DNA of 64,000 bases from positions 1,116,001-1,180,000 of the forward strand of contig NZ_CP142146.1 of the NCBI RefSeq assembly GCF_035918315.1. Direction: 5' to 3'. Below, one piece after another: positions 1-64,000 of this stretch. Numbering within the stretch: the first letter of the stretch is position 1; each line of letters starts with the position of its first letter. The DNA comes from Vagococcus jeotgali (lineage in GTDB: Bacteria > Bacillota > Bacilli > Lactobacillales > Vagococcaceae). The notes beneath the pieces were generated by a model. It was not told the DNA's origin and ran no database searches. It was given only the letters and a program-made list of their open reading frames with translations. Both the position numbers and the translations under genes were made by a program.

Positions 1-292
1 AACCCAGCCCATCTTGTACTAAACAAGCAGTCGATGGTGTCGCCTCATCTGAGGTCATAGTAGCTACAATAATAAAATCAACATCCTTTGTATTTGCTTT
101 TTGAAGTAGAATCTTGCCTACTTCAGTAGCTAAACTAGAAGTGCTCTCATCTATAGCTACTCGTCTTTCTTTAATACCTGTTCTGGAATAAATCCATTCA
201 TCACTCGTATCTAAAATGGCTTCTAAATCACTATTGCTGACTACCTTAGTCGGTAGAACATGTGCGACTTGTGTGATTTTAGGATAAAGCAT
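1..292 (-). CDS. fabH: 3-oxoacyl-ACP synthase III (FabH), partial
   Basis: FabH condenses acetyl-CoA with malonyl-ACP to start type II fatty acid synthesis in the cytosol. Only the first 97 codons are present; the gene runs off the left edge. Reading the minus strand from the ATG at 292 gives DEWIYSRTGIKERR (residues 31-44) and STACLVQ (87-93), both typical of the FabH amino end. The catalytic Cys, His and Asn would lie beyond the edge. It starts 16 bases after the end of fabT, so the two are very likely cotranscribed and repressed together by FabT. Confidence 0.93.
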   Translation of the reverse strand, partial: MLYPKITQVAHVLPTKVVSNSDLEAILDTSDEWIYSRTGIKERRVAIDESTSSLATEVGKILLQKANTKDVDFIIVATMTSDEATPSTACLVQDGLG

Positions 293-308
293 GCTGTTAC
301 TCCTAACT

Positions 309-749
309 TTAATAGTATTGTTTCAAGAACTTATGAAGGCTACCTAACCCTTTCATTAAAGCCTCTTTCTCATCTTGGCTCATCTCTTCTAATGCTGCTT
401 TTACCATACTTTTGTGAAAATGTTGATGCGCCCGGTAAAATAACCTTCCTCGGTTAGTTAATTGCAACCTGACAATTCGTCTATCTTCTTCACTCCTAAC
501 ACGTTCTACATAACCTTTTTTAACCAAATTATTGATTGCCACAGTCAAAGTTCCTACAGTGATTGACAGTGATTTTGCTACTTCACCAGTTGTTCTTTTT
601 TCCCTCATACCAATTGCTTCGATAGTATGCATTTCTTTAATCGATAAATCTGAAAAGTCACCTTTTTTTAATTCCGTTTCTTCAATCGTCAAAATATCAT
701 TAAATACCCTGATTAATTGATCGTTAACTAAATCTATGTGCTTATCCAT
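309..749 (-). CDS. fabT: MarR-family fatty acid synthesis repressor FabT
   Basis: A 146-residue winged-helix protein of the MarR family. The DNA-binding part (about residues 45-100) contains TGEVAKSLSITVGTLTVAIN as recognition region and a wing with RSEEDRRIVRL. FabT in streptococci and enterococci represses the fab genes when acyl-ACP is plentiful. The identification rests on the MarR fold, the position directly before fabH, and two copies of the FabT palindrome over its own promoter. The ATG at 749 has AGAGG nine bases upstream. Confidence 0.9.
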   Translation of the reverse strand: MDKHIDLVNDQLIRVFNDILTIEETELKKGDFSDLSIKEMHTIEAIGMREKRTTGEVAKSLSITVGTLTVAINNLVKKGYVERVRSEEDRRIVRLQLTNRGRLFYRAHQHFHKSMVKAALEEMSQDEKEALMKGLGSLHKFLKQYY

Positions 750-774
750 TCTTATATACCTCTTTCTCGAATTG

Positions 775-803
775 TTTGATAATCAAATCATTTGATATTC
801 AAA
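775..803 (-). promoter_or_regulatory. Two tandem FabT operator boxes
   Basis: TTTGATAATCAAA (775-787) is a perfect palindrome and TTTGATATTCAAA (791-803) is nearly so. Both fit the known FabT box core TTTGATnATCAAA. They sit 16 bases apart centre to centre, between the -10 hexamer and the fabT start, where a bound repressor would block transcription. This is the expected autoregulatory layout of fabT. Confidence 0.85.
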
Positions 804-831
804 CTATATACAAAACTCATTTTAAATGCAA
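803..831 (-). promoter_or_regulatory. Promoter of fabT-fabH
   Basis: On the minus strand TTGCAT (826-831) and TATAGT (803-808) are separated by 17 bases, a good sigma-A type promoter. The -10 hexamer abuts the upstream FabT box. Confidence 0.7.
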
Positions 832-901
832 GCCTTTTTTAAATTAATTTTTTCTAATATTGACAAAAACATGTGATAACCCTTGATTTAACAATAAAAA
901 A

Positions 902-933
902 AAAGAAAAGAAATTAACTCATTTCTTTTCTTT
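902..933 (-). terminator. Terminator of the YitT gene
   Basis: A 13-base-pair stem (902-914 with 921-933) with a 6-base loop overlaps the last codons of the YitT gene and, on the minus strand, is followed by a run of T. The stem is AT-rich but perfect. Confidence 0.7.
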
Positions 934-1822
934 CAGCTTTAAATTTCTTCTGATCATCCTGACTCCAAAACTGTCCATAAACATTTTGAGTCGGTAAAAT
1001 ATTAATAAAAGCATTAGCATCTGCATTATAGACAGCCTGTTCTAAATCATATAATTCATAACGAGAAATCACCATCATAATAACTGAGACATCTTTTCTT
1101 GTATAAACACCTTTACCAGGCAACATCGTCATACCGCGAACAATTTCCTGTTGAATAGAAAAAATAACTTCTTCTGGTTTTCCAGTCATAATAAAAGCAG
1201 TGACTTTTTGGTGACTTGTGTGAATTTTATCCACCACTTGAGTCGTACAAAAAATTGAAATAATGGTATAAAGAGCAGATTCCCAACTAAAAATAAAGCC
1301 GGCAGCTGCAATAATGAATAAATTAATCATAAACATTAAAGAACCCACTGAGCGCCCTGTCGTTTTTGACAATACTAAAGAAACAATATCCATACCACCA
1401 GTACTAAATCCATATTTCATCGTCATACCAACAGCAATACCTGTTAATACCCCACCAACAATAGCATTCATTAAAGGATTATCGGTCACTTGGGACTCAG
1501 GTATAAAAATTGTCATAATCGTTACAGATAGCACTGTCAATAAACTTAAAATCGTAGAAGATTTACCAAGCTTAATCCAACCTAAAATGGCAATGGGGAT
1601 ATTTAAAATGAAGATTAAAATCCCTGTCCCAATATTAATACCAAACATCTCACCTAATGTACTAGAAATTAACTGAGCGATACCATTGACTCCAGCTGAA
1701 AAGACATTAGCTGGGATTAAAAACATATTTAATCCAACGGCAATTGCCAAACCTGTAAAAATTATAATTAAAATTTGCTTAAATAATTCATTTTTACGAT
1801 ATGCTTCTGTAATATTCCCCAC
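914..1822 (-). CDS. YitT family membrane protein (DUF161/DUF2179)
   Basis: A 302-residue integral membrane protein of the YitT family, whose biochemical function is not established. The first 205 or so residues hold about five to six hydrophobic spans; the last 90 form the soluble DUF2179 domain (motif MLPGKGVYTRKDVSVIMMVI, about residues 232-251) found in this family. Start is a GTG at 1822: AAGGAGG lies 8 bases upstream, and no ATG is better placed. It is monocistronic, with its own terminator at the stop. Confidence 0.85.
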   Translation of the reverse strand: MGNITEAYRKNELFKQILIIIFTGLAIAVGLNMFLIPANVFSAGVNGIAQLISSTLGEMFGINIGTGILIFILNIPIAILGWIKLGKSSTILSLLTVLSVTIMTIFIPESQVTDNPLMNAIVGGVLTGIAVGMTMKYGFSTGGMDIVSLVLSKTTGRSVGSLMFMINLFIIAAAGFIFSWESALYTIISIFCTTQVVDKIHTSHQKVTAFIMTGKPEEVIFSIQQEIVRGMTMLPGKGVYTRKDVSVIMMVISRYELYDLEQAVYNADANAFINILPTQNVYGQFWSQDDQKKFKAERKEMS

Positions 1823-1848
1823 AAAAACATCCTCCTTACCTTCACAAC

Positions 1849-2595
1849 TTATTTTGTCATAAACCCTTGAGATTCAATATCTTCTTTAGCTCTCATACGT
1901 TTTAATGGTTTTCTATTCATAGATTGACTCACTTGATTAGTGAAAGAATCGACTCTTTTACTTGTATCTCGTAAATCATAATACTCAGTTACTGATGCAT
2001 CATAATCAACAAGTTCTTTTGTGTAATTATCAAACCTTTTATAAGTTTCTTTATGAAACATCACATCTTTTTTTAGACGAGGTTTCAATTGTGGCTCTTG
2101 ATCTGGGTAACCCATTGCTAAACCTAAAACTGCAAAAGTAAGTTCAGGTAAATCTAACAAGTCAATCACAGCTTGATTATCATTTAAAATACTTCCTAAA
2201 AAGACCGTTCCAAGACCTATACTCTCAGCTGCTAGGTTGACATTTTGAGCAGCTAAAATAGCATCAGTTGAAGCAGACATGTAGCGTTCCATATTATGTA
2301 AAATAGCTGTGTCTTGATGATGTTCTTTTGCAATTTGCTGGTTACGGTACTGATCAGCTATAAAAATAAAAATATGACTAGCTTGTGCAACATAAGGCTG
2401 GTTACATATCTTTGCTAATTTTTCTTTCTTTTCTTTTGACTCAAGACAAATGATACTATAAGCTTGTAAAAAATTACTAGTGGCGGTGTGTCTTGCCACA
2501 TCTACTAATAAATCAATCGTCGAATCAGTTATCTTTTCCGTAGTGAATTGACGAATACTCCTGTGATTTAATTGCGTTTTGATTGTTTCATTCAC
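1849..2595 (-). CDS. NfrA/Frp-type NADPH-dependent FMN nitroreductase
   Basis: A flavin reductase/nitroreductase of about 248 residues; members of this family use NADPH and FMN to reduce flavins, quinones, nitro compounds or disulfides. The amino end NETIKTQLNHRSIRQF carries the family's HRSIRxF FMN phosphate-binding motif. AAESIGLGTVFLGSI and LPELTFAVLGLAMGYP are the typical central motifs. I place the start at GTG 2595 rather than ATG 2613, because that ATG is immediately followed by AAAGGGTG, a ribosome binding site ideally spaced (7 bases) from the GTG, and because family members begin MNE-like. Substrate is not predictable. Confidence 0.85.
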   Translation of the reverse strand: MNETIKTQLNHRSIRQFTTEKITDSTIDLLVDVARHTATSNFLQAYSIICLESKEKKEKLAKICNQPYVAQASHIFIFIADQYRNQQIAKEHHQDTAILHNMERYMSASTDAILAAQNVNLAAESIGLGTVFLGSILNDNQAVIDLLDLPELTFAVLGLAMGYPDQEPQLKPRLKKDVMFHKETYKRFDNYTKELVDYDASVTEYYDLRDTSKRVDSFTNQVSQSMNRKPLKRMRAKEDIESQGFMTK

Positions 2596-2684
2596 ATTAA
2601 AACACCCTTTCATTTCTAAAAATAATACTATCCACAGTATAACATTCCTTTTTTAAAAAGATACTAAAATCTAGCACAAAAAAA

Positions 2685-2710
2685 TCAGTCGCTTCATGCA
2701 AAGCGACTGA
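2685..2710 (-). terminator. Terminator of pheST
   Basis: Perfect 10-base-pair stem TCAGTCGCTT / AAGCGACTGA with loop CATGCA just after the pheT stop. On the minus strand it is followed by seven T. Confidence 0.9.
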
Positions 2711-2717
2711 ATTATTA

Positions 2718-5135
2718 CTACCTAACTTCAATACCTAAATCAGCTATTAAAGCTCCTTCTATCTTAGCCATGACACTTGTGATATCTTCATCGACTAGTG
2801 TTGCCGCATCATTTCTGAATATTAATGAATAAGCCAGTGATTTTTTATCTTCACCTAATTTTTCACCAGTATACAAGTCAAATAATTGAATCGATGTTAA
2901 ATATTTACCACCTTTACTTTCAATCACATCAATAATTTGTTGATGAGTCACTTCCTTATTAGCAAGTAATGCGATGTCACGCTTAATTGAAGGGTATTTT
3001 CCAACTTCTTTATAAGAGATAGTTTCTGGAACGGATTCAAATAATAATTCCAAATCAATTTCAGCGACATAAGTTTCCTTTAAATCCATCTCTTTACTCA
3101 TCCCTGGATGAACTTGACCTAAAAATCCAATATGAGTATCGCCAATTAAAATATTAGCTGTACGTCCTGGGTGCATCTCTTTCATATCACTTGTTTGAGC
3201 ATAACGAACTATCTCTGTCATTCCTAAGAAATTAAAGACACTTTCTACCACACCTTTTAATGTATAAAAATCAACAACCTCTACATTTGTTTGCCAATCT
3301 GCCTTGTTCCAAACACCTGTCATAGCAATACCTAAATGTTTGCTCTCTTTTGGCAATTCAGATTTATTAGACCAATCAAAGACATTTCCTACTTCATATA
3401 AAGCAACACCTGAAGCTTTTCTAGCCATATTATAAGCAACATCTTGTAACAAGCCACTTGTAATACTTTGACGCAAGACAGAATGCTCCTCACTCATTGG
3501 TAAATCAAGCTCTACGACATTAGCCTTATCAACAGCAAATTCTTTTGCCAAAATTGGTGTTGTTAGAGCATAACTAATCGCCTCAGTTAAGCCTTCATTT
3601 TCTAGTAAATGACGAATTGAACGTAGTGTTTGTTGTTCAAACGTTAACTTACCAGGAAGAGACTCTCCACTTGGCAGAGTTGATGGTAAGTTATCATAAC
3701 CATAAATACGAGCAACCTCTTCAATTAAATCAGCTGGAATTGTAATATCCCATCTACGTAGAGGAATTGTTACAGCAAATAATTCATCTGTTAAAACAAC
3801 TTTAAAGCCTAATTGATTAAAAATGGCCTCTACTTCTTCTAGAGATAAAGTTGTTCCTAAAGATTTATTAATTTTAGTCAATGTAATCTCAACGGTTGGT
3901 TCAACAGGTTTTTCTCCTTCTACTAAAGCCTCACCAGTGACCACAGTTCCCCCACTAAGTTCTGCCATTAAATTAGCAGAAAATTCGCTAGCATCACGAA
4001 TTACTGACCAGTTTAAACCACGTTCAAAACGACGACTAGATTCACTTGATAAACCTAAACGACGAGCTGTACGACGGATTAAAGTAGGTTCAAAGACAGC
4101 TGTTTCAAGGGCTACAGTTGTCGTGTTATTTGTAATTTCAGTATCCATTCCACCCATCACACCTGCTAAGGCAATGGCTTGTTTACCATCTGTGATGACT
4201 AAATTATCAGGAGTTAGCGGACGTTCTACTTCATCAAGAGTTGTTAGCATCTCACCTTCAATTGCTCGCCTAACAAAAATTTCTTTTTGTTCCAATTTAT
4301 CATAATCAAAGGCATGTTGAGGTTGACCAAATAATAATAAGGTGTAATTTGTAACATCAACAATATTATTAATCGGGCGAATCCCTTCATTCATCAGCCT
4401 AGTTTGTAACCACATTGGACTTTCTTTGACTGTCACATTTTTAATGACACGCATGCCATAAGAAGGTGTATCTTCTTCGTTTTCAATGCTTACTTTAACA
4501 CAATCCTCAATGTTAACTGTCGCATCTTCTTCTATAGAAATTTTTGGTAAGTTTAATTCTCTATTGTAAATGGCAGCAACTTCATAGGCTACACCAATCA
4601 TACTTAGAGCATCTGCTCTATTTGGTGTAACAGATAATTCAATGATCGCATCATCCATAGCTAAATAAGGATACACATCATCTCCTGGCACTGCCTCACT
4701 TGGTAACACATAAATACCATCTGCATATTCTTTTGGAACTACACTGGCAGATATCCCTAATTCATCAAGAGAGCAAATCATACCAAGAGAAACTTCCCCG
4801 CGCATCTTACCTTTTTTAATTTTAACATTACCAGCAATTCTTGAGTTTGGTAAGGCTACTATCACATTTTGTCCTGCTGAAATATTAGGTGCCCCGCAAA
4901 CAATTTGGTAAGGCTCATCTTCACCAACATCGACTTGACAAATTGATAAGTGATCACTATCTGGATGCGGCATACAATCTAATACATGGCCGACTACAAT
5001 TTTCTTTAATCCCTCTTGTGGAATTGTAATATCTTCTACTTCAATTCCAGAACGAGACATCTTATCTGATAATTCTTCTGGGGAAATCCCCTTTAAATCA
5101 ACTAATTCTTCTAACCATTTATATGATACTAACAT
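2718..5135 (-). CDS. pheT: Phenylalanine--tRNA ligase beta subunit
   Basis: The 805-residue beta chain of the alpha2-beta2 enzyme that charges tRNA-Phe. In order: an OB-fold tRNA-binding domain (about residues 39-150, with MPHPDSDHLSICQVDVG), the B3/B4 editing domain (about 200-390, with LSVTPNRADALSMIGVA just before it), the B5 domain (about 400-475), the catalytic-like core, and the ferredoxin-like anticodon-binding domain at the end (about 710-805, starting near KYPSIKRDIALL). Length is normal. It starts 4 bases after pheS ends, so the two are cotranscribed and translationally close. Confidence 0.97.
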   Translation of the reverse strand: MLVSYKWLEELVDLKGISPEELSDKMSRSGIEVEDITIPQEGLKKIVVGHVLDCMPHPDSDHLSICQVDVGEDEPYQIVCGAPNISAGQNVIVALPNSRIAGNVKIKKGKMRGEVSLGMICSLDELGISASVVPKEYADGIYVLPSEAVPGDDVYPYLAMDDAIIELSVTPNRADALSMIGVAYEVAAIYNRELNLPKISIEEDATVNIEDCVKVSIENEEDTPSYGMRVIKNVTVKESPMWLQTRLMNEGIRPINNIVDVTNYTLLLFGQPQHAFDYDKLEQKEIFVRRAIEGEMLTTLDEVERPLTPDNLVITDGKQAIALAGVMGGMDTEITNNTTTVALETAVFEPTLIRRTARRLGLSSESSRRFERGLNWSVIRDASEFSANLMAELSGGTVVTGEALVEGEKPVEPTVEITLTKINKSLGTTLSLEEVEAIFNQLGFKVVLTDELFAVTIPLRRWDITIPADLIEEVARIYGYDNLPSTLPSGESLPGKLTFEQQTLRSIRHLLENEGLTEAISYALTTPILAKEFAVDKANVVELDLPMSEEHSVLRQSITSGLLQDVAYNMARKASGVALYEVGNVFDWSNKSELPKESKHLGIAMTGVWNKADWQTNVEVVDFYTLKGVVESVFNFLGMTEIVRYAQTSDMKEMHPGRTANILIGDTHIGFLGQVHPGMSKEMDLKETYVAEIDLELLFESVPETISYKEVGKYPSIKRDIALLANKEVTHQQIIDVIESKGGKYLTSIQLFDLYTGEKLGEDKKSLAYSLIFRNDAATLVDEDITSVMAKIEGALIADLGIEVR

Positions 5136-5139
5136 CTGA

Positions 5140-6186
5140 TTACCCCTTTACCTTAAATTGTTCTAAAAAGCGAATATCATTTTGATAAAAATTACGAATA
5201 TCATTCACGCCATATTTCAGCATAGCAACACGGTCTGGTCCTAAACCAAAAGCAAATCCACTATATTTTTCAGAATCTACTCCTGACATTTCTAGAACAC
5301 TTGGATGAACAATTCCTGCTCCTAAGATTTCAATCCAACCAGTGTGTTTACAAACATTACAACCCTTACCACCACACTTAAAACAGCTAATATCTACCTC
5401 AACAGAAGGTTCTGTGAATGGGAAGTAACTTGGACGAAGACGAAGTTTTCGGTCTTCACCAAATAGTTTTTTAAGTAATACTTCAAGTGTCCCTTTTAAA
5501 TCAGCCATAGTGATGTTCTCATCAATCACTAACCCTTCAATTTGATGGAACTGATGTGAATGAGTCGCATCATCACTATCACGACGATAGACTTTACCTG
5601 GACTAATCATACGAAGTGGTGCTTTTGTAAAATCATGTTTCTCCATTGTGCGAGCTTGGACTGGTGATGTATGAGTTCTAAGTAGCATATCTTCAGTTAT
5701 GTAAAAGGTATCTTGCATATCACGAGCTGGATGATCTTTTGGTAAGTTCATTCGCTCAAAGTTGTAATAATCTTTTTCAACTTCATAGCCTTCAATAATT
5801 TCATAGCCTAGACCTAAAAAGACATCTTCAATTTCTTCCATAACTTGAGTTAAAATGTGTGGTGTTCCATTATTTAACTCTTTACCAGGTAAGGTAACAT
5901 CAATTGTCTCATTTAAGAGAGCTTCATTCATCGCTTTTGTCTCTAACATTTCTTTTTTCGCTTCAAGTGCCTCAGTTAATGTATCACGTACCTCATTAGC
6001 TAAACTACCTACAACAGGTCGCATCTCAGGTGATAGATCTTTCATACCACGTAAAACTTCAGTCATTGACCCTTTTTTACCTAATGTGCTCACACGAATA
6101 GTATTTAACTCATCTAGTGTTGTTGCCTGCTCAATTTTAACTAATGTCGTACTTTTTAATGACTCTAATGTTTCTTTGATCTCCAT
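5140..6186 (-). CDS. pheS: Phenylalanine--tRNA ligase alpha subunit
   Basis: Catalytic alpha chain of phenylalanyl-tRNA synthetase, a class II enzyme. It shows an amino-terminal coiled coil (about residues 1-85), motif 2 around [16 protein letters not shown], and motif 3 [16 protein letters not shown] near the end. There is also a [16 protein letters not shown] cysteine cluster between them. I choose ATG 6186 over ATG 6195: the upstream ATG lies inside the ribosome binding site AAAGGATGG. Expression is controlled by the T-box leader upstream. Confidence 0.96.
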
Positions 6187-6204
6187 ATTTTCCATCCTTT
6201 CTCA

Positions 6205-6447
6205 TAAAAAAAAGACACCGCTCCGTGTAAAAGGAACGATGTCTCGTGGTACCATCCAAATTTCATACTAAAAAGTATCTCTCTTTGTTAACGATGGCAT
6301 CACCGGTTTGCTTAGCAAACAACTAAGGAAGTGAACTTCACTTAACTATTTTTCAACTTGCTTTCAGTCTACGACAAGTCTCCCTGATGAAAAATGGCTT
6401 AAGTTACTCTTTTCCTTTAACGTTTTTTATTTATTGTCATCAGTCTA
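6205..6447 (-). promoter_or_regulatory. T-box leader (tRNA-Phe sensing) of pheST
   Basis: The 240-base leader holds the hallmark T-box sequence TGGTACCACGAGAC on the minus strand (6241-6254), followed by a strong terminator: a 12-base-pair stem (6213-6224 with 6233-6244) and eight T. The T-box segment overlaps the 5' arm of that terminator, as needed for the terminator/antiterminator switch. An upstream region with a TTC triplet in GAAGTTCACTTCC (about 6330) could be the Phe specifier. Uncharged tRNA-Phe is expected to stabilise the antiterminator and turn on pheST. Confidence 0.92.
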
Positions 6448-6470
6448 CAAGAAAAATGACAACTCGTCAA
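6442..6470 (-). promoter_or_regulatory. Promoter of the T-box/pheST transcript
   Basis: TTGACG (6465-6470) and TAGACT (6442-6447) on the minus strand with a 17-base spacer, about 200 bases ahead of the T-box switch. It lies just after the end of the HxlR gene. Confidence 0.75.
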
Positions 6471-6472
6471 GG

Positions 6473-6808
6473 CTACACTGTTAGCCAGTCCTCGCCCCAC
6501 TTTTGAATTTCTAGCATGACAGGTCTTAAGGCTTGGCCTTTCTTTGTTAAAGAATAATCAATTCGCTTTTTCTCTGTTGGATGCTCTTTTCTTATTACAA
6601 CTTGTTTTTCTTCTAATTCTTTTAATCTCTCTACAAGAACCCTATCACTTACTTCAGGTATTTTATTAGCTAATTCAACAAAACGTTGGGGACCATCTTC
6701 TAATAACACATCAATAATCAAACCATTCCATTTTTTTCCAAGAATTTCAAATGTCTTCTCAAATTTTGGACAAATCTGAAATTTTCTTTTTTCGCATGGA
6801 TTCATCAT
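6473..6808 (-). CDS. HxlR-family winged-helix transcriptional regulator
   Basis: A 111-residue HxlR-type regulator. The DNA-binding fold spans nearly the whole protein, with the family signature ILGKKWNGLIIDVLL, then FVELANKIPEVSDRVLVERL (recognition region) and IDYSLTKKGQAL (wing). Two cysteines (C5 and C12) sit near the amino end; several HxlR proteins sense thiol-reactive compounds through such a cysteine, but that is only a possibility here. Neighbours give no clear target. A strong AGGAGGGG precedes two ATG codons at 6808 and 6805. Confidence 0.88.
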   Translation of the reverse strand: MMNPCEKRKFQICPKFEKTFEILGKKWNGLIIDVLLEDGPQRFVELANKIPEVSDRVLVERLKELEEKQVVIRKEHPTEKKRIDYSLTKKGQALRPVMLEIQKWGEDWLTV

Positions 6809-6876
6809 TTTCCCCTCCTTACTTATTTATAGTATAAAACAAAAAGCTGACAAAGGCTATCTGTCAGCTTACACTT

Positions 6877-7377
6877 TTATAGGTGAATCATATGTGAATA
6901 GTTTCCTGCTTTTTTCTTAAATTTTTGGTAAAGCGGTTTAACAACTTCTTCACAAGCACAGTATTTATCCACTAAAGTCACAATATAACTTTCTTTGTAC
7001 TTCGGTGGGGCAATGGTTGCACCAAACATGTGCTTCACAATAATATCTTCTTCTAAAGGTGAAATATCTGTTAATTTTTTTGCATTCTCTAAAGCTATTC
7101 TTGGATGAACATAAGCATGAGTTCCCTCACCCATCTTTGTATCTCGCCAGTCATAATAAAACAAGTCATGTAAAAGACCAGCTCTAGCTGTGGCACGCTT
7201 ATCACCACCAAATTTTTTAGCTAATAAGTAACTTTTATAAGATACTTGAATTGAATGATCTAATCGATTGGAGTAATGGTGTTGGGTAAATTCTTTTAAC
7301 TTTTGGACATCTTCTGTATAAATTAAGTCTTCAACTAATGCAATGTATTCATCATCATTTTGCCATTTTAAAGTCAT
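6877..7377 (-). CDS. HD-domain hydrolase-like protein
   Basis: A 166-residue protein with the HD metal-dependent hydrolase fold. The metal-binding residues appear in order as H in RLDHSIQVSY (about 40), HD in GLLHDLFYYDW (about 70), H in YVHPRIALENA, and D in LVDKYCACEE. Family members hydrolyse phosphate esters or nucleotides, but the substrate cannot be told from sequence. It stands alone between the HxlR gene and the TrmH methylase gene. GGAAAG lies 8 bases before the ATG. Confidence 0.78.
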   Translation of the reverse strand: MTLKWQNDDEYIALVEDLIYTEDVQKLKEFTQHHYSNRLDHSIQVSYKSYLLAKKFGGDKRATARAGLLHDLFYYDWRDTKMGEGTHAYVHPRIALENAKKLTDISPLEEDIIVKHMFGATIAPPKYKESYIVTLVDKYCACEEVVKPLYQKFKKKAGNYSHMIHL

Positions 7378-7494
7378 CGTATCACTTTCCTTCTATAAGC
7401 CCTAACTTCTCCAATTCCTCACTCATCATAACAATTACAATTAAGCTTGTCGACATTTAAGAATGAAATTAATAATTTTATAATATTTAAAGGA

Positions 7495-8259
7495 CTAAAA
7501 GTGAAACATAAGTATACCAGCAGCGACCGCTACGTTTAAAGATTCTGATAGACCCTTCATTGGGATATAGATTTTTTTATCTACAACTGCTAGAAGTTGT
7601 GGTGATACACCTTGCCCTTCATTTCCCATGATAATAGCTGTTGGTGTCTGTCTATTTAGCTCTTTAAATGACATAGCTTGTGAATCTAAAGCAGAAGCGA
7701 CAACTAATAATCCCTTTTCTCTCGCTTCTTTTGTCCACCTCACTAAATCAATGTGTGACAAAATATTAATATGAAATTGACTACCTTGCATAGCACGCTG
7801 TACTTTAGAGGCATATAAATCGGTCGTGCCTATACCTAAAACAACTGTTGAAAATCCTGCTGCATCAGCCGTTCTAATCATTGTTCCTAAATTACCTGGG
7901 TCTTGAATGTTATCTAGAAGTAAATAATGTTGTTGTGTATCTAATATATCAAACTCTTGTTGCTTCTTCACAACAGCAATTATTTCTTGGGGTGTTGGTA
8001 ATTCTGATAAGTCTTTTAATAATTTATGAGGAATAATCACACATTTTTCATCCTCAATTCTAGAAATCAATTGACTATACTTAATTAATCCCTCTTCAGT
8101 TGTGATAATCCAAGCAATATCTGCATGATAATCAAGTGCTTCCTCAACAAGATGCTCACCTTCAATCAAATAGGTTTGTGTCTCATCACGAAATTTCTTT
8201 TTATGTAATTTTTTTATTTGTTTCATCCACTGGTTAGATGCTGATTCAATTATTTTCAT
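7495..8259 (-). CDS. TrmH/SpoU-family RNA 2'-O-methyltransferase
   Basis: A 254-residue SPOUT methyltransferase that transfers a methyl group from S-adenosylmethionine to a ribose 2'-OH in rRNA or tRNA. An amino-terminal substrate-binding domain (to about 100) is followed by the knotted catalytic domain with motif 1 NIQDPGNLGTMIRTADAAGF, motif 2 IIMGNEGQGVS and motif 3 IPMKGLSESLNVAVAAGIL. The knot motifs are intact. The target nucleotide is unknown. It is divergent from acylphosphatase, the usual neighbour in related genomes. ATG 8259 has AGGAGG 7 bases upstream. Confidence 0.9.
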   Translation of the reverse strand: MKIIESASNQWMKQIKKLHKKKFRDETQTYLIEGEHLVEEALDYHADIAWIITTEEGLIKYSQLISRIEDEKCVIIPHKLLKDLSELPTPQEIIAVVKKQQEFDILDTQQHYLLLDNIQDPGNLGTMIRTADAAGFSTVVLGIGTTDLYASKVQRAMQGSQFHINILSHIDLVRWTKEAREKGLLVVASALDSQAMSFKELNRQTPTAIIMGNEGQGVSPQLLAVVDKKIYIPMKGLSESLNVAVAAGILMFHF

Positions 8260-8332
8260 CAAAACCCTCCTAATTCTCCTGTATTATATCAGATTTTTAT
8301 AAAATTTTACTGTTTAAGTTTCTAAAAAACGC

Positions 8333-8338
8333 TATAAT
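8333..8338 (+). promoter_or_regulatory. -10 element of the acyP promoter
   Basis: A perfect TATAAT stands 31 bases ahead of the acyP ATG, in the region between the divergent TrmH and acyP genes. No good -35 is visible. Confidence 0.5.
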
Positions 8339-8369
8339 AAGCATAAATATAAAGAAAGGATGCATATAA

Positions 8370-8639
8370 ATGAAAATTTCAATGACTGTCTACGGACGAG
8401 TTCAAGGTGTTGCATTTCGCTATATGACAAAACTATTAGCTGATGAGCTAAATATTTATGGTATTGTGACAAACCAAATAGATGGCAGTGTTTATATTGA
8501 GGCCAATGGTGATAAACTAAATATTCAACAATTCATTGAAGAAGTCAAAAAATCTCCGGCACCAATGGGTAGAGTTGATGATTACAAAATTAATTTCGAT
8601 CCTGATTTTAAAGACTACACGTCATTCAAGATTGTCTAG
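8370..8639 (+). CDS. acyP: Acylphosphatase
   Basis: An 89-residue acylphosphatase, hydrolysing carboxyl-phosphate mixed anhydrides such as acetyl or 1,3-bisphosphoglycerate. It shows the phosphate-binding loop YGRVQGVAFRYM with the catalytic Arg (R17 in this numbering) and the catalytic Asn in IVTNQIDGSV. Length is normal. AAAGGATG precedes the ATG. yidC follows 99 bases downstream with its own promoter. Confidence 0.95.
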   Translation: MKISMTVYGRVQGVAFRYMTKLLADELNIYGIVTNQIDGSVYIEANGDKLNIQQFIEEVKKSPAPMGRVDDYKINFDPDFKDYTSFKIV

Positions 8640-8664
8640 AAAAGGTAATTTATTCATAAAGTGA

Positions 8665-8693
8665 TTGAATTATCAAATATAATTCGATATAGT
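8665..8693 (+). promoter_or_regulatory. Promoter of yidC
   Basis: TTGAAT (8665-8670) and TATAGT (8688-8693) with a 17-base spacer, 45 bases ahead of the yidC start. Confidence 0.65.
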
Positions 8694-8738
8694 ATATCAT
8701 ATGTAGATTTTCAGATATTAAAGAAAAGGAAGAACCAA

Positions 8739-9656
8739 ATGAAAAATTTAAAACGTTTTATGATTAGCTCGGGACTTTTTAGTCTTTTAGTTTTTTTATC
8801 AGGGTGTGTGAAAACAGACTCAACAGGAAAACCAACAGGAGAAGGATTTATTTATAACTTTTTAGTAAAACCAATGAGTAACTTGGTTACCTTTTTCGCT
8901 GAAAATTGGGGGTTAGGTTTTGGTTGGTCCATTGTCTTGCTGACTTGTATTGTTCGCTTGATTATTTTGCCTCTTGGCTTAAATCAAATGAAAAAATCAA
9001 TGGTTCAACAAGAAAAAATGGCTGCTATCAAGCCTCATATGGATGCTATTAATCAAAAGATGAAAAATGCTACTTCACAAGAGCAAAAAATGGCTGCTCA
9101 AATGGAATTACAACAACTTTATAAAGAAAATGATATTAATATCATGGGCGGTATTGGGTGTTTACCTTTATTAATTCAAATGCCTATCTTTACAGCACTC
9201 TTCTTTGCCGCAAAAGTCACTCCAGGTATTTCTGAATCTGTCTTTTTAGGAATTAATTTAGGAAAACCAAGTATGCTACTAGTTGCTCTTGCTGGTATTA
9301 GTTATTTCTTACAAAGTTATATCAGCACAATTGGTATGAGCGCTGAGCAGAAGAAACAAATGAAGATGATGAGTTTTATCTCACCAATTATGATTATCTT
9401 CTTCTCATTAAATGCTCCAGCTGGCGTGACTCTTTATTGGGTAGTCGGTGGTATTTTTGGGTGTATCCAATCTCTTATTACAACTCTTTACCATAAACCA
9501 AAAGTAAAACGTGAAATTGCTGAACATTTTGAAAAAAATCCAGTTAAGGTTGTCACTCCAACAACAAATAAAGACGTGACACCAAAGAAAGCTGTACAAA
9601 AACAAACAAATAAACAAACAAATGGGCGTAATGTTGGAAAGCAACAGCGTAAATAG
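8739..9656 (+). CDS. yidC: Membrane protein insertase YidC (Oxa1 family)
   Basis: A 305-residue lipoprotein insertase that helps fold and insert inner-membrane proteins, alone or with SecYEG. A lipoprotein signal ends at LSGC (cysteine about residue 23). Five membrane spans follow, with the conserved YidC segment from GFGWSIVLLTCIVRLIILPL through MGCLPLLIQMPIF-like GCLPLLIQMPIFTALF and ITLYW-like GVTLYWVVGG. The Arg in the first core span (CIVRLI) is the conserved groove residue. The tail is lysine-rich, as in ribosome-binding YidC paralogues. I start at ATG 8739, after AAAGGAAG, not at upstream in-frame codons, which would place hydrophilic residues before the signal and overlap the promoter. 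Confidence 0.93.
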   Translation: MKNLKRFMISSGLFSLLVFLSGCVKTDSTGKPTGEGFIYNFLVKPMSNLVTFFAENWGLGFGWSIVLLTCIVRLIILPLGLNQMKKSMVQQEKMAAIKPHMDAINQKMKNATSQEQKMAAQMELQQLYKENDINIMGGIGCLPLLIQMPIFTALFFAAKVTPGISESVFLGINLGKPSMLLVALAGISYFLQSYISTIGMSAEQKKQMKMMSFISPIMIIFFSLNAPAGVTLYWVVGGIFGCIQSLITTLYHKPKVKREIAEHFEKNPVKVVTPTTNKDVTPKKAVQKQTNKQTNGRNVGKQQRK

Positions 9657-9661
9657 TTATC

Positions 9662-9697
9662 AAAAAAGAACTGACAATGTGATGTCAGTTCTTTTTT
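9662..9697. terminator. Bidirectional terminator between yidC and the ArsR gene
   Basis: A perfect 15-base-pair stem (9662-9676 with 9683-9697) with a 6-base loop, A-run on one side and T-run on the other, so it can serve both converging genes. The stop codon of the ArsR gene lies inside it. Confidence 0.9.
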
Positions 9698-9996
9698 TCT
9701 TGATTAATATGATTCATATGATCAATTATTTGAGATAAAATACTTTTTACATGATTATCATCTAAAGAGTAAACAACAGTCTTTCCTTCTTTTCTAGATT
9801 TCACTAAATGATTTTCCCTTAGAAGTTTTAATTGATGAGACACAGCAGATTGTTCCATCTCAAGATACTCTGTAATAGCAGACACATTCATTTCTGTCTC
9901 TGACAATGCTAATAATATCTTTAACCTTGTCGCATCACCAATTGTTTTAAAAAGCTTACTTGTTTCTTGAATCGTCTCTTGATTTAAATATCTCAT
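9685..9996 (-). CDS. ArsR-family metal-responsive repressor, CzrA-like
   Basis: A 103-residue ArsR/SmtB winged-helix protein. The recognition helix is SQ-type EMEQSAVSHQLKLLRENHLV (46-65). In the last helix D80, H82, H93 and H96 have exactly the spacing of the zinc ligands of CzrA (D84, H86, H97, H100), so a zinc- or cobalt-sensing alpha-5 repressor is likely. The cysteine metal site of ArsR/CadC is absent. No exporter is next to it; the gene lies 27 bases downstream of phosphoglucomutase on the opposite side of the map but same strand start region. Start at ATG 9996, behind AGGGGG. Confidence 0.88.
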   Translation of the reverse strand: MRYLNQETIQETSKLFKTIGDATRLKILLALSETEMNVSAITEYLEMEQSAVSHQLKLLRENHLVKSRKEGKTVVYSLDDNHVKSILSQIIDHMNHINQEKKN

Positions 9997-10023
9997 GTTG
10001 ATTCCCCCTGCCAACTTTCACGT

Positions 10024-11742
10024 TTATTCTATATAGGCTGCAAGTGATGATTCAAGCATAGATAGTTTTTTTTCTGTGACGTCTTTTGATTTGCCAACTA
10101 TTCCCATGTAAAATTTAATCTTTGGTTCTGTACCAGATGGTCTGACGGCAATCCAGCTTCCATCTTCTAAAAAGAATTTCAACACATTTGCTGAAGGTAA
10201 TGTTAGTGTTTCTGTTGTACCATCTTGCTTGTGACGTGTTTGAGTTAAATAATCTTCCACATAACTCACAGCTAATTCTCCAAACATATTAGGTAATTCT
10301 TGACGAATTGAGTTAATTATATCTTGAATTTCTTTTAATCCTTCAACACCTTGTTTTGTTAAAGATATCGTCTTTTCTTCAAAGAAACCAAATTCTGTAT
10401 AAATCTCTTGTAAGCCATCATATAGAGTTTGTTCTTTTTCTCTATAGTAAGTAGCAATTTCAGCTAATAGAACCAGTGTCTGAATAGCATCTTTATCGCG
10501 AACAAATGGTTTAATTAAGTAACCATAACTCTCTTCAAAACCAAACATAAACGTATATTCTTTTGTCTCTTCATATTGTTTAATTTTTTCTGCAATAAAT
10601 TTAAACCCAGTTAAGACACTTTCCATTTTGACCTTATATTTTTGGCAAATAGCCGTTGGTAGCTCACTTGATACGATAGATTTTAGGACAACAGCATTTT
10701 TTGGTAGTTCTTCATTATCTGCTTTTTGAGATAGGATGTAATGAATCATAACACTTGCTAGTTGATTACCTGATAACACTTCATAATCACCATTAGGCAT
10801 ACGAACAGCTGCTGCCAAACGATCTGCATCTGGATCGGTTGCAACTAAAACATCTGCCCCGTTTTGTTTTCCTAATGAAATCGCATATTCAAAGGCATTT
10901 TTTTCCTCAGGATTAGGAGAATCGACTGTTGAAAAATTAGGATCTGCAATAGCTTGTTCCTCAACTAAGGCAACATTTGTAAACCCAGCTTCTAGTAGTG
11001 CCTTCTCACCTAACATTTTCCCAGTACCATGTAGTGGTGTAAAGACCATATTTAGTTGCTTACCACTTCGCTTAATCATTTCATTGTTAATTGTAACTGT
11101 TTTTAATTGATCCAAATACAAGTCATCAATGTCTTCACCAATCATTTTAATAAAGTCTTTTGATTCTGTAATAGGTAAGGTTTTAATATTTAATGGGTTT
11201 TCAATACTACGAACATATTTAATCACTTCATCTGCATCATGAGGTGGCATTTGCCCTCCATCAGCACCATATACTTTAAAACCATTGTATTCTGCTGGAT
11301 TATGGCTAGCTGTAATCATAATACCTGCTATACAATGAAGTTCTCTGACTGTAAATGACAACTCTGGTGTTGGTCTTAGATTTTCAAATATGTAAGATTT
11401 AATACCGTGAGCTGCCAAAACACGTCCTGATTCCATTGCAAATTCAGATGATTGATGTCTAGAGTCATAAGCGATTGCAACACCTCTTTTTTTAGCCTCT
11501 TCTCCTTGATTTTCAATAAAACGTGCTAAACCTTCAGCTGCTTGCCTAACTGTATAAATATTCATACGATTAATACCTGCGCCTAATTTCCCTCGCATGC
11601 CTGCTGTTCCAAATTCTAAAGGCGCATAAAAAGCATCTTCTAGCTCTGTTTGATTATCTACTAAACTAACTAAATTTTCTCTAACCATTGGAGAAAGGTT
11701 ATCATAATCTAACCACTCCTTATATGTTGTTTGCCATTCCAT
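10024..11742 (-). CDS. pgcA: Alpha-phosphoglucomutase / phosphosugar mutase
   Basis: A 572-residue alpha-D-phosphohexomutase converting glucose 6-phosphate and glucose 1-phosphate, feeding UDP-glucose and glycolipid synthesis. The four family loops are intact: phosphoserine loop GIMITASHNPAEYNGFK, metal loop ATDPDADRLAAA, sugar loop FGFEESYGYL and phosphate loop VRPSGTEPKIKFY. Length matches Firmicutes PgcA rather than the shorter GlmM. Start at ATG 11742 (MEWQ), behind GAGGTG. The ArsR gene begins 27 bases downstream, so it may be carried on the same transcript. Confidence 0.93.
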   Translation of the reverse strand: MEWQTTYKEWLDYDNLSPMVRENLVSLVDNQTELEDAFYAPLEFGTAGMRGKLGAGINRMNIYTVRQAAEGLARFIENQGEEAKKRGVAIAYDSRHQSSEFAMESGRVLAAHGIKSYIFENLRPTPELSFTVRELHCIAGIMITASHNPAEYNGFKVYGADGGQMPPHDADEVIKYVRSIENPLNIKTLPITESKDFIKMIGEDIDDLYLDQLKTVTINNEMIKRSGKQLNMVFTPLHGTGKMLGEKALLEAGFTNVALVEEQAIADPNFSTVDSPNPEEKNAFEYAISLGKQNGADVLVATDPDADRLAAAVRMPNGDYEVLSGNQLASVMIHYILSQKADNEELPKNAVVLKSIVSSELPTAICQKYKVKMESVLTGFKFIAEKIKQYEETKEYTFMFGFEESYGYLIKPFVRDKDAIQTLVLLAEIATYYREKEQTLYDGLQEIYTEFGFFEEKTISLTKQGVEGLKEIQDIINSIRQELPNMFGELAVSYVEDYLTQTRHKQDGTTETLTLPSANVLKFFLEDGSWIAVRPSGTEPKIKFYMGIVGKSKDVTEKKLSMLESSLAAYIE

Positions 11743-11810
11743 ATAATTACACCTCAATTTTCAATTTATAACACTATTGTATCATTTTTAAGCGCTTTTT
11801 CCTAAAGAAA

Positions 11811-11841
11811 AAAGAGGATGAACAAAAAGTCCATCCTCTTT
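11811..11841 (-). terminator. Terminator of trxB
   Basis: A 10-base-pair stem AAAGAGGATG / CATCCTCTTT with an 11-base loop, followed on the minus strand by a T-run. It lies between trxB and the phosphoglucomutase gene. Confidence 0.85.
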
Positions 11842-11883
11842 ATTGTATAAATATATCTTTATAACAAAACACTTGTAAATCAG

Positions 11884-12801
11884 TTAATCCTCTAGGCTTG
11901 TTATATATTTATAAACTTCTTGACCAGCAATACTACCATCTCCAACGGCTGTTGCAATTTGTCTTAATACAGTATCACGAACATCACCAATAGCATAGAT
12001 ACCAGGTAAGCGTGTTTCCATATGATTGTTTGTTTGAATCCAACCTTCTTCATTAGTAATAGATAAATCCTTAGCAAATTCTGTTAATGGATCTAATCCT
12101 ATATAGATAAATACACCATCAGCTAAGAAGTTTTCTACCTCACCTGTTTGAGTATCTTTTAATTGGACCGACTGAACTTTAACATCATCTCCTTCAATAG
12201 CAACAGGTACTTTATTCCACTGAAAGTCAATTTTTTCATTCTTAAAGGCTCTCTCTTGTAAAATCTTTTGTGCTCTGAGTTCATCACGTCGGTGAACAAT
12301 GGTCACTCTACTAGCAAATTGTGTTAAATAAAGACCTTCTTCAACTGCTGAATCTCCCCCACCAATAACAACTAAGTGGCGATCCTTGAAAAAAGCACCA
12401 TCACAGACTGCACAATAAGAGACACCACGACCAGAGTACTCCTCTTCACCGGGAATGCCAATTTTTCTATGATCGCTACCACTAGCAATAATAACAGCCT
12501 TAGCTTCATACGTAGCATCATCACAAATCACCTTTTTAACTGCTCCGTGATCTTCAATTGAAATAACATTTCCATAAGCATGCTCTGCTCCAAAATTAGA
12601 TGAATTTTCATACATACTCATAGCAAGATCTGGGCCTGTGACAAGTCCAACACCTGGATAGTTTTCAACATCTGCTGTATTCATCAGCTGACCTCCTGGT
12701 GCACCTCTTTCAATAACTAAAACAGATAAATCTGAGCGTGAAGCATATAGTGCTGCAGTCATGCCTCCTGGTCCTGAACCAATAATAATAACGTCTTTCA
12801 T
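11884..12801 (-). CDS. trxB: Thioredoxin-disulfide reductase
   Basis: A 305-residue low-molecular-weight thioredoxin reductase that passes electrons from NADPH through FAD to thioredoxin. It shows the FAD dinucleotide fold GSGPGGMTAALYASR, the redox-active disulfide CAVC (in SYCAVCDGAFF), the NADPH fold GGGDSAVEEGLYL, and the second FAD motif AIGDVRDTVLRQIATAVGDG. Start at ATG 12801 behind TTGGAGG; an ATG 18 bases earlier reads through that ribosome binding site and is rejected. Confidence 0.96.
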   Translation of the reverse strand: MKDVIIIGSGPGGMTAALYASRSDLSVLVIERGAPGGQLMNTADVENYPGVGLVTGPDLAMSMYENSSNFGAEHAYGNVISIEDHGAVKKVICDDATYEAKAVIIASGSDHRKIGIPGEEEYSGRGVSYCAVCDGAFFKDRHLVVIGGGDSAVEEGLYLTQFASRVTIVHRRDELRAQKILQERAFKNEKIDFQWNKVPVAIEGDDVKVQSVQLKDTQTGEVENFLADGVFIYIGLDPLTEFAKDLSITNEEGWIQTNNHMETRLPGIYAIGDVRDTVLRQIATAVGDGSIAGQEVYKYITSLED

Positions 12802-12831
12802 ACTAATCCTCCAAATCATTTAACTAACCTT

Positions 12832-12860
12832 ACTTTAACTTGTAAATTCCTTATTGTCCA
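12832..12860 (-). promoter_or_regulatory. Promoter of trxB
   Basis: TGGACA (12855-12860) and TAAAGT (12832-12837) on the minus strand with a 17-base spacer, just upstream of the trxB ribosome binding site. Confidence 0.6.
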
Positions 12861-12990
12861 TTCATTCGTCTTCATGTAGAATGGTCATATGTGACGTCAC
12901 TCTTTTCATTCCTTCTTCCATAAATAAATAAAACATAAAAGAAGAATAAAAATTAAAAAATTATTTAAATTACCCTTTTCTCTAGTCAAT

Positions 12991-13018
12991 TTGCTTAAAA
13001 AGTGGTAGCGTATATAAA
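12991..13018 (+). promoter_or_regulatory. Probable promoter of rodA
   Basis: TTGCTT (12991-12996) and TATAAA (13013-13018) with a 16-base spacer, 43 bases ahead of the rodA start. Confidence 0.45.
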
Positions 13019-13061
13019 GTGTGACAAGCCATATGAAAGTAAATGAGTAAAGGATGTAACT

Positions 13062-14225
13062 ATGAAACGTAGAGATTATCAACAACAGAGTAATTTTAAT
13101 TATGCCTTATTGTTACCCATTTTTTTAATGTTACTTCTTAGCATTTGGTTACAATATTGGGTTGGTTATTATGATGATAATAACCCCCTTAAACAAGCTG
13201 GTAAGCAGGTTATATTTGTTCTTGTCGGAACAGTTTGTATGTTTGGGGTTAAATATATAAGAAGAGATATTATATGGAAAGCTGTCCCTTGGTTTTACTT
13301 ATTTTCTTTATTACTAATGGGTTCTTTGTATTTTTTCTATGATGTTCATATGTATGACATCACAGGAACAAAAAGATGGTTAGATATCTTTGGTATCCAG
13401 TTCCAACCTTCTGAGCTTGCAAAAACAGCTTATATCTTATTTATATCAAAAGAACTCGTCAAGTATAACCAGAAAAGAGAAGGAAAAACGATTAAAACAG
13501 ATTTAAAAATGATTGGTTGGCTAGCTATTGTGAGTGCCCCTTTATTCTTTTTAATGTTTGTTCAAAAAGATTTTGGAACAAGTTTAGTATTTATTACCGT
13601 ACTAGGAGCATTAATTATTGCCTCAGGTATTAACTGGCGAATTGTAGCTGTTCTTTTTGCTATTTTAGGTGTCATTGGTGGCAGCTTAATATTTTTAGTA
13701 TTTACCGAGTCCGGTCAAGCCATTCTCTCCTCTTTACACTTTAAAGAGTACCAGTTAAACCGCGTTAGAGCTTGGGTCGACCCGTTTGAGTATGCAGGTA
13801 CTATTGCCTATCAGCAAGTACAAGGACTACTAGCTATTGGTTCTGGTGGGATGTTTGGTAAAGGGACAACAGGCGTACAAGTTTACGTGCCTGTTCGTGA
13901 ATCAGATATGATTTTCACTTTTGTAGGTGAAGCTTATGGATTCATCGGAGCAACTGCTGTCATCTTACTTTACTTCTACTTATTTTTCCAAATCTTCTTT
14001 ACCGGAATCAAAAGTAACTCAACATTTAATATTTATATTTGTGTAGGGATTGTCTTTATGTTAGTTTTCCAAACCTTTGAAAATATTGGTGCTTCAATTG
14101 GATTACTACCCCTAACAGGTATCCCTCTTCCCTTCCTTAGTCAAGGAGGAACGGCATTAGTATCTACTATGCTAGCTTTTGGATTAATTTTTGGTATGGA
14201 TACAACAAAAACGGAACATGGTTAA
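13062..14225 (+). CDS. rodA: RodA/FtsW-type SEDS peptidoglycan polymerase
   Basis: A 387-residue SEDS protein with about ten membrane spans; these polymerise lipid II into glycan strands together with a class B PBP. The family motifs are visible: TGTKRWLDIFGIQFQPSELAK (loop with conserved Trp and the QPSE segment), QKDFGTSLVF (conserved Asp), and GLLPLTGIPLPFLSQGGTAL near the end. The absence of an FtsW-type extended tail, and the presence of a MrdA-type PBP at 60350-62473, favour RodA (elongation) over FtsW, but this is inference. It is monocistronic with its own terminator. Confidence 0.87.
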   Translation: MKRRDYQQQSNFNYALLLPIFLMLLLSIWLQYWVGYYDDNNPLKQAGKQVIFVLVGTVCMFGVKYIRRDIIWKAVPWFYLFSLLLMGSLYFFYDVHMYDITGTKRWLDIFGIQFQPSELAKTAYILFISKELVKYNQKREGKTIKTDLKMIGWLAIVSAPLFFLMFVQKDFGTSLVFITVLGALIIASGINWRIVAVLFAILGVIGGSLIFLVFTESGQAILSSLHFKEYQLNRVRAWVDPFEYAGTIAYQQVQGLLAIGSGGMFGKGTTGVQVYVPVRESDMIFTFVGEAYGFIGATAVILLYFYLFFQIFFTGIKSNSTFNIYICVGIVFMLVFQTFENIGASIGLLPLTGIPLPFLSQGGTALVSTMLAFGLIFGMDTTKTEHG

Positions 14226-14242
14226 TCCCATTTTCCGTTTTT
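14207..14242 (+). terminator. Terminator of rodA
   Basis: Stem AAAAACGGAA (14207-14216) with TTCCGTTTTT (14233-14242), followed by T-run; it overlaps the last rodA codons. It also faces the converging remains of the glucosidase gene. Confidence 0.85.
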
Positions 14243-14251
14243 TTATTACCA

Positions 14252-15915
14252 TTATCTTTTTAGATAAACAGCATAGTCATAAGGATATATTGATTCTTGT
14301 CGTACTATATCAATTCCTAAAATTAATTCTGCGTTATCCCATTCTTTTAGTACATCAGGAAGTTTTACTGGTTGATTAGCCCACTCACAAATAATAAGTG
14401 CCTCTTGTCCTTTAAGCTTCCTCTTGTAAATAATCATATTATCACTAGATTCAATAAATTCCACTTGAGCATTAGCAAATAAGTCATCTTGTTTCAATGA
14501 AAATAATTCTTGATAATGAGTTAAAATACCATCTTCACTTGCAAGTTGGTCACTAACATTAAAGACTGCTTCTTTATTTTCCCCAATTCAATTATTTGTC
14601 TGATTAGATTCGCTTTCCCACTGCATAAATCCTCGACTTGCTTCCTTATTTTGTGCCGTAATTCTCTCCATCGCCTCATGATGCTCCCAGCCGCGTTCAA
14701 TTAAGTAATCATACTGACACCTTGTTATATCATCATAAAATGTATTCACATCATCAATTTCTAAATTCTTCATTCCAATTTCTTCATTCCAATTTCTTCT
14801 CCGTAAAGAATCACAGGAATCCCTCGTAATAAATACATACCTGTAGACAATGGTTTGATGCTTTTGACTCTTAGTTTTCCTGTCTGGCCAAATCTTGAAA
14901 CAAGTCTTGGCATGTCATGATTATTCCAATATAAACTTGGTAATTCATCATTATCTAGCTCTGTCTGCCATGCTTTTAAGCGACCTTTGATACCTTTAAC
15001 ATCTATTACTTTTTTAGTTAATCCTAAGTCTAACTCCTCTTCATTAATATCTAATTTATCTTGAATATGATCAAAAGATATTACCGCATCACATAAATTA
15101 GGACCTAAATAAGATTTTGCTAATACTGGTGTGGCTGATGCTGCTTCCCCAAGGATAAAAAGAGAAGGTTTTCGCTTTTTTAGAGCTTCAATAAATTCTT
15201 CTAAATATATGGAAACTTCAGGTAAATTAGCATAATATTCCTCTGCAATTAATGTTTTTTCAGGATCTTCTTTAACTATTAGTGAAAAATCTGCTTTTTT
15301 CATATGAATGAAAGCATCTAATCTAAAGCCATCGACCCCTTTTTCTAACCAAAATAAAGCGACATTTAGCATGGCTTCTCTAACTTTAGGATTATCCCAA
15401 TTTAAGTCTGGCATCTCTTTATCAAATAGATGAAAGTAAACTTGATTAAAATATGGTTCTCTCTCCCATACTGGTCCACCAAAAAAAGAAGCCCAATTAT
15501 TTGGCAGTTCATTTCCCTCCTTTAAATCTTCCCAAAGATAAAAATCTCGGTACAAACTATTCTTATCTTCTGTGGCTGAAATAAACCATGGATGTTTACT
15601 AGATGTATGATTTAATACTAAGTCAAACATGATTTTTAGACCGCGTTGATGTGCTTGTTTTATTAATACCTCAACGTCTCTCATACTCCCAAAAATGGGA
15701 TCAATACTTTCATAATCTGACACATCATACCCATTATCTATTTGAGGGGATAAAAATATAGGGTTTAACCAAATGGTTGTCACACCGATTTGTTTGATGT
15801 AGTCTAAAGATTCGATCACACCACGTAAATCACCAATACCACTATGTGAACTATCTTTAAAACTTTTTGGATAAATTTGATAAATAATTTCTTTACTTTT
15901 TATTGAGTCTGACAT
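14252..15915 (-). pseudogene. GH13 alpha-glucosidase, inactivated
   Basis: A glycoside hydrolase family 13 enzyme of the oligo-1,6-glucosidase/dextran glucosidase type, broken twice. Codons from 15915 give the barrel with EIIYQIYPKSFKDS, MFDLVLNHTS, DGFRLDAFIHM (nucleophile Asp), GEAA (acid/base Glu) and NHDMPRLVSRFG. At 14766-14793 a 14-base unit is repeated in tandem, shifting the frame and ending the protein after GEEIGMKKLE. In the next frame the sequence continues sensibly (MKNLEIDDVNTFYDDITR, GFMQWESESN), then meets a TGA at 14588-14590, where a Trp is usual, and again continues in that frame to YAVYLKR at 14252. Without the two lesions the product would be about 550 residues. Neighbouring LacI regulator probably once controlled it. 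Confidence 0.9.
14766..14793. repeat. 14-base tandem duplication breaking the GH13 gene
   Basis: The unit TTCTTCATTCCAAT occurs twice back to back. Removing one copy restores GEEIGMKNLEIDD, the normal family sequence, so this duplication is the cause of the frameshift. Confidence 0.93.
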
Positions 15916-15946
15916 ACATTTACCTCCTAGTTCATTCTTTAATCAT

Positions 15947-15975
15947 AGTGTAGGAGATAGGTTCAAAAAGGACAA
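15947..15975 (-). promoter_or_regulatory. Promoter of the GH13 pseudogene
   Basis: TTGTCC (15970-15975) and TACACT (15947-15952) on the minus strand, 17-base spacer, followed by a good AGGAGGT ribosome binding site. The promoter still looks intact. Confidence 0.6.
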
Positions 15976-15986
15976 CCTTTCTTTTC

Positions 15987-16002
15987 TTGTTAGCGATAAC
16001 AA
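15987..16002. promoter_or_regulatory. LacI-type operator or cre site
   Basis: TTGTTAGCGATAACAA is an inverted repeat (TTGTTA/TAACAA) around a central GCGA, with the CG centre typical of LacI-family operators. It lies 11 bases upstream of the -35 of the glucosidase promoter. It differs from the CcpA cre consensus at two positions, so either the adjacent LacI protein or CcpA could bind. Confidence 0.55.
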
Positions 16003-16011
16003 AATATAAAA

Positions 16012-16055
16012 AAGATAGCTAGAAACTGATATCTAAAACAGTCTCTAGCTATCTT
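16012..16055 (-). terminator. Terminator of the LacI regulator gene
   Basis: A 17-base-pair stem with one mismatch (16012-16028 with 16039-16055), followed on the minus strand by six T. It overlaps the last codons of the regulator gene. Confidence 0.85.
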
Positions 16056-16996
16056 GTACTATCTCGCTTAATTAAAGTCGGTTCAAAAATTTTAAACCCC
16101 TGTTCTTCTCCCCTCTGATTAATTTTATCTAGCAACAAGCTAGCACAAGCCTGTCCCATCTCTAAAACTGGTTGTTTGATAGTTGATAGTCTGGGGTAAG
16201 CCACTTGGTCCAAAAAGACACCATCATAACCAATAACTCCAAAATCATCTGGAATGATACAATCTTGACTTAACAAACCTCTTTCTATTCCAATGGCTAA
16301 ACGGTCACTGGCACAAACAAAAGCCGTATTTTTAGGAAATTTCCCTTTATTACTCTCAATAAAACACCTAGCATAGCGAGAACAATTTTCAAATTTATAA
16401 ATAACAGGCTCTAAATGATGTTTCTTCATCATTTTTAAATAACCCTTCTCTCTAGAACACTCAAATGGTTCATCAACATCAATCCCTATAAACACAATAT
16501 GTTCATATCCTAAGCTGATAACATACTCTGTTGATAACTCAACACCTTTTTGATTATCTGTGTCAACATAATCATATCCTAATTTATTTTCTCCAAACAA
16601 AATAAATGGTTTATCTAAATCTTTTATCCATAAAAAATCAGACTTCCGCATACCTGTGATAATCAATCCATCACTTTGTCCAGTATCAATACTGTTTTCT
16701 GTCAACAACTGTAAGGAATAGTGATGTTTATCTAATTCTCTTGAAATCCCCATAAGCAAAGACATAAAATAAGGCTCAGTTGTATCCATCTCTTCTAAGA
16801 TAAAAAAATTAATAACTTGACTTCGGTTATTAGCAAGCGCCTTTGCGGCTATATTAGGACGATAATTAAGCTCTTTCATCGCTTGAAATACTAATTCTTT
16901 TAACTCATCTGTCACTTTTTCTGGATGATTTAAAACTCGTGATACAGTCATTTTTGATACATTAGCTTTTTTTGCTACATCTGTTAGTGTTGCCAA
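16049..16996 (-). CDS. LacI-family transcriptional regulator
   Basis: A 315-residue LacI/GalR repressor. The DNA-binding headpiece is ATLTDVAKKANVSKMTVSRV with hinge YRPNIAAKALANNRSQ, followed by a periplasmic-binding-protein-like sugar domain (about 60-310, with IPDDFGVIGYDGVFLDQVAYP). I start at TTG 16996, giving MATLTDVAKK as in family members, with AGGAG 8 bases upstream; ATG 17002 would be too close to that site. It begins about 14 bases after the efflux pump gene, so they share a transcript. The likely target is the neighbouring GH13 gene; effector unknown but probably an alpha-glucoside. Confidence 0.87.
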   Translation of the reverse strand: MATLTDVAKKANVSKMTVSRVLNHPEKVTDELKELVFQAMKELNYRPNIAAKALANNRSQVINFFILEEMDTTEPYFMSLLMGISRELDKHHYSLQLLTENSIDTGQSDGLIITGMRKSDFLWIKDLDKPFILFGENKLGYDYVDTDNQKGVELSTEYVISLGYEHIVFIGIDVDEPFECSREKGYLKMMKKHHLEPVIYKFENCSRYARCFIESNKGKFPKNTAFVCASDRLAIGIERGLLSQDCIIPDDFGVIGYDGVFLDQVAYPRLSTIKQPVLEMGQACASLLLDKINQRGEEQGFKIFEPTLIKRDSTR

Positions 16997-17010
16997 GCAC
17001 ATCACTCCTA

Positions 17011-18240
17011 TTACGGTGTCACACTATTTTTTATTTCATTAATTAATTCTTTTAATGATAATTTACCTCTAAAATTAAATAAAGTTAACGCAATATTTAT
17101 CCCAATTAAGCCACTGGTAACGATAAAAACGGTACTATAATCTGATCGGTTAGCCACTAATGATCCTAGAAGTGGTCCTGCCACTTGACCAAAGTTAGTG
17201 AACATTTGATTAAAACTAAATATTCGACTCACTCCATTAGCTGGGGTAAGCTTACTAATTAGAGAATTAACAGAAGGCATAAGCGCTCCCGTTGAAAAAC
17301 CTAATAAAAATCTTAACACACCTAATTGAAAGGGTGTTTTGATAAATCCCATAGGTAATATACAAAGAAAAGATAGAGATAAACCAAAAATTAACACATA
17401 TTGATTACCGAATTTATCTCCTAATTTACCTAATAAGGGAGCTGATATAAAAGTTGAAAAACCAGCGATTGATACAATTAAGCCACTAACAAATAAAATA
17501 TTATCGTTTTGACCACCTAATTGTCTGATATAAAGAGTTAGAATTGGACTAATAGTTGTCATACCAATTTGAATAATAAAAGTAGTTAGTAACAAACCAA
17601 ACAGCAGCCTAGGTTGTTTGATGCTCTTTAGCATCTCCTTGGTTGGCATAACCTCAGCCCGTTCAATCGGTGTAAAATCTTCCTTAACAAAAAACATAGT
17701 TAAAATCGTATTAATTAATAAAATGACACCCGTTACAATAAATACATTTCTAATTCCAACGGTCTGTGCCAAAAAACCACCTAAAGATGGCCCTATCAAA
17801 CTACCTGCCACAGCACCAGTTGCTAACGTACCTAATGCCCAACCACTCTTATCTTTTGGAGCTTGTGAGGCAATCATAGCAGTAGCATTAGGAACATAAC
17901 CTGATAATAATCCATTAAAAAAACGCATAACCAGCAACCAAAAAACGTTAGGAACAAAAGCAAGCGAGCCCATAGTAATCGTCATACCAGCTGCTGCTCT
18001 AACCATCATTAATTTACGACCTCTTCTATCTGCCATATTCCCCCATAAAGGAGCAACTAAGGCTGCTGAAAGAGCAGTGATACTAATTGATAATCCAGCA
18101 TAAAACTCTACTTTATTTTGCGGAGCTCCTAGTTCTTCTATATATATCGGGATAAAGGGCATAACTAAACTAAAGCTGACTCCTGTAAAAAAACAACCGA
18201 GCCAAGCAATATACATATTTCGTTTCCAATCAATCTCCAT
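17011..18240 (-). CDS. pmrA: PmrA-like MFS multidrug efflux transporter
   Basis: A 409-residue major facilitator with 12 membrane spans, closely resembling the pneumococcal pump PmrA: MEIDWKRNMYIAWLG at the start, LWGNMADRRGRKLMMVRAA (motif A between spans 2 and 3), GYVPNATAMIASQAP and GPSLGGFLA (antiporter motif C). PmrA-type pumps export fluoroquinolones and dyes using the proton gradient. It starts 37 bases after a small unknown gene and is followed by a LacI regulator 14 bases on. A TTG at 18249 is a possible alternative start, as it is better spaced from AAAGG. A sugar exporter role is possible given the regulator. Confidence 0.8.
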   Translation of the reverse strand: MEIDWKRNMYIAWLGCFFTGVSFSLVMPFIPIYIEELGAPQNKVEFYAGLSISITALSAALVAPLWGNMADRRGRKLMMVRAAAGMTITMGSLAFVPNVFWLLVMRFFNGLLSGYVPNATAMIASQAPKDKSGWALGTLATGAVAGSLIGPSLGGFLAQTVGIRNVFIVTGVILLINTILTMFFVKEDFTPIERAEVMPTKEMLKSIKQPRLLFGLLLTTFIIQIGMTTISPILTLYIRQLGGQNDNILFVSGLIVSIAGFSTFISAPLLGKLGDKFGNQYVLIFGLSLSFLCILPMGFIKTPFQLGVLRFLLGFSTGALMPSVNSLISKLTPANGVSRIFSFNQMFTNFGQVAGPLLGSLVANRSDYSTVFIVTSGLIGINIALTLFNFRGKLSLKELINEIKNSVTP

Positions 18241-18277
18241 GAACAACAACGACATCCTTTTCTAATTAACATTTCTC

Positions 18278-18544
18278 TTACTCAGCTGATAGTTCTTCCA
18301 GTATATATTTAATTTCTAAATTAAAATCATGGGTTGATTTAGAAATATCCTCTCCTACCAAAGAGAGATTAGAATCCTCTAAAGTCTCTTTTAGGCCATT
18401 TAGCTGATCGACTAACCTATTAGACTCAGATAACACATCTTCAAAGACTTTGATTTCTTGAGTGTTAAGACTTACTTTTAAAGAGTTTTCTCTATATGTT
18501 TGAATTAAGTCTTTTAATTCTATCGAATGACTTCTTTTTTCCAT
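18278..18544 (-). CDS. Small hypothetical protein
   Basis: An 88-residue soluble, acidic, mostly helical protein that I do not recognise. Leucine spacing (LKDLIQTYRENSLKVSL, VDQLNGLKETLEDSNLSLV, IKYILEELSAE) suggests a helical bundle or coiled coil. There is no signal or membrane span. The start at ATG 18544 has AGAGGTG 7 bases upstream. It lies 37 bases before pmrA on the same strand, so it is probably the first gene of that operon. Confidence 0.65.
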   Translation of the reverse strand: MEKRSHSIELKDLIQTYRENSLKVSLNTQEIKVFEDVLSESNRLVDQLNGLKETLEDSNLSLVGEDISKSTHDFNLEIKYILEELSAE

Positions 18545-18613
18545 CTCTATCACCTCTTAATTATCATACGCTAAATTCTACAAGATTTCTATTGTTATCA
18601 ACTCATTCACCAA

Positions 18614-18654
18614 AAAATACCTATCAGTAGAATAGAATCACTGATAGGTATTTT
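18614..18654 (-). terminator. Terminator of the NCS2 permease gene
   Basis: Perfect 15-base-pair stem AAAATACCTATCAGT (18614-18628) with its complement (18640-18654), T-run on the minus strand. Confidence 0.9.
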
Positions 18655-18674
18655 CATTAAATATATTTAACCTG

Positions 18675-20111
18675 CTACATAGTGGCTAAAACGATAAAAT
18701 TAATTACAAACAATCCAGTAACAACCCATAAGACTGGAGAAACTTCTTTGAATTTACCTTTTACAACTTTCACAATCACATAAAAGATAAATCCTGCTGC
18801 AATACCATAAGAAATACTATAAGCAAGACCCATGAATATCGAAGTAAAAAAGGCTGGGATGGCATCTTCTAGATTAGTCCATTCGATTTCTTTAAATGAA
18901 GCCATCATCATAATTCCTACAATAATCAAAGCTGGCGCTGTCGCTTGGGCAGGTACAACACCTACAACTGGTGATAGGAAGCTACTTAATAAAAACATAA
19001 TAGCAACTACAACACTAGTTAAACCTGTTCTACCACCAACACTAATACCAGCAGCACTTTCTACATAGGTCGTGACATTACTTGTTCCAACCACTGCCCC
19101 TACACTAGTTGCAATGGCATCTGAGAATAATGCCTTGTACATTTTAGATTGAATCCCTTTATTTTCTTTTACAGATTCTTCATCAGCTTGAGAGAAAATA
19201 CCAGTTCGTCTACCTGTACCAATAAATGTTCCAATTGTATCAAAAATATCAGATAGACTAAATGCCAATATGGTTAATAACACTTGTGGTATTTTTTCTA
19301 CGTCTGAGAAAAGTGAGGGCATACCATTTGGACCAAAAGCTGCACCAAACGTCACGCCTAACTCTTTAAAAGAATTCCCTAAAGAATTTTGTTCAAAATT
19401 AATGCTACTTAAATCAACAACACCCATTGGAATAGCAAGAATTGTTGTTGCAATGATCCCAATCAAAATACCACCTTTGACATTTTTTATCACTAAAATA
19501 GTTGTTATGATAATACCTATCAAAGCTAAAATGATAGCTGGATTATTAAAGTTAGCTAAAGCAGGTACAATACCACCATTTGATACGACGTTAATAGCTT
19601 TATCTCCATCAACTGTAGAAGAAACAATTGTGTTTTGATCTGATGTAAATTGTAATAGTCCTGCATTTTTAATGCCGACATAGGCTATAAAAATACCAAT
19701 ACCACCACCAATAGCATGTTGTAAACTGATGGGGATTGACTGAATTATTAGTTTTCTAAGCTTTGTAATGGTAATAACAATGTTGATAATACCACAAATA
19801 AATACCATAGCTAAACCTTGTTCCCAAGAATATCCCAACCCCATCACTACTGTAAAAGTAAAGAAAGCATTAAGTCCCATACCTGGAGCTTGAGCATAAG
19901 GGACATTAGCAAATAATCCCATAATTAATGTTCCTACTGCTGAGGAGATAATAGTTGCTAAAAAGACCGCTTGAAAAGGCATCCCTGAAAGCGAGAGAAT
20001 TGATGGGTTAACGAATAAAATATAACTCATTGCAAAAAAGGTCGTGAGCCCTGCCATTATTTCTGTTGATACTGTTGTTCCATTTTCTTTTAACTTAAAA
20101 AACTTTTCCAT
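18675..20111 (-). CDS. NCS2-family purine permease (PbuG/PbuO type)
   Basis: A 478-residue nucleobase permease of the AzgA-like NCS2 group, importing adenine, guanine or hypoxanthine with protons. About 12-14 membrane spans are visible. Signature segments are GLTTFFAMSYILFVNPSIL near the start, PYAQAPGMGLNAFFTFTVV (span 3), SLSDIFDTIGTFIGTGRRTG (with the conserved Asp/Thr motif) and TSNVTTYVESAAGISVGGRT. Which purine it prefers cannot be read from sequence. Monocistronic, with a good promoter and a possible PurR box upstream; no purine riboswitch was found. Confidence 0.92.
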   Translation of the reverse strand: MEKFFKLKENGTTVSTEIMAGLTTFFAMSYILFVNPSILSLSGMPFQAVFLATIISSAVGTLIMGLFANVPYAQAPGMGLNAFFTFTVVMGLGYSWEQGLAMVFICGIINIVITITKLRKLIIQSIPISLQHAIGGGIGIFIAYVGIKNAGLLQFTSDQNTIVSSTVDGDKAINVVSNGGIVPALANFNNPAIILALIGIIITTILVIKNVKGGILIGIIATTILAIPMGVVDLSSINFEQNSLGNSFKELGVTFGAAFGPNGMPSLFSDVEKIPQVLLTILAFSLSDIFDTIGTFIGTGRRTGIFSQADEESVKENKGIQSKMYKALFSDAIATSVGAVVGTSNVTTYVESAAGISVGGRTGLTSVVVAIMFLLSSFLSPVVGVVPAQATAPALIIVGIMMMASFKEIEWTNLEDAIPAFFTSIFMGLAYSISYGIAAGFIFYVIVKVVKGKFKEVSPVLWVVTGLFVINFIVLATM

Positions 20112-20144
20112 TTCTTAACAATACATCCTCTCAATTTATCATTT

Positions 20145-20237
20145 GTTCGTTTCCTAACAAATTTGATTATAGCTATCCTAATTAAATAAATCAACAAAAA
20201 AATGAATTTTAATTTAAAAAATCATTTTAATGTTCGT
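20145..20237 (-). promoter_or_regulatory. NCS2 permease promoter with two possible PurR boxes
   Basis: On the minus strand TTGATT (20189-20194) and TATAAT (20166-20171) are 17 bases apart. ACGAAC occurs twice in the same orientation, at 20145-20150 (just downstream of the -10) and at 20232-20237. The second, in the context AAAAACGAACATT, matches the Bacillus/Lactococcus PurBox (AWWWCCGAACWWT) at 12 of 13 positions. Promoter is well supported; PurR binding is inference. Confidence 0.5.
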
Positions 20238-20256
20238 TTTTATTTAAAACAAAAAG

Positions 20257-20281
20257 AAAAACACTCATGAATGAGTGTTTT
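20257..20281 (-). terminator. Terminator after ybaK
   Basis: Stem AAAACACTC / GAGTGTTTT with loop ATGAAT right after the ybaK stop, T-rich on the minus strand. Confidence 0.8.
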
Positions 20282-20285
20282 AATA

Positions 20286-20768
20286 TTATTTTATAATATC
20301 TCCAAGAATACCATCTGTAACTTCTACTAAATAACTTGGGTCTATCACTAATTGCAAACCCCGTTTACCAGCTGATACCCTTACTTCACTTAGAGACAAC
20401 ATATTCTCAAAGTAAAAAGTAGGGAATTTCTTTTTCATACCAATCGGTGAACAGCCACCGTGAACATAACCTGTTAAAGATTCTAACTCTTTCATCGGTA
20501 GCATATCTACTTTTTTATTCCCACTTATTTTAGCTAATTTTTTTAAATCTAGAGTAGCATCACCAGGAATAACGGCAACAAGATAAGGTGTTGTAGTTCC
20601 TGTTAAAACTAAGGTTTTATATATTTCATCTGGAGCAACCCCTAAATCACGTGCTGCATCAACAGCACTAAGTGTCTCCTCATCCCACCGATACTCAGTG
20701 GTATGAAAAACAATCTGTTGAGCTTCTAGATGACGTATAGCATTTGTTTTAATTTTTTTCTTAGCCAT
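20286..20768 (-). CDS. ybaK: YbaK/EbsC-type aminoacyl-tRNA deacylase
   Basis: A 160-residue editing protein that hydrolyses mischarged tRNA, typically Cys-tRNA-Pro. Family motifs: VFHTTEYRWDEETLSAVDAARDLG, YKTLVLTG with the conserved Lys, VAVIPGDATLDLKKLAKISG, and GYVHGGCSPIGMKK (substrate loop). It overlaps the end of aroD (stop TGA of aroD in CGATGATAATG), so they are cotranscribed. I choose ATG 20768, 8 bases after GAGGG, over the ATG that overlaps the aroD stop. Confidence 0.9.
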   Translation of the reverse strand: MAKKKIKTNAIRHLEAQQIVFHTTEYRWDEETLSAVDAARDLGVAPDEIYKTLVLTGTTTPYLVAVIPGDATLDLKKLAKISGNKKVDMLPMKELESLTGYVHGGCSPIGMKKKFPTFYFENMLSLSEVRVSAGKRGLQLVIDPSYLVEVTDGILGDIIK

Positions 20769-20770
20769 TA

Positions 20771-21547
20771 TCATCGCCCTCTTGGTTTTGACAAGCCAAT
20801 AACATCCATCCCTTTTCTAAGAGGTCCTATGGGTAGTTGCCCTGGGGCTGACATGTGTTTGCCATTTGATGCATATGTAATACTTGAGCCAAATAATTCC
20901 CCAGTCAACCTAGTTAAACGACCAATATCTCCCATACCTATTAAAGTAAATGTTAAATCTGGTTTTGTAGTTTGAATATGGTTTGAGACATCCAATATTC
21001 TTAAAACATCACTCATGTCGTGAGGCATCACAGCTAGTTTACAAATATCAGCACCAAATTCACGCATCTCATAAATTGTTTCTAGCATCTCTTGATTAGA
21101 AGGTGTTTTACCACCATCATGGTTTGACATCAAGACTTTCACATCATGTAATTTGGCAAAGTCCTGTACATCTGATTCTTTTTTTAATAACATTTCAAAT
21201 TCTAAATCTACAATATCAACAAGTCCAGTTTCCATCATAACTTTATTTAATTCAAAATAATAATCCAAGTCAATACTTTGTCCCCCTCCTTCTTGAAGAG
21301 TTCTAAAAGTAAAAATCAAAGGTTTTTCTTCAATGGCATAACGAATAAAATAAGCTGCTTTTTTCATGAAATGTGGATCGTTTACATACATAAAATAGTC
21401 AGCACGCCACTCTATCATATCACAATCAAGCGCATTTAAACGCATCGCCTCTGCAAATAACTCCTCAAAATTTCTCGCTATTAGAGAAACACATACTTTG
21501 GGCTCATTTTCACCTAATGTAAGGTTTCTTAGTTTTAATCTTGACAT
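20771..21547 (-). CDS. aroD: 3-dehydroquinate dehydratase, type I
   Basis: A 258-residue type I dehydroquinase of the shikimate pathway, removing water from 3-dehydroquinate through a Schiff base. The catalytic residues are visible: His in LMSNHDGGKTP, Lys in ADICKLAVMP (Schiff base), and the substrate loop SAPGQLPIGPLRK. EWRADYF is the conserved amino-terminal Glu-Arg motif. Start at ATG 21547, after GGTGGGAG. It is not next to other aro genes; it lies between an rRNA methylase gene and ybaK, with which it overlaps. Confidence 0.96.
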   Translation of the reverse strand: MSRLKLRNLTLGENEPKVCVSLIARNFEELFAEAMRLNALDCDMIEWRADYFMYVNDPHFMKKAAYFIRYAIEEKPLIFTFRTLQEGGGQSIDLDYYFELNKVMMETGLVDIVDLEFEMLLKKESDVQDFAKLHDVKVLMSNHDGGKTPSNQEMLETIYEMREFGADICKLAVMPHDMSDVLRILDVSNHIQTTKPDLTFTLIGMGDIGRLTRLTGELFGSSITYASNGKHMSAPGQLPIGPLRKGMDVIGLSKPRGR

Positions 21548-21578
21548 CCTACTCCCACCTATCACTCATAAATTACGA

Positions 21579-22757
21579 CTACTTAATATTATAAAATAAG
21601 ACTTTTAAATAATTTGCTTCTTTGAATGTATCTGACACTTTAAAGTCAGTAGGCAAGTGATATTTAGCACTTAAGGAAAATGTTCTTCCTGTTTCTTTAA
21701 TACCATTTTCTACCATGCTTCTAAATTTATCCATAGATACATTAGCAGCATTTGTTGATGCTATGAGTAAACCATTTTGTTTGACTAGTTGAGCTGCTTC
21801 ATAAGTTAGTTTACCATAATCTTTGGCGACTGAAAAAGTTCGTTTTTTATTTCGCGCAAAACTCGGTGGGTCCATCACTACTATATCAAATGTCATCTCT
21901 TTTCTTAAAGCATATTTGAAATAATCAAAAACATCCATCACTATAATAGCTTGTTTGTCTCCATCAATACCGTTTACCTCAAATTGTTCCTTCGTTTTTT
22001 CTAAGCTTCGTTTAGCTAAGTCAACACTCGTTGTATGTGTTGCACCACCATAAGCAGCTGCAACTGAAAAAGCCCCTGTATAGCTAAATGTGTTAAGTAA
22101 CGTCTTACCTGTACTCAAACCTTCTGATAGCTCACGCCTCACATCACGTTGATCTAAAAAGATACCTGTCATCAGTCCTTCATTTAAGTAAGTTGCATAA
22201 TTAATATTGTTTTCTTTAACAATCAAAGGCTCAGGTGCTTTTTCACCCCATAAAAAAGAAGAGTCTTGTAAACCATCTTTTTTAAATCTTACTTTTTCAT
22301 AAATACCAATAGCGGGAATGCCTGATTGCTGTAAGGCTTTTAAAATCTCATGTTTTAAACCATAAATCGTTTCGTTATACCAAGATATAACTAAATAACC
22401 ATCATACCAATCAATCGTCATGCCTCCCAAACCATCCCCTTCACCATTAAATAAGCGAAAAGCTGTAGTACTTTCATCTAAGAAAAATGATTGACGTTCT
22501 TGTTTTGCTTCATTAAATAGTTTACTAAAAAAAGCTGGTTTTAATGGCTGGTTTTCTTTAAAACTAATCAACCAACCTATCCCCTTATTTTGTTTCCCTA
22601 AATAACCATATCCAATAAATTCCTCGTTTTGAGTATAAAAACTTACCCAACCCTTTGGTAACTCTTTTGGATATGTGACTAAGTCTATATCCTGAATCAA
22701 GGGGTAGTCTTTTCTATATTTTTTCACACTTGCTTGTTTTATCTTTATTTTTTCCAT
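21579..22757 (-). CDS. RlmI-like class I rRNA methyltransferase
   Basis: A 392-residue protein with an amino-terminal PUA-like RNA-binding domain (about 1-75), an EEHUD-like middle section, and a Rossmann methyltransferase domain. The S-adenosylmethionine motif is LLNTFSYTGAFSVAAAYGGA (about 218-237), followed by SVDLAKRSLEKTKEQFEVNG and the catalytic DIVVMDPPSFARNK. This matches the RlmI/YwbD group that methylates a cytosine of 23S rRNA. The exact position is inferred from the E. coli relative. AroD follows 31 bases downstream. Confidence 0.88.
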   Translation of the reverse strand: MEKIKIKQASVKKYRKDYPLIQDIDLVTYPKELPKGWVSFYTQNEEFIGYGYLGKQNKGIGWLISFKENQPLKPAFFSKLFNEAKQERQSFFLDESTTAFRLFNGEGDGLGGMTIDWYDGYLVISWYNETIYGLKHEILKALQQSGIPAIGIYEKVRFKKDGLQDSSFLWGEKAPEPLIVKENNINYATYLNEGLMTGIFLDQRDVRRELSEGLSTGKTLLNTFSYTGAFSVAAAYGGATHTTSVDLAKRSLEKTKEQFEVNGIDGDKQAIIVMDVFDYFKYALRKEMTFDIVVMDPPSFARNKKRTFSVAKDYGKLTYEAAQLVKQNGLLIASTNAANVSMDKFRSMVENGIKETGRTFSLSAKYHLPTDFKVSDTFKEANYLKVLFYNIK

Positions 22758-22890
22758 TTAGTCAATCCCTCTGAATAAATCTATACATATACTACTACAC
22801 TATATCAGTTTTTTTTCGTCTTGGCTAAGTTTTCATTAATTAAATTTACCTTTTTTCATAAAAATTCACACTTTTTACTTCTTTCTTCAA

Positions 22891-22919
22891 TTGACATGCC
22901 TTTACTGAAACGGTATTAT
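22891..22919 (+). promoter_or_regulatory. Strong promoter of the LtaS gene
   Basis: TTGACA (22891-22896) is a perfect -35 and TATTAT (22914-22919) a near-perfect -10, with a 17-base spacer. It is the best promoter match seen in the window. The short leader contains a small hairpin GGCTA/TAGCC. Confidence 0.85.
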
Positions 22920-22981
22920 ATGATATGAAGCTTTCGGCTAGATTTAGCCTCTTTGTCTTGTTATAGAAAGGATGTTTTTAA

Positions 22982-25117
22982 TTGAAACATAAATATAATA
23001 CAAATTGGATTAATACGAGAATGGGATTTTTCACCTTAATGGTCATCTTGTTCTGGATTAAAAGTTTATTTGCTTATTCTATTGATTTTAACTTAAATAT
23101 TGAGTCAACTTTTCAACAATTTATTCTTTTTATTAGTCCTGTTGCAACAACTATCTTTTTATTCTCTGCGGCTTTATATATTAAAAGCCCTAAAAAATCA
23201 TACATTACTTTAGTCGTGATTTCAGCTCTAACAACGTTACTGCTCTTTTCAAACATTGTGTATTACAGAGAATTTACAGATTTTATTACAGTTAATACTA
23301 TGCTTGGAGCTGGTAAGGTATCATCTGGTCTTGGAGAGAGTGCTCTTCGTATGTTCAGGCCATATGATGTATTATACTGGTCAGATACTATTGTGATTAT
23401 CATTTTACTTGCTACTAAAAAGATAAAAATTGATGAAAAACCAGTTAAAGCAAGATCTGCTTTTGCTGTCACAAGTTTTTCTGTTCTACTTTTTTCAGCA
23501 AACTTAACATTAGCTGAAACAGATCGTCCTGAACTTTTAAAAAGGACATTCTCAAGAGATCACATTGTAAAATATTTAGGTATGAATGCCTTCACCGTTT
23601 ATGATGGTGTTCAAACATATCACGCTAACCAGCGACGTGCTCAGGCAAGTGAAAGTGATTTGGTAGATGTTCAAAACTACGTTAAAGAGCATCACACCTC
23701 ACCTAATGATGATACATTTGGAATAGCTAAAGGAAAAAATGTGATTTATGTTCATCTAGAGAGTTTCCAACAATTTTTAATTGATTATAAGTTAAAAGAT
23801 GAAGAAGGCGTGGAGCATGAAGTCACACCATTTTTAAACAGTTTATATCATTCAAATGATACATTTAGCTATGACAATGCTTTCCATCAAGTTGGTTCTG
23901 GTAAAACAAGTGATGCTGAAACCTTACTTGAAAATTCATTCTTTGGACTTGGTCAAGGTCCTTTATTTTCTCAATTAGGTGATAAAAATAGTTTCCAATC
24001 AGCTCCAGCCATTTTAGGACAAACTCAAGGTTATACAAGTGCTGTGTTCCATGGTAATGGCGGCTCATTTTGGAATAGAAATGAAACGTATAAACATATT
24101 GGCTATGACTATTTCTTTGATGCTAGTTATTATGATGTTAACGAGGAAAACTCTTTCCAATATGGTTTACATGACAAGCCATTTTTAGCACAGTCCGTTC
24201 AATATTTAGAGCATCTACAACAGCCTTTTTACTCTAAATTTATTTTAGTTACAAATCATTACCCATATTCACAATTTAAAGATGATAATGCTGGGTTTCC
24301 GATTGCTAAAACACCAGATACAACAATCAATGGTTATTTTGCTACTGCAAACTATTTAGATCAAGCTGTTGAAGAATTATTTACTTACTTAAAACAAACT
24401 GGCGTGTATGATGATTCTATCATTGTTTTATATGGTGATCATTACGGAATTTCTAACTCTCGTAATAAGTATTTAGCTGACTTACTTGGTAAATCAAAGG
24501 ATGATTGGACAGAGTGGGATGATGCACAACTACAACGTGTCCCTGTGATGTTTCATATTCCTGGTCAAGAAAAAGGTGGCATTTCTCACACTTATGGTGG
24601 TCAAGTTGATGTATTACCTACTCTACTACACTTATTAGGTATTGAAACAGATAATTATATTCAACTTGGACAAGATTTCACATCTAAAGATAAAGATCAA
24701 ATTGTTGTCTTTAGAAATGGGCATATTGTCACACCTGTCTATACAATTCTTGGACCTAATGTTTATGATACTAAAACAGGTGAATTATTAGAAGATTTAA
24801 CTCAAAAACAAATAGACGATATTGCTGATATTAAAGAAAAAGCTGGTACTCAACTTAACATGTCTGATGCCTTAACTAATGGAGATTTACTAAGGTTCTA
24901 CACAGAAAGTGGTCTACAGCCCGTCGACCCAACACAATATGATTATAAGGATGCTGTTGAGAAGATTACTAAAATTGAAGAAGATAAAGATAGTGATTCT
25001 ACAAGTATCTATTCACAAAATGGTAACAAATCAACCGTTGATATTTTCGAAACAAAAACATATAAGCAATACCAAGAACAAGAAGAAGCTAAACAAAAAG
25101 AACAAGATAAAAAATAA
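22982..25117 (+). CDS. ltaS: Lipoteichoic acid synthase family protein
   Basis: A 711-residue LtaS-type enzyme that polymerises glycerol phosphate from phosphatidylglycerol on the outer face of the membrane. Five membrane spans fill residues 15-180; the sulfatase-fold domain follows (about 250-590). The catalytic Thr is T309 in VGSGKTSDAE, and E260 (YVHLESFQQF) plus DHYGI (about 490) are the metal ligands. The tail after 600 is long, hydrophilic and ends in a Glu/Lys/Gln-rich stretch. Start is a TTG at 22982, 8 bases after AAAGGATG; no ATG fits. Preceded by a strong promoter and followed by a terminator. Confidence 0.92.
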   Translation: MKHKYNTNWINTRMGFFTLMVILFWIKSLFAYSIDFNLNIESTFQQFILFISPVATTIFLFSAALYIKSPKKSYITLVVISALTTLLLFSNIVYYREFTDFITVNTMLGAGKVSSGLGESALRMFRPYDVLYWSDTIVIIILLATKKIKIDEKPVKARSAFAVTSFSVLLFSANLTLAETDRPELLKRTFSRDHIVKYLGMNAFTVYDGVQTYHANQRRAQASESDLVDVQNYVKEHHTSPNDDTFGIAKGKNVIYVHLESFQQFLIDYKLKDEEGVEHEVTPFLNSLYHSNDTFSYDNAFHQVGSGKTSDAETLLENSFFGLGQGPLFSQLGDKNSFQSAPAILGQTQGYTSAVFHGNGGSFWNRNETYKHIGYDYFFDASYYDVNEENSFQYGLHDKPFLAQSVQYLEHLQQPFYSKFILVTNHYPYSQFKDDNAGFPIAKTPDTTINGYFATANYLDQAVEELFTYLKQTGVYDDSIIVLYGDHYGISNSRNKYLADLLGKSKDDWTEWDDAQLQRVPVMFHIPGQEKGGISHTYGGQVDVLPTLLHLLGIETDNYIQLGQDFTSKDKDQIVVFRNGHIVTPVYTILGPNVYDTKTGELLEDLTQKQIDDIADIKEKAGTQLNMSDALTNGDLLRFYTESGLQPVDPTQYDYKDAVEKITKIEEDKDSDSTSIYSQNGNKSTVDIFETKTYKQYQEQEEAKQKEQDKK

Positions 25118-25120
25118 ACT

Positions 25121-25155
25121 AAAAGTCACTATTCGAATGTTGAATAGTGACTTTT
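25121..25155 (+). terminator. Terminator of ltaS
   Basis: Perfect 14-base-pair stem (25121-25134 with 25142-25155), 7-base loop, T-rich downstream. Confidence 0.9.
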
Positions 25156-25275
25156 GTTTGCTATCAGTATTCATACTAAGTAGAAACAGATTGTCCTTAA
25201 AAATAACCTGACTTTTTATGGCTAATTTCATAACCATCTTATATAATAAACCCACCTCAATTAAGGATTATTAAT

Positions 25276-25420
25276 ATGGATATCTCTAAAACCATTAAAC
25301 GACAACGAAAAAAACAGACTCAAACCCAAGAAGAGCTAGCAAATAACATTTGTATTTCTAAAAAGACAGTTTCAAACGGGGAAAACAATACCTGATTTAT
25401 ACAATCGCCGATTGTAAAAT
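25276..25420 (+). pseudogene. Remnant of an XRE-family DNA-binding protein
   Basis: The first 39 codons read MDISKTIKRQRKKQTQTQEE and then LANNICISKKTVSNGEN, the helix-turn-helix of an XRE/Cro-type regulator, ending at TGA 25393. In another frame the expected continuation IPDLYN is still readable just after, so at least one frameshift is present. The rest is missing; IS30-like sequence begins at about 25411. Confidence 0.75.
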
Positions 25421-25621
25421 TAAGCTAGACAAATAAAAAAATCATTTGTGATACACTCAAATTGTCCAAATTGTATTTCCGACGAAAGAAAACAAGGAGA
25501 GTGATCACAAATGACCTATATACATCTTACTACAGACGAGCTTGTTTTAATAGAATCTTATTATCACCAAGCTAAAAAAGTTAAACATGTTGCTGATACT
25601 TTAAAAAGATCAAGACTCTAA
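25411..25621 (+). pseudogene. 5' remnant of an IS30-family element
   Basis: ATTGTAAAATTAAG at 25411 resembles the end of an IS30 element. An ATG at 25511, behind AAGGAGAG, opens a 36-residue frame, MTYIHLTTDELVLIESYYHQ then AKKVKHVADTLKRSRL, which is the amino end of IS30-type transposases. It stops at 25619-25621 where a second element begins. Everything downstream of this element is lost. Confidence 0.75.
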
Positions 25622-26851
25622 ATTGCAACATTAAGTTAGCCACTCTGGTAAAAATATCTAAATATCAGTGTTATTTTATTGAACCCCTTACTTACCAACA
25701 TGTTTCGATCTTTAGATTTTGAATTTCTTCTAAAAATAATGTTGCTGGTTGTCTATAGTCTAAAATTTTACGCGGCAAAAGATTAACTTTTTCAGTAGCC
25801 AGTTGTATGAACTGCTTTGAGTAGTGACAGATAGGCGTTCCTTTCGGAACAAATTGCCGTAATAAACCATTATGTCTTTCGTTTGTTCCTCGTTCCCAAG
25901 ATGAATAAGGGTGAGCAAAGTAGATATCAGTCATTTGTTGCAGAGTATCATCAAGTGAGCTAAATTCACTGCCATTATCAGCAATAATCGATTGAAATAT
26001 GCTACTAAATCGGGCTCTTCCAAACTCATATTTTAACTGTTTAATAGCGTAACTAACAGACTCTTCAGTATGATCATCTAGAACAACAGTAATCATGTAG
26101 CGAGTTTTTCTTTCAACAAGTGTAAGTAGAGCATTATCATCTTTAGATTTTGAACCAATGACACTGTCTATTTCCCAATGACCAAACTCTTGTCTAGAAT
26201 CAATTTTGCTAGGTCGTTCATCAATTGATTTTCCAAGAGCTTTTTTATGCTGACGACTTCTTTTCTTTTTAGGTGATAGTCTAACTTTCATCTTGAGGTG
26301 ATGATTTCTGACTGGTAAAAAACCTTTATCAATATAGTTATAAAGTGTCTTAGTAGAAACAATAGGTTTATCCCAAGTCCCTAAAGACTTGATAAAGCCA
26401 ACAATTGCATCTGGTGACCAATTAAAGTCTATCATTTGTTTACAAGCATAATTAATAAAATCAACAGCACTAACTAGCTTAGATTTCGAACCACAGTGTT
26501 TCCTGTTTTCTATGTATTTAGCTTGCCCCGTATCAGCAAAATAGAGTTGTTTAGGTTTCTTATTTTCTTTGATTTGCGTGGTCGTTCCTCGTTTAAGCTC
26601 ATTACTTATTGTTTGATGGTGTCGGCCTAATCGTCTACCAATTTCTCTATTAGAGTCTCCCATATTATGCCAAACTTCAATAAGCTGCCTTTCCTTTAAG
26701 GAAAGATGTTTATAACTAGATGTCTTTGTGTTATTCTTAATTTTCACCATGATAAAAATTCCTTTCGTTGTTGGGTAGTTACTTCAATGATACACGAATT
26801 TTTACCATGGTGTTTTTTTATTATTTTAGAGTGGCTAACTTGATTTTACAA
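25622..26851 (-). mobile_element. IS30-family insertion sequence, apparently complete
   Basis: About 1230 bases bounded by related inverted ends: the core AAGTTAGCCACTCT (25633-25646) is matched exactly by AGAGTGGCTAACTT (26828-26841), with looser similarity continuing outward for about ten bases. CTAA occurs on both sides (25618-25621 and 26852-26855) and may be the target duplication. One transposase gene fills it. The exact outer ends are uncertain by a few bases. Confidence 0.82.
25692..26750 (-). CDS. IS30-family transposase
   Basis: A 352-residue DDE transposase. The amino end has the IS30 helix-turn-helix (LSLKERQLIEVWHNMGDSNR then IGRRLGRHHQTISNELKRG); the catalytic core follows with D in FGHWEIDSVIG, D in SIIADNGSEF and E in RGTNERHNGLLRQFVPKG. 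All three are present and the length is normal, so it looks active. It faces away from ltaS and toward rlmD debris. Confidence 0.93.
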   Translation of the reverse strand: MVKIKNNTKTSSYKHLSLKERQLIEVWHNMGDSNREIGRRLGRHHQTISNELKRGTTTQIKENKKPKQLYFADTGQAKYIENRKHCGSKSKLVSAVDFINYACKQMIDFNWSPDAIVGFIKSLGTWDKPIVSTKTLYNYIDKGFLPVRNHHLKMKVRLSPKKKRSRQHKKALGKSIDERPSKIDSRQEFGHWEIDSVIGSKSKDDNALLTLVERKTRYMITVVLDDHTEESVSYAIKQLKYEFGRARFSSIFQSIIADNGSEFSSLDDTLQQMTDIYFAHPYSSWERGTNERHNGLLRQFVPKGTPICHYSKQFIQLATEKVNLLPRKILDYRQPATLFLEEIQNLKIETCW

Positions 26852-26855
26852 CTAA

Positions 26856-27029
26856 GCCATTAAAAAGAGTATCTTATGGCTTCAAATCTTTTAGTAATAT
26901 GAGGATAAGAATTTTTATGATAAACGGCCTTGTCACAATTGAATAACTAAAAAAGATGATGAATTTGAGAAAATTCTCAAATTCATCATCTTCAATATTT
27001 GTCTCATCAGTCCGATTTGACAAAGAGCC
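26856..27029 (+). pseudogene. 3' remnant of an ISL3-family element
   Basis: The frame ending at 26945 reads LKRVSYGFKSFSNMRIRI followed by FMINGLVTIE, the carboxyl end of ISL3 transposases. The right inverted repeat ATTTGACAAAGAGCC (27015-27029) is identical to that of the intact ISL3 element at 53994-54008. The 5' nine-tenths of the element is gone. Its end lies 20 bases from the rlmD stop. Confidence 0.8.
26953..26992 (-). terminator. Terminator downstream of rlmD
   Basis: A perfect 18-base-pair stem (26953-26970 with 26975-26992) and AAAT loop, followed on the minus strand by six T. It sits inside the ISL3 remnant, between the transposase stop and the inverted repeat, so the pcrA-to-rlmD operon may now end in borrowed sequence. 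Confidence 0.8.
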
Positions 27030-27049
27030 CGTTTTTTTTTATGTTTTCC

Positions 27050-28426
27050 TTACTTACTTAAAACAGTCACACATTCAATATGTGTTGTCTGTGGAAACAT
27101 ATCTACAGGTGAGACTACACTTGCAGTGTAACCATGTTCTGCATATAATTTCATGTCTCGTGCTAAAGTACTTGGGTCACAAGAGATATAGATAATTTTT
27201 TCTGGATTTAATTCAACAGATTCTGTAATAAATTCTTCTGTTAATCCTTTTCTTGGTGGATCAACAACAATAACATTAAATTTAACTTTTTCTTCTGTCC
27301 ATTGTTTTAATACGATATCAGCATGACCTACTTCAAAGATAGCATTGTCTACTTTGTTTAATTTTGCATTTCGTTTAGCATCATCAATAGCTTCTGGCAC
27401 AACATCCACACCATAAACAGTATCTACTTTATCAGCTAGACTTAAACCAATTGTTCCAATACCACAATAAGCATCTAACACGACATCTGTTTTTTTAAGA
27501 TTAGCTAATTCAATGGCTTTTTCATAGATTTTTTCTGCTTGAACCGTATTGATTTGATAGAATGATTGAGCTGATATACGATATATTTTACCTAGTAATT
27601 CATCAGTGATATATTCTCTACCATATAAAACGTAAATTGTATCACCAATAACTTTATTTGTTGCCTTAGGTTGTACATTTTGTAAGACAGAAACGACATC
27701 AGGGAACTCATTTTTTAAGTTTTCTACAATATCTTGTAAGTAGAAAATTTTCTTCTTACGTGTTACAAACATTACCATCACTTCACCTGAATAATGCCCA
27801 CGTCTGATCACAATATTTTTTAAGTGACCAGTATTTTGTTTTTCATCGTAAGGTTTAATATTAAATTCATTTAATTGAGCTTTTAAGAATAATAAAATCT
27901 CATCAATTCGCTCATCTTGAATTAAATAGTCTTCCACAACAATTAGATCATGACTATTTTTTCTAAAGAAACCTAACTCTACATCGCCACCCATCATTCG
28001 AACTGGAATTTGAGCTTTATTGCGGTAATGAGTTGGATCTGTCATACCGATAGTTGGTGTCACTTCAATATTATCAAAACCACCAATTCTCTTCATAGCT
28101 TGTTCCACTTGTTGTTGCTTAAATTCTAATTGACGACTATATTTTATATGATGAAGTGGAGCAATTCCTGTACGGATTAAGTTTTTTTCAACTGATTCAA
28201 CGCGGTCTTCACTTTTTTCTTCCCAAGATGTAATCTTAGCAAAAGCAAATTTTTTCATCACTTTTAAGATATGAATTTGTACACGCTCGCCTGGAATCCC
28301 CTCTTCAATAAAAATTGGAAACCCATCAACTTTGGCTACACCTCGTCCGTCATAAGTTAAATCAACAATCGTAACCGTCATACGTTCATTCTTTTTCACT
28401 GGTACATCTCTAAGTTCTTTTTTCAT
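27050..28426 (-). CDS. rlmD: 23S rRNA (uracil-C5)-methyltransferase, RumA/RlmCD type
   Basis: A 458-residue RNA m5U methyltransferase. It has an amino-terminal TRAM domain (about 10-68, GRGVAKVDGFPIFIEEGIPG), a central domain, and a Rossmann core with VVLDAYCGIGTIGLSLADKV (S-adenosylmethionine), VIVVDPPRKGL and the catalytic Cys in IYISCDPSTLARD. The FeS-cluster cysteines of E. coli RumA are not evident. In Bacillus the single enzyme RlmCD modifies U747 and U1939; that may hold here. It ends the pcrA operon, 18 bases after dgkB. Confidence 0.92.
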   Translation of the reverse strand: MKKELRDVPVKKNERMTVTIVDLTYDGRGVAKVDGFPIFIEEGIPGERVQIHILKVMKKFAFAKITSWEEKSEDRVESVEKNLIRTGIAPLHHIKYSRQLEFKQQQVEQAMKRIGGFDNIEVTPTIGMTDPTHYRNKAQIPVRMMGGDVELGFFRKNSHDLIVVEDYLIQDERIDEILLFLKAQLNEFNIKPYDEKQNTGHLKNIVIRRGHYSGEVMVMFVTRKKKIFYLQDIVENLKNEFPDVVSVLQNVQPKATNKVIGDTIYVLYGREYITDELLGKIYRISAQSFYQINTVQAEKIYEKAIELANLKKTDVVLDAYCGIGTIGLSLADKVDTVYGVDVVPEAIDDAKRNAKLNKVDNAIFEVGHADIVLKQWTEEKVKFNVIVVDPPRKGLTEEFITESVELNPEKIIYISCDPSTLARDMKLYAEHGYTASVVSPVDMFPQTTHIECVTVLSK

Positions 28427-28444
28427 AGTAGCCTCTTTCTTTTT

Positions 28445-29446
28445 TTAAGCAATCTTTCCATCACCATCTAAATCTTCATTTGTTAATTTCTCAACTTGTT
28501 TAATAAATTCTTCTTCTTCTTTTGACACAGCTGATTCTGGAATATCATCAAGATTAGCAAACATTTCGATATGCTGTTTATAATTAGTAAACTGCATAGG
28601 AGCATCCCCACCATATTCACCATCTAAATTAATCATCATTCTAAAATCATCATTTATCGTTTCAGCATACAGACTTGACGTTTTCGTGTAAATAACACGA
28701 GAATCATTAACGTGTTTACCCCCATTTATCATAAGAGTAATCAAATGCATAATTTCTATCACATTGGCTGTCTTAATAATAATTAAAGAAAATTTTCCAT
28801 CATCTAGCCTTGCATCAGGTGAAATTTGTTCAAAACCACCAATAGAATTAGTCAATCCTAAGAAAAACATAGATGCTTTACCATCAAAAACTCCATCATC
28901 ATAAGTCAATTTCATATTAATTGGTTTCACACGAGGTAACATTTCTGCACCCTTAGCTAAGTAAGCTAGATAGCCAAAGACACTCTTTAAATGAGAAGGG
29001 ACTTCATACGTCAACTCTGTTAGGTAACCACCTGCTGCGATATTCATAAAATAAGTATTGCCAGCTTTACCAATATCTGATTTAATTGTTTGATTTTTTA
29101 AGATTACCTCTGCTGCTTTAACTACGTTATCTCTTGGAATATGTAACGCTCTTGCAAAATCATTAGTTGTCCCACCTGGAATAATCGCTAATTTTGGACG
29201 ATTTTCTAAAGGGGCGATACCATTAATCACTTCATTAATCGTACCATCACCACCTGCTGCAATAATTAAATCAAAACCAGCCATAGCAGCCCTTGTTGCC
29301 TCATGTTTAGCAGAGAAATCTTCAGGTGTTGTCGCATAAGCGCTTGTTTCATAACCTGCTTTTTCAATGACCATCAAAATTTCTGCTAAATTTTTCTTCA
29401 ATGTTTCTTTTCCAGAAGTTGGATTATATATCAGTCTTGCTCTCAT
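28445..29446 (-). CDS. dgkB: Diacylglycerol kinase, DgkB type
   Basis: A 333-residue soluble lipid kinase that phosphorylates diacylglycerol released during lipoteichoic acid synthesis, returning phosphatidic acid to phospholipid synthesis. It shows YNPTSGKE near the start, the nucleotide loop GGDGTINEVINGI (65-77), PGGTTNDFARALHIP, and the carboxyl-terminal sandwich with ISPDARLDDGKFSLIII. The tail ends in DLDGDGKIA, an EF-hand-like loop that is probably fortuitous. Placed between gatB and rlmD. Functionally it links to LtaS in this window. Confidence 0.93.
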   Translation of the reverse strand: MRARLIYNPTSGKETLKKNLAEILMVIEKAGYETSAYATTPEDFSAKHEATRAAMAGFDLIIAAGGDGTINEVINGIAPLENRPKLAIIPGGTTNDFARALHIPRDNVVKAAEVILKNQTIKSDIGKAGNTYFMNIAAGGYLTELTYEVPSHLKSVFGYLAYLAKGAEMLPRVKPINMKLTYDDGVFDGKASMFFLGLTNSIGGFEQISPDARLDDGKFSLIIIKTANVIEIMHLITLMINGGKHVNDSRVIYTKTSSLYAETINDDFRMMINLDGEYGGDAPMQFTNYKQHIEMFANLDDIPESAVSKEEEEFIKQVEKLTNEDLDGDGKIA

Positions 29447-29470
29447 AAAATGACTCCTTGTCTGACCCTA

Positions 29471-30901
29471 TTAACGCTTTCCTAGTTCTTCCACTAATAA
29501 CTTATTCACAACACCAGGATTTGCTTTACCTTTTGTTGCTTTCATAATTTGACCTACTAAGAAACCTACAGCACGGTCTTTTCCATTTTTAAAATCTTCA
29601 ATTGATTGCTCATTTTGATCTAGTATATCATTAATTATTGGTAATAACTGTGCTGGGTCAGATAATTGAACTAAACCTTTTGCTTCAACGACTTCTTTAG
29701 CATTACCACCATTTTCAATTAATTCTTTAAACACTTTTTTAGCAATTTTTGAGCTGATAGTGCCATCTTCAATTAAATTAATCATTCCTGCTAAATTATC
29801 AGGTGTTAATTTTGTTTCATTTAGTTCTAATTTTTCGCTATTTAGATAAGCTGATACTTCACCCATTAGCCAGTTTGATGCTTGCTTAGGATCTGCTCCT
29901 TCTTTAACTGTATTATCAAAGAAATCTGACATATCACTTGATAAAGTTAGAACCATAGCATCATATTCTGGTAATCCAAGTTCTGACACATAACGCACAC
30001 GTCTTGCTGCAGGAAGCTCTGGAATAGATTGTCTGATCGCTTCAATCCATTCGTCAGATACTTCAATTTTTGGAAGATCTGGCTCTGGGAAGTAGCGGTA
30101 GTCACTTGCACCTTCTTTAACACGCATTAAAATCGTTTGTTTTGTTGCTTCATCATAGCGACGTGTTTCTTGTTGAATAATACCACCTGACATTAATACT
30201 TTAGCTTGACGTTTTTCTTCAAAGATTAATCCTTGTTTAACATAATTAAGTGAGTTTAAGTTTTTAAGCTCAGCTTTTGTACCAAACTTTTCCTGTCCGT
30301 AAGGTCTTAGAGAAATATTTGCATCACATCTCATTGACCCTTCTTCCATTTTGACATCACTCACACCAGTAAATTGAATAATCGATCTAATGGCCTCAAG
30401 GTAAGCATAAGCTTCTTCTGGTGATCTCATGTCTGCTTCTGAAACAATTTCAATCAACGGTGTTCCTTGACGGTTCAAATCAACATACGAATAACCATCT
30501 GTTCCATGGATATTTTTACCAGCATCTTCTTCTAAATGAACACGTTCAATACGAATTTTTTTCTTTTTACCTTCAACTTCAATTTCTACCCAACCATCAT
30601 AACCAATTGGCTCATCATCTTGAGAAATTTGATAGGCTTTTGGATTATCTGGGTAAAAATAATTTTTACGATCAAAATGAGAGTGACGATTAATTTTACA
30701 ATTTAGAGCTAGTGCTGCACGCATCCCATATTCTACAGCCCCCATATTTAATAGCGGTAAAACACCTGGCATACTAAAATCAATCACATTTGTGTTTGTA
30801 TTTGGCTCAGCACCAAAATGGGCAGCTGATGTTGAGAAAATTTTTGATTCTGTTTTTAATTCCACATGGATCTCAAGTCCAATGACTGTTTCAAAGTTCA
30901 T
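29471..30901 (-). CDS. gatB: Asp-tRNA(Asn)/Glu-tRNA(Gln) amidotransferase subunit B
   Basis: A 476-residue GatB, the kinase and tRNA-binding part of the amidotransferase that converts Glu-tRNA-Gln to Gln-tRNA-Gln. It opens with [20 protein letters not shown], has the metal-binding and ATP region including [19 protein letters not shown], and ends in the YqeY-like tail (about 410-476). Its ATG overlaps the gatA stop by one base (TAATG), so translation is coupled. Length is normal. Confidence 0.97.
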
Positions 30902-32370
30902 TATGCTCTACCTCCTAAAATCACTGGTTGTTTCTTATGAAAATCTGTTGCTTGTTCAAAGGCAAAAGCTGCTTGATACATCTTTTCTTCTTCAAAATGA
31001 TTTCCAATTAGTTGAATACCAATTGGCATCCCTTCTGAGAAGCCGCCTGGTAAACTCATTCCTGGAAGTCCAGCTAAGTTAACTGGAATAGTTAGAATAT
31101 CACGCATATAAGCTGTCACTGGATTATCTACTGATGATTCAAAATCAAAAGCAACTGTTGGTGATACTGGTCCTAAAAGTAAATCGTAGTTATTAAAGAC
31201 TTCTTTAAAGTCATTCATAATTAACGTACGAACTTGTCCAGCTTTTTTAAAGTAAGCGTCATAATAGCCTGAGCTTAGTGAGAAAGTACCTAACATAATA
31301 CGACGCTTAACTTCCTCTCCAAAACCTTCAGAACGAGAATTAATGTAAACATCTTCTAAGTTTGATACATTCTCAGAACGATACCCATAACGAATACCAT
31401 CAAAACGTTGTAAGTTAGATGACGCTTCTGATGAAGCAATAATATAATAAACTTCTACACCATATTTTGAATGTGGTAGACTGACTTCTTCAACAATAGC
31501 TCCTAATTTTTCAAACGTTTTAATCGCATCTTTTACTGCATTTTTTGTATCTTCATGAACACCCTCACCCATATATTCTTTTGGAACACCTATACGCATT
31601 CCTTTAATATCTTGACCGATTAAAGATGTAAAATCTGGTGTTAAACGACGAGAACTCGTGCTATCTTTTGGATCATGACCTGCAATTGCATTTAAAACTA
31701 AAGCATTATCTTCTACAGTACGAGTAATTGGTCCAATTTGATCTAAACTTGATGAGAAGGCAATTAATCCGTAGCGAGAAATTCGTCCATAAGTTGGTTT
31801 AACCCCTACAACCCCGTTAAATGCTGCTGGTTGTCTAATACTACCACCAGTATCTGATCCAAGAGCAGCAGGGACTTGTCCAGCTGCTACACTAGCTGCT
31901 GAGCCACCAGAGGAGCCACCAGGAACTTTATCTTGGTTCCATGCATTTTTAGTTTTCTTAAAATATGATGTTTCTGTTGCTGAGCCCATAGCAAACTCAT
32001 CTAAGTTAAGTTTGCCAAGAGAAATAAAGCCTGATTCCTCTAATTTTTCCACTGAAGTAGCAGAATAAATTGGATCAAAATTATAAAGCATTTTACTAGC
32101 TGCTGTCGTTAAAACACCTTTTGTAACAATGTTATCTTTAATTCCGATTGGTACACCAGCAAGTGGTTTACTAGCATCACGTCCAGCTTCATCAATTGCT
32201 TTAGCTTCTTGTAGAGCTTTATCCTCTGTTAAGGTGATAAATGCTTCTATTTTAGGTTCTGTTTTATCAATTTGTTCAAATGAACTCTTCACCACTTCTT
32301 CTGAAGATACTTCACCTGAATTTAATAACTCACTTAATTCTTTAACTGATAATTGATATAATTCTGACAT
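30901..32370 (-). CDS. gatA: Asp-tRNA(Asn)/Glu-tRNA(Gln) amidotransferase subunit A
   Basis: A 489-residue amidase that hydrolyses glutamine to supply ammonia to GatB. The Ser-cisSer-Lys triad is visible: Lys in [14 protein letters not shown], first Ser in [16 protein letters not shown], and nucleophile Ser in [14 protein letters not shown]. It overlaps gatC by one base (shared at 32370) and gatB by one base, giving a tightly coupled gatC-gatA-gatB set inside the pcrA operon. Confidence 0.97.
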
Positions 32371-32675
32371 TACGCGCCTGCCTCCCCGTTATCCATAATT
32401 GCTGGAACTTTAATATAACCACTTTCTGACTCATGAACATTTTTAAGTAATTCCGCGCGGTCTTCTCCAGCAATACTTTTATCTGATCTAAAAATATTAA
32501 CCTCTTCTGTGACGTTAGATGTAAAAGGGACACCTGTTGTATCAACTTTTTCTAAATTTTCCATCATATCAATAATTTTTCCTAGTTGGTTAGTCATATT
32601 GTCTAACTCAGTATCTGAAAAAGATAACTTTGACAAAGCTGCAACACGTTGTACTTCTTCTTTTGAAATCGCCAT
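32370..32675 (-). CDS. gatC: Asp-tRNA(Asn)/Glu-tRNA(Gln) amidotransferase subunit C
   Basis: A 101-residue GatC, the small helical subunit that holds GatA and GatB together. It shows the family pattern [20 protein letters not shown] and the tail [20 protein letters not shown]. It begins 36 bases after ligA and overlaps gatA, so it is in the same transcript. Confidence 0.95.
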
Positions 32676-32711
32676 TTTCTTAACTCCTCTTTTATCATTT
32701 ATATCATTTAT

Positions 32712-34745
<2,034 letters not shown>

Positions 34746-34749
34746 TTAT

Positions 34750-36993
34750 CTAGTCTACCTTTGTAATAGGAGCAAATGCTGCCAAAAGTCTTTTAACACC
34801 TTGAGCAGGAAAGGCTACGTCTAGTTCTAAATCTTTAGCATTTCCACTGACTTTAACAACCGTTCCTATTCCCCAAGCTTTATGTTCGACCTTATCTCCT
34901 GCTTGCCACATTGATTTTTCCCCGCCAGTTTGTTGTTTACTTGAGATAACTGTTGTTTCTGGTTGATGGTAGGCAGGTTTTCTTGTACTTGTTCCGACTG
35001 GTCTTTGGCTGGCAACTTTTTTAGCTCCTCCAACTTTTTCAATCACAGTCTCATCAATTTCTTCTAAAAATCTAGATGGCCTATTATACTGGGTGCGTCC
35101 GTAAAGCATACGACTTGATGAATTAGTTAAAAATAATTGTTTTTCAGCTCGGGTAATTCCCACATAAGCTAAGCGTCTTTCTTCTTCTAACTCATCTTGC
35201 TCTAGAATAGCTCGTGATAATGGAAAAATAGTTTCTTCCATTCCAACTAAAAAGACATAAGGAAACTCTAATCCTTTAGCTGCATGAAGTGTCATCAAAG
35301 TAACTTGTGAACTTTCCTCTTCCAGAGGATCTATATCTGATACAAGGGCTAAGTCATTTAAGAATAGAGCTAACTTATCCTCATCACTAACACCTTCATC
35401 TTCATAATCACCATTTTCATAGCGCTTATCAAATTCTTTTGTCACTGTTAAAAATTCATCTAAATTTTCTAATCTTGTTTGAGCTTCTAGTGAATTTTGA
35501 TTAATTAGATCTTGTCTATAACCACTCTTGTCTAGTGTTTCTTCCACTAATTCGGTAATAGTTAAAAATGGAATCATCTTGCGTAAATTTATGATTAAAT
35601 TTGAGAAGTCACTTAATTCTTTACGCGCTTTTCCTGTAATTGGGGTCAAATCAATATCCATTGAGGCTTGTAGAAGAGACCAATCATGAAACGTGGCAAA
35701 TTCTCGTAATTTTTCAATCGTACCAGGACCAATACCACGCTTTGGTACATTGACTACACGAGTAAAGCTTAGAGAATCCATTTCATTAGATAGAACATTT
35801 AGATACCCTAAAATATCTTTAATTTCTTTACGGTCATAGAACTTATGTCCACCAACCATCTTATAGGGAATGTTTGATTTCAAAAAAGCATCCTCTACAA
35901 TACGACTCATCGCATTTGTTCTATATAAAATACAAAAATCGCCATATGAAGCTGATTCTTCACGTTTTAATTCCTGAATGTTAGAGACAATAAACTGTAC
36001 CTCTTCTCTATCACTACCAGCACCAAAATGTATAATCTTTTCACCATGAGCATTATCAGTCCATAAATTCTTATCCTTACGATTATCATTACGTGTAATG
36101 ACACTATTAGCAGCTTTTAAAATATTTTTAGTTGAACGGTAATTTTGCTCAAGCAAAATAGTGTTAGCATCAGGGTAATCTTTTTCAAAATCTAAAATAT
36201 TTTGCATATCAGCCCCGCGCCAGCCATAAATACTCTGATCAGCATCTCCTACAACACACAAATTGTTGAAACGTTTAGCTAGTAAATTAACTAAGGTATA
36301 CTGGGCATGGTTAGTATCTTGATACTCATCTACGTGAATGTACTGGAACTTATTTTGATAATAAGATAGTGTTTCAGGACTCTCTTCAAATAAACGAATC
36401 GTTAACATAATTAGATCATCAAAATCCATTGCTTGGTTATGACGTAATTCTTTTTGGTATTTATTATAAACCCTAGCTACAATAGTTTCGAAATATCCAG
36501 TATATCTGGCTTCGTACTTTTCAGGAGTTAATAACTCATTTTTGGCATTACTAATTTGTGCTAAAATACTTCTTGGATCATGTTTTTTAGGATCAATATT
36601 TTCTTCTTTCAAAATACGCTTAATCAGTGTCTGTTGGTCGCCAGCATCAATAATAGTAAAATTTCTATTGTAACCAATCAAATCTGAATCACGTCTTAGC
36701 ATACGTACACACATAGAGTGAAATGTAGATACCCACACACTCTCCCCGTCAATTCCAAGAAGAGCTATGATTCTCTCCTTCATCTCTTTTGCTGCTTTAT
36801 TAGTAAATGTTATAGCTAAAATATTCCAAGGATTAACTTCTTTCTCATCAATTAAAAAAGCAACACGGCGAGTTAACACGCTTGTTTTCCCGCTACCGGC
36901 ACCTGCCATAATTAGCAAAGGTCCTTGTGTTGTTTTGACTGCTTCTTGTTGCTTGTTATTTAAACCAGCTAACAATTTATTTTCATTAGACAT
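34750..36993 (-). CDS. pcrA: UvrD/Rep-family DNA helicase PcrA
   Basis: A 747-residue superfamily 1A 3'-5' helicase for repair and plasmid rolling-circle replication. Motifs in order: Walker A AGAGSGKTSVLTRR (about 31-44), Ia AITFTNKAAKEMKER, Walker B VDEYQDTNHAQY, III VVGDADQSIYGWRGAD, IV LEQNYRST, V VTLMTLHAAKGLEFPYVFL and VI EERRLAYVGITRAEKQL. The carboxyl end has the RNA polymerase-binding Tudor-like domain (KVEHKAWGIGTVVKV). First gene of the pcrA-ligA-gatCAB-dgkB-rlmD run. Confidence 0.98.
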   Translation of the reverse strand: MSNENKLLAGLNNKQQEAVKTTQGPLLIMAGAGSGKTSVLTRRVAFLIDEKEVNPWNILAITFTNKAAKEMKERIIALLGIDGESVWVSTFHSMCVRMLRRDSDLIGYNRNFTIIDAGDQQTLIKRILKEENIDPKKHDPRSILAQISNAKNELLTPEKYEARYTGYFETIVARVYNKYQKELRHNQAMDFDDLIMLTIRLFEESPETLSYYQNKFQYIHVDEYQDTNHAQYTLVNLLAKRFNNLCVVGDADQSIYGWRGADMQNILDFEKDYPDANTILLEQNYRSTKNILKAANSVITRNDNRKDKNLWTDNAHGEKIIHFGAGSDREEVQFIVSNIQELKREESASYGDFCILYRTNAMSRIVEDAFLKSNIPYKMVGGHKFYDRKEIKDILGYLNVLSNEMDSLSFTRVVNVPKRGIGPGTIEKLREFATFHDWSLLQASMDIDLTPITGKARKELSDFSNLIINLRKMIPFLTITELVEETLDKSGYRQDLINQNSLEAQTRLENLDEFLTVTKEFDKRYENGDYEDEGVSDEDKLALFLNDLALVSDIDPLEEESSQVTLMTLHAAKGLEFPYVFLVGMEETIFPLSRAILEQDELEEERRLAYVGITRAEKQLFLTNSSSRMLYGRTQYNRPSRFLEEIDETVIEKVGGAKKVASQRPVGTSTRKPAYHQPETTVISSKQQTGGEKSMWQAGDKVEHKAWGIGTVVKVSGNAKDLELDVAFPAQGVKRLLAAFAPITKVD

Positions 36994-37029
36994 ATACCAC
37001 GAACATCCTTTCTGTTCAAATCCTTTTCT

Positions 37030-37038
37030 ATTATAGCA
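37030..37038 (-). promoter_or_regulatory. Extended -10 promoter of the pcrA operon
   Basis: TGCTATAAT on the minus strand is an extended -10 element with a perfect TATAAT hexamer; no strong -35 is seen. It is 37 bases upstream of the pcrA start. Confidence 0.6.
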
Positions 37039-37166
37039 AAAATCTTTGTAAATATCCCTTAAAAGCTAAAGTTTTTCATCCTTAATACGTTTTTTAACTA
37101 ACTTAGCTTCTCTTATTATTGTAAACAAATTTGTCCCTTTAACAAAGAGTATTATTTCTCTACAAG

Positions 37167-37199
37167 AAAAAGAGATCAACTTTTCAGTCAATCTCTTTT
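37167..37199 (-). terminator. Terminator of the ABC exporter genes
   Basis: Stem AAAAGAGAT (37167-37175) with ATCTCTTTT (37191-37199), extended by a few inner pairs, T-run on the minus strand. Confidence 0.75.
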
Positions 37200-37260
37200 C
37201 CTCTTTTTTACATGGTAGGGGCGAAATTTTCACCTAGGTACTTTTCACCCCCGTTATTTT

Positions 37261-39042
37261 TTAAATTTGATTATTTTGTAAGCGGTACATATCGTAATAT
37301 AATCCTTCTTTTTGAATTAACTCATCATGTGTCCCTCGCTCAACAATATGTCCTTTTTCAAGAACTAAGATAAGGTTGGCATCCTTAATAGTAGATAGAC
37401 GGTGAGCAATCGCTATTGTCGTTCTACCTTGACGCATCTTAGCTAAGCCTTCTTGAATTAAACTCTCCGTTTCAGTATCAATATTTGCTGTAGCTTCATC
37501 TAATACTAAAATTTTTGGATCAGTCACGATGGTTCTAGCAAAAGAGATTAGCTGTCTTTGACCACTAGAAAAACTCGTTCCCCCTTCTGATACAAGGGCA
37601 TGATATTTCTTAGGTAGTTGTTCTATAAACTTATCTGCTTGAACAAACTGAGCAGCTTTTATAACTTGTTCATCCGTAATAGATGTATTGAGCAAACGTA
37701 TGTTACTAGCAATATCTCCGTAAAACATAAACGCATCTTGTAAAACAAGACCCATTTTTTCTCTTAATTCTTCCATAGGGTAGTCTTTAATATTGACATC
37801 ATCAATTAGAATCTCACCATCATAAAATTCATAAAAACGCATTAACACATTAATAATTGAACTTTTACCACTTCCTGTGTGTCCTACCAGAGCTACTGTC
37901 TCACCAGGCATAGCAGTGAAACTGATATGGTTTAGCACATTATGTTTACCATCATAAGAAAAACTCACATCACGAAACTCGATTTTGGCATTTGTAATCG
38001 TTGCATCTGCACCTGGATGTTGCTCAGGTGCTAGTTCATCATTATCTAAAATCGAGATAATACGACTTCCTGCAACTAATCCGTCCTGAAACGTACTTAA
38101 AAAATCCATCATTTGAGTCATTGGATTAAAGAACTGTTGAACATAAGAAATAAAAGCATAAATCATCCCAACTTCAACAAGAGAGTTAAATGATTTAAAA
38201 CCAAAGAAGGCTAAAATCATGGCAGTAGCTAAAGCAAAAAGCAAATTAATAATAGGTGCTAAAAGAAGGGAATTAGTTCTAATCATGGCATATTTTGTTT
38301 GTAAATAATCATCATTACTTGCTTCAAATTCTTCCTCTAAGCGATCTTCTTGCCTAAAATATTGTACGATCTGCATGCCAGAAATTGATTCGTTAAGCTT
38401 CGTATTTAACTCACTTAACCTCTCACGCATACTACGGTAAATTCTAGAACTAAACTTTTGATAATACCAAATAATAACAAGTAAAATCGGGAAAAATACT
38501 AAGCAGGTTAACATTAATTGGACATTAATCATAGCCATTGCAATAAATGATGCTGTTATACCAAAAAGTGCTGATAAAACCATTAAAAAGACTAACCAAA
38601 ATTCAAATAAAGTCTCTGTATCATTTGTCACCCTAGAAACGATAGATCCAGCTGGTGTCTGATCAAAATAACGCATCCCCATAGTTTCTAATTTTGAAAA
38701 CAATTTAACTCTGACAGATTGATACGTGTTTAAAGATCCTCTGTAGTACAAAATCCATTGACCAAACCAAACGACAGCTTTAAATAAAATCCCAAGACCA
38801 TATAGTCCAGCAAAATATAAAATGACTTTCATAGTTGTAGAAGCATCAGTCAAATGATCATCCATAAATATTTGTAAAATTTTAGGGAGAGTGATATTCA
38901 CTAAAGCAAGTAAAACAGCAAAAATAAGAGAGCCAACAAAATACTTACGAAATGGTTTAGCAAAGGTCAATAAACGTTTAATAATATTCTTTTGCTCACT
39001 AGAGGTAAAAGACTTTGACCAAGCTGATTGATTTTCCTCCAT
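37261..39042 (-). CDS. ABC multidrug exporter half-transporter (second subunit)
   Basis: A 593-residue membrane-ABC protein, six spans (about 35-330) plus a nucleotide-binding domain. Walker A GHTGSGKSSI, Q-loop GLVLQDAFMF, Walker B ILVLDEATANID with the catalytic Glu, and switch His in IAIAHRLSTI are consensus. The signature is SFSSGQRQ instead of LSGGQ. It pairs with the upstream gene, with which it overlaps by one base (TAATG). Such complementary asymmetry is typical of heterodimeric exporters like BmrCD, LmrCD and EfrAB. Substrate unknown, probably amphipathic drugs. Confidence 0.9.
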   Translation of the reverse strand: MEENQSAWSKSFTSSEQKNIIKRLLTFAKPFRKYFVGSLIFAVLLALVNITLPKILQIFMDDHLTDASTTMKVILYFAGLYGLGILFKAVVWFGQWILYYRGSLNTYQSVRVKLFSKLETMGMRYFDQTPAGSIVSRVTNDTETLFEFWLVFLMVLSALFGITASFIAMAMINVQLMLTCLVFFPILLVIIWYYQKFSSRIYRSMRERLSELNTKLNESISGMQIVQYFRQEDRLEEEFEASNDDYLQTKYAMIRTNSLLLAPIINLLFALATAMILAFFGFKSFNSLVEVGMIYAFISYVQQFFNPMTQMMDFLSTFQDGLVAGSRIISILDNDELAPEQHPGADATITNAKIEFRDVSFSYDGKHNVLNHISFTAMPGETVALVGHTGSGKSSIINVLMRFYEFYDGEILIDDVNIKDYPMEELREKMGLVLQDAFMFYGDIASNIRLLNTSITDEQVIKAAQFVQADKFIEQLPKKYHALVSEGGTSFSSGQRQLISFARTIVTDPKILVLDEATANIDTETESLIQEGLAKMRQGRTTIAIAHRLSTIKDANLILVLEKGHIVERGTHDELIQKEGLYYDMYRLQNNQI

Positions 39043-40793
39043 TAGCGTTCCCCTCCTTCAATTTTATCTTCTAATTGCTGGTGATCATACATTTTCTTGT
39101 ACCAACCATTAAGTGCTATCAACTCATCATGAGTGCCTCGCTCAATAATCTTACCTTCATCTACGACGATAATTTCTTTAGCATGCTTCACACTACTCAA
39201 TCTATGAGTACTAATAATAGTTGTTTTATTTTGTCTTGTTTCTTTTAAATTATTTAGAATTTCTTCTTCTGTTTTAGCATCAATAGCTGATAAGGCATCA
39301 TCTAAAATTAGTAATTCTGGTTCAACTAATAAGGCCCTAGCAATTGATAACCTTTGTTTTTGCCCACCAGATAAAGATACTCCCCTCTCACCAACCATGG
39401 TGTCATACCCCTCAGAAAACCCTAAAATATCCTCATTAACGGCAGCTTGCTTTGCAATTTTTTCTACTAACTCTTGATTAGCTTGTGGACGACCAAAACG
39501 AATATTATCTCTTACAGTCATTGAGAATAGAAAATGATCTTGGGGAACATAACCAATAGAATGAAGAAGAGCATCTAATGTGTAATGTTGAATTTTTTCA
39601 TTACCAAAAGTAATCTCGCCCTCATAATCATCATATTCTCTCATAAGTAATTTAAGTAATGTCGTTTTCCCTGCCCCTGTTTTACCAACAATACCTAAAG
39701 TCTCACCTTCATAAACAGTAAAATCAATATCTTTCAAAGCAGGTTTTTCATCACCTGGATAAATAAACTCATTAATTTTGTAATGCAGATTACCTTTGGC
39801 AGGTGTGTTAATTCCTGTTTTCATTTCAACAATATGAGATGATTCACTAAGTAGAGTATCCACCCTATCATAACTAGCATTACCACGCTGTAAAATATTA
39901 AAAAAGCGACCGATAGCAAACATTGGCCAAACTAACATACCAATATAATTAAAAAATGAAATCAACTGCCCGATAGTAATTGCCCCTGTTTTAACTAGGT
40001 AACCACCTAGAGTGATGGAGATCATGTAGCTCATTCCAATGATTAAAGTAATCAGTGGATCAAATAAGGCATCTAAAAAGTTAACTCGGTTATTTTTTTC
40101 GATAGAATAATTAACTTTCTTCTTAAAATCTTGGATATCTTCTTTTTCTTGTCCAAAAGTTTTAATCACCTTAATCCCAGTGATACTTTCTTGAGTTTTA
40201 TCATTTAATTGTGAAAAAGCATCTTGAGACTGTTTAAATGCCACATGTAATTTACCTCCTAACTTACTTGATAACACAGCTAGTAAGGGAAAAGGTAGTA
40301 AGGCTAAGAGAGTTAGCCTCCAATCAATAAAAATAATCATAGCCACTATAGTAATTGCCCCAGTAATAAAGGCATCTGCAAAAGTTAAAATGCCACCACC
40401 TGCTACATTTTGAATGGCATTTAAATCATTTGTGGCATGAGCCATTAAGTCTCCAGTTCGGTACTTTTGATAAAAGTTTTGATCCATAATAGTAAAGTGG
40501 TGAAATAAACGGCGACGCATTACTTTTTCAAGCCTAGCTGCCCCACCCCAAATATGAGTTCGCCAAATATATCTTAATAGGTACACTACTAAAGCTGATA
40601 CTACAAGTATGCCAACTAATACTAATAATTTATGTGTTGTTAGTGTCTTTTCATCAATGGCATCTACAACTAAACCAATAATTCTTGGTGGAACTAATTG
40701 AATAATAGCTACTAAAATTAAAGCACCAACCCCAATGATATATGTTTTTTTTTCAGTTTTAAAAAACCAAGCTAGTTTTCTAAATACGCTCAA
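39042..40793 (-). CDS. ABC multidrug exporter half-transporter (first subunit)
   Basis: A 583-residue partner of the downstream protein, most like Bacillus YheI (BmrC): SVFRKLAWFFKTEKKTY, GNASYDRVDTL, Walker A GKTGAGKTTLLK, signature VSLSGGQKQR. Its Walker B ends ILDDALSAID, with Asp where the catalytic Glu normally stands, so this nucleotide site is degenerate as in known heterodimers. I start at TTG 40793: a longer reading to 40853 would run through a terminator hairpin (40831-40857). AAGGA lies about 10 bases before the TTG. Confidence 0.88.
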   Translation of the reverse strand: MSVFRKLAWFFKTEKKTYIIGVGALILVAIIQLVPPRIIGLVVDAIDEKTLTTHKLLVLVGILVVSALVVYLLRYIWRTHIWGGAARLEKVMRRRLFHHFTIMDQNFYQKYRTGDLMAHATNDLNAIQNVAGGGILTFADAFITGAITIVAMIIFIDWRLTLLALLPFPLLAVLSSKLGGKLHVAFKQSQDAFSQLNDKTQESITGIKVIKTFGQEKEDIQDFKKKVNYSIEKNNRVNFLDALFDPLITLIIGMSYMISITLGGYLVKTGAITIGQLISFFNYIGMLVWPMFAIGRFFNILQRGNASYDRVDTLLSESSHIVEMKTGINTPAKGNLHYKINEFIYPGDEKPALKDIDFTVYEGETLGIVGKTGAGKTTLLKLLMREYDDYEGEITFGNEKIQHYTLDALLHSIGYVPQDHFLFSMTVRDNIRFGRPQANQELVEKIAKQAAVNEDILGFSEGYDTMVGERGVSLSGGQKQRLSIARALLVEPELLILDDALSAIDAKTEEEILNNLKETRQNKTTIISTHRLSSVKHAKEIIVVDEGKIIERGTHDELIALNGWYKKMYDHQQLEDKIEGGER

Positions 40794-40830
40794 ATCTCTC
40801 ACGTCCTTTTTAAAAAGATAAAATAAAAAA

Positions 40831-40857
40831 ACAGGCGCGTTAAAAAAACGCACCCGT
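40831..40857 (-). terminator. Terminator between yneF and the ABC exporter genes
   Basis: An 11-base-pair stem with two G-T pairs (40831-40841 with 40847-40857) and a 5-base loop, followed on the minus strand by seven T. Only 37 bases separate it from the exporter start, so it may act as an attenuator. Confidence 0.85.
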
Positions 40858-40885
40858 TTGCTATGTTTTAAGTTACCACAAAATA

Positions 40886-41119
40886 TTATTTTTTAGCTTT
40901 TTTATTATTTTGTGCTTTCATGTTTTGCATCATTTGACGAACTTTCTTTTCTGATGGTTTTTGTCCCATCTGTGCCAGCATCATACGTAACATATCCTCA
41001 TTAACGGGAGGATTTTTTGCTAATTGATCTTCAAATGTCTTTTTGGCTAAAAAGAAGCCACCTACTGCACCTAAAATTAAGGCAATAATAATAAATAAAA
41101 TAGCTAATCCTGTACTCAT
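40886..41119 (-). CDS. YneF family (UPF0154) small membrane protein
   Basis: A 77-residue protein with one amino-terminal membrane span (GLAILFIIIALILGAVGGFF, 4-23) and a charged cytosolic tail containing MLAQMGQKPSEKKVRQMM, the UPF0154 signature. Function is unknown across the family. It stands between endonuclease IV and the exporter pair; the terminator downstream suggests it is transcribed separately or that the exporter is reached only by readthrough. Confidence 0.9.
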   Translation of the reverse strand: MSTGLAILFIIIALILGAVGGFFLAKKTFEDQLAKNPPVNEDMLRMMLAQMGQKPSEKKVRQMMQNMKAQNNKKAKK

Positions 41120-41210
41120 CTAAATAATTCTCCTTCTTATCGTTTCATTTCATTCACGTCTTTTTATTGTACTAGAAAACGATTATAAAAGGAAGGGGAT
41201 TTCTTATTTT

Positions 41211-42110
41211 TTACTGATTATTTTGAATCTCTTCTAGTAAATTAGGATTAAAAGTTTGAGATTTCAACATAGCAATTTCATGTTTATATGGAGCCTTAGC
41301 ACTTTTTTTATCCTCACCTACAAAAGGTGTTTCTAATATCTTAGGAATGTCCTTCAATTTCTCATGATGAACCACACCATTTAAAGCATCAAAGCCGATA
41401 GTACCAAAACCAATATTAGCATGGCGGTCCTTATGGGAGCCTTGTGGATTTTTAGAATCATTGACATGAACAACTTTCAAACGATCTAGACCGATGATTC
41501 TATCAAATTCTTCTAAGACACCATCAAAATCTTCACGAACATTATAACCCGCATCATTAATGTGACAAGTATCAAGTGTTACAGATAATTTGTCATTATA
41601 CTTCACACCATCAATAATTCTGGCTAACTCTTCAAAATTTCGGCCAATCTCTGTCCCTTTACCTGCCATAGTTTCTAACGCGATTTGAGGTACTTGATCT
41701 GCAGTTAGTACTTCATTTAACCCTTTGATAATTTGAGCGATACCAGCATCAGCTCCTGCCCCAACATGAGCACCTGGATGCATCGTAATTTGAGTGGCTC
41801 CAATCGCTTGAACCCTTTCAATTTCTTGCCTTAAAAATTCAGTGGCAAATCCAAAGTTTTGTGGTTTTGTCGTGTTTCCTAAGTTGATAATATAAGGAGC
41901 ATGAACGACAATTTTTTCTATATCAAAATCATTAGCTAACATGAATTCTTTGGCAGCATCAATGTTCAACTCTTCAATTGGCTTTCTTCTTGTATTTTGA
42001 GGTGCTCCTGTGTAAATCATAAATGTTGATGCCCCGTGATCATTAGCTTGTTTAGCTGACCCAAGTAACATGTCTTTTCCACTCATACTAACGTGTGACC
42101 CTAATAACAT
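41211..42110 (-). CDS. nfo: Endonuclease IV
   Basis: A 299-residue AP endonuclease that cuts DNA 5' to abasic sites, using three zinc ions in a TIM barrel. Family signatures are [14 protein letters not shown] at the start, [71 protein letters not shown] and the carboxyl Glu in ILETPF. The metal-binding His, Glu and Asp residues all appear present. Monocistronic, as far as spacing shows. Confidence 0.97.
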
Positions 42111-42182
42111 AATTTAACCCCTTTTCTAAAAACTCACTCAAATAATTGTATCGTTTTTTAATGACCGAAACAAGATAATTGC

Positions 42183-42836
42183 TTAGCGATTATAAGTCAT
42201 CTCAAATCGTTTTGAGTAGGTAGATAAAGAGTAACAAACAACAAAATAACAAACTGTCATCATAAAAAACATCGCTAGTACAGTATTTGGTTTTTGTGCG
42301 TAAATAATCTTTGTATTGTGAGTTAATTCTGGTAAGGAAATTACCACTGCTAAAGATGTATCACGTATTAAAGAAACAAACTGACTAACTAATGGTGGTA
42401 CCATTAGTTTAATGCCTTGAGGCAACATAATATATCTCATACTTTGAATCATCGTAAGCCCTGTTGATCTGCCAGCTTCTAATTGTCCTTTAGGTACTGC
42501 CTCGATACCCCCACGAATAATCTCTGAAATCATAGCTGATTCAAAAACAGTTAAAGCTATCACAGCTGACCAGAAGATACTAAACTGAATCCCAATTTGT
42601 GGCAGGGCAAAATAAGTAAAGAAGATAATTAAAAGTAAAGGCAGATTTCTAATAATATCCACAATAAAACCAACAATACCTGATAAAAAAGGGACCCTCA
42701 TATACCTAATAACCCCTAGTGTACCACCAATCACAAAACTAAAAATAATAGATAAAGTAGCAACTTCAAGAGTCACAACAAGTCCATCTAAAATAAATAA
42801 AATATTAGACCAAGTAAATGCTTCAACAAATCCCAT
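42183..42836 (-). CDS. glnP: Amino acid ABC transporter permease (GlnP-like)
   Basis: A 217-residue His/Glu/Gln/Arg-type permease with about five membrane spans. The EAA loop that contacts the ATPase is SEIIRGGIEAVPKGQLEAG (about 103-121). It forms a heterodimer with the preceding permease. Last gene of a glnQ-glnH-glnM-glnP set in the same order as in Bacillus subtilis; substrate glutamine or glutamate is inferred from that order. Confidence 0.88.
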   Translation of the reverse strand: MGFVEAFTWSNILFILDGLVVTLEVATLSIIFSFVIGGTLGVIRYMRVPFLSGIVGFIVDIIRNLPLLLIIFFTYFALPQIGIQFSIFWSAVIALTVFESAMISEIIRGGIEAVPKGQLEAGRSTGLTMIQSMRYIMLPQGIKLMVPPLVSQFVSLIRDTSLAVVISLPELTHNTKIIYAQKPNTVLAMFFMMTVCYFVVCYSLSTYSKRFEMTYNR

Positions 42837-42852
42837 TCGTTTTTCCTCCCCT

Positions 42853-43497
42853 CTAACTTACAGCTAATTTTTTCTCCACATAACGCATCACATATGATAA
42901 GGGTAGTGTCATAGCCAAATAAATCAATCCTATTAATGTATACGTCCCGATAGTATTGAATGTGGTACTTGCAATAATATCACCTTGATACATCAAGTCT
43001 GCACCTGCCACCATGGCTAAGATGGATGAATTTTTCACTAAATTAATAAATTGATTACCTAAAGATGGCAGGGCTAATTTAAAAGCTTGAGGTAACACAA
43101 TGTAAAACATTATTTGAAAATGAGTTAACCCTTGCGAGACACCAGCTTCTGTTTGACCTTTAGGTACAGCTTCAATCCCCGCACGTACAGTATCAGCAAT
43201 AAATGATGACGTATAAAGCGTCAATCCTATAGTTCCAGACAAAATACCATTCATTTTAAGGCCGTATAAAGGTAAAACGACAAAGAAAAACATGACAATA
43301 ATTAAAAGTGGCACATTTCTAAAAAAATTAACATACGTATTACCAATTCGTCTAATCCAATGTCGTTTAGCTCCTTGAAGTAAGGCCATTAGTGTCCCAA
43401 TTATCATGCTACCAACTAAAACTGTCAAACTAGCTAATAGTGTCACTTTAAGTCCTGAGAGTATATCTTGATGGTAATCTATTAAAATATTTAACAT
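42853..43497 (-). CDS. glnM: Amino acid ABC transporter permease (GlnM-like)
   Basis: A 214-residue permease, partner of GlnP, with about five spans and an EAA loop ADTVRAGIEAVPKGQTEAG (about 106-124). It starts 14 bases after the binding protein gene and ends 16 bases before glnP. Close similarity of the two EAA loops shows that the pair arose by duplication. Confidence 0.88.
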   Translation of the reverse strand: MLNILIDYHQDILSGLKVTLLASLTVLVGSMIIGTLMALLQGAKRHWIRRIGNTYVNFFRNVPLLIIVMFFFVVLPLYGLKMNGILSGTIGLTLYTSSFIADTVRAGIEAVPKGQTEAGVSQGLTHFQIMFYIVLPQAFKLALPSLGNQFINLVKNSSILAMVAGADLMYQGDIIASTTFNTIGTYTLIGLIYLAMTLPLSYVMRYVEKKLAVS

Positions 43498-43511
43498 AAT
43501 CTCAATCCTTT

Positions 43512-44318
43512 CTATTTTGGTTCTTCTTTAAACCATTTTTTATAAATAACAGCATAAGTGTCGTCCTCTTTCATCTCTTTTAAAGCTTGATTGACTTCTA
43601 AAACAAAACTGTCTTGACCTTTATCAATTGCAATCCCGTAAGGTTCATTAGTGAAATTATCACCTGCTAAAATAAAGTTAGGGTTCTCTTCTGACATGCC
43701 TAATAAAATACTATTATCTGTCGTCATGGCATCTCCTTGACCTGATTGAAGAGCAGTGAATGCTTCAGCGTAATTTTCCAACTCTAAAATATTTGCATCT
43801 TTAGCATGAACTCTGATATTTTCAGCTGATGTTGACCCTTTAACTGCAAGAACAGTGTTCTCACTTCCTAAATCACTTACTTTTTTTATATTACTATCTT
43901 TAGGGACTAGAAGCGACTGACCAGCTGCGAAATAGATATCTGAAAAATCAACTTGTTTTTTTCTTTCATCACTGATTGTCATTGTCGCAATAATCGCATC
44001 AATATTTCCATTTTTTAATAAGGGAATACTTGTCTTTGATGTTACTTCAATAAAATTCGCTTGCCCCTCTTCTCCTAATAAACGTTTCGTAATTTCCTTA
44101 GCGATATCAATATCAAAGCCTTCTACTTCTCTAGTTTTAATATTCATTAAGCCAAAGAGCTCTGTGTCATTTTTAACACCCCAATTAATTTCTTGTTTTT
44201 CCTTAACCTGCTCTAAAAGATCTTTATCTTGGGCATTTGTTTTCAAGCAACCACTAAGTGTCACCAAAAGTAACGGTAAGCACAGAACTAGTATTAATTT
44301 AGAATATGTTTTCATCAT
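43512..44318 (-). CDS. glnH: Amino acid ABC transporter substrate-binding lipoprotein (GlnH-like)
   Basis: A 268-residue solute-binding protein anchored as a lipoprotein: signal MMKTYSKLILVLCLPLLLV with lipobox LSGC. The mature part shows the family motif GFDIDIAKEITKRLLG, IDAIIATMTISDERKKQVDFS (ligand carboxylate-binding region) and VKGSTSAENIR. It feeds the GlnM/GlnP channel. The ligand is a polar amino acid, probably glutamine or glutamate. Confidence 0.9.
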   Translation of the reverse strand: MMKTYSKLILVLCLPLLLVTLSGCLKTNAQDKDLLEQVKEKQEINWGVKNDTELFGLMNIKTREVEGFDIDIAKEITKRLLGEEGQANFIEVTSKTSIPLLKNGNIDAIIATMTISDERKKQVDFSDIYFAAGQSLLVPKDSNIKKVSDLGSENTVLAVKGSTSAENIRVHAKDANILELENYAEAFTALQSGQGDAMTTDNSILLGMSEENPNFILAGDNFTNEPYGIAIDKGQDSFVLEVNQALKEMKEDDTYAVIYKKWFKEEPK

Positions 44319-44326
44319 CTCTCCTC

Positions 44327-45058
44327 CTAATGGCTAATAATTGTACTTAAGAACTGCTGAGCACGTACGTCTTGTGGATTATCAAAAAATTCTTCTGACG
44401 GTCTGTCTTCTAGAATTTGACCATCTGCCATAAACACAACTCGGTCTGCCACTTCCCTAGCAAACCCCATCTCGTGGGTAACAACAACCATAGTCATGCC
44501 TGATTCTTTAGCTAATTGTTTCATAACATCTAGAACTTCTCCTACCATTTCTGGATCAAGGGCACTAGTTGGCTCGTCAAAAAGCATAATATCAGGCTCC
44601 ATTGCTAGACTTCTTGCAATAGCAATTCTTTGCTGTTGTCCACCTGATAACTGTGATGGATAAGAATCTTTTTTACTTAGCATCCCAACTCTTTCTAATA
44701 GTGCCTCAGCTTTTTTAGTTGCCTCTTCACGACTTTCTTTTAATACTTTCATAGGAGCCAAGGTGACATTTTCTAATACCGTCATGTTGGCATATAGATT
44801 AAAATGTTGAAAGACCATTCCTAATCGTTTTCTTAATTCATTTAAATTTGTTTTTGAATCATGAACATTGATATCATCTACAATTAAATTCCCTGTTGTG
44901 ATTTCTTCAAGAGCATTGATACAACGTAACATCGTACTCTTTCCCGAACCTGACGGACCTAGCGCTACCACGACCTCACCTTTTTCAATTAATAAATCGA
45001 TATCTTTTAACGCATGAAAGTCACCATAATATTTATCTACATGTTCAAATCTTATCAT
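44327..45058 (-). CDS. glnQ: Amino acid ABC transporter ATP-binding protein (GlnQ-like)
   Basis: A 243-residue ATPase with Walker [20 protein letters not shown]-loop [10 protein letters not shown], signature [17 protein letters not shown], Walker [21 protein letters not shown] and the switch His in [16 protein letters not shown]. It is the first gene of the operon, with a promoter 79 bases upstream and a strong AGGAGG site. Confidence 0.95.
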
Positions 45059-45136
45059 TGTAATTGCCTCCTCTTTAGTTAAACATTATAATTTTTTAAT
45101 TTTCTAATCAAAATCCAATTTAACCTGTCAGGAATC

Positions 45137-45166
45137 ATTATATACTCAAATTAAATATTCTGTAAA
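45137..45166 (-). promoter_or_regulatory. Promoter of glnQHMP
   Basis: TTTACA (45161-45166) and TATAAT (45137-45142) on the minus strand with an 18-base spacer. Confidence 0.65.
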
Positions 45167-45203
45167 GTTTCGCAAAAATAAAAGACAAATGTTATCACAA
45201 AAA

Positions 45204-45247
45204 AACCACATCAACTTCAAGTCATTAACTTGATAAATGATGTGGTT
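45204..45247 (-). terminator. Terminator of tyrS
   Basis: Stem AACCACATCA (45204-45213) with TGATGTGGTT (45238-45247), with an inner CAAGT/ACTTG helix, and seven T on the minus strand. Confidence 0.9.
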
Positions 45248-45287
45248 GTTTATTTAATAGTTATTTTATTAGATTATTTTAATCACT

Positions 45288-46550
45288 TTAAAACTTTAAT
45301 AAAAAATATTTTTTCTTACCTCGGCGAACAACAATAAATTGAGATTCTATCTTGTCAGCATCAGATAAAACATAATCTAAATCTTGTACTCTATCCCCGT
45401 TAATATAGATTGCACCATTGGTTACATCTTCACGAGCTTGACGCTTTGAAGATTCAATTCCTGAATTAACTAATAATTCAACTAAGCCTAAATGATCATC
45501 CTTAGCTACATCATAGCTTGGGACATCTTTAAACCCTTGTTTAATTTCATCAGCTGTTAGTTCTTTAATGTCACCACTAAATAGTGCTTTTGAAATTTTT
45601 ATCGCTTGCTCATAAGCTTTTTTACCATGAACAAGAGTAGTAACTTCTTTTGCTAAAGCTTTTTGAGCTGCACGCTCATGAGGAGCGGCTTCAAAAGCTT
45701 TTTCAATATCAGCAATTTCCTCTAAACTTAAGAAAGTAAAGTATTTTAAGAACTGAACCGCATCACGATCATCTGTATTTAGCCAGAACTGATAAAATTC
45801 GTATGGTGATGTTTTGTCTGCATCTAACCAAACAGCATTTCCTTCTGTTTTACCAAATTTGGTTCCATCAGCTTTTTTGATTAATGGCATTGTTAAGCCA
45901 TATCCTTGGACTTCTTTTTCACGTCTTAATAACTCAATTCCAGATGTGATGTTTCCCCATTGGTCACTACCACCTAATTGAAGTTTCACACCTTGAGTTT
46001 CATATAATTTTAAAAAGTCATAAGCTTGAAGTAACTGGTAAGCAAACTCAGTGTAAGAAATACCTGTTTCAATACGTCGTTTTACACTTTCTTTACTCAT
46101 CATGTAATTAATTGTAAAATTTTTCCCTACATCTCTTAAAAATTCGATTAGAGAGATTGTCGTCAACCAATCAGCATTGTTGGCAATAATAGCTGGATAT
46201 TTTGGGTCTTCAAAATCAATAAAGCGTGATAATTGGTTTTTTAAGCTATTTGACCATGACTGGACTGTTTCAGTTGAATTCAAGCTACGTTCAGCATCTT
46301 TAAATGATGGGTCTCCAATCATTCCCGTACCACCACCAACTAAGGCCACAGGTACATGTCCATTATCTTGGAATCGCTTTAAAGTAAGTACTGGTAATAA
46401 ATGACCGATATGTAAACTATCTGCAGTCGGATCAAAACCAATATACAACTTCACAGACTCTTCATTCAGTAATTTTTCTAATGCCTTCTCGTCAGTCATT
46501 TGATAGACTAAACCACGATCCTTTAATTCTGATAAAAAATTCGTTGTCAT
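45288..46550 (-). CDS. tyrS: Tyrosine--tRNA ligase
   Basis: A 420-residue class I synthetase charging tRNA-Tyr. The HIGH motif is HIGHLLP (about residue 47), tyrosine recognition is around [16 protein letters not shown], and the KMSKS loop appears as [12 protein letters not shown] carboxyl-terminal S4-type RNA-binding domain (about 350-415) contains [20 protein letters not shown]. No T-box was found in the 160 bases upstream, unlike pheST. Divergent from the class A PBP. Confidence 0.97.
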
Positions 46551-46678
46551 ATTAGTTCCTCCTTTTTAATTTCACTACCTATCTTAACTCATCGCTTAGG
46601 CAAAATAAAGGGAAAAGACATTTTTTTCAATGTTTTCTAAAAAGGGTTTCTCAACTAGGAAAGCACTGCTTTTTTTGC

Positions 46679-46684
46679 TATAAT
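46679..46684 (+). promoter_or_regulatory. -10 element of the class A PBP promoter
   Basis: TATAAT preceded by TGC, an extended -10, 28 bases ahead of the PBP start. The -35 region is weak. Confidence 0.55.
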
Positions 46685-46711
46685 AAATGACATAAAAATG
46701 GAGGTGATTAA

Positions 46712-49144
46712 TTGGATGATTTAAATGAGTCAAATCATTTAGAAAATAATGACCCCACTAATCAAACGAGAACAGATTATTTACAAGAAGAAAAAGCACA
46801 TAAAGAAAAAAACAAGTTTTTCTTTTCAGTTAATGTGATATACCGAGTTTTAAAATCAATTATCATTGTTTTATTTATTGGTCTCTTAGCTTTAGGAATG
46901 TTTGGTCTTGGTGCAGGTGTTGGGTATTTTGGATCTCTAGTTAAAACAGTAGAGGTACCTGATAAAAAAGATTTGGAGAAACAAATTCATGATTTAGACC
47001 AACAATCTAGAATGACTTATGCAGACGGTTCCTTGATTTCTGTTATTCAATCAGATTTAGTCAGAACAAAAGTGATAGGAAAAAGTATTTCACCACTTAT
47101 TAAAAATGCTTTAGTTGCTACGGAGGATGAAAATTTTTATGAGCACCAAGGTATTGTCCCTAAAGCTATTGCAAGGGCCACCTTATCTGATATCTTAGGT
47201 GTTGGTAGTACATCAGGTGGTTCAACGATTACTCAACAGCTGGTTAAGCAACAATTATTAACAAATGAAACTTCATATAAACGAAAAGCTTCTGAAATGT
47301 TACTGGCTTTAAAAACGGAGGAGACTTTTTCAAAAGAAGATATTTTAGTAACTTACTTAAACGTCTCTCCTTTTGGTCGTAATAATCACGGGGAAAATAT
47401 TGCTGGTATTGAAGAAGCTGCCCAAGGGGTATTTGGTGTCTCTGCTAAAGATGTCTCACTTCCTCAAGCTGCCTTTTTAGCAGGTCTTCCTCAAAGTCCA
47501 ATTGAATATACACCATACACAAATGAAGGAACGATGAAGGAAGATGTTGAAGCTGGATTAAATCGAAAAAATGATGTGCTTTATAATATGTACCGAAAAA
47601 AATTCATATCTAAAGAAGAGTATGACAAAGCTAAAGAATATGATTTAAAAAAAGATTTTATTCCAGCTAGCCCAAAAGAAATTTACAACACTGGTTTTTT
47701 GTATAACTACATATATGATGAGGCTGCTAGGGTATTAATGCCAACCTATTACGAAGCAGATGGTATTACAGAAGAAGAAATCAATGATTCTGAGCAGCTT
47801 TACCTTAAATATTTTGAAAAAGCAAAAACAGACATTAGTCGTAATGGATATACTATCCACTCAACAATTGATAAAGATATTCATAATGCCATGCAAGAAG
47901 CTGTAGATCAATATGGGTATGTACTAGATGATGGTAGAGGACAGACGATTGAGACAGGTAGCGTCTTAATGGATAATAAATCTGGAAGAATATATGGCTT
48001 TATTGGCGGGCGTAACTATAGTGAAAATCAAAATAACCATGCTTTCCAAACAAGACGTTCTCCAGGTTCGACTATGAAACCAATATTAGCTTATGCTCCA
48101 GCCATTGACGTGGGCTTAATTGGTTCTGAATCTAGATTATCAGATTATCCATTAAAATATCATAGCGGGCAAGAAGTTAAAAATTATTCAGATAAAGGAA
48201 GCAATAGTTTTAAAACAACAAGAGATGCTCTGAAATGGTCCTTAAATATCCCTGTGGTCAATCTTTATAATCAGTTACTAGAAGAAACGGACCCTAAAAT
48301 CTATTTTGATAAAATGAATATAGGACTAAACCCTGATGAATATTACAGAGAATCAATTCCTCTTGGAGGTACAGATCATGGTTTAACTGTTTTAGAAGAA
48401 ACAGAAGCATATGCTACTTTAGCTAATAAAGGGATTTATAATGCAGGCTATTCTATTGATAAAATTGTAAACAATGATGGTGAGACAATTTTTGAACATG
48501 AAAAAAATCCTGTTGAGGTATTTAAACCAGCTACTGCTTCTATCATGAATGATATGATGCGTGATGTTTTAAAAAGTGGAACAGGTCAAGAAGCTAGAAA
48601 TACTTTATATAATCATAGCGCAACCTTAGCTAATGCTGATTGGGTTGGAAAAACAGGGACTTCTGAAAACCAAGAAGATTACTGGTTTACAGCATCAACA
48701 CCTACCATTACCTTAAGTAGTTGGATAGGTTATGATGAACCAACAGAGATGTATAAAACATGGAACAAACAAAACATGATTTATTGGGCTGATGTTACTA
48801 ATTACGTCTATCAAAGACACCCAGATATTTTCGGTGTTGATCAAAAATTTAGTTTAGACTCTTCGGTTAAAAAAGAAAAAGTTGCAGAATTCACAGGAGA
48901 AAAGCCTGGTATTGTACAAGTTGATGGTAGACGTATTGATTTAAAAGGCTCAAAAGAGACAACTAATCTATACGCTACTGACGAAGTACCTTATAGCCAG
49001 TTTAGATTTGGTATTGGTGGCACCGATAGCAACTATCAGGACGCTTGGCGCTCATTCACTCCCTATACCAGACCACCTGAGAAAAAACCCGCACCAAAAG
49101 AAAAACCTAAAACAAAAAAAGAAACAAAGAAGAAAAAAAGCTGA
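46712..49144 (+). CDS. Bifunctional class A penicillin-binding protein
   Basis: An 810-residue peptidoglycan synthase with one membrane span (about 46-75), a GT51 glycosyltransferase domain (ATEDENFYEHQGI about 136-148; GGSTITQQLVKQQLL 169-183) and a transpeptidase domain. The active-site Ser is S453 in SPGSTMKP; SLNI (SxN) and KTGTSE complete the site. It most resembles streptococcal PBP2a. The tail is basic and proline-rich. Start is a TTG at 46712, 7 bases after GGAGG. Its terminator has been split by an IS3 element inserted at the stop codon. Confidence 0.92.
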   Translation: MDDLNESNHLENNDPTNQTRTDYLQEEKAHKEKNKFFFSVNVIYRVLKSIIIVLFIGLLALGMFGLGAGVGYFGSLVKTVEVPDKKDLEKQIHDLDQQSRMTYADGSLISVIQSDLVRTKVIGKSISPLIKNALVATEDENFYEHQGIVPKAIARATLSDILGVGSTSGGSTITQQLVKQQLLTNETSYKRKASEMLLALKTEETFSKEDILVTYLNVSPFGRNNHGENIAGIEEAAQGVFGVSAKDVSLPQAAFLAGLPQSPIEYTPYTNEGTMKEDVEAGLNRKNDVLYNMYRKKFISKEEYDKAKEYDLKKDFIPASPKEIYNTGFLYNYIYDEAARVLMPTYYEADGITEEEINDSEQLYLKYFEKAKTDISRNGYTIHSTIDKDIHNAMQEAVDQYGYVLDDGRGQTIETGSVLMDNKSGRIYGFIGGRNYSENQNNHAFQTRRSPGSTMKPILAYAPAIDVGLIGSESRLSDYPLKYHSGQEVKNYSDKGSNSFKTTRDALKWSLNIPVVNLYNQLLEETDPKIYFDKMNIGLNPDEYYRESIPLGGTDHGLTVLEETEAYATLANKGIYNAGYSIDKIVNNDGETIFEHEKNPVEVFKPATASIMNDMMRDVLKSGTGQEARNTLYNHSATLANADWVGKTGTSENQEDYWFTASTPTITLSSWIGYDEPTEMYKTWNKQNMIYWADVTNYVYQRHPDIFGVDQKFSLDSSVKKEKVAEFTGEKPGIVQVDGRRIDLKGSKETTNLYATDEVPYSQFRFGIGGTDSNYQDAWRSFTPYTRPPEKKPAPKEKPKTKKETKKKKS

Positions 49145-49146
49145 CT
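49133..49146 (+). terminator. Left half of a terminator split by IS3
   Basis: AAAAAAAGCTGACT joins, if the insertion and one copy of GACT are removed, with AGCTAGTCAGCTTTTTTT at 50425-50442 to make a perfect bidirectional hairpin between pbp and ccpA. Alone this half has no partner. Confidence 0.85.
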
Positions 49147-49232
49147 TGAACTGACCCAAAATAATAAGACACAATAAAAAAGCACTTTCTGTTGAATTCG
49201 ATTAAAATGAATTTAACAGGAGGTGTTTTTTG

Positions 49233-49556
49233 ATGGGAACAAGAGTAGCATACCCAATCGAAGTGAAAAATAAGGTCATTGAATTAAAATTATCTGGAAT
49301 GACAACTAAAGAAATAATGGTAGAGTTAAATATTAAAAATAAAACACAAGTTGAAACGTGGTGGCGTTGGTATAGAAATGGAGAAACCCATAGGTTCCTC
49401 CAACCAGTTGGAAAGCAGTATAGCTTTAATAAAGGACCTGAATATGTGTCTGAAACAGAACAATTAAAAGTTGAAAATAGGTTTTTAACTCAGCAACTAG
49501 AGATACTAAAAAAGTACAACGAATTGGAAAGGATGTGGAGCCAAAAGTATTCATAG
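49233..49556 (+). CDS. IS3-family transposase OrfA
   Basis: A 107-residue helix-turn-helix protein that binds the ends of the element: YPIEVKNKVIELKLSGMTTK then TQVETWWRWYRNGE, ending in a leucine-zipper-like stretch LKVENRFLTQQLEILKK. ATG 49233 is behind AGGAGG. The heptamer A AAA AAG at 49508-49514 lies in this frame and should shift ribosomes by -1 into orfB. Confidence 0.92.
   Translation: MGTRVAYPIEVKNKVIELKLSGMTTKEIMVELNIKNKTQVETWWRWYRNGETHRFLQPVGKQYSFNKGPEYVSETEQLKVENRFLTQQLEILKKYNELERMWSQKYS
49508..49514 (+). other. Programmed -1 frameshift site of IS3
   Basis: A AAA AAG in the orfA frame fits the slippery heptamer. Slipping back one base joins LEILKK to VQRIGKDVEPKVFIELV of orfB, making the OrfAB transposase, as is established for IS3 and IS150 relatives. 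Confidence 0.8.
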
Positions 49557-50377
49557 AGTTAGTCTCTAGTATGAAGGGGAAAATAACTGTTACTGAGTTG
49601 TGTCGCTTATTCCAAATACCTCGTTCTACGTATTATAGATGGCTTAAGGATAAAAATATTGGTGAATTAACAGAGTTAGAATTAGACATACAAAGACTAT
49701 GTTTAGAAAATAAATATAGATATGGTTATAGAAAAATCACTGCTCTCTTAAATAGGGAGAAAAAAGTAAGTAAAAATACTGTCCAACGCATCATGCAAAA
49801 ATATAATTGGAATTGCAAAGTAAAAGTTAAAAAACGTAAAAAAATGGGACAACCTTTTAAGGTTGTTGAAAATAAATTGAACCGTCATTTTACTTCTAAT
49901 AAACGATTCCAAAAGCTAGTGACAGATATTACTTATCTACCTTTTGGGAGAAAGCAGCTCTATTTATCCTCTATCATGGATTTGTATAATGGTGAGATTA
50001 TTGCCTACAATATTGGTGAAAAACAAGATATTAATTTTGTACTTGAAACGTTGGAACAATTACCTGAAGTAACAGATTGTTTACTACATAGTGATCAAGG
50101 ATCTGTTTACACTTCATACCGTTATCAAAAAGAAGTACAAAGAAAAAGCATTACCATGAGTATGTCCCGCAAAGGGACACCATCAGATAATGCTTGTATC
50201 GAATCGTTTCATTCCTCTCTAAAGTCTGAAACGTTCTACCTAGATAGGCTCAATAATGAACCTACATCTATTGTAATACAGACGGTTATAGATTACATTA
50301 ATTATTATAATAAAATTCGAATTCAACAAAAATTAGACTATAAATCTCCGATAGAATATCGTAAATCTATAGCCTAA
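49535..50377 (+). CDS. IS3-family transposase OrfB (DDE domain)
   Basis: The 280-residue catalytic part, probably made mostly as an OrfAB fusion. It has HTH_21-like RYGYRKITALLNREKKVSKN and an rve core with D in VTDITYLPFG, D in LHSDQGSVYTS and E in DNACIESFHSSLKSE, 35 residues after the second Asp in family fashion. No damage is visible. Confidence 0.93.
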   Translation: MEPKVFIELVSSMKGKITVTELCRLFQIPRSTYYRWLKDKNIGELTELELDIQRLCLENKYRYGYRKITALLNREKKVSKNTVQRIMQKYNWNCKVKVKKRKKMGQPFKVVENKLNRHFTSNKRFQKLVTDITYLPFGRKQLYLSSIMDLYNGEIIAYNIGEKQDINFVLETLEQLPEVTDCLLHSDQGSVYTSYRYQKEVQRKSITMSMSRKGTPSDNACIESFHSSLKSETFYLDRLNNEPTSIVIQTVIDYINYYNKIRIQQKLDYKSPIEYRKSIA

Positions 50378-50420
50378 CACATGCTTTTTTGTTTGTGTCT
50401 TAATTTATTGGGTCAGTCCC

Positions 50421-50442
50421 GACTAGCTAGTCAGCTTTTTTT
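50421..50442 (-). terminator. Right half of the terminator split by IS3
   Basis: GACTAGCTAGTCAGC followed by seven T. For ccpA, which is read leftward, the second arm and U-tract were on the other side of the insertion, so its terminator is lost. Confidence 0.8.
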
Positions 50443-51442
50443 ATTTAGTTGATTGACGTTTAATCATGCTGTGAGGTAAAATGATTTCTTCCTCTTCAAT
50501 TTCTTCTTTATTCATTAATTTTGTTAAAAGACGCATTGATACAGCACCAATATCGTATAAAGGTTGAGAAATACTTGTAATACTTGGTCGTGCCATATCG
50601 GCAAACAACGTATTATTACTTGTAATTATCTCAAACTCCTCTGGTACTTTAATCCCTCGATCAGTTAAGCTATTCATCAAACCAACAGCTAAAACATCAC
50701 TAGACACCATAGCAGCAGTTGCTCCACTATTCATTATTCTCTCATGTAAACCAAGCCCTGATTTATAATCATACTCTGCCTCAAAGACTAAGCCTTCATT
50801 GAAATCAAGTTGATAATTAGCTAATGCTTTTTTATAACCATTTAGGCGGTAAACCCCATTAATAGGATCTACTAAAGGTCCTGATACAAAGGCAACTTTT
50901 TTATTACCAGTAGAGATTAATGTTGTTGTTGCTTCTTCCGTTGCTTTTTCATAGTCGATATTAACTGAACCAACTTGATTGTCAGGGTCTATTGAACCTG
51001 CTAGAACAACAGGGGTTTTAGATTTTGAAAACTCTCCTCTAATTTGTTCAGTTAAATGGTTACCCATAAACATAATACCATCTACTTGTTTAGCAAGTAA
51101 TGTATTTAACACGTTTATTTCTTTCACATCATCACCATCAGAATTAGCTAAAATGATATTATATTTATACATCGTTGCCACATCATCTATTCCTCTAGCT
51201 AAAGATGCAAAGTAAGTATTACTTACATCCGGAATGATAACGCCAATAGTTGTCGTTTTTTTACTTGCTAATCCACGCGCAACTGCATTTGGACGATAAT
51301 CTAATTTATCAATAACTTCAAGAACTTTTTTTCTTGTTGCAGGCTTCACATTTGGGTTACCATTGACAACACGTGATACAGTTGCCATAGATACGCCAGC
51401 TTCTCTAGCCACATCATAAATTGTAATAGTTTGTTTTTCCAT
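50441..51442 (-). CDS. ccpA: Catabolite control protein A
   Basis: A 333-residue LacI-family master regulator of carbon catabolite control; with HPr phosphorylated at Ser46 it binds cre sites. The headpiece ITIYDVAREAGVSMATVSRV and hinge YRPNAVARGLASKKTTTIG are classic CcpA, as is the IPDVSNTYFASLARGIDD start of the core. A cre-like site overlaps the upstream promoter, suggesting autoregulation. Its normal terminator is disrupted by the IS3 element. Confidence 0.95.
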   Translation of the reverse strand: MEKQTITIYDVAREAGVSMATVSRVVNGNPNVKPATRKKVLEVIDKLDYRPNAVARGLASKKTTTIGVIIPDVSNTYFASLARGIDDVATMYKYNIILANSDGDDVKEINVLNTLLAKQVDGIMFMGNHLTEQIRGEFSKSKTPVVLAGSIDPDNQVGSVNIDYEKATEEATTTLISTGNKKVAFVSGPLVDPINGVYRLNGYKKALANYQLDFNEGLVFEAEYDYKSGLGLHERIMNSGATAAMVSSDVLAVGLMNSLTDRGIKVPEEFEIITSNNTLFADMARPSITSISQPLYDIGAVSMRLLTKLMNKEEIEEEEIILPHSMIKRQSTK

Positions 51443-51531
51443 AAGGTTATTCTCCCTTTATCATTAGATAGTTATACGAATCTTGTTTATTACTTGTTAG
51501 TTATTTTAGACTATCAGAAACAAAGGCTTTT

Positions 51532-51545
51532 TGCAAGCGTTTTAA
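51532..51545 (-). promoter_or_regulatory. cre-like site upstream of ccpA
   Basis: TTAAAACGCTTGCA on the minus strand matches the cre consensus TGWAARCGYTWNCW at 13 of 14 positions. It overlaps TTGCAA, a possible -35 whose -10 (TAGTCT) is 17 bases on. Confidence 0.65.
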
Positions 51546-51581
51546 AAACACTTTCATGAAAATTAATGTTTTTTTCATAAA

Positions 51582-51608
51582 AAAAGATGCCTTGAGTAAG
51601 CACCTTTT
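51582..51608 (-). terminator. Terminator of the DUF948/YtxH pair
   Basis: Nine-base-pair stem (51582-51590 with 51600-51608, one G-T pair) and seven T on the minus strand. Confidence 0.8.
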
Positions 51609-51639
51609 CTATAATAGCTGATACAACAATTATCAAGTA

Positions 51640-51984
51640 CTAATTACTTTCGTTATTAATATTGATAACCATTGAGATATCATCTGTCATATGTTGATCT
51701 TCTAAAATAATATCTTCTTCAATCTCAATTTCAATGTCTTTAGATGAGTCTTGACTTACTGATTGAAATAGATCTGTCACAGTAGTTGTTTCTTTATTTA
51801 AGTTTTCAACAGCAGTTATTTCTTTGGCAATTTCAAGGTAGTGACTTACTTTACCCTCAGTTGCTCCATCTAAATGAGCGATTAATTCACTGTAAATTTC
51901 TTTTCCACTTTTAGGTGTTAGCAAAATTGCTGCTGTACCTCCTACTATCATTCCCATTAGAAAACCACTTGATTTTTTTGACAT
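51640..51984 (-). CDS. YtxH domain-containing protein
   Basis: A 114-residue protein with an amino-terminal hydrophobic span, KKSSGFLMGMIVGGTAAILL (3-22), followed by TPKSGKE, the YtxH signature, then an acidic tail rich in Glu and Asp. Family members are stress-linked membrane-associated proteins of unknown mechanism. It follows the DUF948 gene by 34 bases, the usual pairing in Firmicutes. Confidence 0.85.
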   Translation of the reverse strand: MSKKSSGFLMGMIVGGTAAILLTPKSGKEIYSELIAHLDGATEGKVSHYLEIAKEITAVENLNKETTTVTDLFQSVSQDSSKDIEIEIEEDIILEDQHMTDDISMVININNESN

Positions 51985-52018
51985 GTATTATCCCCCTAGA
52001 TAGCTGCCTATCTTTTTA

Positions 52019-52441
52019 TTATCTTCTAAACAGATTAACTGCTGTTTTAGCTGTCTTACCAATTATTGCTGCTTTTGATGCCGAACGACTAACATCTCCT
52101 ACTTTAGCTAGTACTTCTTTGCTTGAGGCATTGATTTCAGATACGCTCTCTCCTAAATCAGCTATAGCTTGAAATAACGGGTCAATTGTCTCAACTTTTT
52201 GATTCACATCAGCCAAGAGTTCGTTACCATTTACTAGTAATTCTTCGCTTTGTTTTAACAAAACGTCCACATCATCTGTTAACACAGTAATCGTTTTATC
52301 TGATTTATCTAAAATTTGGTTTACTTTTTGTGTAGATTGTGTTAAATTTTTATTCAATTGTATTAAAAAGAATATAATAACGACTACTAAAACGGCGAAA
52401 GCGATGGCTGCTATTAATGCTGCTACTTCTGTACCTGTCAT
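52019..52441 (-). CDS. DUF948 domain-containing membrane protein
   Basis: A 140-residue protein with one amino-terminal membrane span (TEVAALIAAIAFAVLVVVII, 3-22) and a long heptad-rich region (LIQLNKNLTQSTQKVNQILD to VSEINASSKEVLAKVGDV) typical of DUF948 coiled coils. Function unknown. First gene of the DUF948-ytxH pair; the ISL3 element lies 77 bases upstream. Confidence 0.85.
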   Translation of the reverse strand: MTGTEVAALIAAIAFAVLVVVIIFFLIQLNKNLTQSTQKVNQILDKSDKTITVLTDDVDVLLKQSEELLVNGNELLADVNQKVETIDPLFQAIADLGESVSEINASSKEVLAKVGDVSRSASKAAIIGKTAKTAVNLFRR

Positions 52442-52510
52442 AGAATTTTCTCCTACCTTTCGTTAAATGACTAATCTTAGAATACCATTATCTCTTTGAT
52501 TTCTCAACCA

Positions 52511-52518
52511 ATTATATG
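52511..52518. repeat. Target duplication of ISL3, left copy
   Basis: ATTATATG, identical to 54009-54016, flanks the element exactly. Eight-base duplications are the rule for ISL3. Confidence 0.95.
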
Positions 52519-54008
52519 GGTTGTATAATTTTTGATGTGGATGAAGAAATTCATTCGCATCTATTTTTTTACAAAATAATAGAAACATACGAACTTTCCC
52601 GTTAAAATTAAAGTGACCAAACCAAATTTTAGAAAGGAAGATTCGTATGTCTCATAACCATTGTATTCGACTATCGCTAGATTTAAAAGATAAAAATATT
52701 TATTTCGATTCTATTTTTTGTGAGGAACAGCTTATTAAAGGGATAAGATCCAAGATTTATAAAGGTATTCTTACTTACACTCCTTCGGCTTGTCCTTGTT
52801 GTGGCATTAAAAATGAACAATTTTCTATTGTGAAAAATGGGTTTATTTCTTCTCGAATAAAGTGGTTAAGTGTGGCTCACTACCCAACCTATCTTTTATT
52901 AAAGAAACAGAGATTTCTTTGTCGTCATTGTGACTCCTCTTTTCTAGCTGAATCTTCAGAAATTGAGAAACATTGTTTTATCGCTAAAAGAGTGAAGCAA
53001 TCAATTCTTATTGAGTTAAGTGATGCTATCTCGTTTAAAGATTTAGCTAAAAGACATTTTGTTTCATCAACAACGATTAATAGAATTTTAGTATCTGGTG
53101 GTAAAGACTTATCTAATCAATTTTTATATTTACCTCAAAACCTTTGTTTTGATGAATTTACTTCGGTTAAAAACAATAGTGGCAAGTACAGTTTTATTTA
53201 CTCTGATTCCTCTACACACCAAATTATCGATATTCTCATTGATAATAAAAAGCTAACACTAGAGAAACACTTTCTTAAGTACTCTCTAAAGGTTCGTCGC
53301 CAAGTAAAAACAATTGTCGTTGATATGAATGCAGCCTATTTTAAATTAGCCAAAAGGCTATTTCCTAATGCTGAGGTGATTATTGATCGCTTTCACTTAG
53401 TTCAACTTATCAGTCGCTCTTTAAACATAACTAGAATTAAGACGATGAATCGTTATCGCACATCGAATGTAACTGACATGAAAAATTATCGAAAACTAAA
53501 AAAATATTGGAAACTCTTTTTAAAAGATTCTAATGAATTGAATTATACAGATTATCGTTATCAGCGTTTATTTAAGAGTATTTTACCTGAAACAGATGTC
53601 ATGGATTATTTACTTAGCTTAAACAAAGAGTTATCAGAAACTTATAAACTTTATCAAGAACTATTATACTGTAGTAAAAACAATGATTTTGACACTTTTT
53701 CTGATCTATTATTATTAGCTAACGAAGATATCTCTATTCCAATGAAAACCTCGATTCGAACACTAAAGAAGCATTTACCAAGAATTGAAAACACCTTTAA
53801 ATACGCTTATTCAAATGGTTGTTTAGAAGGTTCCATAAACAAAATTAAATTAATCAAACGAATAGCTTACGGCTATAGAAATTTTCAGAACTATAAATAC
53901 AGAATTTTACTTAGTTTTAAAGACAAACAAAAAAGCAGCAAAAACCATTCGGTTTCTGCTGCCTAAATTCACTTAATTTTACTCATCCACATCATTTGAC
54001 AAAGAGCC
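52519..54008 (+). mobile_element. ISL3-family insertion sequence, complete
   Basis: A 1490-base element flanked by the 8-base duplication ATTATATG. The right end reversed reads GGCTCTTTGTCAAAT then GATGTGGATGA; the left end is GGTTGTATAATTTTT then GATGTGGATGA. The inner 11 bases match exactly, but the outer 15 agree at only about half the positions. One full-length transposase gene is present. It separates the mscS gene from the divergent DUF948 gene. Confidence 0.95.
52647..53966 (+). CDS. ISL3-family transposase
   Basis: A 439-residue transposase with an amino-terminal zinc ribbon (CPCCGIKNEQ and CRHCDSSF), a helix-turn-helix (FKDLAKRHFVSSTTINRIL) and the DDE core: D in LCFDEFTSVK, D in TIVVDMNAAY, and E in SNGCLEGSINKIKLIKR. 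The ending IAYGYRNFQNYKYRILLS is the ISL3 hallmark also seen in the remnant at 26856-26945. AAAGGAAG precedes the ATG. Confidence 0.95.
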   Translation: MSHNHCIRLSLDLKDKNIYFDSIFCEEQLIKGIRSKIYKGILTYTPSACPCCGIKNEQFSIVKNGFISSRIKWLSVAHYPTYLLLKKQRFLCRHCDSSFLAESSEIEKHCFIAKRVKQSILIELSDAISFKDLAKRHFVSSTTINRILVSGGKDLSNQFLYLPQNLCFDEFTSVKNNSGKYSFIYSDSSTHQIIDILIDNKKLTLEKHFLKYSLKVRRQVKTIVVDMNAAYFKLAKRLFPNAEVIIDRFHLVQLISRSLNITRIKTMNRYRTSNVTDMKNYRKLKKYWKLFLKDSNELNYTDYRYQRLFKSILPETDVMDYLLSLNKELSETYKLYQELLYCSKNNDFDTFSDLLLLANEDISIPMKTSIRTLKKHLPRIENTFKYAYSNGCLEGSINKIKLIKRIAYGYRNFQNYKYRILLSFKDKQKSSKNHSVSAA

Positions 54009-54016
54009 ATTATATG
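54009..54016. repeat. Target duplication of ISL3, right copy
   Basis: ATTATATG directly after the right inverted repeat; see the left copy at 52511-52518. Confidence 0.95.
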
Positions 54017-54072
54017 TCGTATATTTATATTGGCTAGAATTAAAAACATTACATATATCGAGGTGTTTATTT

Positions 54073-54966
54073 TTGAAAGAAACAACTAGTACCCAAGAGC
54101 CTGAAGTAATTGTTCAGGCTTCTAAAAATGTTAAAGGATTCCATGAGTTTTTTAACTCTCAAGATTGGGATAAAATTTTTGGAACAGTGGTTAATAAAGT
54201 TATCTTAGTAATTCTTCTCTTGATTTTTCTTTTGATTGTTAAAAAAATGCTTTTTGCTATTGTTAATAAATCTTTTGAAAACTATCAAAAGAAAGATAAT
54301 TATAGTGAAAATCGTGTTAAAACCTTACGAACAATTTCAGATAACGCAATCCAGTATTCTTTATTTTTCGTTGGACTCTACTCTGTTTTAACTATTATCG
54401 GTGTACCTGTAGCATCTTTAATTGCTGGGGCAGGAATTGCTGGGATAGCTATTGGGCTTGGTGCACAAGGCTTCATCAATGATATCATCACTGGATTTTT
54501 CTTAATCTATGAACGCCAACTAGATGTTGGAGATTATGTCATCATTGATTCAATTGAAGGAACGGTTGATGATATCGGACTTCGAACTACTAAAGTCAAA
54601 AGTTCCAATGGAACTATGAACTATATTCCTAACCGTGAGATTTTAGTTGTGAGTAATCTCTCCCGAGGTAATCAGCAAATTTGCGTAGATATTCGAGTTC
54701 ATCCTGATGATGACATTGACAAAATCATCTCTATTATGGAAAAAGTCAATGAGGAAAATATTGATAATTTAGAAGACGTTCGTTCTAAACCTCAAATTAT
54801 CGGTTTAACTGACTTAGGAAATGGTAATTTTGCTATTAGAGCTTCTGTATACGTGATAAGTGAGGATCAAGTAAAAGTCAAATCAAAAATGACTACAGCT
54901 TACGTAGAAGCGCTAACTAATAATGGTATCTCAATACCAACAAGTCCTATTAACTTATCTGTTTAA
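54073..54966 (+). CDS. MscS-family mechanosensitive channel
   Basis: A 297-residue small-conductance channel that opens under membrane tension to release solutes on hypo-osmotic shock. Three spans occur at about 33-60, 88-110 and 115-150; the pore helix is VASLIAGAGIAGIAIGLGAQ, followed by GFINDIITGFFLIYERQLDVGDY and the beta domain. Start is a TTG at 54073, 7 bases after GAGGTG. The ISL3 insertion ends 64 bases upstream; a possible promoter (TTGGCT, then TATATC 18 bases on) remains between them. Confidence 0.93.
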   Translation: MKETTSTQEPEVIVQASKNVKGFHEFFNSQDWDKIFGTVVNKVILVILLLIFLLIVKKMLFAIVNKSFENYQKKDNYSENRVKTLRTISDNAIQYSLFFVGLYSVLTIIGVPVASLIAGAGIAGIAIGLGAQGFINDIITGFFLIYERQLDVGDYVIIDSIEGTVDDIGLRTTKVKSSNGTMNYIPNREILVVSNLSRGNQQICVDIRVHPDDDIDKIISIMEKVNEENIDNLEDVRSKPQIIGLTDLGNGNFAIRASVYVISEDQVKVKSKMTTAYVEALTNNGISIPTSPINLSV

Positions 54967-54969
54967 ACA

Positions 54970-55019
54970 AAAAAACATCTCTGAAAAGACTATTTTTAGT
55001 CTTTTCAGAGATGTTTTTT
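54970..55019. terminator. Bidirectional terminator between mscS and the rhodanese gene
   Basis: A perfect 23-base-pair stem (54970-54992 with 54997-55019) and TTTT loop, with A-run and T-run on the two sides. Confidence 0.95.
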
Positions 55020-55047
55020 CATTATTTAGTTATGTTAGACCAAGCAA

Positions 55048-55449
55048 CTATTTCGTTTTGGTCTTACCTGTCCAATTCATATAGCCGCCCTTTAAAATAT
55101 GGATATTTGTATATCCTTCTTTTTTTAACAAGCCGGCCATGTAAATTGCCATTGTGTTACGGTTATCATATAAATAGATAGGCGTATCTTTTCTAATAGC
55201 TAATAAGTACTCTTTATGTGCTCTTGCCATTGTATAAGGAATATTTCTAGCTCCTAAGATATGACCACGATCAAAATCTGTTTTCTCCCTTACATCAATA
55301 ACTTGGGCTGAGCGCATGATTTCTTGTAACTTATCTTGCTCAATCCACTCAGCAGAACGCTTACGTTTAAAAGCGAAAAACAATTTATACAAGATATAAC
55401 CTATGATAACTACTAACAAAATAACACTAACTGTTCCTAAAAAACCCAC
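55048..55449 (-). CDS. Membrane-anchored rhodanese-like protein, active-site Cys absent
   Basis: A 133-residue protein with one amino-terminal span (LGTVSVILLVVIIGYILYKLF) and a single rhodanese domain (about 40-130): VIDVREKTDFDRGHILGARN and ILKGGYMNWTGK. Where sulfurtransferases carry the catalytic Cys, this has YLYDNRNTMAIYM, with Asp, so it is probably not a sulfurtransferase. It follows glk by 17 bases and is likely the last gene of that operon. Role unknown. Confidence 0.88.
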   Translation of the reverse strand: MGFLGTVSVILLVVIIGYILYKLFFAFKRKRSAEWIEQDKLQEIMRSAQVIDVREKTDFDRGHILGARNIPYTMARAHKEYLLAIRKDTPIYLYDNRNTMAIYMAGLLKKEGYTNIHILKGGYMNWTGKTKTK

Positions 55450-55466
55450 GAGACATTTACCTTTCT

Positions 55467-56441
55467 TTACTTATTATTTTCGCTAAACTTCAAAGCAAGT
55501 GATGCTGCACCAATGACCCCTGCCGCATTACCTAATTCAGCTAATTTTATTGATGTGCTGTTTGTTACTTGAGGAAATGTAAACTCTTCGAAATAATGTT
55601 GCACTTTTTCAATTAAAAATTCACCTGCAGCAGAGACACCCCCACCAATTACAATATCACTTGGGTTTAACATATTACCAATATTACCACAAGCTAGACC
55701 TAAATAAAAACAAACTTTATCTACAACTAGTAATGCAAAATCATCTTCCGTTTTAGCTAAGTCAAAAACATCCTTACTCGTTACCATTTGTCCGTCATCA
55801 ATCATGTTCTTAAGTTCTGATTCTCCTGAGAATTCCTCAGACATCTCTCTAGCTAGACGAACAATCCCTGTGGCACTAGTGATCGTTTCTAGACAACCCC
55901 TTTTACCGCAAGTACAATCAAAACCAGTCGGGTCTACTGTTATATGTCCAATCTCCCCTGCTGCACCAGCTGCTCCATGTAATAAGTGACCCTCAGCGAT
56001 AATGCCTCCCCCAACACCAGTCCCAAGAGTAATAAGTGTCACATCTGGAGAGTTATTACCAGCACCTTTCCATCTTTCACCAAGAGCTGCAACATTGGCA
56101 TCATTGTCTAAATCAAAAGGAATACCAAAAGCCTCTTCAATTGGTTTTCTTATTTCTTGAAGCGTCTTCCAATTTAAGTTATAGGCACCTATTACCGTTC
56201 CATTTTCTTTATCAACAGTTCCTGGTGTCCCCATGCCAATACCTACAAAGTCACTAGGAGTCATGCCATATAATCCTAACCGATGCTTAATAGAGGCAAT
56301 GATATCTGGTACAATATGAGAACCTTCATCTTCAATATTGGTCGGAATACTCCACTTTTGTTGAATATCACCTGACTCTGTTAAGATTGCAAATTTTGCT
56401 GTCGTCCCACCTAAATCAATTCCTATTAATTTTTTACTCAC
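55467..56441 (-). CDS. glk: Glucokinase, ROK family
   Basis: A 324-residue ROK kinase that phosphorylates glucose with ATP in the cytosol. The phosphate-binding loop IGIDLGGTTAKFAIL (about 5-19), the catalytic Asp region DNDANVAALGE, the GTGVGGGII loop and the zinc motif CTCGKRGCLETITS are intact. It starts immediately after the yqgQ stop, the usual order in Firmicutes. Confidence 0.96.
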   Translation of the reverse strand: MSKKLIGIDLGGTTAKFAILTESGDIQQKWSIPTNIEDEGSHIVPDIIASIKHRLGLYGMTPSDFVGIGMGTPGTVDKENGTVIGAYNLNWKTLQEIRKPIEEAFGIPFDLDNDANVAALGERWKGAGNNSPDVTLITLGTGVGGGIIAEGHLLHGAAGAAGEIGHITVDPTGFDCTCGKRGCLETITSATGIVRLAREMSEEFSGESELKNMIDDGQMVTSKDVFDLAKTEDDFALLVVDKVCFYLGLACGNIGNMLNPSDIVIGGGVSAAGEFLIEKVQHYFEEFTFPQVTNSTSIKLAELGNAAGVIGAASLALKFSENNK

Positions 56442-56651
56442 TTATTTCTCCTCCTGACGTTTTTCTTCATCATGATGCTCACGCTTCAAAACTAACATTG
56501 CTTGAATGAAAGTCTCACTATCCAACACACCAACCTCTTCTAGCTGCTTTAATTCTATCATCATCAATTCAATATCCCACAACCGATTGCCTAAATGTAT
56601 AATAGTTCCATATTTTTTTAGAAGTTGCTGTACATCATAAACTGTTCTCAT
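56442..56651 (-). CDS. yqgQ: YqgQ family protein (DUF910)
   Basis: A 69-residue helical protein, VYDVQQLLKKYGTIIHLGNR then LWDIELMMIELKQLEE, a strong match in pattern to YqgQ. No function is known. It lies between the rhomboid gene and glk, its conserved location, and abuts glk. Confidence 0.9.
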   Translation of the reverse strand: MRTVYDVQQLLKKYGTIIHLGNRLWDIELMMIELKQLEEVGVLDSETFIQAMLVLKREHHDEEKRQEEK

Positions 56652-56702
56652 TTTACCACATCCATTTTCTATATCACTATAATTGATTACTTTTCTTAAA
56701 AA

Positions 56703-57428
56703 TTAATATGAAAAACCTTTATATAGACAGAAAATAACTAACCCGATAAATCCTACTAGCGAAAGCAATCGATTGCTTAGTTTTATTTTATGTTTGTAAA
56801 CATATGGATTGTTAGGTGTGCCTACCATAATCATCAGTAAAACGCCTCCAATTGCCCCACCAATGTGCCCCAACATATCAACACCTGTTGAGAAAATATT
56901 CATAATCAAGTTCATAGCAATTAGAAGAGCCATATTTCTTGATAAATGTTGAATAGCAGGATGATTAGGATAAATACGTCCTAATACAATAAAAGCCGCA
57001 AAAATACCAAAAATTGATGTACTTGCTCCTGCTGAGATAGAGTAATCTGAACCAAAACCAAAACTTAAAAGATTACCTAAAATACCACTTAAAAGATATA
57101 CTATAACATATCTCCAGTGACCGATTAAAGGCTCGAGTATTCGACCGACAAAGTATAAACTTAAGGAATTCAATAGAAGATGGAAGAAGCCAATATGCAC
57201 AAATATCGGTGTAACAAACCGCCAATATTGATGATTAACGATAATTGAATATTTGGTAATAGCACCAAAATTCATTAAAATACTTACATTCTCTGATCCA
57301 TTCATAATCCCCTTTTTAAGCCCTGTAAGCTCCATTAATATATATATAATTATCTGTATACCTAAAAATAGATAAGTCCAGTATGGACCATTTTTTAACC
57401 GCTCCCATGTCACATTAACTTTATTCAT
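56703..57428 (-). CDS. Rhomboid family intramembrane serine protease
   Basis: A 241-residue membrane protease that cleaves spans within the bilayer. About seven spans. The catalytic Ser is in SISAGASTSIFGIFAAF and the catalytic His in MLGHIGGAIGGVLLM; FVHIGFFHLLLNSLSLYFVG holds the oxyanion His/Asn. It lacks the TPR tail of Bacillus GluP. It overlaps the fau gene by 8 bases, so translation is coupled. Confidence 0.92.
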   Translation of the reverse strand: MNKVNVTWERLKNGPYWTYLFLGIQIIIYILMELTGLKKGIMNGSENVSILMNFGAITKYSIIVNHQYWRFVTPIFVHIGFFHLLLNSLSLYFVGRILEPLIGHWRYVIVYLLSGILGNLLSFGFGSDYSISAGASTSIFGIFAAFIVLGRIYPNHPAIQHLSRNMALLIAMNLIMNIFSTGVDMLGHIGGAIGGVLLMIMVGTPNNPYVYKHKIKLSNRLLSLVGFIGLVIFCLYKGFSY

Positions 57429-57975
57429 CTCTATCTTCTCCCACTTCCAATAATTTCTGTACTAAAATATCATGTGATTCTGGTAAAAATTCTAAGAGTA
57501 ACTGTTCAGGAAAAACTAAGCTAATGGTATTACCCGAATAGCCAACTAAATACCGGTCATAAAAGCCACCACCAAAACCAACTCTATAACCTTCTTTAGA
57601 AAATGCGACTCCGGGTACAATAATTAAATCAATAAAAGATTTGCTGACCTTATGATTAGTGATAGGTTCATAAACGCCAAAATTAGTTTTCTCTATTCTA
57701 GTTTCTTTTGTAACTAAATAAAAATCCATTATGCCACCTTTTTTGGTTTTAGGTAAGACAATTTGTTTTTTTTCTAAAAAAGCTCTTTTAACAATGGGTG
57801 TTGTATCGCACTCTATTGGCATAGATAACGTTGTGGCAACTACTTTTGCTTCCTGCCACTCTTTACTTGCAAATAACTTCTCATATAAAACTTTTTCCCA
57901 AGTATTTTTTTTCATAGAATATTGAGACAACTGATTTAATTTCTCTAATGTCTCTTTCCTGATGTTAGATTTCAT
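57421..57975 (-). CDS. fau: 5-formyltetrahydrofolate cyclo-ligase
   Basis: A 184-residue enzyme that turns 5-formyl-THF into 5,10-methenyl-THF with ATP. Motifs include RKETLEKLNQLS at the start, FGVYEPI (substrate), VPGVAFSKEGYRVGFGGGFYD and the phosphate-binding RVGFGGGFYDRYL. It heads the fau-rhomboid-yqgQ-glk-rhodanese gene set. The right end of an IS200-like element lies about 30 bases upstream, so its native promoter may be displaced. Confidence 0.93.
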   Translation of the reverse strand: MKSNIRKETLEKLNQLSQYSMKKNTWEKVLYEKLFASKEWQEAKVVATTLSMPIECDTTPIVKRAFLEKKQIVLPKTKKGGIMDFYLVTKETRIEKTNFGVYEPITNHKVSKSFIDLIIVPGVAFSKEGYRVGFGGGFYDRYLVGYSGNTISLVFPEQLLLEFLPESHDILVQKLLEVGEDRDE

Positions 57976-58010
57976 AACTTACCTTCTCTCACTTCAAATT
58001 CATAAAATCA

Positions 58011-58136
58011 AAACCTCCAGTGTGAACTGGAGGTTTGTTCTTCGGCTGGAAGCCTCTTTTTCCGGCCTAAGCCTAAAAGGCTTACTGAATGGTTCCCCTC
58101 GTGCACCACATTTACTCGCTAATCCTAAAAGGATTA
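58011..58136 (-). ncRNA. Structured 3' RNA segment of the IS200-like element
   Basis: Between the tnpA stop and the right end lie, in reading order, hairpins TAATCC/GGATTA (58120-58136), TAAGCC/GGCTTA (58068-58084), a GGC-rich imperfect stem (about 58040-58066) and the end hairpin (58011-58036). The first two share the same loop and flanks and differ by a paired T-A to G-C change, evidence of selection on RNA folding. Whether it is an independent RNA is inference. Confidence 0.5.
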
Positions 58137-58141
58137 CTTAT

Positions 58142-58615
58142 TCAATTCTTTTTGTTTTTTTCTCCTGTAAATGGATCATACTCTTCAAATAACGTAAGTT
58201 GATCTGCTACATAATCTTCTTGAATTTTATTTCTTATGTATTCTTCAATTTGTTTTTTATTTCTACCAACTGTGTCTACATAATAACCTCGACACCAAAA
58301 TTTTCTGTTCCCATAACGATATTTCAATTCTGCATGCCTATCAAAAATCATTAAACTACTTTTACCTTTTAAATACCCTATAAAACTAGAAACACTTAGT
58401 TTAGGTGGTATACTTACTAATATATGGATATGATCTTTACAAGCATTCACTTCAATAATTTCAACACCTTTTCTTTCACATAGATCTCGTAATATTTCTC
58501 CTATGCTTTTTTTGTACTTTCCATAAATTATTTGGCGTCTATATTTAGGAGCAAAAACTATGTGATACTTACATTTCCATGTTGTGTGTGATAAACTTTG
58601 ATTGTCCTTTTTCAT
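58142..58615 (-). CDS. tnpA: IS200/IS605-family Y1 transposase TnpA
   Basis: A 157-residue HUH single-strand transposase. The metal-binding HUH motif is CKDHIHILVSIPP (H-I-H) and the catalytic Tyr is in the helix NKKQIEEYIRNKIQEDY. WKCKYHIVFAPKYRRQIIY is the family opening. All residues are intact. Its ribosome binding site AGGAGG (58622-58627) is exactly complementary to CCTCCT (58677-58682) upstream, so translation is probably held low. Confidence 0.93.
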   Translation of the reverse strand: MKKDNQSLSHTTWKCKYHIVFAPKYRRQIIYGKYKKSIGEILRDLCERKGVEIIEVNACKDHIHILVSIPPKLSVSSFIGYLKGKSSLMIFDRHAELKYRYGNRKFWCRGYYVDTVGRNKKQIEEYIRNKIQEDYVADQLTLFEEYDPFTGEKNKKN

Positions 58616-58621
58616 AAGGAA

Positions 58622-58682
58622 CCTCCTTGTGATTTGATAGTTTGTGGTCGGGAAACCAAATCTATCTTATCATCTTAGGAGG
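58622..58682 (-). promoter_or_regulatory. Leader hairpin hiding the tnpA ribosome binding site
   Basis: On the RNA, CCTCCT at the top pairs with AGGAGG at the bottom; inside are GAT/ATC, GATAG/CTATC and TTTG/CAAA plus GGT/ACC pairs around a TTCCCG loop. The hairpin would sequester the Shine-Dalgarno sequence, as known for IS200. Confidence 0.75.
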
Positions 58683-58755
58683 CTTTTTTAATACCACGCT
58701 AGAAGCTCTTTAGAACCACCTGCATAGCAGGTGGTTTTCAGTACATATAAAAAAA

Positions 58756-58782
58756 TAGAAGCCTTATGTAAAAAGGCTTCTA
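58756..58782 (-). terminator. Terminator downstream of the choloylglycine hydrolase gene
   Basis: Stem TAGAAGCCTT (58756-58765) with AAGGCTTCTA (58773-58782), seven T on the minus strand. Much of this sequence recurs in the rpmG terminator at 60023-60053. Confidence 0.85.
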
Positions 58783-58914
58783 GCTTTCCAATATTAATTA
58801 TTGTTTAATGTCAACTAAGCATCAAGACTTTTTATACAGATATTATAAAAAAAATCATATCATACTTAAGATTTTTAAACAATCAAATTTCTTTGAAGAA
58901 AAGTAGATAAAATA

Positions 58915-59907
58915 CTACGGAGTAACTACATTAAATTGTTGTACCTTACTTAATCCAAAAACAACTGGATCAGTATGAGTTAACAACTCTGAATTAAGTG
59001 AAATCTTAGATGGGTATGTATCTTGATATGCTGACATATAGTAGTCTAAGTGGGTTAAATCCATCACAAAAGTATACTGTGTATAATCAAAAGTACCATC
59101 ATCTTTCACTTTAGAACCATACGGAATATCAACTGAAGATAAAACGTGGAACAAGCTATTGATAGCTGATAGCGTATCTTTTCCAGGTTGAGTAAATTCT
59201 GCATGAAACACTGTTCTAATGAAGCGAGATTCTGAAGTATAGTCTCCAGGTAGACCTAGTGACCCATTACCTAGTTCTCCAGCATCTGGTTTAAAATTAT
59301 AAAAATGACTTGCTGGTGTTACTTTATTAGTTAAAAATGAATAATGATTTAAGTTAGCTAAGTGCCATGGATACTCTGGAGAGTTAGTCATAACATGTAC
59401 TTCGTTATCATAAACTGCCATACCATTTTTTGTAATTTCTACAATTACAGAAGCTCCTGTCTTATCAGAAATAATCCAGTGTAGTGGCACAACAATGTCT
59501 AATAAATTATTTTTAACAGCAACTACATTAATGTTTTCGGCTTGTTTCTTAAATTCTTCAACACTGGCAATATTACCTAATACCCAGGTAACAAACTCAT
59601 GAGGAGCAACATTAATTTTATCTGCTTCTTCATTTGGATTATATTCAGCATAATCACTAAAATAAAGAGCACAAACTGCCAAACCTTTTTCATTTAATCC
59701 ATCAGCAAAAAAATACTCTTCTAACTTACGACCAGCGCCTAATAGGGCATATTTATTTTCAAAAGTGACGTCAGCTCCAACTTCACTTTTGATGACATAG
59801 CCCTTTGGTAAATAAACAGGTGCAGCATCTAACTCAAAAGCAAAGTCCATTGTTCTAGCTAAAAAGTTAGTTTTATCCTGAGATTGATAAATTAATGATG
59901 TACACAT
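58915..59907 (-). CDS. Choloylglycine hydrolase family protein (bile salt hydrolase / penicillin V acylase type)
   Basis: A 330-residue Ntn-hydrolase that cleaves linear amide bonds. With the start at ATG 59907 the second residue is Cys (MCTSLIYQS), the nucleophile exposed after Met removal; R17 (FLARTMDFAFE), D20 and N in MTNSPEYPWHLANL also fit the catalytic set, and R in SESRFIRTVF is the distal Arg. AGGGG precedes this ATG by 8 bases. Upstream in-frame ATG codons would bury the nucleophile. Bile salts, penicillin V or acyl-homoserine lactones are possible substrates; sequence alone does not decide. No signal peptide. Confidence 0.9.
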   Translation of the reverse strand: MCTSLIYQSQDKTNFLARTMDFAFELDAAPVYLPKGYVIKSEVGADVTFENKYALLGAGRKLEEYFFADGLNEKGLAVCALYFSDYAEYNPNEEADKINVAPHEFVTWVLGNIASVEEFKKQAENINVVAVKNNLLDIVVPLHWIISDKTGASVIVEITKNGMAVYDNEVHVMTNSPEYPWHLANLNHYSFLTNKVTPASHFYNFKPDAGELGNGSLGLPGDYTSESRFIRTVFHAEFTQPGKDTLSAINSLFHVLSSVDIPYGSKVKDDGTFDYTQYTFVMDLTHLDYYMSAYQDTYPSKISLNSELLTHTDPVVFGLSKVQQFNVVTP

Positions 59908-60022
59908 AAAATGACCCCTATTATTTTGATACATCCATTCTAACATAAGCATAAGCAATAAAAATTCTAGTGTTATAAGCCTTATGATATGACTTGAATA
60001 TATATGAAGTAAAAATAAAAAA

Positions 60023-60053
60023 GCTAGAAACCTTAACGCGTAAGGCTTCTAGC
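60023..60053 (-). terminator. Terminator of rpmG
   Basis: Thirteen-base-pair stem (60023-60035 with 60041-60053, one G-T pair) with six T on the minus strand. Confidence 0.9.
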
Positions 60054-60069
60054 TCACAATCATTAAAAA

Positions 60070-60219
60070 TTATTTTGTTTCACGGTGCAGCGTTACCTTA
60101 CGTTCACGTGGACAATATTTTTTAAGTTCCAAACGATCTGGGTTGTTACGTTTGTTTTTGTTAGAAAGATAATTTCTTTCTTTACATTCTGTACATTCTA
60201 ATGTGATGTTAATACGCAT
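60070..60219 (-). CDS. rpmG: 50S ribosomal protein L33
   Basis: A 49-residue L33: [20 protein letters not shown] then the [19 protein letters not shown] tail. The amino CxxC is kept, but the second pair has only one Cys (YCPRER), so zinc binding is doubtful; this is common among L33 paralogues in lactic acid bacteria. Start at ATG 60219, behind GGAGGG; an in-frame ATG 69 bases upstream is rejected. It stands alone between the hydrolase and pbp genes. Confidence 0.95.
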
Positions 60220-60349
60220 TATAGTTTCCCTCCGAAAATAAAAATATTCAAGTATCACTTGACACTTGAATATCATAACATGTTTCAAATGAAATATCTA
60301 TACTTTTTAGAAATTTTGTTAAGGAGTTTTACTTTACAACAAATGACAC

Positions 60350-62473
60350 TTAATTTTGGTTTTGTGTATTATAAACATCATTATATGCATCAATTACTTC
60401 TCTTAGTATAATACGATTGATCTCATCATCATCGTCTTTAATTTGTGGAATCATAACACTAACTGCAACTGTTGGGTCATTATAAGGTGCATAGCCTACA
60501 ATAGTACTATTGATTACTTCAACTACTTTATCTGTTTTTGGATCTACAGCAAATGTTTCAGCTGTACCTGTTTTAGCTGCGATAGGTAAACTGGCACCTT
60601 GTAAACGATGACCTGTTCCCATCGGTCCATTTACAACACCATAAAATCCATTCTGAATAATTTCAAACTCAGCATCTTTATCTTCAATCTTACTCATGAC
60701 TTTTGGTTCAATAGCTTTTATTTCTTTACCTACTTCACCCTTATCATCTGTTCCATAAATACCACCTACAATATGAGGAGCGATTCTTGTTCCACCATTG
60801 GCAATAGTAGCAACGTATTGATTAAGTTGCATTGGAGTGTAAGCTTCATAGTTACCAAAAGATAAATCTAGAGCATTACCCATAATTCCTGGTAAATAAT
60901 TGCCATCTTTATCTGTATAAACTTCATTAATAACACCTACTGATTCATTTGGAATATCAATCCCTGTTTCAGTACCTAAGCCAAACTGATTATACGTTTT
61001 TCTTAGTTTATCAAATAAACCCGTATCAAGAGGTAACGTCATTTTTTCAGAATATTCTGTACCAATCAAACCTAAAGCAATTTTCATCATATAAACGTTT
61101 GATGATACTTCCAGTGCTTGTTCTGTTGTTAGAGGGATAGAGCTATACTGGTTAAACAATGATGATTTATGAGTGCCATCTTGAAAAATCATTGGCGCAT
61201 CTATCATAGTCTCATTTCCAGAAATCACCCCGTTTTGGTATCCTGCCATAACAGTAGCACCTTTAATGGAAGAGCCTGGAACAAACGCTTTACTAATTGT
61301 TCCAAGAGCGTCATCTTCTAATTTACCAGTTTCCTCATTTTTAGATAACCCTACCATTGACAACACAGCACCTGTCTTAGGGTCTGTGGCTACAACGTAT
61401 ATTCCAGGAGCATAATCAGCCTTACCAGAATTTTGTAAGTAACTAAAATTATTTTCGGCAATCTCTTCAACACGACGTTGGAAATCTAAGTTAATTGTTA
61501 ATTTTAAGTTGTCACCATTCTCACTTGGCTTAACTTCTTTTTTGGAAATGATTTTTTGATTTTTGTCTGTCGCTATTTCCGACTCACCTTTTTTACCCTT
61601 TAGCGTATCTTCATATGATTTTTCTAAGTAACTCAAACCAACACGATCGTTACGTTCATATCCTTTTTTCAAATATTCATCCAATTCATTTTCGGGTAAG
61701 CCTTGTTTTTCAGAAGAAACAGTTCCTAAAATCGACCTGATTTGGTCATTTTCTGGATAATCACGGGTCCAATCGGTTCCAACACTAATTCCTGGAATTG
61801 TCGCTGCATTCTCTCCAACTTTGGCAATCTCTTGAGGGGTGACACCGTTATTTTTAATAGTAACAGGTTGCAGAGCTGCTGTACTATTAATACGTTTAAA
61901 CACTGTAGCTCTTCGCATCTCTTCATCATTAAAATTAATTTCGTCATCTGAAACTTTATCAACAACTTTACCATACAAATCTCCCTCAGATAATTGCTCA
62001 CCCTTTTTATTAACCTTATCACCAACAGTTAATCTTTTTTGAGCAACCATTAAATTCTCAGGATCAGATAGCCAGTAATCTTTTTTATCTCTTTGAGTTA
62101 ATTTATCTGGTTTTATATCAATTAAATCAACAATTTGTTTGCTTACTTCTCTGATTTCTTCAGCCGTCATACCAACACTTCTAGTAAATAATACTGCTTG
62201 GCTAGCTTTATTACCAACTAACAACGTACCATTTGAATCATAAATATTCCCACGTGGGGCTTTTTCTTGAATGACCTTTTTTTGACCACTCACAACAATT
62301 TCTTGATATTTTTCTTGATTTTTAATTTGTAAATCAGATAATCTGACAATTAACATTGTAAATAAAATAAATACAATAAAAAATAAAAAATCTAATCTAA
62401 TCGGCACATGGGATTTTCCTTTTTTACTTTGTTTTTTTCGAAAAGGAAGCCAGCCTTTATTCTTTTGACTCAT
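60350..62473 (-). CDS. Class B penicillin-binding protein (PBP2, MrdA/PbpA type)
   Basis: A 707-residue monofunctional transpeptidase that crosslinks peptidoglycan, probably the partner of RodA. One membrane span (about 28-47), a PBP dimerisation domain beginning APRGNIYDSNG (72-82), and the transpeptidase with S401 in GSSIKG (SxxK), SSN in EVSSNVYMM (SxN), and KTGTAETF. No PASTA repeats, which argues against a PBP2x-type division protein. The gene is far from rodA in this window. Confidence 0.9.
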   Translation of the reverse strand: MSQKNKGWLPFRKKQSKKGKSHVPIRLDFLFFIVFILFTMLIVRLSDLQIKNQEKYQEIVVSGQKKVIQEKAPRGNIYDSNGTLLVGNKASQAVLFTRSVGMTAEEIREVSKQIVDLIDIKPDKLTQRDKKDYWLSDPENLMVAQKRLTVGDKVNKKGEQLSEGDLYGKVVDKVSDDEINFNDEEMRRATVFKRINSTAALQPVTIKNNGVTPQEIAKVGENAATIPGISVGTDWTRDYPENDQIRSILGTVSSEKQGLPENELDEYLKKGYERNDRVGLSYLEKSYEDTLKGKKGESEIATDKNQKIISKKEVKPSENGDNLKLTINLDFQRRVEEIAENNFSYLQNSGKADYAPGIYVVATDPKTGAVLSMVGLSKNEETGKLEDDALGTISKAFVPGSSIKGATVMAGYQNGVISGNETMIDAPMIFQDGTHKSSLFNQYSSIPLTTEQALEVSSNVYMMKIALGLIGTEYSEKMTLPLDTGLFDKLRKTYNQFGLGTETGIDIPNESVGVINEVYTDKDGNYLPGIMGNALDLSFGNYEAYTPMQLNQYVATIANGGTRIAPHIVGGIYGTDDKGEVGKEIKAIEPKVMSKIEDKDAEFEIIQNGFYGVVNGPMGTGHRLQGASLPIAAKTGTAETFAVDPKTDKVVEVINSTIVGYAPYNDPTVAVSVMIPQIKDDDDEINRIILREVIDAYNDVYNTQNQN

Positions 62474-62822
62474 ATATATAAAATCTCCTCATTCACTTAT
62501 TACTCAAAGGACACACTGCCTTATTAACAAATACGAGTATCTCATTATTTCTTTTCTTTTTCAATGAAAAGTATTCTTCTTTGCATAAATTTTAAAAATG
62601 TTTTCATCAAAATCAATTAGTTAGTATTTAATCTATACTTCATCTCTTTACTAGCTGTTATTTTAGAACAAAGATAACTTATTGGGTATTTGTTCCTAAA
62701 CCAATAGAAAAAGAGATTGGCATAAGAACCAATCTCTTACTTTCATTTTTTTATATAGTTAAGAAAAGCAACCCCACTATCTCACTACTTAAAAATTAAT
62801 ATGTGAGATGGTGTTATCATAT
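62474..62822 (-). other. Spacer between thrS and the class B PBP gene
   Basis: No coding potential was seen in these 349 bases. They hold the thrS terminator, a second hairpin without a T-tract just after the thrS stop (62775-62785 with 62803-62813, 11 pairs), and a possible PBP promoter: TTGAAA (62559-62564) and GATACT (62536-62541) on the minus strand, 17 bases apart. Confidence 0.6.
62711..62738 (-). terminator. Terminator of thrS
   Basis: Ten-base-pair stem AAGAGATTGG (62711-62720) with CCAATCTCTT (62729-62738) and a T-run on the minus strand. Confidence 0.88.
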
Positions 62823-64000
62823 TTACTTACTGAAATTTTTCACTTCGACTACAACTGAGTCCACAAACATGTCTACGTTCATAGTTTCTGTTTCTTTACT
62901 ACCATAACGACGAACATTGACTTCACCATTATCTAACTCTTTATCTCCCACGACAATTTGGTAAGGAATTTTTTGAGTTTGAGATTCACGAATTTTATAT
63001 CCCATTTTCTCGTTTCTAAGATCCACATCAAAGCGAAGCCCATGAGCATTTAATTTTTCTTTAATACTAAGAGCATAGTCACTATGTAAATCAAGATTAA
63101 CTGGAATAATTGTTCCTTGAACTGGTGCTAACCAAGTTGGGAAAGCCCCTTTATATACTTCTGTTAAGTAGGCAACAAAGCGCTCCATTGTTGAGACAAT
63201 TCCTCTATGAATAACCACTGGTCGATGATTATTTTCCCCATCTTCACCTACATAAGTTAAATCAAAACGTTCTGGTAATAAGAAATCTAGCTGAATAGTT
63301 GATAATGTTTCTTCAATGCCCATAGCAGTTTTTACCTGCACATCTAGTTTAGGACCATAAAAGGCTGCCTCACCATCTGCTTCAAAATACTCTAACTCCA
63401 TTTCATCCATGGCTTCTTTTAGCATAAATTGAGCTTTTTTCCACATCTCATCATCATCAAAGTATTTTTCAGTATTATTAGGATCACGGTAGCTTAAACG
63501 GAAGCGGTAATCAGTAATATCAAAATCTTCATAAACAGCTATCATAAGTTCTAGTGTACGTTTAAACTCATCTTTGATTTGATCAGGTCTAACAAAAGTA
63601 TGACCATCATTTAAAGTCATTTCACGAACGCGTTGCAGCCCAGACAAGGCACCAGACTTCTCATAGCGGTGCATCATACCAAGTTCTGCAATACGAATAG
63701 GTAACTCACGGTAACTATGAATATCATTTTTATAAACCATCATATGATGTGGACAGTTCATTGGACGCAAGACTAACATCTCACCGTCTCCCATATCCAT
63801 TGGCGGGAACATATCTTCATGATAATGATCCCAGTGACCACTAGTTTTGTATAATTCTACATCGGCCATAATTGGTGTATAAACATGTTGGTAACCTAAA
63901 CTTAATTCTTTGTCAGTGATATATCGCTCAATGACACGACGAATTGTCGCACCTTTTGGTAACCAGAAAGGTAGTCCTGAGCCTACTTCTGGACTAATCA
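62823..64000 (-). CDS. thrS: Threonine--tRNA ligase, 3' part
   Basis: The last 392 codons of ThrS, which charges tRNA-Thr; the 5' part (TGS and editing domains) lies beyond the right edge. Visible are motif 1 region [12 protein letters not shown], the zinc-binding [13 protein letters not shown] with its Cys and second His at LPIRIAELG-side residues, motif 2 [20 protein letters not shown], motif 3 [15 protein letters not shown] and the anticodon-binding domain ([11 protein letters not shown] onward). The frame is open to base 64000. An internal ATG at 63869 is not the start. Confidence 0.97.

Follow-up and report, generated by a model that had tools for sequence, protein, structure and literature searches.

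A candidate terminator hairpin shared by pbp and ccpA is split by an IS3-family element whose relatives repeatedly occupy similar sites

Palindrome targeting by IS3 elements is already known: IS1397 and ISKpn1, two members of the family, insert into palindromes, and the available part of the article that describes them ascribes this specificity to the transposase (PMC1525189). The element that we describe here shares with them both the family and the insertion into a palindrome. However, the target of IS1397 and ISKpn1, according to the same part of that article, is a repeated sequence family (REP), whereas the relatives of our element have a stem of their own at each site. IS3 target choice is commonly called loose, and according to a second article IS911 and IS150 are the only members of the family in which an insertion preference is seen (PMC10379815). 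Our full-text search of the open-licence literature, outside which lie most subscription papers and the ISfinder/TnPedia text, turned up no account of IS3 elements that target terminators. A parallel exists in the IS30 family, where IS1630 of Mycoplasma fermentans is reportedly found at rho-independent terminators of varying sequence and is said to duplicate the whole inverted repeat. In contrast, our element and its relatives have a transposase of another family and duplicate 3-4 bp; at the site described here the duplication is 4 bp only and not a whole hairpin.

The element lies between two convergent genes, pbp and ccpA, in a 64,000-nucleotide stretch of Vagococcus jeotgali DNA (contig NZ_CP142146.1, positions 1,116,001 to 1,180,000), which we call the window. 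Its features, numbered from the first letter of the window, are as follows.

46712 to 49144, plus strand: pbp, class A penicillin-binding protein (open reading frame; PBP1B model 887.6 bits, below the cut-off of 1225)
49133 to 49146, no strand: left half of the split terminator-like palindrome, seven A (49133-49139) followed by GCTGACT (49140-49146), by direct reading
49143 to 49146, no strand: target duplication GACT, left copy, by direct reading
49147 to 50420, plus strand: IS3-family element of 1,274 bp with ends TGAACTGACCC and GGGTCAGTCCC, from sequence reading and transposase profile
49177 to 49231, plus strand: leader hairpin, terminator-like, A-run on the 5′ side and T-run on the 3′ side, from folding and alignment
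49219 to 49225, plus strand: GGAGGTG, Shine-Dalgarno sequence of orfA, within the leader stem, from sequence and folding
49233 to 49556, plus strand: orfA, helix-turn-helix, ATG start (the open reading frame list begins at TTG 49230)
49508 to 49514, plus strand: A AAA AAG slippery heptamer in the orfA frame, for predicted -1 frameshifting into orfB, from sequence reading
49535 to 50377, plus strand: orfB, DDE transposase, from open reading frame and profile search
50421 to 50424, no strand: target duplication GACT, right copy, by direct reading
50425 to 50442, no strand: right half of the split palindrome, AGCTAGTCAGC (50425-50435) followed by seven T (50436-50442), by direct reading
50441 to 51442, minus strand: ccpA (TIGR01481, 533.7 bits against a cut-off of 442.35)

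OrfB scores 269.3 bits against the IS3 transposase model NF033516 (cut-off 160), and in its translation 35 residues separate the D of HSDQG from the E of CIESF, giving D,D(35)E. The overlap of orfA with an orfB in the -1 frame and the short target duplication are those of an IS3 element, but the tips, TG on the left and CC on the right, are not the TG...CA of the family; many relatives have tips GG...CC. Terminal CA is given as general for IS3 ends in the accessible part of PMC6211511. It is the transposase that places the element in the family; its tips diverge. The nearest relatives found have about 73% DNA identity and reside on Enterococcus faecalis plasmids. The element has kept its frames, inverted repeats and duplication undamaged, so the insertion looks recent.

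In an OrfB tree of 37 proteins (rooted for drawing only and built without an ISfinder reference set), a branch with 100/100 support separates the hairpin inserters described below, together with E. coli IS150, ISKpn8 and ISEnfa3, from ISEfa8 and two IS3 groups negative for hairpins. The window transposase groups on the IS150 side, away from ISEfa8, and is about 37.5% identical to those of IS150 and ISKpn8. The element extends a known group by one new member.

The original prediction had placed an IS3 element inside a hairpin common to pbp and ccpA, and direct reading of the element and its GACT duplication bears this out. It had also held that taking out the element and one GACT restores a perfect bidirectional terminator. 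The joined site, AAAAAAAGCTGACTAGCTAGTCAGCTTTTTTT, is indeed its own reverse complement, a perfect 32-nt palindrome that is terminator-like in both directions, seven A standing at one end and seven T at the other. The left arm contains the stop codon of pbp (TGA, 49142-49144), and the palindrome also takes in that of ccpA (50441-50443, minus strand). The empty-site model folds at -18.3 and -16.5 kcal/mol for the two strands; the longest perfect loop-free palindromes in the present window are 16 nt (n=2). That a single element met a single palindrome by chance might be argued from its being single-copy in this genome, but only 0.4% of 3,000 random window positions have a flank complementarity of at least 26, against 33 at the pbp/ccpA site, and the pattern recurs in relatives. 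We find coincidence barely credible at this site, and at the level of the group it is refuted by that recurrence.

A comparison within the genus upheld the expected hairpin in position though not in sequence. Read by eye, a hairpin with a T-run stands right behind the ccpA stop in 8 of 13 same-genus genomes (G002, G003, G005, G006, G007, G010, G011 and G013), so a terminator here is normal for the genus, but the 32-nt palindrome itself is in none of those eight; across the genus the position is conserved and the sequence is not. The other five (G001, G004, G008, G009 and G012) are interrupted at this place or show a hairpin only at greater distance. A contig search aimed at a sister-strain empty site returned four distant loci.

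Recurrence was assessed among relatives with OrfB identities of 44-100%. Their 190 loci were oriented, and 48 duplicates and 37 loci without both ends were dropped, leaving 105 insertions whose ends were located by a motif score blind to the flanks. The complementarity of left and right flanks has a median of 27, compared with 15 when the left flank of one insertion is paired with the right flank of another (Mann-Whitney p 6e-21); 63 of the 105 lie above the 95th percentile of these swapped flanks and 52 above the 99th. Since swapping retains the A and T tracts, the excess is due to matching stems. With 30-nt flanks, 64/105 reach the swapped 95th percentile, as do 35/45 usable insertions from nine more IS150-side lineages (G568B, G725B, G593B, G000B, G707A, G707B, G497A, G497B and G691B). 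These nine had been taken from an IS3 list as intended controls and were moved to the case side on account of their own hairpin sites, a move that the later OrfB tree supports. Usable ends were available for 4/5 G707A, 5/8 G497A and 22/24 IS256 copies, and extra G746 and G676 copies (L328-L333) were left out of the counts.

A strong score, by a fixed limit of 26 that was set after the complementarity results of the 105 insertions had been seen, is reached by 84 of 150 IS150-side insertions and by 0 of 53 controls (Fisher p 1e-15, with copies within one genome not fully independent). Among the 66 insertions that miss it, some resemble imperfect terminators by eye and others do not. The stems vary from site to site, six G746 sites having six different stems, and the targets do not form a repeated palindrome family. 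Duplications among the 105 relatives are of 3 bp (45), 4 bp (32), 2 bp (6) or 5 bp (2), or absent (20), and 71 of the 84 strong sites have one of 3 or 4 bp. The genome from which the window comes carries a second IS150-side element, whose copies (3/3) all have complementary flanks. One IS150-side lineage, G631, behaves otherwise: none of its five insertions (L167, L254-L257) is in a terminator, and four are in GCAAC-type sequence. A looser terminator criterion takes in 77/105 cases and 4/53 controls but also 42.7% of swapped flanks, a share as high as 92% in some groups, and by it G725B and G497A are no better than swapped.

The new controls were an own-genome IS3 group (G000C) and IS256 and PF01609 groups, all from genomes that also gave cases. 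With 30-nt flanks, none of 49 insertions in five control groups and one of four in a sixth reaches the swapped 95th percentile; G283B, an intended IS3 control, stayed negative for hairpin flanks. In a seventh group, G691_IS4, both sides carry a hairpin in 9/9 because the whole hairpin is duplicated on insertion, and this group was left out of the 53. These controls bear on survivorship, by which elements would insert anywhere and persist only in harmless intergenic spacers, where terminators lie. The window site and two related insertions (L107 and L108) are between convergent genes, where a 3′ spacer is a mild landing place, yet in the window's genome hairpin flanks are found at 0/8 copies of another IS3 group and 0/22 IS256 copies. 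Harmlessness alone also does not require that junctions cluster at the loop centre. In 76 insertions with 3-4 bp duplications and clear arms (score limit 24), the junction is at most 2 nt from the loop centre in 36, compared with 40/234 for junctions randomly shifted in the same sites. We consider survivorship improbable. The window insertion has a score of 23 in this test, just below the limit, and its cut is off-centre: on the left the arm adjoins the duplication, and on the right it starts 8 nt away.

It is also conceivable that the process of terminating transcription, through a paused RNA polymerase or an RNA hairpin, is recognised rather than a hairpin in DNA. The sites are terminator-like and not bare palindromes, 74 of the 84 strong ones having an A-run of at least 4 on the left and a T-run of at least 4 on the right. 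Against this stands the lack of strand preference (the left A-run is the longer in 31/84 and the right T-run in 26/84), a blunt test where terminators work both ways, and one of the two IS150 copies tabulated in the part of PMC1525189 at hand is in a REP palindrome. We regard recognition of transcription as unlikely, if worth keeping in view.

Our main reading, which we hold with a probability of roughly 0.8, is that this intact IS3 element of the IS150 side selects the hairpins of intrinsic terminators by their shape, inserts by joining its two ends across 3-4 bp in the loop or close to it, and brings its own terminator. The element, its duplication, the split palindrome, the recurrence at many sites and the leader hairpin are all legible in the DNA itself. 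The transposition complex would respond to shape and not to sequence, and we infer that it recognises the hairpin itself, extruded from the DNA as a cruciform or exposed in a single strand at replication. In the window, the cut at GACT would have fallen in the 5′ arm of the terminator that pbp and ccpA share, next to its loop, breaking the host hairpin, and the element would supply at its left end a terminator-like hairpin that also hides the orfA Shine-Dalgarno sequence. Given the repeated hairpin landings of relatives and this replacement stop signal, the jump looks targeted, not accidental.

The leader hairpin folds at -27.2 kcal/mol (z -7.9), with none of 200 shuffles equally stable. GGAGGTG is in its 3′ arm with TTTTTTG next, and the T-run ends two bases before the orfA ATG. 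On the minus strand it folds at -11.7 kcal/mol and is followed by TTTTTTATT. Across 32 elements chosen as representatives, the window element included, leader folding ranges from -15.8 to -34.7 kcal/mol; the Shine-Dalgarno sequence is at least 80% paired in 32/32, a T-run of at least 4 follows in 30/32 and an A-run of at least 4 precedes in 32/32. In an alignment of 13 of these, 94.9% of cells pair, a share that drops to 36.5-54.3% if the partner is displaced by 1 to 3 columns, and covariation is modest in this close set (both sides changed in 2/21 pairs). When 12 further IS150-side elements were folded, nine had a leader hairpin followed by a T-run of at least 5, a run that G497A, G497B and IS150 lack; the leader of IS150 also differs from that of the window element in its folding energy, only -16.7 kcal/mol. 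Concealment of start signals in such structures is known from IS elements. From the folding of the leader, transcripts that come in from outside are predicted to terminate there or to have their ribosome site masked, and the hairpin looks like the element's own replacement stop signal.

These properties alter what can be expected of transcription. The original prediction was that termination is lost for both genes, with the pbp transcript driving transposase and ccpA running antisense. The host hairpin is split and the right end has no detected terminator-like structure, but the leader hairpin, with its T-run and buried Shine-Dalgarno sequence immediately before orfA, is the first structure that a pbp transcript meets in the element. 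Transposase expression driven from pbp is not supported, and the reading as a whole seems to us doubtful. Read-through from pbp should mostly stop at the leader or stay untranslated. On the ccpA side the expectation fared better: a simple scan found no minus-strand terminator at the right end and, deeper in the element, two weak ones (49866-49849 and 49402-49379), so that transcripts from ccpA probably run into the element in antisense orientation, and a ccpA mRNA extended in this way is plausible, although the minus-strand form of the leader may stop such transcripts before pbp. Under the main reading, one terminator would have been exchanged for another that is offered in both directions, leaving the convergent genes still partly insulated: the pbp transcript end would move by some 90 nt without run-through into the transposase, transcription from outside would yield little transposase, and the ccpA transcript would probably gain an antisense tail within the element.

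The original prediction had missed that hairpins of this kind seem to be what the IS150-side group prefers as a target. We lean, with some reserve, towards a structure-guided group as a whole, each jump going into a terminator hairpin of any sequence, cutting across the loop and leaving a replacement two-way terminator that masks the Shine-Dalgarno sequence. This combination, which we did not find in the open-licence literature, may be known elsewhere. If true, a preference of this kind for terminator hairpins would account for the places in which these elements build up, for the way they spare genes and for the scars in spacers between convergent genes. It would also supply a simple model, open to testing, in which DNA shape guides transposition, and would mark the 3′ ends of neighbouring genes as places to seek effects.

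ISEnfa3 and ISLmo1 are named elements in plasmid records, with related transposases. ISEnfa3 has palindrome halves flanking the one site read and a leader hairpin with a T-run, whereas an Apilactobacillus site of ISLmo1 is without a clear hairpin by eye. IS150 is beside hok-family genes at all seven plasmid sites (of 19 rows so annotated; the seven copies represent only a few distinct sites) and at its MG1655 site, and ISKpn8 is beside a hok-family gene at the one site examined. At several IS150 and ISKpn8 sites the flanks resemble the two halves of a hairpin, which at IS150 sites could perhaps stem from the sok terminator; the right end of IS150 in MG1655 adjoins a sokA remnant.

The spacer between pbp and ccpA that holds the element in the window appears to be interrupted in two further species of the genus. 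In one of these (G009), the spacer contains an IS3-like end together with a weak OrfB remnant (E 0.056; around 171-230 of locus L100), and in the other (G001, locus L005), half of a hairpin of the type seen in the congeneric genome G007 lies behind ccpA and is followed by foreign sequence.

On a 48-kb contig of the congeneric genome G008, four element copies with identical flanks recur at a spacing of ~11.4 kb; this periodicity could reflect a multimeric plasmid, amplified DNA or an error of assembly.

G008:C2, 7813, 19191, 30568 and 41913: element copies

The source genome (2.0 Mb) is itself densely populated by insertion sequences, with 47 matches to an IS256-type model and 50 to an IS3 model, many of the latter partial, across the whole genome. 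In congeneric genomes, G011 and G007 among them, there are stretches of 40-70 bp that match the subterminal regions of the window element. No transposase match accompanies them, and some are found on both strands; these are possibly decayed or miniature relatives.

G011:C1:1180866-1180929, G007:C1:1393665-1393723 and others: short subterminal matches

Within the side of the OrfB tree that holds both the window element and IS150, none of the five insertions of the G631 element (L254-L257, L167) lies in a terminator, and four of them occupy a GCAAC-type sequence, which suggests that this element has a different target. Hok-family genes adjoin every E. coli IS150 copy examined (seven plasmid copies and that of MG1655) and the one ISKpn8 copy examined, and at several of these sites the flanks resemble hairpin halves.

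L424 6634-8076 and L425-L432: IS150 and ISKpn8 loci

Finally, a PF01609 transposase element in the genome G691 (1,547 bp between compared copies) is flanked on each side by a whole terminator-like hairpin in all nine copies, and apparently duplicates the terminator rather than splitting it.

L398, L403, L406, L409, L412, L414, L417, L420 and L423: copies of the PF01609 element
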